Of a stretch of DNA of 24,504 nucleotides, positions 1 through 24,504 are shown in pieces. The notes beneath the pieces are model-generated. The model had not been told where the DNA came from. It saw only the letters and a list, made by a program, of their open reading frames with translations, and ran no database searches. The DNA is taken from the IMG/VR virus record IMGVR_UViG_3300011114_000573, positions 1-24,504 of that record; one strand, written 5' to 3'. The number at the start of each line of letters is the position of its first letter. Position 1 is the first letter of the stretch. The position numbers and the translations under genes were made by a program. The stretch comes from a virus.

Positions 1-157
1 CACCCAGTTTAGTGCCTGAGATGTTTGCCCCAGTCTTAATATTATCGTCGTCTAAGTTACCATTTATAACAGCCGATATTGTATTAAACGGTGTATTTAC
101 ATCGCTTGCATCTATAGTGTTACCATCTGACGGTAGTGAAAGTGAAATTGTACCCAT
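1..157 (-). CDS. Virion/tail-fibre-like protein, N-terminal part (runs off window)
   Basis: The first 52 codons of a gene that continues past the left edge. The ATG overlaps the TAA stop of the upstream gene (TAATG), so it is probably translationally coupled. The visible protein is short, polar and Ser/Thr/Asn/Asp-rich. It contains a stretch of the type NGNLDDDNIKTGANISGTKL, which from memory resembles the start of many phage fibre and virion surface proteins, where an Asn-Leu-Asp segment is followed by Ile-x-x-Gly-Ala and a Ser/Gly-x-Lys-Leu. A fibre or adsorption-apparatus role is inferred from this and from its place after the ejection-type proteins. The assignment rests on 52 residues only, so function is tentative while the reading frame is secure. 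Confidence 0.6.
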   Translation of the reverse strand, partial: MGTISLSLPSDGNTIDASDVNTPFNTISAVINGNLDDDNIKTGANISGTKLG

Positions 158-2103
158 TATTGTGCTCCATATCCTTGTATTACTGAACTTAAATCTGTAC
201 CACCTGTTCCACTGATACTTTCTTTATATAGACTTAATCTTTGTGTTATAAGTCCATATAATTGGTTAATCTTATTTTGTGCAACTGCTTGTGAGTCACC
301 TAATTTTGGAAGTATTTTGGCATATTTAATTTCATCTTCTTTTCTAAGTACACCACCTTCAAGTGCTTTACCAACAATTTGTTTTACTATTCCTATTTGT
401 GATTGTAGGTTCTGGGCTTTTGTATCGTAAGGATTCATACCTCTAAGTTGTCCAATTATAGGTGCATTTATTTTACTACTTGCTACGGTAGCCTTTAAGT
501 CTTGTAATGCTTGTAAACCAGTTGTAGTGTCAGCTATTACTCCAGCTGCTGTACTATTATATTTTTGAGGACCACCAGCTTGTGATGCTTCTGCTTTTTG
601 CACAAAGTCATATCTGTCCATAATTTGTTGTTGGTATTTAGGATTGTTTGTACTGTTTATGTCTCTTAATGCTTGTTCTAATGGGTAAGCAGATTGTTGG
701 GTTTGAAAGGTTTGACCCATATTTTGTGATTGCATTCCACCCATATTTTGTCCACCATAAATATCTTGTCCTTGCATATCTTGACCCTGAGATTGGTCCA
801 TTTGTGTTTGGTCTAGTGGTTGCATAGTTCCACTAATAGCACGAGTTAAACTGCCAGGAGCTTGACGCATAAGTTGATTTGTTAATTTAGTTGTAGGTCC
901 ACCAGTACCAGCCAAGTATTTACCAGTAGTTGCTACTCCACTACCAATTTTAGCTTCTAGTGCTTTAACAGGTTGTAATGTAGAAAGCTTGCTAACTACT
1001 CCACCACCTTTAGTATTTGTAGATGCAGCTTTAGTTAATGCATTTATATCTTTTAGATTATGATAAATAAAATTATCACCTTCAAGTGATGGAATTGTTT
1101 TGTTAATATATTTTTTCATTTGGTCACGAATTATAGTTGCTACTTGACTACGTTCTGCAACAGTAGAAGTAGTATCACCAAACTTAATACTATCGCCTAT
1201 CTCCACTGACTTTTTCCAAAAACTATTCATATCTTCAACATTAGCTAGTTTTTTTAATTGACTCTTACCAAACTTTGTACCAGCCCTAGTAACTCCCATT
1301 TTTCCATTTATCTCTTTTAACATAGATGTTTTTAATGCATCTATAGTCGTTTTGTCTATGACTACATTATTTATTGCGTATTTATTAGCAAGTTCTTGAC
1401 CTTTTATAGTAATTTGTTTTTCAACAGCAGCTTGTATTGCTTCAGGAGAACCAGACTTTATACCTAATGCTTTCAAAGTATTTTGATAATCTGTCATTTG
1501 CTTAAATCCAATTTTATCTACACCTTTTGCACTAGCTCCTTGAGCTAATCCTTGACCACTAGCCATAAATCCTTTTCCAGCAGTTTCAATAGCACCTACA
1601 TAAGCTTTGCCTGCATTCTTCTCTGCGATACCCGCACTTATATTTTGTACTGGGTGAAGCAATTTACTTGTTCCAGTTATAGCTTTACCAGCTTTAGCTA
1701 ATTGATATGCTTCACCTGCTCCAGATAATGCACCACTTAAAACACCTTCTCCAAACGCAGATTTAGCTGAACCACCAGCACCAAAGAAGTTTTGATTATC
1801 TCTAATTTTATTTTCTGCGACTTTACCACTAGTTCCACCTAAAAATCCACCAATAATAGCACCAGGAATTGCACCTATACCACCAAAACCAGCGCCTATT
1901 GCAGCACCAGTTGCAGCACCACCAGCACCACCTAATTCAGAGATTATAGATGATAAGAAACCACCTTTGCCTCTTTGTTTTGGGGCTTGCTGTGGATAGC
2001 GTTCAATCATTCTCCCATTTTCAAACTTGTATTTACTTTCCTTAGCAGGTGCTTGACTATTTCTATACATCTCCTCTGCCATTTGTGGTGTTATTTGTAT
2101 CAT
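157..2103 (-). CDS. Putative ejection (internal virion) protein with glycine-zipper segment
   Basis: This 648-aa protein is not recognised as one family by motif. Residues about 58-93 form a Gly/Ala-rich stretch with regular GxxxG spacing (glycine zipper), likely membrane-inserting. A long helical middle part rich in Ala, Lys and Thr follows, then a Gln/Met/Gly-rich low-complexity section around residues 425-470, and a helical C-terminus. Large, Ala/Gly/Gln-rich, partly membrane-active proteins late in the structural operon of short-tailed phages are typically ejected with the DNA to form a conduit through the envelope. That role is inferred from composition and position. It starts 21 bases after the preceding gene with only a weak ribosome binding site, and its stop overlaps the next ATG. 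A lytic-enzyme domain is not visible. Confidence 0.6.
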   Translation of the reverse strand: MIQITPQMAEEMYRNSQAPAKESKYKFENGRMIERYPQQAPKQRGKGGFLSSIISELGGAGGAATGAAIGAGFGGIGAIPGAIIGGFLGGTSGKVAENKIRDNQNFFGAGGSAKSAFGEGVLSGALSGAGEAYQLAKAGKAITGTSKLLHPVQNISAGIAEKNAGKAYVGAIETAGKGFMASGQGLAQGASAKGVDKIGFKQMTDYQNTLKALGIKSGSPEAIQAAVEKQITIKGQELANKYAINNVVIDKTTIDALKTSMLKEINGKMGVTRAGTKFGKSQLKKLANVEDMNSFWKKSVEIGDSIKFGDTTSTVAERSQVATIIRDQMKKYINKTIPSLEGDNFIYHNLKDINALTKAASTNTKGGGVVSKLSTLQPVKALEAKIGSGVATTGKYLAGTGGPTTKLTNQLMRQAPGSLTRAISGTMQPLDQTQMDQSQGQDMQGQDIYGGQNMGGMQSQNMGQTFQTQQSAYPLEQALRDINSTNNPKYQQQIMDRYDFVQKAEASQAGGPQKYNSTAAGVIADTTTGLQALQDLKATVASSKINAPIIGQLRGMNPYDTKAQNLQSQIGIVKQIVGKALEGGVLRKEDEIKYAKILPKLGDSQAVAQNKINQLYGLITQRLSLYKESISGTGGTDLSSVIQGYGAQ

Positions 2104-2124
2104 TTATTTATCCATAAATCTTAT

Positions 2125-2937
2125 TTATCTAAACATTGCAGTATTTAATGCACCTTGAAATCCACCAGTTTGAAGTGGCGCAGTATTTGTACGCATTGAA
2201 CCAGGAAGATATGCTGTAGCAGCTTGTGTCTGATACGGTACAATGTTAGGCATATCTGCACCAAATAAATCTCTACTTCTTGGACTAGTGTGGTATATTT
2301 GAAGTTTTTGTATATCATTTTGATTACCTCGTCTAGCACCATCCATTGTTCTTTCGTAATCTCTAGCTAAATCGTCATCACTATATTGTCCACCACCTGG
2401 CTTATTAAACATCCTATTACTTAATGCTTGCAACTCTGGTGGTACAGCAGAAGTAGCAGGAACAGCAGCGTCATTACCACCGCCACCACCACCAAATTGG
2501 AATGCACCAGCACTAGCAGCAGCTTTATCTTTTGCAGCCTGTTCCATATTAAATCGTCTAGCAGATTCATCATTAGCCTGTTCAGTTTGGCGTATGTCCT
2601 GTGCTCTTTGTACTTGTTGTATGCCTAGATTGTTTAATGCTTCTGTAAGGCTATTCTTTTGTGTGTAGTATTTACCCCTTAGGTTTGCAAGGGCTGGGAG
2701 GAATTGTCCACCTGTATATCGTGCCTGTTCTGCAATTGGTACACCAGAATAAAATAAACCACGCCTGTTAGCCTGTTCAGTTATGCCACGAAAGGAATCT
2801 TCTTTCTGTGCTTGTAGTCCTTGTTGTTCTGCTTCAAGGGCAGGGTCTACACCAGATATTTGTTTGTTATAAAGGTCTTTTTGGGGTTGATAGCTAGTAT
2901 CAAGTTCTGACATTATCTGAGATAATTCTCGTGCCAT
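2125..2937 (-). CDS. Putative internal virion/ejection protein, coiled-coil rich
   Basis: A 270-aa protein with a highly charged, Gln- and Ala-rich N-terminal two thirds predicted to be helical or coiled coil, roughly residues 1-140. A hexaglycine tract follows at about 148-153, then a Pro/Ser/Gln-rich C-terminus. No enzymatic motif is visible. Size, composition and position directly before the 648-aa glycine-zipper protein suggest one of the paired ejection proteins of short-tailed phages, but this is inference. The start is supported by GGAG six to nine bases upstream of ATG. The gene is the first after a promoter-like element carrying the TAACTGGGC motif, so it probably heads its own transcript covering the ejection genes and the fibre-like gene that follows. 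Confidence 0.55.
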   Translation of the reverse strand: MARELSQIMSELDTSYQPQKDLYNKQISGVDPALEAEQQGLQAQKEDSFRGITEQANRRGLFYSGVPIAEQARYTGGQFLPALANLRGKYYTQKNSLTEALNNLGIQQVQRAQDIRQTEQANDESARRFNMEQAAKDKAAASAGAFQFGGGGGGNDAAVPATSAVPPELQALSNRMFNKPGGGQYSDDDLARDYERTMDGARRGNQNDIQKLQIYHTSPRSRDLFGADMPNIVPYQTQAATAYLPGSMRTNTAPLQTGGFQGALNTAMFR

Positions 2938-2950
2938 TTAATTCTCCGTA

Positions 2951-2993
2951 GCCCAGTTAAATAAATTATACGAGTTTATTATATTAAAAGCAA
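2951..2993 (-). promoter_or_regulatory. Promoter with conserved TAACTGGGC start element (ejection genes)
   Basis: On the minus strand: TTGCTT (2993-2988), a 17-base spacer, a perfect TATAAT (2970-2965), five bases, then TAACTGGGC (2959-2951). The predicted start of transcription falls at the beginning of TAACTGGGC. The same -10/N5/TAACTGGG arrangement occurs at three other gene starts in the window. This copy has the best -35 box of the four. Confidence 0.75.
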
Positions 2994-2996
2994 TAA

Positions 2997-3548
2997 TTAT
3001 GTAAGTAAGAGAACTTTCCAATAGTATGCACTTACATCCCCAGCAGCAGTTCCTTGACCTGTTAATTTCAATACCTGTGATTGAGCCAAATCAACTGATG
3101 CAGTAGTTACTTTGACGGCAGTAGTAAGTGTTGCCGAGCCAACAAACTGTGTGTAGCATATTTGAGCACTAGCACCATTTCTAATTACTTCTGCCTGTAT
3201 AGTCCAACTAATATCATTACCAGCAAAAGCACCAGTAGTAAATATCTGTGTTCCACCAAAGTAAAGTTTAATAGTTTTGTTATTAGCGTTTGCACCAGTA
3301 GTTCCAGCAATATGTATTAACAGAGATGAACCTTCTTTACTTAAAGTACCAGTACCAATGTTGGTTGTGAGCAAAGTTTCTTCAGCAGCACCAGAAGTTA
3401 GTATAGGACCGTTTGTTGTAGTTATCTTAAATGGTGTGAGTGTCAGTTGTCCGTCTAGTCTTACAAATGTATTTAACAGTTCAGTCCGAAGTTGTCCTGA
3501 GGCTGTATTTACATTTATTGACGGAGTGATGCTGCTATATCCAGCCAT
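2997..3548 (-). CDS. Small beta-rich virion structural protein
   Basis: A 183-aa protein, Thr/Ala/Gly-rich with alternating hydrophobic residues, consistent with a beta-sandwich. The central stretch around residues 52-100 (Gly-Ala-Ala-Glu-Glu-Thr-Leu-Leu, Asn-Asn-Lys-Thr-Ile-Lys-Leu-Tyr-Phe-Gly-Gly) resembles, from memory, small virion surface proteins found near tail genes in many phages. It could be a head decoration, tail-knob or fibre-associated protein, and sequence alone does not decide. It begins two bases after the stop of the nozzle-like gene, and GGAG of that gene's end serves as its ribosome binding site, so the two are co-translated. It is the last gene before the promoter at 2951-2993. 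Confidence 0.6.
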   Translation of the reverse strand: MAGYSSITPSINVNTASGQLRTELLNTFVRLDGQLTLTPFKITTTNGPILTSGAAEETLLTTNIGTGTLSKEGSSLLIHIAGTTGANANNKTIKLYFGGTQIFTTGAFAGNDISWTIQAEVIRNGASAQICYTQFVGSATLTTAVKVTTASVDLAQSQVLKLTGQGTAAGDVSAYYWKVLLLT

Positions 3549-3550
3549 TA

Positions 3551-5524
3551 CTACTCCGTCCGTCTAACTCTAAACTGCAATATGTATGAAAGTATTTCAA
3601 CTGGAGTATCTACACCAGTCTGTTCGTATCTTATCTGATGCCAGAACGCTTCTGTACCCTGCATAGTAGTTGGGTTAGATACTGTGGCACTTCCCCAGAG
3701 ATATACTCCACCAGCACCCCATAAAACTGGTGAACCTTGACCCCAAGTAAAACCAGATGCTTGTGCATTTACCTGATAGCGAAGTGGTATTGTGTTTCTT
3801 TGGTCTATGTCTATGTAAACATTTAAGTTATAGGGTTGGGTCTGAAGTCGGATTGAGGGGATTATTCTGCGAAGTAAAATCTTCTTTAATCCATCACCAA
3901 AGTATTTAGTCCAATAAACAAAGGCTATAGGTTTGCCCAAGTCAGAGTAGGCTTGCTCTGCGAGATACAGCGAACCTATCAGAGATGAACCCTCGTAAAG
4001 AACATTAACTTCATTTACAAACGGTTTGTTGATATATGTATTACTATCTCTCAACCAAAAGTTATTTAGAGTATCCCATAGAATTGTAGAGTTATTAACT
4101 GTGTTGCCACTAGATGTGTAGTAAAGACGGTAGTAGTTGTTGTGTATGACAGCAGATGCTTTTGTCTTGTCTACGATAGTATCTATTTCAGTTTGAATTG
4201 TATCGCTTACTAATTCATCAGCTGAACCATTGTATCTGTAAACTCCGTCATCAGATAGGTAATAGATGTAGTTAGCGTCTGACTTAATAACATCTTGGTT
4301 TACAGCACCCTTTTGACCAGAGGACTGTCTTAATACAAAGTTACCAAAATCATCACCAAACAATATGTATTTAGTTTTGCGAGTAAATATAACTAGATTA
4401 TCTTGGAATACAATCCAGCCTGTTATTGGGTCGCCTGACTTTGAGGCAGGTACATAGATAAAACTGGTACTTAAAAACTCGTTAAATAAACCTTGTTCTG
4501 AACATACAATTTTAGTTGGATCAGTTGGGTCGGAGTACCATATTCTATTCTTGTGAAGTATTACAAGTTTTCCGTTTGGTATTGAACCACTAGCACCAGA
4601 TGATACATTTACTGCTTGCCAAGTAGTTCCGTCCCATTGTTGAGGTGTATCATAACCATTTGCCATATATAAAACATCTTGGGCTTGGGCAAAATAGTAG
4701 TCAGTAGCACTAGCAGATAGTCCAGATTTAACAGAAGTAGTTACACCAGTTACATCATTAACAGTGTAAACATTTGTACCGTGTGCTATCAGGGTCTTGG
4801 CAGTAGCGTTAGAAGGGGTGTAACGTGTTCCGCCAAGCATTTTTGAGTTGGTTGATATGTAGGTCTTGAAGTTCATAGCAAAAGCAGCAGCAGTCCAAGT
4901 ACCACCAGAGTTAGTAGAGGTCATAGCAGTTGAGGCATTTGTAGTAGATGACCAGAGATAATTACCAGAACCACCCATTTGCATAAAACAGACTACCCAA
5001 TATACAGTTCCAGATACCATTTGAGGTGCTTCTACAAAGCGAGGTGTAACATATGCATAAGTGCCACTAATTTGTGTAGATAAAAGACTGCTTGTTGCTA
5101 AAAGAGTACTTGGACCACTACTATCAGAATAAATGGCTACAAGCATATGCTGTGTCGGTAGTGTGCCATTTTTTACATTGACATCTACTTTTGTTAGCCT
5201 ACCACTAGAGCCAGCAGTAAACTTACCAGCTACCCAACTTGTAGTTGTTAATGATTGGTCACTTGCACCAGTTACAGAAGTTTCTTGTTGGTCTACTGTT
5301 TCACCTAGAGGTACAGTATAGAAACCTGGTCCTTTTCTCGTTCCGACGGCTACACGTCTATCGGTACTATTACGAGCATAAAGACGACAATTATAGAAGT
5401 TAGGACTTACAGAGTCTTTCATCTGTGTATATGGTGCAGTAGTATTTAGACCACTAAATGTTTGTACTAGCCGTTCCGTTTGTCTACGGGTTACAGCCTG
5501 TGTCGGAACTCTCCGAATCTTCAT
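3551..5524 (-). CDS. Tail nozzle/stabiliser-like protein (beta-propeller type)
   Basis: A 657-aa protein. It begins with a short basic arm and a Phe-Ser-Gly-Leu-Asn-Thr segment, followed by many beta-strand repeats with patterns such as LYMANG, IWYSDP, LVIFTR, YYLSDDGVYRYNG and LWDTLNNFW, typical of WD/YD-like propeller blades. Proteins of this size and texture directly follow the adaptor gene in short-tailed phages and form the tail hub or nozzle (T7 gp12-like or P22 gp10-like). This is a family-level inference from fold signature and order. An insert at about residues 85-230, Ser/Thr/Ala-rich and resembling a carbohydrate-binding or jelly-roll domain, is unusual for a plain nozzle protein. 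The ATG overlaps the upstream stop (TAATG), with AGGAG nine bases before it. Confidence 0.65.
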   Translation of the reverse strand: MKIRRVPTQAVTRRQTERLVQTFSGLNTTAPYTQMKDSVSPNFYNCRLYARNSTDRRVAVGTRKGPGFYTVPLGETVDQQETSVTGASDQSLTTTSWVAGKFTAGSSGRLTKVDVNVKNGTLPTQHMLVAIYSDSSGPSTLLATSSLLSTQISGTYAYVTPRFVEAPQMVSGTVYWVVCFMQMGGSGNYLWSSTTNASTAMTSTNSGGTWTAAAFAMNFKTYISTNSKMLGGTRYTPSNATAKTLIAHGTNVYTVNDVTGVTTSVKSGLSASATDYYFAQAQDVLYMANGYDTPQQWDGTTWQAVNVSSGASGSIPNGKLVILHKNRIWYSDPTDPTKIVCSEQGLFNEFLSTSFIYVPASKSGDPITGWIVFQDNLVIFTRKTKYILFGDDFGNFVLRQSSGQKGAVNQDVIKSDANYIYYLSDDGVYRYNGSADELVSDTIQTEIDTIVDKTKASAVIHNNYYRLYYTSSGNTVNNSTILWDTLNNFWLRDSNTYINKPFVNEVNVLYEGSSLIGSLYLAEQAYSDLGKPIAFVYWTKYFGDGLKKILLRRIIPSIRLQTQPYNLNVYIDIDQRNTIPLRYQVNAQASGFTWGQGSPVLWGAGGVYLWGSATVSNPTTMQGTEAFWHQIRYEQTGVDTPVEILSYILQFRVRRTE

Positions 5525-6168
5525 TATACTCTGCTCCTAGCTCCTGCTATGACTACCTGATTGTCTACTTGTCTTGTGCTGTATCTGGTTGTAAAGGCTT
5601 CCAGTAAATCAGCGTAGGTGTTAGAGAACTGACTAGCGTAATCAAAATCTTCTTTTTGTTCGTATACTCTTTTCTTTGCACCGAGTATTAACAGTTCTTC
5701 ATAAGTTTCAGGTATAATAGGTACATCAGAGGCTGCACTTAACAGAGGTGTTGTTTTAATATAATCTATTTTAACTGTTAAATCAGCACTTGATGACATA
5801 GCAAACTCAATACTTGTAAAGTAAGTCCACTCTTTAATTGGACCAACATAGAAACCTGCGTTTGGATATAGAGTACGAAAGTCTTTTACTTTTAAGAAAT
5901 AGTCTGTGAGGTTATTAGCCAATGCAACTGGTGAACTTACATATATACTCATAATTCTTTGTAAGTCTGTCGGAAGTGCACTAACAAGTGTATTTGCACC
6001 AGTAATTATTGAATTAGTCTGGGTGGCAGAGTTAAGTGTTAAGTCAAATGCCCCAAAGATAGCCTGTTGAGTATAGTTAAGTGCATCACCCATAACAGTA
6101 GAGTCAAGGTTAGGGTCGCCTATTTGTGTAGTAAGTTTTGTTTTAAGGTCTAGAAAAATGTAGCTCAC
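5524..6168 (-). CDS. Head-tail adaptor-like protein
   Basis: A 214-aa, mainly helical protein with an N-terminal D-L-K-T-K-L/Q-I-G-D-P helix start and a C-terminal helical part rich in Tyr and Glu (YEELLILGAKKRVYEQ, DFDYASQF). It resembles gatekeeper/adaptor proteins that sit under the portal (T7 gp11 or P22 gp4 type), and it directly precedes the nozzle-like gene, as expected for that role. Family identity is inferred from size, texture and synteny. The start is GTG: its GTGA overlaps the TGA stop of a 25-codon upstream ORF, and GGGGAG lies eight bases upstream. Translation is therefore probably coupled to that leader ORF. Confidence 0.6.
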   Translation of the reverse strand: MSYIFLDLKTKLTTQIGDPNLDSTVMGDALNYTQQAIFGAFDLTLNSATQTNSIITGANTLVSALPTDLQRIMSIYVSSPVALANNLTDYFLKVKDFRTLYPNAGFYVGPIKEWTYFTSIEFAMSSSADLTVKIDYIKTTPLLSAASDVPIIPETYEELLILGAKKRVYEQKEDFDYASQFSNTYADLLEAFTTRYSTRQVDNQVVIAGARSRV

Positions 6169-6242
6169 TTTGCAAACTCCCCGTAGTGATTGGTTGCTGC
6201 TACAAGTGTTTTTTTTCCTCTAGTTAATTCTATGTACGCCAT
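6165..6242 (-). CDS. 25-codon ORF coupled to the adaptor gene
   Basis: An ATG ORF of 25 codons (starts MAYIELTRGKK, ends HYGEFAK) with a good ribosome binding site (AGGA, six bases upstream), beginning shortly after a TAACTGGGC promoter. Its TGA overlaps the GTG start of the adaptor-like gene (GTGA), and its own 3' end carries the GGGGAG used by that gene. It fits a leader peptide that opens the adaptor start by translational coupling, or a tiny structural protein. The first residues vaguely resemble the N-terminus of some phage HNH/AP2 endonucleases, but nothing else of such a gene is present. Confidence 0.55.
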   Translation of the reverse strand: MAYIELTRGKKTLVAATNHYGEFAK

Positions 6243-6257
6243 TGATTATCCTATCAA

Positions 6258-6277
6258 GCCCAGTTAATGTTATTGTA
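6258..6277 (-). promoter_or_regulatory. Promoter with TAACTGGGC start element (adaptor unit)
   Basis: On the minus strand, TACAAT (6277-6272) is followed by five bases and TAACTGGGC (6266-6258), then the 25-codon ORF. No convincing -35 box is found at 17 bases, so it may depend on an activator or on the downstream element. The spacing is identical to the three sister elements. Confidence 0.65.
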
Positions 6278-6317
6278 TCATATATTTTTGTAAAAGTTAG
6301 AACCTATTCGTCAATAA

Positions 6318-9278
6318 CTACTTACCAACTCCAGTCATAGCTAATAGTCGTAACCCACTTGAACTCCCTGCTGGTGCTGTGAATACATAAGACCAGAATA
6401 AGCTAGAGTTAGCTGGTGTGCCAGTAGAAGTGTGCGAGAAGGCTGTTAAGTCATCGGTGGCAATTGCCAGACTGCCTGACCAGCTTCCTGTTACTGCTGT
6501 ACTGGTTATTGTAATTGCTGGTGTTTGGTCGGCAGCGTTCTTTCTAAATGTTAGCGTTCGTGTATTAGTAGAGCCTGGTGCAGCAGACAAGTCAGCTCGC
6601 AAAGCAATAATTGTGTGCGTTACTGCCAAAGATGATATTAAACTCTCAGTAGCGTTCCAAGCATCATAGCTAGATGAATATGTAGTACCAGATACATTTG
6701 CACTATCACCACCAAAGACTATTCCATTACCTGCTGTGTTTGATTGGTACTCGCACGATATAGCAACCCTTAGGGCAGCACTTGGAGCTGTACCAGCACT
6801 AGGTACAATTTTCCAATAAAGTGTATCGGCACTAGCTGGTGTAGTTCCTGTTACAGCCACCGTACTAGCACTGGTATTAAATGCATTAGAGCTATCAAGC
6901 ACCATTGAAATAGCTGTATCAACACCACCTTTAACCAAAGTAACAGTATAAGTGCCAGCACCAGTCAGCGTACCATCTAGCAATTTACAGTAAGCAGTTT
7001 TAATCGTACCGCTATCATTAGGCATTGTAGATGTTGCTGGTCCAGCCGATGTGCTAAGACCAGCAGCTTCTTGTACTCCATTATACCTAGTAGCTGTGGT
7101 ACTAAGGGCTGTGATTGAGCTTGCATACCAAGCCTGATTTGCACTTGTTACTGCTAATCGCCATTTGTTACCAGTAGAGCTGGCTGGTGTGCCAGTCGGT
7201 AAGTTTTGAATATACAAGTTAGTTCCAGCATCAAAATTGATTGCTTGTGTTGTATTAGTAGCTGTTACTGCTGCACCAGTTATTGTTGCTGGTATATTTC
7301 CAGAAACAGACATTTCTCTGGCAGTAACACCACCAGGTGCTGTCGTTACATCAAATCGTAGGTTAGAGTAGGCTGCGACACTTGGTGAAACGATAGCTTG
7401 ATTAGCTGCGGTTGTTCCCCAAGCAGTAGCCGAGCCACCGTCCATTGGCATATACCTAGCAGTAGCCGCCATAGCTTGAGAGTTGCCCATCATTACAGGC
7501 CATTGATAACCTGTTATTCCATAAAGTGAATAAAGCCTAGTAGTTTCTGTGGTAAATGAGTCCATATTCACAGGCAAAGTACCAGTATAAGCGTAGGACA
7601 ATGAATAAGATGTACCAGTTATTGTGTCGTAATATAAAGAGCCAGCACTATAAATTCCTAAAGTATTGAGTGAGTAAGCAATCCTATAACCTGCTGCTGG
7701 CAAGTTTGGAAAAGATGAAAAGAAGTTTGCGGCAGGAACACCAGAAACTGCTAAAGAAGTGTACATTAAAGAGCCAGAGCTATCATAAATACCAGCTACA
7801 TTAGCACTACCACCGCCATTAACAGTACCCACTACGGCAGCCAGATTACCAGTGGCAGTTAAAGTTGCATCTGAAGCTAAAACTACATTTCCAGAAGCTA
7901 CAAAAGAAGCACCAGTAGTTGTATAGCCAAAGGTAGGGTCAATCACTATTGGGTAAGTGGCATTGTCTATAAAATCTTGGGGTATAGTAATGCGCATTTC
8001 AGTATCTATATCTATATCACCCCAGACTTCCCAGCCAGTCGCATCTTTTATGATTGGTCGATATATATGGAACGCTTTGCCAGCCTTGTACTCATTGTTC
8101 TGCTTACTTTCGTGGTATACAGCATACGAACCTGTTACTCTAGGGCTTTGAAACTCAGTCTTTACTTTGTCATCAGGTATTGCTGGTTGTTTGCCAAATA
8201 TCAATCCTTTAGTTTCAATCGACATTGTATAGACATTGGTATCAGGCTTAGTAGCTAGAGTAATATCAAACTCAAAGCCATTCTCATTTTGCTCTGATGC
8301 AGTCAATCGCCAGACATCATCTCTCTTGCCATTTACAATCCAATTCTCGTTATTATGTGCTATTTCTATCTCAGCAATCTTAGCTTCTTCGGCTAGGGTA
8401 AATACTCTCGGCACTAATGGCAGTCCATACAATTCAGCATAGCGTTCTATAATCTCTGCAACAATAGTATCTGGTAGTGTATCTGGTAGCCCATAAGCAT
8501 ATTGGTCGCTTCGAGGTACAGCATTGGGTTTGTTAGAGTACGCCAATGCACCATTATAATCGTGTCCAAGATTTAGATAGGCGTAATACTGCCCACTAAA
8601 AAACCCAGTAGAGAAAAACTTAACATCTTTATCGCCATCTTTATAATATAATTTATATGTATGTTCTTTATGATAAGCCTCTATTCCATATCTTGCTAAT
8701 ACCTCTTTAATAGCAGTAATAGTAAAGTTATGTATCTTGTCCGTGTCATCTTCTTTATTGTAATGGACTTCTATTAGTATCAGTTTGTTGTCCATTGTCA
8801 TTGGGTCGTTCCAGTCAGTACCAGACAATCGTACTTCAGGTATATCTAGCTTGCTTCGGTCTAAAAACTCGTTGGCATTATAAAAGCCATAGTACATCAT
8901 CGCCCTTTGATTTGAGGAATATATATGTATTGTATGACCCCATTTGAAGTATCTATCAACTTCATAACCAGCAGCAATTCTCTGTGGGCTTATCTCGCCT
9001 TCGTCTATTAGTGATATGTAGGTGTCTGGTGTAGTAGTGCTAACAAGTGGCTCAAAGCTGGCAGATACATCGCCCTGTTCCCATATGGCCTTATCGCCAT
9101 CTAGTGTCATCGTGTGGGCTGTTTCATCGTAAATAACACCAACCGATAAATTGACTTCATTGTCCCAGCCCTTAATCTTTACTCTAGGCAGGGCTTCTGG
9201 TTGCTTTTCATCACCAACAACAGTTTCCAAATGCCCTACTGGGTCAGCCGAGTATGTTGTATCGTCTATTGGGTTCAT
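6318..9278 (-). CDS. Large tail-fibre/adsorption protein with unrecognised N-terminal domain
   Basis: A 986-aa protein with two different halves. Residues about 1-440 are charged and mixed alpha/beta, rich in Tyr, Asp and Lys, ending in a segment of the type TYPIVIDPTFGYTTTG (about 436-452), which in many phage surface proteins marks the junction to the distal part. Residues about 450-986 are Ser/Thr/Ala/Gly-rich with repeated beta-strand patterns and pseudo-repeats (for example DTLYWKIVPSAGTAPSAALR versus NSSLFWSYVFTAPAGSSSGL), typical of fibre shafts and carbohydrate-facing domains. A receptor-binding or fibre role is inferred. The N-terminal domain was not recognised. AAGGGG lies a few bases upstream of the ATG. 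It follows the 662-aa fibre-like gene by 12 bases in the same transcription unit. Confidence 0.6.
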   Translation of the reverse strand: MNPIDDTTYSADPVGHLETVVGDEKQPEALPRVKIKGWDNEVNLSVGVIYDETAHTMTLDGDKAIWEQGDVSASFEPLVSTTTPDTYISLIDEGEISPQRIAAGYEVDRYFKWGHTIHIYSSNQRAMMYYGFYNANEFLDRSKLDIPEVRLSGTDWNDPMTMDNKLILIEVHYNKEDDTDKIHNFTITAIKEVLARYGIEAYHKEHTYKLYYKDGDKDVKFFSTGFFSGQYYAYLNLGHDYNGALAYSNKPNAVPRSDQYAYGLPDTLPDTIVAEIIERYAELYGLPLVPRVFTLAEEAKIAEIEIAHNNENWIVNGKRDDVWRLTASEQNENGFEFDITLATKPDTNVYTMSIETKGLIFGKQPAIPDDKVKTEFQSPRVTGSYAVYHESKQNNEYKAGKAFHIYRPIIKDATGWEVWGDIDIDTEMRITIPQDFIDNATYPIVIDPTFGYTTTGASFVASGNVVLASDATLTATGNLAAVVGTVNGGGSANVAGIYDSSGSLMYTSLAVSGVPAANFFSSFPNLPAAGYRIAYSLNTLGIYSAGSLYYDTITGTSYSLSYAYTGTLPVNMDSFTTETTRLYSLYGITGYQWPVMMGNSQAMAATARYMPMDGGSATAWGTTAANQAIVSPSVAAYSNLRFDVTTAPGGVTAREMSVSGNIPATITGAAVTATNTTQAINFDAGTNLYIQNLPTGTPASSTGNKWRLAVTSANQAWYASSITALSTTATRYNGVQEAAGLSTSAGPATSTMPNDSGTIKTAYCKLLDGTLTGAGTYTVTLVKGGVDTAISMVLDSSNAFNTSASTVAVTGTTPASADTLYWKIVPSAGTAPSAALRVAISCEYQSNTAGNGIVFGGDSANVSGTTYSSSYDAWNATESLISSLAVTHTIIALRADLSAAPGSTNTRTLTFRKNAADQTPAITITSTAVTGSWSGSLAIATDDLTAFSHTSTGTPANSSLFWSYVFTAPAGSSSGLRLLAMTGVGK

Positions 9279-9290
9279 ACTACCCCTTTC

Positions 9291-11279
9291 TTAAAGATAC
9301 CAAACCATTGCTTCTAGTGCGGTAGCTGGTGCGGTATTTCCACCACCTGATGTAGCGGCAGCAATTGACCAGCCAGCGTTACTAAATGTAATACCATTAG
9401 CCATTTCTATGTTAGCAGCCGAGCCAGCAGGTATAGCGAATACCAATAGGGCAGTTGATGTACCAACAGTAACTGAAGCAGCAGCGATATTATAAACCAT
9501 TACATAGCTAGTAACGGCATTAGGATTAAATATGTAATAACCATACAATTTGCCAGCAGTAGCCTTAATAACCTGTGCTGTTGCTGTAAGTGCGGTATAT
9601 GTATCGCCAGAGGTAAAGTTAGCAACGCTTAATCCACCTGCGGTATGTGGCTGTACAGTTACTATCATTTTGCGGTCTAGTGTCATACGAGCTGCACCAG
9701 CATCGCCCTCATCTACGCTATCGGTGGCAGTTTCATCAGCTAAAAAGCCTGCTGGCCGTACTTTAGTTGTAGCAATAGTGAAAGCAGCGTCATCTGCAAC
9801 TAATTGACTATCTTGTACTGCGAAAGTACCAGCATTGGTTACAGGTACGGAGTCATCTGTTGCAATAGTAACTCTTTGGACAGTTGCACCTCTCGCACCA
9901 GTTCCAAAAGCAGGTGCAACACCATTGACTGTCAGAACATCTACATCACCGATATTGTTTGTGCCTGCTGGTAATGCACTAGCAATGTTCTTAACACTAA
10001 CACCAGTGGTATCACCCCTTAGTCTATCCCAAGTACTTCCGTTATAAACATACCCATTAGATGCTGTTTCAAGAACACCTTTTGCGTGAGCTGTTTGTGC
10101 ATCAGCGTTCAAGCCTTGTTGTTTTAATCTGTCCCAGACTGTATTAGTGCCGTCCCAGCCCATTAAGAAGCTACCTACGGCTGGTACAGTTGGATTGGCT
10201 GTTGTATCTGCTAGTGCTGCGGCTGCTGGTAGCTCAGTGTCGGCAGTAACTGTTCCAGAAGTTACTACTACATTGTGTCCATCTGGTAATTGCTTCGCTG
10301 AAGTTGCTGCACCAGTCGGTAGTGATACTGTGCCTGATATGTTATTTACATTGAGCTTGCCTGTGCTATCGCCAGACAATGATTGTATGTTAGTTCCATC
10401 ATCAACCATAGCGATTGTACCTGTGGCTGTACCTCTGGCTGCACCATCAGCGTATTGTGTTCCACCACCGCCACCACCACCACCACCAGTTGTAGGTAGA
10501 TTTCCACTAGCATCTAATTGTACCTGTATGGCTACTCCATTTATGTCCTTAAAAGGTAAAACATAGTTTGGTACAGGAAAAGTCATATTATCTATTGACC
10601 CTTTAACACCTGCTAATGCTTCTATAACTGCTGTGTCATCTTGTTCTGGTAAAGTAACTATATTATCTCGTACGGCTTTTTCAAGTGATGTAATGGCTTT
10701 TTCAAACTTAGTAGTATCTATCATTACTTTTGGTGCTGCAACATTTATAACAGGCGTTTTATCATCTACAGACAGTAAGTCTTTTATATCATTTAATACA
10801 TTTGTGTAGTCAATATCAGTATCACTTGTTTCATTATCTACTAAGGATTGAATTGAACTTGAAAGTTTATTAAGAGATTCAGGTAGAACGTTTAATTTAG
10901 AGGACTTAAAATCACTTCCTGCTTTAGCAATAGAAGTTAATAAATCTGATACATCTTTAGCGGCTTGTAATAGTTGTGGGTCTTTACTGACGACTGTCGC
11001 AACAACTAAGTTATTTAGTGCAGTTGCTACTTCGTTTTGTGAGTTAGTTACTGCTTGTATTATATCTTTTCCAGCAGTAGCAACGGACTGATTAACTTCT
11101 TTAGTGGCTTTTTCGGTCTTTTGGGCAGCATCTCTTACAGTACCAGCAACTACACCAGCACTACCTGTTACAGCACTAACTACTAATCCTGCGTTGTCTT
11201 TTTGTAATTCTTTAGCAGACTGTTCATCTACTTTTTTCTTTTGTTCAGTGTTGTAGGCGTTTATTTTTTCTTGGTCCAT
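9291..11279 (-). CDS. Tail-fibre-like protein with coiled-coil stalk and glycine linker
   Basis: A 662-aa protein. Residues 1-190 are strongly helical (Lys/Glu/Gln/Ala) with heptad-like coiled coil. A short region follows, and about nine consecutive glycines start near residue 265. The beta-rich C-terminal half carries motifs frequent in phage fibre and virion surface proteins: NGSTWDRLRGD near 415-425, two copies of a W-D-x-L/R-L context, TLDRKMIVTVQPHTAGGLS near 540-560 and LYGYYIFNP near 588-596. The plan is stalk, flexible linker, receptor-facing head. It is a plausible fibre because it lies next to the 986-aa fibre-like protein. It has AGGA ten bases before ATG and is the first gene after a TAACTGGGC promoter. 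Confidence 0.65.
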   Translation of the reverse strand: MDQEKINAYNTEQKKKVDEQSAKELQKDNAGLVVSAVTGSAGVVAGTVRDAAQKTEKATKEVNQSVATAGKDIIQAVTNSQNEVATALNNLVVATVVSKDPQLLQAAKDVSDLLTSIAKAGSDFKSSKLNVLPESLNKLSSSIQSLVDNETSDTDIDYTNVLNDIKDLLSVDDKTPVINVAAPKVMIDTTKFEKAITSLEKAVRDNIVTLPEQDDTAVIEALAGVKGSIDNMTFPVPNYVLPFKDINGVAIQVQLDASGNLPTTGGGGGGGGGTQYADGAARGTATGTIAMVDDGTNIQSLSGDSTGKLNVNNISGTVSLPTGAATSAKQLPDGHNVVVTSGTVTADTELPAAAALADTTANPTVPAVGSFLMGWDGTNTVWDRLKQQGLNADAQTAHAKGVLETASNGYVYNGSTWDRLRGDTTGVSVKNIASALPAGTNNIGDVDVLTVNGVAPAFGTGARGATVQRVTIATDDSVPVTNAGTFAVQDSQLVADDAAFTIATTKVRPAGFLADETATDSVDEGDAGAARMTLDRKMIVTVQPHTAGGLSVANFTSGDTYTALTATAQVIKATAGKLYGYYIFNPNAVTSYVMVYNIAAASVTVGTSTALLVFAIPAGSAANIEMANGITFSNAGWSIAAATSGGGNTAPATALEAMVWYL
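10461..10487 (-). repeat. GGT/GGC/GGA microsatellite encoding a polyglycine linker
   Basis: Nine consecutive glycine codons, mostly GGT, inside the 662-aa fibre-like gene. They separate the coiled-coil half from the beta-rich half. Such trinucleotide runs are prone to slipped-strand length change in whole codons, which would alter linker length without breaking the frame. Confidence 0.7.
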
Positions 11280-11291
11280 TTATAATCCTAA

Positions 11292-11311
11292 GCCCAGTTA
11301 TGTTGATTATA
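11292..11311 (-). promoter_or_regulatory. Promoter with TAACTGGGC start element (fibre unit)
   Basis: On the minus strand, a perfect TATAAT (11311-11306) is followed by five bases and TAACTGGGC (11300-11292), then AGGA and the ATG of the 662-aa fibre gene. The -10 box overlaps the stop of the upstream glycosyltransferase-like gene, and the -35 region, which is weak, lies inside that gene. Confidence 0.7.
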
Positions 11312-12008
11312 TACTATTAAGTGTCTTTATTATACCATTATCGCATCGAACAATTTTCTTCTCACTATTATCATTGTATTTTATAGCGTTTGTATTGCTG
11401 CCGCCAGATATAGTTTCGTGTCGTTCATGGTATTGGTGTGTGGCACGAATATCATCTCTCACTTCAAAAGGCAACTTTGCTCGTTTCCAGCGTTCGCCAA
11501 AATCATTGTCCTCGTAAGCATAGCCCTTCATAAAGTCTTCGTCCCAACCATTTATTTTTAATATATCTTCTTTCCTGAACATAGCAAGGAAATACATAGC
11601 AGGTGTTTCACCTCTAAATGTAGTGCTGACCAATACACTTAAGTTACTGTTTATGTCTTGGTCATCTACGGAGCAGACAATGTTCTTGTCTAACAAATCG
11701 CTGAGTTGTTCCAGTACCTCTGTTGTAGGTTTAACTTCTGGGCTTGTGATTATGATGTTATCGTACTTAGACTCTCTAACACCTATGTTAAACGCTTTAC
11801 TGGGGTTGAATCCGATACTGTGTTTATAGGGAATAATTCGTACATCTTTCATCAACTTATTATCATCTAAATAACGCCCTATTTGTAACTCACTTCTAGT
11901 AGGAATAATAAACTCTTTAACCTGTGGCATTTCATCATAGATTAGTTTAGTTACTTTGAACTGCTCTAACCTATTTGTGTCCATTGGCATAATTATTGAG
12001 AAAGACAT
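11307..12008 (-). CDS. GT-A glycosyltransferase-like protein, last gene of sugar cassette
   Basis: A 233-aa protein with a GT-A-like beginning (SFSIIMPMDT), a typical sugar-nucleotide-transferase helix near 63-77 (IGFNPSKAFNIGV) and, at 154-174, the pattern GWDEDF-x-x-x-YAYEDNDFGERW. That pattern is characteristic of the acceptor-side region of GT7/GT27-type galactosaminyl- or galactosyltransferases. The position where a metal-binding DxD would be expected (about 86-92) reads TSPEV, so metal-dependent activity is uncertain. The ATG overlaps the upstream TAA (TAATG), with a strong GAGGAG five bases before it. It closes the sugar operon and is directly followed by the fibre promoter. Sugar specificity cannot be told. 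Confidence 0.6.
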   Translation of the reverse strand: MSFSIIMPMDTNRLEQFKVTKLIYDEMPQVKEFIIPTRSELQIGRYLDDNKLMKDVRIIPYKHSIGFNPSKAFNIGVRESKYDNIIITSPEVKPTTEVLEQLSDLLDKNIVCSVDDQDINSNLSVLVSTTFRGETPAMYFLAMFRKEDILKINGWDEDFMKGYAYEDNDFGERWKRAKLPFEVRDDIRATHQYHERHETISGGSNTNAIKYNDNSEKKIVRCDNGIIKTLNSI

Positions 12009-12376
12009 TATAACTCCTCTGCAAATGTATCTACATCTTTTTTATTAAATTGCTCATCACACCATATCATACAAATACAACCATCGTCAGTAGCAGTAAT
12101 TCTATGTGTATGGTTGGGTGGAATAGTAGCAGTCATTGGCTTGAACCCTGAAAGTTGAGCACTCATCACGTCGCCAGTCTGTCTGTTCTTTGAGTCTATT
12201 GTTGCAGAACCATACATAACTAGGAAATGCTCTGTTTTTCGTTGGTGGTAGTGATTGCCTCTAGTTTCAGTAGGGTTGATTATGATATACGAAACTTGTC
12301 CGTCGTTCGGTAACTTAAACGCTTCTATGAAAGAACCTCTGGTGTCTTTTTTAACTTCTAGTGGAGATAGTTTCAT
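12008..12376 (-). CDS. Stand-alone cupin similar to the C-terminal domain of CapF/FnlB
   Basis: A 122-aa single-domain cupin. Counted from the upstream GTG at 12385, it has D14-T-R-G-S-F, then TRGNHYH with His45 and His47, Glu52, and IPPNHTH with His94. These give the HxH(x4)E...H metal site. The pattern (RGxFxE, GQxS, TRGNHYHxxKxExFLV, IPPxxTHxI, W-x-x-E-x-F...DT) matches, from memory, the cupin half of CapF/WbjC/FnlB, the bifunctional enzyme of UDP-L-FucNAc synthesis. There the cupin epimerises C3 of the 4-keto intermediate before an N-terminal reductase acts. That reductase domain is absent here. A WxcM-type sugar isomerase is the alternative. I chose the ATG at 12376, whose ATGA overlaps the previous stop; GTG at 12385 is possible. 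Confidence 0.7.
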   Translation of the reverse strand: MKLSPLEVKKDTRGSFIEAFKLPNDGQVSYIIINPTETRGNHYHQRKTEHFLVMYGSATIDSKNRQTGDVMSAQLSGFKPMTATIPPNHTHRITATDDGCICMIWCDEQFNKKDVDTFAEEL

Positions 12377-13470
12377 TTTTGCCACACATACTTATTAACA
12401 TACGGAGTGTAGCCTAAAACTACTTTTAGAACTCTGTCAGAACAGTTATCTACGTTATACCCATCAGGAATAGTGGTAGGGGTTTCTATAATTTCTAGGC
12501 AACTTAAGATATTCTCTTTATTAACCCCTGTCATCAGGATAGAGCCAGCGTCAGTAGCTTCAGCTCGTTCGTGGGCATTTCTAATAGTTATAGCAGGGAA
12601 ACCTAGTATTGCTGATTCTTCTGCAATAGTACCAGAGTCAGAGATTACGCACTTAGCGTTCATTTGTAGTTTATTGTAGTCCAAGTAGCCTAGTGGTTCT
12701 ACAAACTTAACTCTTTTGTCTAATCTTATGCCTTCTAGTTTTTTTCTAAGTCGTGGGTGGGTTGAAACAATTACAGGCAATTCGTACTTCTTGGCAATAG
12801 CGTCTAGTGTGTCTAGTAAAATAGTTAGATTCTCTGGTATCTCGGTATTTTCATCTCTGTGTAAACTGACTAGAAAGTAGGAAACTAAAGCAGTTTTAAG
12901 ACCCATATCTTCTAGCACAGAACTTGCTTTTATCTTGTCTATATGTTTATTAAACACTTCTTTCATTGGACTACCCATTATGAATAGTCGGTCTTTAGCT
13001 ATACCCTCATCTCTTAGGTACAGTCGTTGTCCCTGCGTGTAAACCAGATTTACGTCAGATATGTGGTCCATTATTCTACGGTTTATTTCCTCTGGAACAT
13101 TGTCGTCAAAACACCTGTTGCCTGCTTCTAGGTGAAACAGTGGTATCTTCATCCTTTTAGCGATAATGCCACTCAAAGCTGAGTTAGTATCACCAAGTAT
13201 AACTACTGCGTCAGGTTCGTATAGTTTAAGCATCTTCTCTACTTCAAACATTATATTACCAACTGTTTCGGCTAAACTGTCTCCCTTGGTGTCAAGAATA
13301 TGGTCTGGGTGGCGTAAGTCTAGGTCTTTATAGAATATCTCATTTAACGTGTAGTCATAATTCTGACCAGTGTGTATAAAGGTATGCTCGGTGTGTTTGT
13401 CCAGCTTCTTGATTATCTCGGACATCTTTATTATTTCTGGGCGAGTACCCACGATTGACATAATTTTCAC
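12373..13470 (-). CDS. UDP-sugar 2-epimerase, CapG/FnlC (WecB superfamily)
   Basis: A 365-aa protein of full family length. Conserved blocks include VGTRPEIIK (7-15), HTGQNYD (33-39), LGDTNSAL (92-99), HLEAGNRC (113-120), SLHRDEN (202-208) and SDSGTIAEES (277-286), as in UDP-GlcNAc 2-epimerases. The C-terminal Tyr-Thr-x-Tyr-Val-Asn-Lys-x-Val-Trp ending and the GNRCFD variant fit the WbjD/CapG/FnlC branch, which converts UDP-L-PneNAc to UDP-L-FucNAc, better than WecB itself. It works in the cytoplasm on nucleotide sugars. The start is GTG (GTGA overlap with the upstream stop) with AAGGA six bases before it. The neighbouring CapE-like and cupin genes support the L-FucNAc assignment. Confidence 0.8.
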   Translation of the reverse strand: MKIMSIVGTRPEIIKMSEIIKKLDKHTEHTFIHTGQNYDYTLNEIFYKDLDLRHPDHILDTKGDSLAETVGNIMFEVEKMLKLYEPDAVVILGDTNSALSGIIAKRMKIPLFHLEAGNRCFDDNVPEEINRRIMDHISDVNLVYTQGQRLYLRDEGIAKDRLFIMGSPMKEVFNKHIDKIKASSVLEDMGLKTALVSYFLVSLHRDENTEIPENLTILLDTLDAIAKKYELPVIVSTHPRLRKKLEGIRLDKRVKFVEPLGYLDYNKLQMNAKCVISDSGTIAEESAILGFPAITIRNAHERAEATDAGSILMTGVNKENILSCLEIIETPTTIPDGYNVDNCSDRVLKVVLGYTPYVNKYVWQK

Positions 13471-14363
13471 AATAAATCCTTTACTGCTTTAACGTCTAAT
13501 CTACTAGTATTCTCTGAGGTAAAAGCCATAGTTTCAGCCTCAACTCCCACACTAAAATACTGGTCATAGTTCATACCCCGTGAATCAGGTTTTACTCTGT
13601 AATAAGTACCCATATCTTCTGTTCGTAACATTTCTTCTGCTGATACCAAAGTTTCGTGCATCTTCTCTCCGTGTCTTATACCAATAACTTTGTAATCTTC
13701 TGCGATAGATAGTGCAAGGGTTTCCATAGTACAAGCAGGTGCTTTTCTTACAAATAACTCACCAGGTTCTCCTTTTTCTAAAGCATACATTACTAAATCT
13801 ATTGACTCATCTAGCGACATTAAGAACCTAGTCATATTTGGGTTTGTAACAAGTAAGGGTAAACCTTGTTTGTAACGTTCTTCCCAGATAGGAATTATTG
13901 AACCTCTTGAACGCATTACATTTCCGTACCTAGTTACTAAAGCACCCTTAGAGATAGCCAACTTCTCCATCATAGCTTTAGACACACCCATAGCGTTTAT
14001 TGGATAAACAGCTTTGTCTGACGATAGGCAGACTACTCTAGCACCAGCCTTTAATCCAGCATCTATAACGTGTTCTGCACCAAGTATGTTTGTCTTGACT
14101 GCTTCAAATGGAAAGAACTCACAGCCAGGCACTTGTTTGAGAGCGGCTGCGTGGAATACACTGTCCTGTCCAGCCACAACTTCTCCAACCCTACTTCTAT
14201 CTCTTACATCACCTATCTCATATCTAACGTTGGGGTATTCTTTGCGCATTTCAAATTGTTTATTTTCGTCACGACTAAACACTGTTAGTTCGTGTTCGTC
14301 TTTGTATCGTTTGACGAAAGCATTACCAAAAGAACCAGTACCGCCTGTGATAAGTATTTTCAT
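13467..14363 (-). CDS. UDP-GlcNAc 4,6-dehydratase/5-epimerase, CapE/FnlA-like
   Basis: A 298-aa extended short-chain dehydrogenase/reductase. The NAD(P)-binding GGTGSFG lies at 7-13, HAAALKQVP at 71-79, SSDKAVYPINAMGVSK at 114-129, RYGNV at 145-149, and a C-terminal GIRHGEKMHE plus R-x-E-D-M-G-x-Y-Y-R-V. Where most family members have YxxxK, it has M125-x-x-x-K129, the substitution also known in CapE-type enzymes. The CEFFPxEAVKTN block and the C-terminal SxNTxRLDV are typical of WbjB/FnlA/CapE. At 298 aa it is somewhat shorter than the roughly 340 usual. The product would be a 4-keto-6-deoxy UDP sugar, the first step towards UDP-L-FucNAc. It has AAGGG upstream and an ATGA overlap with the preceding gene. 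Confidence 0.82.
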   Translation of the reverse strand: MKILITGGTGSFGNAFVKRYKDEHELTVFSRDENKQFEMRKEYPNVRYEIGDVRDRSRVGEVVAGQDSVFHAAALKQVPGCEFFPFEAVKTNILGAEHVIDAGLKAGARVVCLSSDKAVYPINAMGVSKAMMEKLAISKGALVTRYGNVMRSRGSIIPIWEERYKQGLPLLVTNPNMTRFLMSLDESIDLVMYALEKGEPGELFVRKAPACTMETLALSIAEDYKVIGIRHGEKMHETLVSAEEMLRTEDMGTYYRVKPDSRGMNYDQYFSVGVEAETMAFTSENTSRLDVKAVKDLL

Positions 14364-15073
14364 TTTAACCCTTCTATGTATTTTACTTGCTCATCGTAAC
14401 CACGGTCAAACATTGTCTTCTTGTAATAGTCTTTATAGTCTTTCCAGTTAGTCTTGTCTGCAAAAGTATAACTTAGTCTTTCGTCCATATGTCCTACCAG
14501 CCACCCTTCGTTTTTAATTTGCCGAGAAAACCTAGTGTCTTCTTGTAACTTACTATTAGAACCTTCCCACGGTGTTTCATCATATCTTGCCCCTGTATCC
14601 CATATTGTGCGACGTATGATATTTGGACCACCGACGCATCCAGGAAACTCTATTAACCCCATATTATTATAATACTGTGGAACTTTGTTTTCTCCACCAT
14701 CAAAATCTAATCCCAACTGTCCTAGTCGGTCTATCTCAATAAAGTATTCCTCTGCCCTAGCGTCCCACCCTTTTTCAAAGTGCATATCATTGTCTAATCT
14801 CATTAGGTGGGTGGCTTGTGGGTAATCTTTTAATCCCTCAGTCCAGCCAATGTTACAAGCTTTGCCAGGGTAGTAGTTCTTTGGATTAAGAATAAGTTTA
14901 TCTATGCGTCCTCGTTTCTTTAGACTCTGTAACGCTTTCTGTGTGCCGTCAGTAGAATTGTTATCAACAACCACTAAGTAATAGGGTGATTGTATTGTGG
15001 CAAATAAACTCCGTAGTGTTTTATTTGTATAGTCTAGGCGTTCGTAGGTGATTAGACAGATTAAAAGCTTCAT
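14360..15073 (-). CDS. Family 2 glycosyltransferase (GT-A)
   Basis: A 237-aa protein with a clear GT2 signature: an N-terminal LLICLITYERLDYTNKTL strand-helix, VVDNNSTDGT at 36-44 for nucleotide binding, the helix around PGKACNIGW (69-77), and a metal-binding D94-N-D96 in LMRLDNDMHF. A later GPNIIRR...W segment and E-D at about 178-180 fit the acceptor/catalytic-base region. No transmembrane segments are visible, so it is probably a soluble or peripheral cytoplasmic enzyme using a nucleotide sugar. It overlaps its neighbours by ATGA on both sides, with GAG-type spacing upstream. It most likely attaches a sugar made by the downstream epimerases, but donor and acceptor are unknown. Confidence 0.78.
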   Translation of the reverse strand: MKLLICLITYERLDYTNKTLRSLFATIQSPYYLVVVDNNSTDGTQKALQSLKKRGRIDKLILNPKNYYPGKACNIGWTEGLKDYPQATHLMRLDNDMHFEKGWDARAEEYFIEIDRLGQLGLDFDGGENKVPQYYNNMGLIEFPGCVGGPNIIRRTIWDTGARYDETPWEGSNSKLQEDTRFSRQIKNEGWLVGHMDERLSYTFADKTNWKDYKDYYKKTMFDRGYDEQVKYIEGLK

Positions 15074-15900
15074 ATTTCTATCTCATTCATATCTATTATA
15101 GTAAACCGTTTGGGAGGGTAGGTTGCTAATCCTTGTGCTACTAGGCTGTCTGCGTGCTTACGAGAGGTTGTAACACCCCCACTAGGCGTATCAACAACCA
15201 CTAGCTTAGTTTTAGCCCCCAAAGCCACTGGCTGGGCTTGTAGTGCTTTAAGGCGCATATTCTTAACTACCTTAGTCCACACTTCAATTTTATGAGCACC
15301 ATTATTAGAACCACTATCGCCCAGAGCAATTAGTTTGCGTTGTCCTAGTTTAATAGGCAGAACCTTAATAACAATTCCATTGTTCCAAAGTTTTATTGAA
15401 TAGGTTATGTCGTGCAATCCATAGCCATCAACATCACCGTCTAGTGCCACAAGTTTAACTGCTTCACCATAGTTAAGTATTGACCAGCGTATCTTATCTG
15501 TAAAATACGGAGCTTTAAGATTATTAAAGATTTTGCGTTTAACAAGCAAGCAACCAGTTCCACAAAACACTACACTTCCACCACCATCATAAAATACCGA
15601 ACCTCGTCCAGTTTTTGTAACAGGGTAATCACAGGTAATAGCGTTTGCATTCTCAGCCAACAAATCTTGTAAAATGCCGTCTGGTAATACCATATCATCT
15701 TCCACGAACCAAAGATGAGAAATAGATTTATCTTTTAGAGCCAGTTGTGTTGGTGTTTCAAAACACTCAGGAATTGGCTTACCGTGAGAAAAGAAAAACT
15801 TGTGGGGTATGCCCTTTAGGTTTCTAAGTATCTCGTCAGCAGTCTTGGAAAAGATTAACCCTCTACTCGGTAGAATAATTGCGACTTTAACGGACGACAC
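15070..15900 (-). CDS. Glycosyltransferase-like protein, second of a tandem paralogous pair
   Basis: A GT-A-like protein of about 276 aa, paralogous to the gene just upstream. Both share AIILPSRGL-x-F near the N-terminus, PECF-x-x-PT, a metal-site EDDM (about 67-70 here), GLHD-x-x-x-x, and GQRKL-x-x-LG followed by GxHKIE-x-W/L-T. A C-terminal tail of about 60 residues, absent from the paralogue, begins after AKTKLVVVD. I chose the GTG at 15900 because GGAGAG lies exactly six bases upstream and the overlap with the preceding gene shrinks to 14 bases. An ATG at 15918 would add six residues. It is in the same operon as the sugar-nucleotide genes. Donor and acceptor are unknown. Confidence 0.65.
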   Translation of the reverse strand: MSSVKVAIILPSRGLIFSKTADEILRNLKGIPHKFFFSHGKPIPECFETPTQLALKDKSISHLWFVEDDMVLPDGILQDLLAENANAITCDYPVTKTGRGSVFYDGGGSVVFCGTGCLLVKRKIFNNLKAPYFTDKIRWSILNYGEAVKLVALDGDVDGYGLHDITYSIKLWNNGIVIKVLPIKLGQRKLIALGDSGSNNGAHKIEVWTKVVKNMRLKALQAQPVALGAKTKLVVVDTPSGGVTTSRKHADSLVAQGLATYPPKRFTIIDMNEIEI

Positions 15901-16738
15901 TAAAATCTCTCCCATCATTTAAGTACGGTTGGTCATTATCGTCATAAGAGATAAATGGCGGTATATCTTCCCAGAACTTAACGTTTTGTACTCTATTCAT
16001 AGCACCTAGAAATAACTCAGAGTTTTCTGGAGTAATCATACCCGACACAAGGTTCTCACCTACTTCAGTCAGTTCAATTATTTTATGCTGACCCTGATTA
16101 GAGTGTATCTCTCCAAGTTGTTCTAGTTTACGCTGTCCAGCTTTTTGTTTCATTGGCATAATAGGTACACCAGCAGAGTAAAGCACCATACCAAAGTTTA
16201 AGTCGTGTAATCCATAGAATATCTTAGTAAGTTTGCGTGGCCAGAAATGTATTGTGTCTTTATCTATAAATGGATCAAATGTTCTGTCTGTGCGCCAGAT
16301 TGGTTTTTCAAACTGTTCTAGCACTTCTCTGGCTACAAGCATAAAACCAGTTCCAGTCCAGTACGCAAATCCATTAGGGTCGTGTAAACAAGTGGAATCG
16401 CCATTCTGCTGAAACGGATAATCTAAAGCTGTAACAGGATAGTTTTTATTAAACATTCTATTTAGAACACCTCTAGGAATAATCATGTCATCTTCAACTA
16501 TTAAAACAGCGAAGTTATCTTTATCAGCTAAAGCTCTCTCAGTTGGTTCGTTAAAACACTCTGGTAATCCTTTTTCGTGTGACCAGTATATTTCGTAGTC
16601 TAGCCCTTCAAGCTCGCCTAAAAGTTCCTCTAATGTTTCAGAGAACATTAACCCTCTACTAGGTAAAATAACTGCTAGTTTAGTAGCTTCTGGCTTAGTA
16701 GCCGTCGGGATTGTCTGATGCTTTTGTTTCACCGACAT
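15887..16738 (-). CDS. Glycosyltransferase-like protein, first of a tandem paralogous pair
   Basis: A 283-aa protein with an N-terminal Thr/Lys-rich extension (1-20), LAVILPSRGLMF (21-32), a GLPECFNEPT segment near 57-66, and V-E82-D-D-M in a hydrophobic strand as the likely metal/nucleotide-sugar site. GTGFMLVAREV (about 129-139), GLHDLNFGM and the GQRKLEQLG...GQHKIIELT block are shared with the next gene. This is the pattern of soluble GT-A enzymes, though not a standard GT2 signature. Its start lies 44 bases inside the upstream gene. No better start was found, although a GTG two codons in is possible. The pair probably arose by tandem duplication followed by strong divergence. Confidence 0.65.
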   Translation of the reverse strand: MSVKQKHQTIPTATKPEATKLAVILPSRGLMFSETLEELLGELEGLDYEIYWSHEKGLPECFNEPTERALADKDNFAVLIVEDDMIIPRGVLNRMFNKNYPVTALDYPFQQNGDSTCLHDPNGFAYWTGTGFMLVAREVLEQFEKPIWRTDRTFDPFIDKDTIHFWPRKLTKIFYGLHDLNFGMVLYSAGVPIMPMKQKAGQRKLEQLGEIHSNQGQHKIIELTEVGENLVSGMITPENSELFLGAMNRVQNVKFWEDIPPFISYDDNDQPYLNDGRDFSVVR

Positions 16739-17042
16739 TTGGATTTTCTGCCCTTAACTCATCTATAAATAAACTTATCATTGAGATTGCACCACTAAAC
16801 TGGTCTACTTCGTTGGCGTGTGTACCTAGTTGCTGTAAACCCTTGTTTTTTAATACTTCGTTCTCGCTTTCAGATAGTCTGGTAGCGTGTACCATATCAA
16901 CTCTTGAACGCCACTGCATAGATTTTAACTGATTAAGTTGTTCTTCAAGATAAGCAAGTTTTTGTCTTGGGTGTAGTTCTGCTTCTTTTGGTATTTTATA
17001 CTTTTTAACAGTCTCTTTATCAAATGCTAGTGGAGATTTCAT
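16695..17042 (-). CDS. Small helical protein of unknown function heading the sugar operon
   Basis: A 115-aa protein, not recognised. It is charged, and residues about 25-55 are coiled-coil-like (YLEEQLNQLKS). A second helix near 75-95 contains hydrophobic ISMISLFIDEL, and there is no membrane segment or enzymatic motif. It has a good GAGGGC ribosome binding site six bases before ATG. It is the first gene after the terminator that follows the capsid gene. Its 3' end overlaps the first glycosyltransferase by 44 bases, so the two are presumably coupled. It could be a minor head protein or a regulator; the sequence gives no basis to choose. Confidence 0.6.
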   Translation of the reverse strand: MKSPLAFDKETVKKYKIPKEAELHPRQKLAYLEEQLNQLKSMQWRSRVDMVHATRLSESENEVLKNKGLQQLGTHANEVDQFSGAISMISLFIDELRAENPNVGETKASDNPDGY

Positions 17043-17070
17043 CGCTTGCCCTCGCTTAATTTATAATTTC

Positions 17071-17099
17071 ATATTACCAAGTTGTTCTAAATAAAGCAA
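17071..17099 (-). promoter_or_regulatory. Likely promoter of the sugar cassette
   Basis: On the minus strand, TTGCTT (17099-17094), a 17-base spacer, and TAATAT (17076-17071) lie just downstream of the capsid terminator and before the ribosome binding site of the 115-aa gene. It lacks the TAACTGGGC element of the four structural promoters, so the cassette may be controlled differently. Confidence 0.55.
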
Positions 17100-17106
17100 C
17101 ACAATA

Positions 17107-17131
17107 TAAAAAGACTCCTCGTCAGGAGTCT
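17107..17131 (-). terminator. Intrinsic terminator after the capsid gene
   Basis: On the minus strand, AGACTCCT, the four-base loop GACG, and AGGAGTCT form an 8-bp perfect stem followed directly by TTTTTA. It lies 23 bases after the capsid stop codon and is the clearest Rho-independent terminator in the window. Confidence 0.92.
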
Positions 17132-17153
17132 AGTTATACCGTGAGGTGTTTGA

Positions 17154-18029
17154 TTAGCTTTTTACGACGTAACCAAAGTTGCTTCGTAGTGATGAGTGAC
17201 CGTAAAGTACGTCCACTGTTACTAACCAGCCCAGGTACTCTTGCTTGTATTGAGCCTGAGTACGAGGTTGTGACTGAACTGCGACAGCCCATGATTCTTT
17301 GTGGAAGAATAGGTGGTTGTATTCGTCAGTTACAGTATCAAGGTAAACAAGGTTCTGTGAAACGTATACAGTTGCACCGTAAATAGTTCCAAGCTTGCCA
17401 CCTTTAATTGCTTCGCCAGTTCCAAGTGCGTCATAACGAACGAACTTGTCGATAGCCAATAGTTCTGATTCACCTTTAGGGTGAACAACTAGACTTCGGT
17501 CTGTGCGAGGTGCTTTGTTTTCGCTTAGGTAGCGGTTTACAGCCAAGATGCAAGCATCGTTTATTGCAGTACCGTAAGTACCAACAGTCTGTGAAGCCGT
17601 TTTCCATGTGCTTGTCATGTTTGTTGCTATGTCTGAGTCAATCTTTTCAGATATTGCATATGCGGCTGCTTGTGTGTAGTCGCTACGAATGTCGTAAGCT
17701 GCTTGAATCTTTAATAGGTCTTCAACTAAGAATGAGCTTTCGTAGTGCTTGTTCAAAGTTATAGTAGTTTTTGTGTCTGTGTTGTAGTTTAGTGTCACTA
17801 CAGTGTTTTGTGCTTTTAGGTTTGCAGAAATGGTGCTAACATTTGGTATTTCCAAAGTTTGACCAGCTGACTGCACATCTGCATCATAGTGCTTAATGAG
17901 TGGTAATAGAACAAGGTTGCTCTTTACAAACATTAAAACTTCTTTGCTCCAGATGTTAGGACGAAAAACGTTTCCAGCTGTTACGCCAACGTTTACGTTA
18001 CCAGAACCATATGCTCCAGTTGTTGCCAT
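17154..18029 (-). CDS. Major capsid protein (HK97-fold type)
   Basis: A 291-aa protein in the expected place after the scaffold-like gene. The N-terminal arm is Gly/Ala/Val-rich, followed by FRPNIWSKEVLMFVKSNLVL, a typical opening of phage coat proteins. Next come a Lys/Thr beta-hairpin region (NTDTKTTITLNKHYESSFLVED), a long helical spine (YDIRSDYTQAAAYAISEKIDSDIA), a DRSLVVHPKGESELLAIDKFV domain and a C-terminal beta part. This pattern is seen in HK97-fold coat proteins of podovirus-like phages. It assembles the icosahedral shell on the scaffold. No protease gene is visible. A GAAAAGAG-type ribosome binding site lies before ATG, and a strong terminator follows. It is probably the most heavily expressed gene in the window. 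Confidence 0.85.
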   Translation of the reverse strand: MATTGAYGSGNVNVGVTAGNVFRPNIWSKEVLMFVKSNLVLLPLIKHYDADVQSAGQTLEIPNVSTISANLKAQNTVVTLNYNTDTKTTITLNKHYESSFLVEDLLKIQAAYDIRSDYTQAAAYAISEKIDSDIATNMTSTWKTASQTVGTYGTAINDACILAVNRYLSENKAPRTDRSLVVHPKGESELLAIDKFVRYDALGTGEAIKGGKLGTIYGATVYVSQNLVYLDTVTDEYNHLFFHKESWAVAVQSQPRTQAQYKQEYLGWLVTVDVLYGHSSLRSNFGYVVKS

Positions 18030-18066
18030 TGTGTTTTCTCTTTTCTTATTTCAGTTTAGTTTAGTG

Positions 18067-18885
18067 TTACGCTTCCATCGCTGCACTAATTGCTTTGTAG
18101 TTTTTTTCAAACCACTCTTGACTGTTTTTATCTACTAAACTTGATACATTTTGAGGTGTAATTTGTTCAGATTGATATACTCCAGAATTAGTAGCGCCCG
18201 ATGAAGGCGGGATTTGTTGTTGTTTCTGTGCGAGGTTCGTCAAAGCTTCGCGACCACCAGCTTGTCTTAATTCTGCATCTCGTGCTGGGTCATTTCTGGC
18301 TAATATGTACAAAGAGCGCAAATCATCTTTCAGATAAGGTTTCTCAGATACTAATGTTGCCATAGCTGACTCGTATTCACGAGCATCAGGATTTTCACTA
18401 AAGAACTCTCTTACATTGTTTTGTATCAATAGGTTATTAACCGACTGAGCCAATCCATCTATATTAGGGTCTCCAGTGTAATCTATAGGTGCTTGGTACA
18501 CAGAGTGTTCCAGTTCCCTAGACTTGTTGTTGGCTTCGTGCATTTTTCTTTCGGCTTCTCGTTGCATTTGTGCGAGTTTTAACTCGTTTGGATTATCAAG
18601 ATTTATTGTCAATCCTTTCTTTTCCGTCCATGCGACAATATCGTCGTCTAATTGCTCGGTTTGAGCTTGTGTTTCATTTTGACTTGCGTCTGAACTTTCG
18701 TTCTCAGAAACGGCTTCACTAGCAGTTGATGCACTTTCGCTTGCTTGTGATGTAACTGGTGATAGGTCTGGTGTTCCGTTGCTATCTGTAGAGATAACTT
18801 GGTCAGAATTATAACCCGTTGTAACCGCCACTGGTTCTTGTGGTTGTGCTTGCGCGCCACCATCAGTAGTTGTGGTATCCATCAT
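18067..18885 (-). CDS. Scaffold-like head assembly protein
   Basis: A 272-aa acidic, Gln/Ser/Asn-rich protein. The disordered N-terminal 90 residues are Ser/Thr/Glu-rich. A helical centre (LKLAQMQREAERKMHEANNKSRELEHS) and a helical C-terminus ending NSQEWFEKNYKAISAAMEA follow, like the C-terminal coat-binding helix of phage scaffolding proteins. Placement between portal and capsid supports that role. AAGGAAGT precedes two consecutive ATGs (18885 and 18882). The second has the better spacing of about six bases, so the true start may be 18882. The upstream leader can fold into two alternative hairpins, which may set its expression. Confidence 0.78.
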   Translation of the reverse strand: MMDTTTTDGGAQAQPQEPVAVTTGYNSDQVISTDSNGTPDLSPVTSQASESASTASEAVSENESSDASQNETQAQTEQLDDDIVAWTEKKGLTINLDNPNELKLAQMQREAERKMHEANNKSRELEHSVYQAPIDYTGDPNIDGLAQSVNNLLIQNNVREFFSENPDAREYESAMATLVSEKPYLKDDLRSLYILARNDPARDAELRQAGGREALTNLAQKQQQIPPSSGATNSGVYQSEQITPQNVSSLVDKNSQEWFEKNYKAISAAMEA

Positions 18886-18913
18886 ACTTCCTTTTTTTAA
18901 TTGTTAAAGTCTC

Positions 18914-18966
18914 GCCCAGAGTTAGGGGAGTAAGCTGGGCAATTATTTAATTGTTCTTACTCCCCT
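18914..18966 (-). promoter_or_regulatory. Two mutually exclusive hairpins upstream of the scaffold gene
   Basis: Hairpin 1 pairs AGGGGAGTAAG with CTTACTCCCCT (18924-18934 with 18956-18966, 11 perfect bp) and contains an inner CAATTA/TAATTG stem. The stop codon of the 76-aa gene lies inside it. Hairpin 2 pairs GCCCAG with CTGGGC (18935-18940 with 18914-18919) across one arm of hairpin 1, so both cannot form fully. There is no U-tract, so it is not a standard terminator. Ribosomes finishing the 76-aa gene would disrupt hairpin 1. Confidence 0.55.
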
Positions 18967-19177
18967 CGTCTGCAGGTAAAACTGATAGAAACTGTAAATG
19001 TTCTATAGCTAAAATAACACCAGATGCTTGTTTAAGCAAGCCAAAAGCAGTTTCTTGTGTTTTTTCTTTTGTAGCGTCCATTACTAACTGCTCCTTTCTA
19101 GTATTAAGTTGGCTTATCAGTTCCTTACCTAAAGGTGAGGATAGTAAACTATTAAATTGGTTGGACCAATCATCCAT
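18947..19177 (-). CDS. Small head-module protein of unknown function
   Basis: A 76-aa, largely helical acidic/amphipathic protein (WSNQFNSLLSSPLGKELISQL, then a hydrophobic GVILAIEHLQFLSVL). It is unrecognised by family. It begins three bases after the portal stop with AGGA six to nine bases upstream, so it is clearly translated. Short proteins between portal and scaffold in short-tailed phages are sometimes minor capsid or assembly factors; that is inference from location only. Its stop codon sits inside the hairpin that precedes the scaffold gene. Confidence 0.7.
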   Translation of the reverse strand: MDDWSNQFNSLLSSPLGKELISQLNTRKEQLVMDATKEKTQETAFGLLKQASGVILAIEHLQFLSVLPADEGSKNN

Positions 19178-19180
19178 TGT

Positions 19181-21115
19181 TTATTCCTGTACCCCTGTAC
19201 TTGGTACTTCAGGGGCTTGTGGTGGAAGTGGTGGATTCATAGGTGCAACGCCTATTGGTGAACCATCTTGCGGTAGAGAAGTCATATGATTAACTGTAAG
19301 GTCTTTTGACTGCTGAGATGCTAGAGCTTCTATTGCACCTTCGTGGGCAACAGATGATTGTAGTCCAGCCATTTCTTCTAATTGTGCCTGTACATCTGGA
19401 TTGGTATTTACATAACTTTTAGCGATACCCTCTAATGCGATTTGTTCTGGGGTCTTTTCTTTTTTAGCCTTAGGGTCTTCGCCCTGTGATGCCATAGCTT
19501 GTTGTTGTGGGTCTACCATTAAACCGTCTACTTCATCAGGTTCAAGATTAAATGCTTTCTGTAAGATTATGCGAGTTAAGCCAGCCTGATTAACAAGTGG
19601 GTTTCCAAGCATAGCTGTGTACAGTTCTTTAAGGTCACGCATCTTTTTATTCTTTTCTTGGTCAAGAGTAGTTTTAAGTTTAATGCGTGGTTCGTAATCA
19701 CCTTGAAACATTTGTGGGTCATAAGTATCCCAATCAACACCAGTCTTTCCCAAGACTCTAAACATAGTTGGCTCAGTAACATACATACGAACCATTTGAA
19801 ATACTAATTTGGCTAGTGTGTAATAACCACCGTTTTCTATTTGTGAAACAACTAAATCAAATCTTCGTCCAGATGATATTACCTGTTGTTTAACTTCAGT
19901 AGCAGTTGTGCGAGAGCTTGTTGCCACTCCCTTAATGATTTCATCTACTGCTGTTGTCTCTCTGATTTCGTTCTTTATGTTAGAGCGTTCGTTAAAAGCG
20001 TTGCTAGGGATTTGTGGTTTATTAACTGCAGAAAAACTTCCAGGCTTAAACGGATATACAGCACCAGTAACGTTTCTAATTTTATCTATGTAAGAAGCGT
20101 ACTGAGGGTCAAGTTCCATAACAGGGTCTAGCGACCAAGATACGGCATCTACATTTTGGTTAGTAAGGTCGTTTAATAGTTCCTGTGGCTTAGCAATAGA
20201 TTGTAGCACTGATGTTCCGTACAACAGGCTTTCGTCTGGCAAGTAGGAGTCAATTATAAAAGGGTACATACCCTCTGGGTTTTTCCAACCTAAGAATTGC
20301 TGTCGTTCCTTGTAGTAGTTCTTAGATTGGTAGATTACTACTTCACGGTTTGCAACATACCATACTTCTTCTTCTGTCCAGTAACAAATAACTTCTACTT
20401 GTCCTTCTTGGGCTTTAGCGTCAAGAGTAGAACCCATAAGAGTATCTTTGTCCTCTTTATCTGTTTGGTCGCCTGATTGAAAATCACCGCTAATTTTATT
20501 TAAGTTCTTGTATTTGTTTTCTAGTTGCTGAGTTTCTGGATTTACAATCTGTTCTTTAGCAAGGTCTTCTTTGTTTGCCAAGAACCTGTAACCCATATAA
20601 CCAGCTTTTTGGTAATTTAGGATTGTAGCTGTTGGGTCGCAGAAAAAGTCTCTTAAAGGAATATGTTTAATACAAGGGTGGTCAATATCCCAGTAAACCA
20701 TTAGAACACTTGTACCTAGTTTGAAATAACTACGAGTATGAGAAACAAGTTTATTGGTCCAGTTGTCTAAATCCCAATAGTAAGAAAAAAGCCCATTAAG
20801 AACTTCTGTATTACTAGCCTGTTCTGGTTTTGTCTGAATATATTCTACAAGGGGCTTTTCGCCAGCAGTAGCCGATACCATAGTTTCAATAGTAGAAAAA
20901 GACATAGGAACAAAAGTATCAGAGATGCCGTTATAGCCAACCATAGTACGCTTGCTGTTATAAAGATTAGCCATATCTTCCCAGACTTTGTGATAAGAAC
21001 CAGATGTATAATTCCAAGAACTATTCCACCCATCTACTGCTATTTGTACATAATCTTTACTTGGCGTATTTTTTGGTATCTTTTGTTCTGTTGAGGCAGT
21101 ATCAGTATTTTCCAT
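19181..21115 (-). CDS. Portal protein
   Basis: A 644-aa protein of the length usual for large P22-like or podoviral portals. Conserved texture includes an N-terminal aromatic helix (VWEDMANLYNSKRTMVGYNGISDTFVP), DFFCDPTA near 158-165, EVICYWTEEEVWY, GMYPFIIDSYLPDESLLYGTSVLQSI, a long helix with ATEVKQQVISSGRRFDLVV, and a Gln/Met/Pro-rich C-terminal tail. It forms the dodecameric ring for DNA entry and exit that binds terminase and adaptor. It follows terL after about 65 bases holding a dedicated promoter, so head genes can be transcribed separately from the terminase genes. AAGG lies upstream of ATG. Confidence 0.88.
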   Translation of the reverse strand: MENTDTASTEQKIPKNTPSKDYVQIAVDGWNSSWNYTSGSYHKVWEDMANLYNSKRTMVGYNGISDTFVPMSFSTIETMVSATAGEKPLVEYIQTKPEQASNTEVLNGLFSYYWDLDNWTNKLVSHTRSYFKLGTSVLMVYWDIDHPCIKHIPLRDFFCDPTATILNYQKAGYMGYRFLANKEDLAKEQIVNPETQQLENKYKNLNKISGDFQSGDQTDKEDKDTLMGSTLDAKAQEGQVEVICYWTEEEVWYVANREVVIYQSKNYYKERQQFLGWKNPEGMYPFIIDSYLPDESLLYGTSVLQSIAKPQELLNDLTNQNVDAVSWSLDPVMELDPQYASYIDKIRNVTGAVYPFKPGSFSAVNKPQIPSNAFNERSNIKNEIRETTAVDEIIKGVATSSRTTATEVKQQVISSGRRFDLVVSQIENGGYYTLAKLVFQMVRMYVTEPTMFRVLGKTGVDWDTYDPQMFQGDYEPRIKLKTTLDQEKNKKMRDLKELYTAMLGNPLVNQAGLTRIILQKAFNLEPDEVDGLMVDPQQQAMASQGEDPKAKKEKTPEQIALEGIAKSYVNTNPDVQAQLEEMAGLQSSVAHEGAIEALASQQSKDLTVNHMTSLPQDGSPIGVAPMNPPLPPQAPEVPSTGVQE

Positions 21116-21135
21116 ATTTCAGCTATTTCCCTTAT

Positions 21136-21155
21136 ACCCAGTTAAGCGTATTATA
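21136..21155 (-). promoter_or_regulatory. Promoter with TAACTGGGT start element (portal/head genes)
   Basis: On the minus strand, a perfect TATAAT (21155-21150) is followed by five bases and TAACTGGGT (21144-21136), then AAGG and the portal ATG. The best -35 candidate (TTGGTG) sits 19 bases upstream, longer than ideal. The spacing from -10 to the conserved element equals that of the other three copies. Confidence 0.72.
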
Positions 21156-21180
21156 CACTAAATTGCTGTTACTACACCAA

Positions 21181-22545
21181 CTATCTAAAATTAACATACT
21201 TTTCTCTTTGATTTACCAAGTCTTGATTTATTTTAGGTTCTGGCATACTACCAGGTCGTCTGTTCATCAGCCCATATCTTAATGCGTCGTAAAGGTGGTC
21301 CTCAGCCCTTGTGTCTATATCCTCTGGTCTGTTTATATCAACAGGAAGATTAGGAAAAGTTCTAATAAAATTAACGCAGTTAGAAAATACCTGTAATCCA
21401 GGGATACCGTCAGCTTTAGGCATCAAGGCTTCGTGTATAGCGTTCTTTCCTGCTTTCCTATCGTTGTTCGCTGGTTGAAATATAAGATTATTTCTCTGAA
21501 AAATTGCGGCTACTGTTTCTCCAGTTTCAGCAGAGCCAATTTGTTTCCATAAAGAGGGGTCAGCTAGTCGCATAGACAATCTATCGTCGCCAGTACCCAT
21601 TTCTATTACTTCGGCTTGTTTAGAAGCTGCTAAAGCGTGTTCATAAAACTCTTTGTATAAATATATTCTGTCTGAGCCAGGGTCAATCGCCAACCAAACT
21701 CCAGCAGCATACGAGTTATACCCCCAGTCATAAGCAAACCATCTAGTCCAGTGCTTAGGAATAGCAAACGGAGTAACAACATGCCATGGTTTACCCTCTT
21801 CTGTTTCCCTGCGCCACTCCTCAAAAGCCTGTCCTGCGAAAATATCCCAATCTCCGTCTAAATATGCCCGTCTTAGGTTAGGGTCGCTCAAACTAGACAG
21901 TTGTCTTGTGTAAGTATCTCTAAACTTTTGGTCTGGGTGGTCAGATACTTTAGCTGGTATGAATTGCCTAGTGTTTCCATGTCTATCAGTATAGATTGAT
22001 TCTGGAGCAGTTATGTCAATAAAGTAAGATTTAACCCAAGCGTGTCCAATGTTTCCAGGGTTAGTGGCACACATCACTTTAAGTGGTTGCTCGCCAGCAG
22101 TTCTAACACGAGTCTTAAGAAACTCATACTGTTCCAAAGTAAAGTGAGTTACCTCGTCTAATAAAAGTAAATGTATCTCAGCAGACTGATAGCGATACAT
22201 GTCAGCAGGGTTCTCTAGGTAGGCTAATTGAATAATACTTCCGTTAGTAAAAACAAAGGTTCTGTCCTGAGAGTTGTAATGCATACCCTTTGCTATGTTT
22301 ATATAGTCAGCACATTGTTTATAAATCTCTGGTATAACTGACTGTTTAAGTTCTGGAATAGTCTTTCTAAAAACATAAATCCTAGACTTAGGCCAACGCA
22401 TAGCATAAGTTATAGCCTCTGCCACAAGAGCAGCAGTCTTTCCTCCACCAGCAGCTCCCCCGTAAAGCGTTTCAAATGCCTCACTAGTATGGAACTTAGT
22501 CTGTCTAGGAGACGCGATATAATCTGGGATTTTAATCTGCGGCAT
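21181..22545 (-). CDS. terL: Terminase large subunit
   Basis: A 454-aa packaging motor. Walker A GGAAGGGKT is at residues 29-37, Walker B LLLLDE at 126-131, and the coupling motif ATNPG at 160-164. The RNase H-like nuclease domain begins with FAYDWGY (Asp273), with further acidic residues at about 329 (LADPSLW) and 416/420 (EDHLYDALRYG). All key elements are present and the length is normal. The protein cuts and translocates phage DNA into the procapsid through the portal. Its ATG lies 14 bases inside the small-terminase gene, so translation is coupled. Confidence 0.95.
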   Translation of the reverse strand: MPQIKIPDYIASPRQTKFHTSEAFETLYGGAAGGGKTAALVAEAITYAMRWPKSRIYVFRKTIPELKQSVIPEIYKQCADYINIAKGMHYNSQDRTFVFTNGSIIQLAYLENPADMYRYQSAEIHLLLLDEVTHFTLEQYEFLKTRVRTAGEQPLKVMCATNPGNIGHAWVKSYFIDITAPESIYTDRHGNTRQFIPAKVSDHPDQKFRDTYTRQLSSLSDPNLRRAYLDGDWDIFAGQAFEEWRRETEEGKPWHVVTPFAIPKHWTRWFAYDWGYNSYAAGVWLAIDPGSDRIYLYKEFYEHALAASKQAEVIEMGTGDDRLSMRLADPSLWKQIGSAETGETVAAIFQRNNLIFQPANNDRKAGKNAIHEALMPKADGIPGLQVFSNCVNFIRTFPNLPVDINRPEDIDTRAEDHLYDALRYGLMNRRPGSMPEPKINQDLVNQREKYVNFR

Positions 22546-23038
22546 CTATAATTATTCTTTCAGCTGTTTCGTTTAAGGGTCTAGGCACATCATTTATAAA
22601 AGTTACTTTAACATCTTGCTGAACCCTATCTATAAACATACCCTTAGCTTTACCCATAAGTTCCAGAGCTTTTAGTTTATCCCTGTCCTGAGCGGCAGAC
22701 TGCACTATACCTTGAAACGCCCTATAAATATGCTCTGGCTCGTAGCCAACTAAGTTCTTCTTTGCTTCTCTAACCCACCACAGGTCCAAAGTATTAGAAG
22801 TAATAGCAGTAGAATAAGACTTAGAAAACCCAGCCTTTACTGCCGACTGGTAGGAATTAGCAAAAGTAGGAGAAGTAGGTAATAAGTAATTCTCTATAAA
22901 GTTATACTGTCTCTTATTAAGTTTTATCTGTTTTTCTTTTACCAGCTCGACCACCTTTTCAACTACAACCTTATCTTCCTCCGTAGGGTTCCCTAGGTCA
23001 CGTTCTCTCTTTGCTTTCATAATAGCTTTAGTTTTCAT
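22532..23038 (-). CDS. terS: Terminase small subunit
   Basis: A 168-aa protein with a basic N-terminus, then NKRQYNFIENYL and SAVKAGFSKSYSTAITSNTLDLWWVREAK, the helix-turn-helix region of small terminases of the Terminase_2 type. A helical oligomerisation part (HIYRAFQGIVQSAAQDRDKLKALELMGKAKGMF) and a short C-terminal tail follow. It recognises the packaging site and recruits the large subunit encoded next. The start at 23038 lacks a strong ribosome binding site, and an ATG six codons later is possible. It lies nine bases after the YefM-like gene and is probably on its transcript. Confidence 0.85.
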   Translation of the reverse strand: MKTKAIMKAKRERDLGNPTEEDKVVVEKVVELVKEKQIKLNKRQYNFIENYLLPTSPTFANSYQSAVKAGFSKSYSTAITSNTLDLWWVREAKKNLVGYEPEHIYRAFQGIVQSAAQDRDKLKALELMGKAKGMFIDRVQQDVKVTFINDVPRPLNETAERIIIDAAD

Positions 23039-23047
23039 AGTTCGTTT

Positions 23048-23392
23048 TCATGCGTAACGGCAGCCTTTCTGCATACAGCGTCCTCTATCGTCTAAGGGTA
23101 TGCCATGTATCTTACATAGTTTAACAGCGTCAGCTGCAATACCAATAGATTCTTTAAGTTTATGGAATATCTCTGCTTTAGGAGTTACTACTCCAACAGG
23201 AGTTTGAATATTACTAGGTACATTTACCGAGTAGTTTATTTTGGGAGCTTGGACGACAGTCCCTACGATTCCAACTGCAGTTAATGAGTAAGCAACTCCG
23301 CCACGCTCTATCTCAACTTTATCGCCATGTAAAGCAGCATCAAAGCAGTTCTTTAATTCTTTCCTGAAGTTACCTACTGTCATGTACATCAT
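23048..23392 (-). CDS. Phd/YefM-like DNA-binding protein with C-terminal zinc-binding motif, no toxin partner
   Basis: A protein of about 114 aa. Residues 4-40 (MTVGNFRKELKNCFDAA, GDKVEIERGGVAYSLTAV) fit the Phd/YefM antitoxin fold: a start of strand, the Phe-Arg-x-x-Leu helix, then Glu-x-Arg-Gly-Gly and a strand. The middle (45-75) is Val/Pro/Asn-rich. The C-terminus has C93-x-x-H96 ... C106-x4-C111, a likely zinc site not part of classical YefM. No toxin gene is adjacent; terS follows. An ATG at 23440 would read through the operator repeats and precede the likely transcription start, so the start at 23392 (or 23383) is preferred. No clear ribosome binding site is visible. Role inferred: autoregulator of the leftward arm. 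Confidence 0.65.
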   Translation of the reverse strand: MMYMTVGNFRKELKNCFDAALHGDKVEIERGGVAYSLTAVGIVGTVVQAPKINYSVNVPSNIQTPVGVVTPKAEIFHKLKESIGIAADAVKLCKIHGIPLDDRGRCMQKGCRYA

Positions 23393-23439
23393 TGTACACG
23401 TTTGTACATAGTTGTACACGTTTGTACATAGTAAGTACA
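23383..23439 (-). repeat. Operator-like array of TGTACA palindromes, 10-bp period
   Basis: Five exact TGTACA sites begin at 23383, 23393, 23403, 23413 and 23423, and a degenerate AGTACA at 23434 extends the row. Part of it is a perfect 20-bp tandem duplication (23392-23411 and 23412-23431). TGTACA is itself palindromic, and the 10-bp spacing puts all sites on one face of the helix. The array covers the likely start site and first codons of the YefM-like gene. TGTACA is the known core operator motif of YefM. Confidence 0.85.
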
Positions 23440-23465
23440 TAGTTACTTAGCTACTGTAAGTTCAA
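23436..23465 (-). promoter_or_regulatory. Likely leftward promoter for YefM-like gene and terminase
   Basis: On the minus strand, TTGAAC (23465-23460), an 18-base spacer, and TATGTA (23441-23436). The start would fall near 23429, inside the TGTACA array, giving a leader made of operator repeats. Bound repressor would block it sterically. A second copy of the TTGAACTTAC sequence lies 20 bases upstream. Confidence 0.5.
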
Positions 23466-23878
23466 TACTTACTTAGTAAGTTCAATGTGTGGAGAGCTGA
23501 ATACAAATCTTTACCCTCACATAAAACTATACCCCCCTGTCATTTTAAGGGTTCCCTACCCCTGTTATTACAGATATATTTATTTATACCTTATGACCCC
23601 TGTTATACCCCTGTTACGCGTGGTGTAGGTATATTATACGGGTAATGATATCTATTCTAGCCCTGTATTGTGATGTATATTGCCTTGTATTACCTTGTAC
23701 CTGGATACACTGCTATTTATCTTACTATAATGTAACTGTTAGGTTTGAGCGGGAATGTGATAGTTTTGGGCGCTTTTGAGTATGTTTTGGCGTGTTTAAG
23801 TATGTTATATGGCTATTATAGTAGTTAGTAAGGTATGAGTGGATTGGGCGCTATTCTAGCAATTGCAGCGTCTAGCAG
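23466..23878. other. Divergent intergenic region, upstream part; no gene supported
   Basis: About 410 bases without a credible gene. It holds the ACCCCTGTTA iterons (23558-23616), a run of G-rich short repeats such as TTGGGCGCT at 23766 and 23844, CCTTGTA repeats around 23687-23700, and TCTAGCA at 23855 and 23871. The high density of short repeats next to DnaA boxes favours an origin or regulatory region over decayed coding sequence. Confidence 0.6.
23558..23616 (+). repeat. Iteron-like ACCCCTGTTA repeats
   Basis: Exact ACCCCTGTTA occurs at 23558-23567, 23596-23605 and 23607-23616, the last two 11 bp apart. A near copy, CCCCTGTCA, is at 23534-23542. Short directly repeated sites beside DnaA boxes resemble iterons bound by a phage or plasmid replication initiator, but no such initiator is encoded in the window. 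Confidence 0.5.
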
Positions 23879-23898
23879 TTATCCACAAGTTATCCACA
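23879..23898 (+). other. Pair of DnaA boxes, candidate replication origin
   Basis: Two perfect consensus TTATCCACA boxes (23879-23887 and 23890-23898), 11 bp apart, in the same orientation. An AT-rich stretch follows. They lie in the divergent intergenic region with iteron-like repeats upstream. Origin function is inferred. Confidence 0.7.
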
Positions 23899-23925
23899 AC
23901 CACCGCTATAATCATAATAATGTAC

Positions 23926-23954
23926 TTGACACTATCAATATAGTAAGATATACT
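23926..23954 (+). promoter_or_regulatory. Strong rightward promoter
   Basis: Perfect TTGACA (23926-23931), a 17-base spacer, and TATACT (23949-23954), close to the bacterial vegetative consensus. The start near 23961 leaves a leader of about 110 bases before the 90-aa gene. A TGTACT half-match to the array motif directly abuts the -35 box (23921-23926). It probably drives the rightward, possibly early, genes. Confidence 0.82.
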
Positions 23955-24072
23955 TGACAACAGATAAGTGCAAACAATGCGTTTATCACACCTTAACAAT
24001 TCAATCAATCACTCGTTCGTCAGTCTCGGCAACACCTGATAAAGTGTATAAACTTATTAGAAGGACATCACA

Positions 24073-24345
24073 ATGACAACAACCAACTATGCAATAGTGA
24101 CAGTTTTCAACCTACCCGAAAGACGAGGTAACGAACGACACTACACTGAAGTACGAACATATGAGTATCTAGAAGACGCTAGAGACGACATAAAGCACGA
24201 CAGTGTAAGCGTTCACAAAGAAGCCGAAGAAGCTATGAACCGATACGAAGTAAATAATGAACCATACCACCTAGAAGTAGTAAAACTCCGTTGGAGTGGC
24301 AACTACTCTGAAGTAGCCAAAAGCTACACTCCTTGGTTCAACTAA
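24073..24345 (+). CDS. Small rightward phage protein of unknown function
   Basis: A 90-aa protein, unrecognised. It is mixed alpha/beta and charged: a strand TNYAIVTVFNLP, then Arg/Glu/Tyr-rich RHYTEVRTYEYLEDARDDI, an acidic helix KEAEEAMNRYE, and a final LEVVKLRWSGNYSEV strand. No DNA-binding or enzymatic motif is visible. AGAAGGA lies about eight bases before ATG, and a near-consensus promoter lies upstream. It is the only gene on the plus strand and the first of the rightward arm, the usual place for early host-takeover or regulatory proteins. That role is inferred from location only. Confidence 0.72.
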   Translation: MTTTNYAIVTVFNLPERRGNERHYTEVRTYEYLEDARDDIKHDSVSVHKEAEEAMNRYEVNNEPYHLEVVKLRWSGNYSEVAKSYTPWFN

Positions 24346-24421
24346 CATAACTAATCGGGACTGACAGATGAGTGATTGATAAAGGAACTTGTTCCAAGCA
24401 TTGATTGCATACTGTTGCATA

Positions 24422-24491
24422 TAAACGGGCTACTAGGTCTGGGCGCAAACCTAAACGGGCTACTATGTGCAGCCGCTTGCAATTAAGCAAG
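24422..24491 (+). repeat. Repeat-hairpin cluster after the rightward gene
   Basis: TAACGGGC-type direct repeats: TAAACGGGCTACTA occurs exactly at 24422-24435 and 24452-24465, 30 bp apart. Between them a short imperfect stem, AGGT...ACCT, can form. A small hairpin CTTGC/GCAAG with a six-base loop follows at 24476-24491. There is no U-tract. It might be an RNA element or a protein-binding site. A palindrome GGAACTTGTTCC lies upstream at 24384-24395. Confidence 0.45.
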
Positions 24492-24504
24492 TAACTAACA
24501 GAAA

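Follow-up and report, generated by a model that had tools for sequence, protein, structure and literature searches.

A phage late operon carries CapE- and CapG-like genes together with only the cupin half of CapF

How might a phage complete a UDP-L-FucNAc-type pathway when it carries only one of the two halves of CapF? The question is raised by a linear virus record of 24,504 bases, analysed here as a whole and referred to as the window, whose minus strand holds a phage late operon running from terminase, portal, scaffold and capsid genes through glycosyltransferase (GT)-like genes and a trio of sugar genes to a further GT and tail-type genes. The trio comprises a CapE/FnlA-like UDP-GlcNAc 4,6-dehydratase/5-epimerase (13467..14363, 298 aa), a CapG/FnlC-like non-hydrolysing UDP-sugar 2-epimerase (12373..13470, 365 aa, GTG start) and a stand-alone cupin of the CapF C-terminal type (PF14667; 12008..12385), all on the minus strand. 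On the same strand, three GT-like genes precede it, namely GTa (15887..16738), GTb (15070..15918) and a GT2-family gene (14360..15073, 237 aa), and a fourth, with a match to Glyco_transf_7C (GT7; 11307..12008, 233 aa), overlaps the cupin stop and is followed by the tail-type genes. Since the gene for the terminase large subunit (21181..22545, minus strand) lies in the same operon, the sugar trio is phage-borne. The major capsid protein (17154..18029, minus strand), which served as the marker of the phage family, distantly matches the capsid proteins of cyanophage A-4L and Pf-WMP3. Upstream of the terminase genes, a 130-aa open reading frame (23048-23440) resembles, by eye, the N-terminus of a Phd/YefM-type antitoxin. 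No tRNAs were found in the window or its relatives except for one ARAGORN match inside GTa of a related locus (L008), which we took as spurious.

The assignments made for the three proteins in the preliminary description were borne out. For the first gene, TIGR04130 (FnlA) was the best family match and the best PDB matches were of the CapE type (4j2o and S. aureus CapE); the score is below the equivalog cut-off of that model (353 vs 730 bits), and judged by its sequence the phage protein is CapE-like, not a certified equivalog. In its active site MxxxK replaces YxxxK, with Asp-Lys before it (SSDKAVYPINAMGVSK), and its latch region (EDMGTYYRVKPDSRGMNYDQYF) aligns, at the sequence level, with S. 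aureus EDMGDYFRVPADSRDLNYSNYV; both the MxxxK motif and the latch region are marks of the CapE/FnlA subfamily (PMC3699295). The second protein found CapG (7ya2) as its best PDB match with 386 bits, compared with about 102 for E. coli WecB, and also scored above the WecB cut-off. As to the third, the proposed CapF C-terminal identity, as opposed to a WxcM-type one, held by profile, by PDB sequence search and by structure model alike: PF14667 (Polysacc_synt_C) scored 106.6 bits versus 34.6 for FdtA, the sole matches in the PDB sequence search were CapF residues 241-366, and the AlphaFold model (pLDDT 95.9) retrieved CapF entries as its top five PDB folds (rmsd 1.2-1.4 Å, E about 1e-12 to 1e-11), with FdtA ketoisomerases at E 2e-6 and an rmsd of about 9. 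A WxcM/FdtA 3,4-ketoisomerase was rejected on all three counts, and the aminotransferase that partners WxcM/FdtA is absent from the cassette. The Zn-ligand positions of the HxH, E and H pattern (H45, H47, E52 and H94) do not vary among 15 cupins from phages and cells. As it lacks the SDR half, the phage protein is not a member of CapF but only its cupin-type half, for which sequence and model predict C3-epimerase activity. In CapF, the Zn cupin carries out epimerisation first and apart from the NADPH-dependent reduction by the SDR domain (PMC5393024), which makes a stand-alone cupin mechanistically sensible. Within phage collections, the cupin matched only two records named 'Staphylococcus phage Kay' (OR849864 and OR844989); these hold CapE- and CapF-like genes and are probably host capsule DNA in phage records.

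The trio genes are consecutive and overlapping on the minus strand, as had been described. GT2 and CapE overlap by ATGA, CapE and CapG by GTGA, and cupin and GT7 join in TAATG; the CapG/cupin junction is likewise ATGA if the cupin starts at the ATG at 12376. This start (122 aa) is the likely one, given the overlap with CapG and its use by all relatives, the alternative GTG at 12385 adding 3 aa (125 aa). All three genes are under purifying selection, with dN/dS values against the related locus L002 of 0.04 (CapE), 0.08 (CapG) and 0.09 (cupin). Identity to L002 (window 12373-14363 vs L002:4411-6413) is 97% for CapE and 93% for CapG versus 73% for the cupin, which points to a recombination boundary at the CapG/cupin junction. 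The low dN/dS values and the recurrence of the three genes together in seven distinct phages of the family argue against a chance assembly, and these phages maintain the cupin part of CapF in the absence of its reductase part. The earlier argument that gene order shows a maintained unit has to be given up in that form: the content is conserved, but some relatives have the order CapE-CapG-cupin and others CapG-CapE-cupin, and a GT is inserted in some of the cassettes.

A capsid-based scan yielded 71 loci, nearly all of which share the core capsid-g115-GTa-GTb-GT2 followed by a variable sugar cassette. CapE, CapG and cupin occur together in seven distinct phages, those of the window, L002/L003 (the L003 record stops short of the cupin), L004/L005, L008, L012/L013, L029 and L071; a small GT is inserted in the cassettes of L002 and L012, and wherever the cupin was found in the family, CapE and CapG were there as well. 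Two sister phages, L007 and L009, share this CapE type but have no PF14667 cupin; they carry an RmlD-type reductase with a YxxxK motif, which in L009 sits after CapE at exactly the position of the cupin in L004. L057 also has an RmlD-type reductase, here alongside an RmlC/FdtA-like protein, and its dehydratases differ. Other family cassettes (L034, L048/L050, L068, L115 and L049) contain a dehydratase of the RmlB type (TDE motif), either together with CapG or by itself, and the sequence available for them shows no reductase. The stretch that separates GT2 from the GT7/tail genes (14360 to 11307 in the window) is a hypervariable nucleotide-sugar cassette across some 70 phages, its further contents including an SDR with a C-methyltransferase (L017, L058) and a member of the UDP-glucose dehydrogenase family (L021).

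Outside the family, the CapG scan retrieved unrelated phages with a dehydratase, CapG and an RmlD-type reductase, and the CapE scan an unrelated viral contig, L085, in which cupin, CapG and CapE are followed two genes on by a different SDR. The stretch L085:238-8863 also contains several GT-like genes, one of which resembles, by eye, a GT11 fucosyltransferase. Of the 18 phage loci that have both a dehydratase and CapG, 8 carry the cupin and 10 an RmlD-type reductase, and none carries both; the corresponding chance probability of 2e-5 presumes independent loci and makes the contrast look stronger than it is, as the loci share ancestry. Moreover, in six of these ten reductase loci (L120-L123, L126 and L127) the dehydratase is of a YxxxK, FlaA1-like kind, and it is divergent in L118 and interrupted in L116, such that the strict MxxxK comparison is one of eight cupin loci with L007 and L009. 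In L116, a 140-kb phage contig, the CapE-like dehydratase (7894-9999) is broken just after its active-site motif, STDK, by a long in-frame intein-like insert.

That the reductase half of CapF is missing, as the preliminary description had stated, was upheld for the window and for its relatives with the cupin. The cupin ORF, of only 125 aa, has no fused CapF-N domain, and neither CapF-N matches in the window or the other cupin records nor any CapF-type or other 4-keto-reductase in the window or the records from six other cupin-bearing phages could be detected. An RmlD-type 4-keto-reductase, the mark of the UDP-L-QuiNAc pathway and present in L007 and L009, was not found in the window either. 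Searches of the whole cupin-phage records with models for RmlD (PF04321), Epimerase (PF01370), CapF (NF047837), classical SDR (PF00106), Gfo/Idh (PF01408) and aldo-keto reductases (PF00248) recovered CapE as the sole SDR; the last three classes gave no additional match and were dismissed as the missing enzyme. Profiles built from phage reductases and cellular CapF-N found no match in the cupin-phage loci, and in leave-one-out controls known phage reductases were recovered at 1e-29 or better. Hidden reductases were sought among neighbouring proteins as well: GTa was ruled out by its GT-A fold, and GTb and g115 are core genes whatever the cassette and match no oxidoreductase family. The idea that relatives might harbour a reductase in the same operon fared unevenly: in L007 and L009 the RmlD-type enzyme is found instead of the cupin, and only the unrelated L085 pairs the trio with a different SDR.

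When bacterial and archaeal genomes were scanned for the cupin, both fused CapF (L089-L091) and stand-alone cupins of the CapF type came up, the latter mostly with a reductase gene adjacent. In L094-L103 the stand-alone cupin directly follows the reductase gene, which is of the RmlD type in L094, L095, L097 and L103 and of the CapF-N type in L096 and L098-L102 (Nitrospinota and archaeal genomes); this tally leaves out L104 and L105, the weakest matches, and the broken L093. Split CapF thus exists in cells, but with both halves.

The reading that we tentatively prefer, as the most likely one though with less than even confidence, is that the phage provides CapE, cupin and CapG and the host provides the C4 reduction. 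CapE would convert UDP-GlcNAc into UDP-4-keto-6-deoxy-L-hexosamine by dehydration and C5 inversion, the stand-alone cupin would invert C3, the host would supply NADPH-dependent reduction at C4, and CapG would invert C2 to give UDP-L-FucNAc or a close isomer, a donor that the neighbouring phage GTs would then use, most likely on virion proteins. What we infer here is the chemistry of each of these steps in the phage, the provision of the reductase by the host, and the acceptor. A reduced intermediate in the cupin phages is favoured by the CapG tree, in which their CapG falls into one clade with CapG of the RmlD-bearing L009 and L057, whose substrate should be C4-reduced. A precedent is offered by chlorovirus ATCV-1, which encodes just the first of two rhamnose-pathway enzymes, the host being predicted to supply the other (PMC5408694). 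Against host supply, none of the Fnl steps can be taken over by E. coli W3110 (PMC4838161), which implies that an unspecialised reductase of the host does not suffice; a host endowed with complete CapF would have cupin activity of its own, rendering the phage cupin redundant unless the host enzyme is of the QnlA/RmlD type; and it is odd that this very step should be omitted when RmlD-bearing phages have the complete pathway.

The main rival to host reduction is that no reduction takes place at all: CapE and the cupin, with or without CapG, would make a UDP-4-keto-6-deoxy-L-HexNAc that the phage GTs use directly, yielding a 4-keto glycan. We consider this rather doubtful. It would fit the finding that every step but reduction is phage-encoded in all seven family members, and that the RmlB-type (TDE) cassettes of the same family likewise come without a reductase in the available sequence; free keto-sugars, however, are reactive. 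Natural 4-keto HexNAc glycans are known from S. pneumoniae serotype 5 (PMC4838161) and from Pseudoalteromonas rubra, where loss of a reductase was proposed (PMC3210612). In the described pathway, on the other hand, C4 reduction precedes the CapG step (scheme in PMC3699295), and the CapG of these phages is shared with RmlD-bearing ones. The stronger version, in which reductase-free CapE-cupin-CapG is the normal route, virions are decorated with the keto-sugar and the RmlD-type reductase of the sister phages was exchanged for the cupin, we regard as doubtful.

Three further explanations carry less weight. The cupin might do something else, such as WxcM/FdtA-like 3,4-ketoisomerisation, or CapG might make UDP-ManNAc from UDP-GlcNAc, with no single L-FucNAc-type pathway resulting; the weak FdtA match of 34.6 bits and the occurrence of CapG with RmlB-like dehydratases, together with its score above the WecB cut-off, lean in this direction, yet PF14667 and CapF fold matches dominate, no aminotransferase accompanies the cassette and the cupin always travels with CapE and CapG in the family, making this unlikely in our view. 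We deem it similarly unlikely that the phages encode the reductase elsewhere, outside the sequenced fragments. All cupin-phage records are indeed incomplete, the window spanning 24.5 kb versus 37-42 kb reached by related records, but L004 and L005, identical over a 13.5-kb overlap and hence one phage, jointly cover about 30.7 kb without a reductase, and in every reductase-bearing phage found the gene lies in or beside the cassette. Highly improbable is a bifunctional CapE whose tightly bound NADP(H) also reduces its 4-keto product: PBCV-1 GMD, a viral SDR 4,6-dehydratase, does reduce its own 4-keto product (PMC5408694), but the CapE of cupin phages has the same MxxxK motif as that of the RmlD phages L007 and L009 and is mixed with it in a tree with few supported branches.

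As for the destination of the sugar, the adjacency of the capsid gene, the presence of four GT-like genes and our failure to detect a lipid-carrier or flippase gene in the operon suggest that the cassette serves glycosylation of virion proteins rather than synthesis of a surface polysaccharide. GTa, GTb and GT2 are core genes of the phage family. GTa is a GT-A-fold GT according to its structure model, among whose nearest solved folds are STIV A197, a virus protein, and collagen galactosyltransferases (modest TM-scores); GTb resembles GTa in sequence and is a probable GT-A enzyme. Neither matched Pfam or PHROG (15070-16738), and the two apparently represent an undescribed phage GT family.

The phage trio is a genuine variant, found repeatedly, of a pathway already known. 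It indicates that nature can separate the two activities of CapF, with some phages keeping one where sister phages keep the reductase, and the two groups allow a clean comparison of the contribution of each step. The predicted stand-alone C3-epimerase would also be a natural object for enzymology, and the system may be an example of a virus that depends on a single host enzyme midway in its own sugar pathway. Compared with the UDP-L-FucNAc pathway CapE-CapF-CapG (FnlABC, WbjBCD), the phage has the dehydratase/5-epimerase, the CapF-type cupin and the 2-epimerase with conserved active-site positions, but lacks the N-terminal SDR reductase of CapF and carries the genes in a late operon. With the UDP-L-QuiNAc pathway FnlA-QnlA-QnlB (PMC6467956), the window shares the dehydratase and 2-epimerase types, and L007 and L009 the RmlD-type reductase in addition; the window has the cupin where that reductase would be. 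Split CapF of cells (Nitrospinota L098-L101, Woesearchaeota L096) likewise features a stand-alone PF14667 cupin, which directly follows a reductase gene there, unlike in the phage. Finally, chloroviruses encode complete or partial deoxysugar pathways too (PBCV-1 GMD/GMER; ATCV-1 UGD plus a host enzyme; PMC5408694), and there the pathways are linked to capsid glycosylation, a link that in the phage is suggested by the genes; chloroviruses, however, are giant viruses of eukaryotes with unrelated genes, whereas here a tailed phage carries a pathway of the L-HexNAc type.

Follow-up and report, generated by a model that had tools for sequence, protein, structure and literature searches.

DnaA boxes in helical register with an early promoter in a tailed phage that probably infects Saccharibacteria

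The divergent region of the phage genome

The window analysed here is the whole of a virus record of 24,504 bases, in which genes of small-terminase, large-terminase, portal, capsid and tail type lie on the other strand from the early arm. In the divergent region between the two arms there are two perfect copies of TTATCCACA, the long-established canonical DnaA box (PMC11317965), both on the + strand, at 23879..23887 (box 1) and 23890..23898 (box 2). The boxes are 11 bp apart from start to start, leaving 2 bp between them, which is the spacing of a 'double box'. A preliminary description of this DNA had reported the pair, and its coordinates were correct, the 11 bp being the start-to-start distance. 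These are the sole perfect boxes in the whole window. When one mismatch is allowed, nine boxes are seen over the window where 7.6 are expected, so it is only the perfect tandem pair that is unusual.

Downstream of the boxes lies a near-consensus promoter, TTGACA-N17-TATACT (23926..23954, +), which reads into the rightward, early arm; its -35 is 38 bp downstream of box 1 and 27 bp downstream of box 2. Transcription from it would start at about 23961, and the first ORF of the arm (24073..24345, +; 90 aa) has no PHROGs match. A stretch of 78% AT (23908..23957) begins just downstream of the boxes and overlaps the promoter. Thus the AT-rich sequence and the strong promoter of the preliminary description are both there. 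The AT-rich DNA beside the boxes is a candidate unwinding element, but a weak indication of one, since the regions of the relatives likewise hold stretches of 70–86% AT.

Elsewhere in the window, within the late arm and between the capsid and tail genes, there is a block of genes that by eye are of sugar-nucleotide and glycosyltransferase-like type (11307-16738, −). The block is present in relatives too.

A conserved element beside the late-arm regulator gene

On the late-arm side of the region is a small regulator-like gene (23048..23383, −; 111 aa, ATG at 23383), which appears Phd-like by eye and has no Pfam match. Immediately upstream of it are TGTACA-rich direct and inverted repeats with an operator-like appearance (23383..23431), and upstream of the gene there is also a conserved non-coding core, TTTAAGGGTTCCCTACCCCTGTTA (23544..23567). 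The sequence ACCCCTGTTA occurs on the + strand at 23558, 23596 and 23607, the latter two (23596..23616) being 11 bp apart, as had been described, and CCCCTGTCA is found at 23534.

ACCCCTGTTA forms part of a conserved element, TTTAAGGGTTCCCTACCC(CTGTTA), the 18-base core of which is found exactly in eight viral stretches; L051, a relative considered further below, carries the AAGGGTTCCCTACCC part of it. Wherever genes were listed, the element lies close to a regulator gene judged RHH/Phd-like by eye, and the palindrome GTCGTACA...TTGTRCGAC often follows the element. In one relative (G008) the regulator lies away from the divergent region, and there the element is located between the regulator and a small-terminase-like gene. 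The element is nearly absent from 294 genomes of the class Saccharimonadia, with two matches at up to two mismatches, one of which is a phage contig. Among the relatives the ACCCCTGTTA repeats number from none to four, in both orientations and at spacings of 11, about 22 and 38, so that a regular array of direct repeats kept between relatives is lacking. The preliminary description had called these repeats iteron-like. We rejected them as origin iterons because they follow the conserved element upstream of the regulator gene and not the DnaA boxes. The TTTAAGGGTTCCCTACCCCTGTTA/ACCCCTGTTA element probably serves the late-arm regulator gene as an operator or as part of its promoter.

The phage family and its probable host

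The phage family was gathered from metagenomic contigs by way of TerL. One contig (L002) is 99.4% identical to the window over 2.6 kb and extends 2.4 kb further right; as a near-copy it was excluded from the counts of relatives. The TerL proteins of the other members are 66–82% identical, and those of an outer group about 43%. In the main family an intergenic control region separates the late arm from an arm made up of small genes. No DNA match to a known phage was found; the capsid is nearest to those of cyanopodophages and TerL to assorted phages, all at less than 60% identity, and HTVC026P was examined as a close relative and ruled out.

When 84,980 species genomes were scanned with the TerL alignment, 84 pattern stretches were obtained, two of which encode a relative. 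Both of these confirmed relatives come from Candidatus Saccharibacteria MAGs (L051, 78%; L052, 46%). Within the phylum, TerL matches were found in 4 of 379 genomes, two of them strong and two weak. The family probably infects Saccharibacteria, an assignment that rests on MAG contigs open to mis-binning.

Several other properties of the family were observed. Two contigs from different samples, L038 (G006) 1-2752 and L042 (G003), have the same starting base and 2,752 identical bases, and this shared start may be a genome end or a common assembly break. Each outer relative has a chaperonin (GroEL-like) gene (G403:37394-38953, G404:7984-9564, G405:40037-41593, the last also L124:37-1593), identified in G405 by Pfam Cpn60 (1.7e-38) and PHROGs GroEL and in the other two by sequence likeness. 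The exonuclease encoded at L038:6602-7378 (−) is closest to Mycobacterium and Gordonia phage exonucleases, at about 35% identity. Since Actinobacteria are hosts of Saccharibacteria, exchange of the exonuclease between phages of both partners is conceivable.

Recurrence of the box in control regions of relatives

A permutation test was carried out on control-region DNA from ten records: 11 stretches, 8,414 bases in all, that are divergent or lie upstream of the regulator. With seven copies, spread over six records, TTATCCACA ranked first among 1,680 letter permutations, for which the mean was 0.09 and the next best count three, the kinship of the records being ignored. Again ignoring kinship, 7 of the 14 perfect boxes of the ten records fall in the 3.7% of the sequence made up by the control-region stretches.

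Counted by relative, a perfect box is present in the region in 6 of 14 distinct relatives, the window included, and missing from the other eight. The 14 (W, G004, L006, G008, G003, G006, G012, L011, L051, G015, L010, L033, G400 and G401) hold the region at least partly, G015 and L033 being truncated there, and G400 and G401 were counted as box-free from a scan of the whole record. The promoter of L010 is preceded by TTATGCACA at about 40 bp, and in G003 and G006 the early promoter is near-consensus but lacks a perfect box. The permutation controls and the recurrence speak against chance as the source of the boxes. The preliminary description had named absence of the boxes in relatives among the observations that would count against its reading, and boxes are present in relatives.

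In the outer relative G403, all five perfect boxes (13313, 15334, 6919, 6192 and 10074) lie between listed ORFs. Some of them fall within promoter-like sequences or on their -35, which hints at both activating and repressing placements.

Helical register of boxes and promoters in the phages

For the analysis of geometry, promoters were defined mechanically as TTGAC[ATG], a spacing of 16–18 bp and TA...T with at most two mismatches to TATAAT. The 17 phage contigs (490,755 bases) contain 61 such promoters, and ten boxes are found in the 40 bp that precede a -35, compared with a mean of 0.045 and a next best of three for permuted 9-mers. The gaps from box to -35 are 27 and 38 bp in the window, 18 in G004, 23 in G012, 27 and 17 in L051 and 17 in L006, and in the outer relatives they are 26 and 28 (G403) and 26 (G404). 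The gaps cluster near 17, 27 and 38 bp, which corresponds to one helical face. Among the ten boxes G012 alone is out of register; there the early promoter begins approximately at the box, and the gap of 23 is measured to a promoter facing the opposite way. L011, which is outside the ten-box count, has a box at a gap of 26 from a weaker promoter. The orientation of the box differs among the phages.

Taking one box per promoter, the nine phage gaps match the phase found in the host class, described below (V-test p 0.0016), as do the six gaps of the core family alone (p 0.013). As expected for a DnaA-regulated promoter, perfect boxes lie no more than about 80 bp from a promoter of sigma70 type. 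On the nine gaps their position relative to the promoter is conserved, even though a perfect box is lacking in more than half of the 14 relatives. A helical register that is kept over one-turn shifts relative to the -35 is the signature of a factor touching RNA polymerase. When every viral contig is included, in-phase sites outnumber off-phase ones by a modest margin only (46 versus 30). The in-phase loci L207, L219 and L239 each match 10–15 proteins of the query phages, best to G403/G404; of the off-phase loci, L247 matches five, weakly, and two others match one.

DnaA-box promoters in Saccharimonadia

The pattern TTATCCACA-N10-40-TTGACA was searched in the 294 Saccharimonadia genomes. It gave 82 matches, including one phage site (G020:C64), in 70 of the 294 genomes, whereas the reversed control gave ten (control column counted by hand). 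The gaps peak at 15–19, 26–28 and 36–38. At a period of 10.5 they share a phase of 6.18 (R 0.516, Rayleigh p 3e-10, orthologous promoters being non-independent sites), that of the phages being about 6.0. The phase survives when the commonest gene family and the group with gaps of at least 36 are left out (38 sites, R 0.54, p 2e-5).

Sixty of the 82 sites were inspected, picked by listing order and strand, with most copies of the tmRNA-side promoter left out. With a cut of our own choosing (within 2 of 17, 27 or 38), 51 of the 60 are in phase and nine out of phase. A good -10 is present at 32 of the 51 in-phase sites, 2 of the 9 out-of-phase sites and 2 of 25 background TTGACA sequences. For reverse boxes the class genomes give a weaker excess, 40 matches spread over 36 genomes where the control has 16, and the gaps are not significantly phased (R 0.21, p 0.16). 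The phase of the forward sites was also not seen among 108 matches in 342 Patescibacteria genomes outside the class sample (R 0.16, p 0.07), although these are simply the genomes absent from that sample, itself drawn from a larger group, and some may be Saccharimonadia. Double boxes as a general host rule were rejected, since neighbour boxes 2–3 bp away gave a slight excess only (forward offset 11: mean 3.1 versus about 2.4 matches).

The genes downstream of the host sites include dnaA itself (Pfam Bac_DnaA 8e-62). The dnaA site is out of phase, with a gap of 23, and the region upstream of a host dnaA holds four boxes within 120 bp, two perfect and two with one mismatch. Other downstream genes encode secreted-looking proteins and proteins that by eye are NrdR-like and ribonucleotide-reductase-like. 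Provided that the host belongs to the Saccharibacteria, it both encodes DnaA and has promoters of this kind.

Two groups of host sites stand apart. A conserved 170-aa family, with no Pfam match above the cut-off, is downstream at 18 of the 60 inspected sites (e.g. L153:510-1022), and its box gap shifts by about one helical turn between genomes (15–18, 26–27 and some 20–21). L141, L142, L158 and L159 have a conserved promoter with a DnaA box 37–39 bp upstream of the -35, from which the transcript starts near GGGGTAGCTTCTGAATAAA and runs towards tmRNA, whose gene is on the other strand. As Rfam gave no match besides tmRNA, this transcript would be an unknown small RNA or a leader.

Replication genes and origin features

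Early-arm ORFs were scanned in sets of 38, 40 and 40. The matches listed include a PD-(D/E)XK exonuclease, NinG, RusA, methylases and glutaredoxin; G405, an outer relative, adds Rad52-like, chaperonin, polynucleotide kinase and RNA ligase proteins, and L051 has a RecA-like protein. Polymerase, replicative helicase and Rep are absent among the matches listed. One member of A2, an alignment of early-arm ORFs, matches the PHROGs 'DNA primase' family phrog_864 at 4.5e-17. The early-arm matches listed for the main family include neither an integrase nor a Rep initiator of the kind that the preliminary description had proposed to look for in the rightward arm, and the plasmid-like or temperate state that it suggested is not supported. 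G405 has a terminal repeat of 492 nt (98% identity) and is therefore probably complete. Its early arm has no ORF of polymerase size, and its ORFs of at least 300 aa are structural, lysis, RNA ligase or chaperonin genes, as judged by position or match and, for the structural ones, partly by eye.

DnaA-trios, for which the definition and yardstick are those of general knowledge, reach a longest run of one in the window and at most two elsewhere. A cluster of boxes of the kind expected at an origin is not seen, there being two in the window and one in most relatives, where the single box mostly has no near-match neighbour. Cumulative GC skew, which follows gene direction in these contigs, has its minimum in the divergent region in the window (23611) and in G006 (10945), and outside it in G012, G003, G008 and G004. 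The skew check put forward in the preliminary description is compatible with an origin here and with one elsewhere.

DISCUSSION

Boxes lie in helical register with promoters both in the phages and in the host class, and control of transcription therefore fits them better than an origin does. This register, taken together with the canonical box, the double-box spacing and the precedent of ori-lambda, leads us on balance to favour, from the sequence, the reading of the divergent region as a DnaA-responsive phage early promoter with a layout like that of the host DnaA-box promoters. It is more likely that DnaA controls phage genes there than that it simply marks a replication origin.

The main alternative, which we consider unlikely, is a DnaA-dependent origin at which host DnaA, bound to the two boxes, would melt the AT-rich DNA with the aid of early transcription and the host replisome would load with no need of a phage initiator. 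Such an origin would suit the perfect double box with its 2-bp spacing and adjoining 78% AT stretch, the early arms without initiator, helicase or polymerase among the matches listed (and, in G405, without a polymerase-size ORF) and the skew minima of the window and G006. However, the relatives are mostly single-boxed, whereas a host dnaA upstream region has four boxes in 120 bp, and the skew minimum lies elsewhere in the other four contigs. DnaA-trio runs do not exceed one in the window, L051, G403 and G404 carry boxes at two or more intergenic sites, and an origin does not predict the promoter register. Single boxes, the lack of DnaA-trios and the presence of boxes at several promoters argue against an origin as the main role. 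Hence, of the DnaA-dependent origin first proposed for this region, the involvement of DnaA stands as probable, while the origin as main role is disfavoured, the boxes tracking promoters in register.

The boxes could instead be a DnaA-dependent repressor or timing site, with the early genes held down until DnaA is removed or converted. DnaA-repressed promoters are known (PMC8203912), the G012 box is at the start of an early promoter and G403 boxes overlap promoter-like sequences by eye. Most boxes, though, are upstream of the -35, in phase and outside the RNA polymerase footprint, an arrangement that fits activation, and we give repression a rather low probability. It is very improbable that a phage Rep binds the ACCCCTGTTA repeats as the iterons of an origin of plasmid type: they are direct repeats, up to four at a spacing of about 22 bp in G004, but range from 0 to 4 copies in both orientations, no Rep is among the matches listed and the element stays beside the RHH/Phd-like regulator even where this is away from the divergent region (G008). 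A chance meeting of a box pair with promoter-like hexamers in AT-rich non-coding DNA can hardly be reconciled with the permutation controls, the recurrence in relatives and the host-matched register, despite the near-expected number of boxes with up to one mismatch (9 versus 7.6).

In the DnaA-responsive model, a small tailed phage with Saccharibacteria as its probable hosts would have its divergent control region here, and host DnaA would bind the TTATCCACA pair ahead of the early promoter. The box centres fall near -67 and -78, on the same face of the helix as the -35, and host DnaA bound there may contact RNA polymerase and so set early transcription, much as seems to happen at the DnaA-box promoters of the host. 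Early expression would then be tied to the replication state of the host. DnaA binding, activation and this coupling are all suggested by sequence features. As no initiator was recognised among the matches listed, the site may in addition help to start replication nearby by the host machinery. The ACCCCTGTTA repeats would be a separate element, probably the operator of the late-arm regulator.

More speculatively, Saccharibacteria might have a distinct class of promoters with DnaA boxes on one helical face at about -58, -68 or -78, and tailed phages without an initiator of their own might have adopted this layout, making the host initiator an activator of phage early transcription and, through that, of phage replication. 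We regard this wider proposal as tentative and somewhat doubtful. A helical-register rule common to the host class and the phages offers a testable geometry and a lead on DnaA control in Saccharibacteria. If the phages use the rule, expression of their early genes is coupled to the replication state of a hard-to-culture epibiont, and box–promoter geometry may help to assign phages to Saccharibacteria hosts.

Comparison with known systems

DnaA-regulated promoters are known; an early promoter of a phage that follows the helical-register rule of its host class is new as far as the literature was searched. In that search, which covered mainly titles and the starts of abstracts, nothing was recognised on DnaA-box promoters of Saccharibacteria or their phages. 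A set of 440 putative Saccharibacteria phages has been identified by CRISPR spacers (PMC10746230); these share their predicted host group with the window phage, control regions are not discussed in the portion of that paper drawn on here, and the word 'dnaa' occurs 0 times in its main text.

The phage control regions share DnaA boxes beside AT-rich DNA with bacterial origins of the oriC type. Unlike these, they have one or two boxes, no DnaA-trios and a promoter register.

Escherichia coli DnaA prefers a double box with 2 bp between the boxes, the same spacing as in the TTATCCACA pair of the window, and nrdA and dnaA are among its known targets (PMC11317965). The E. coli regulon consists of cellular promoters, whereas the window has a phage early promoter, and no helical register is given in the portion of PMC11317965 drawn on here. 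According to the same source, activation by DnaA is poorly understood even in E. coli.

Another close parallel is ori-lambda, where DnaA is reported to activate transcription (PMC8203912). As in the window, boxes for host DnaA lie near a phage promoter, DnaA is thought to contact RNA polymerase, and there is a link to phage replication (PMC8203912, PMC3985674). Phage lambda has its own initiators, O and P, whereas no initiator was recognised in the window phage. The DnaA-box-like sites of lambda are downstream of the pO promoter; the boxes of the window, in contrast, lie upstream of the -35 and in helical register with it.
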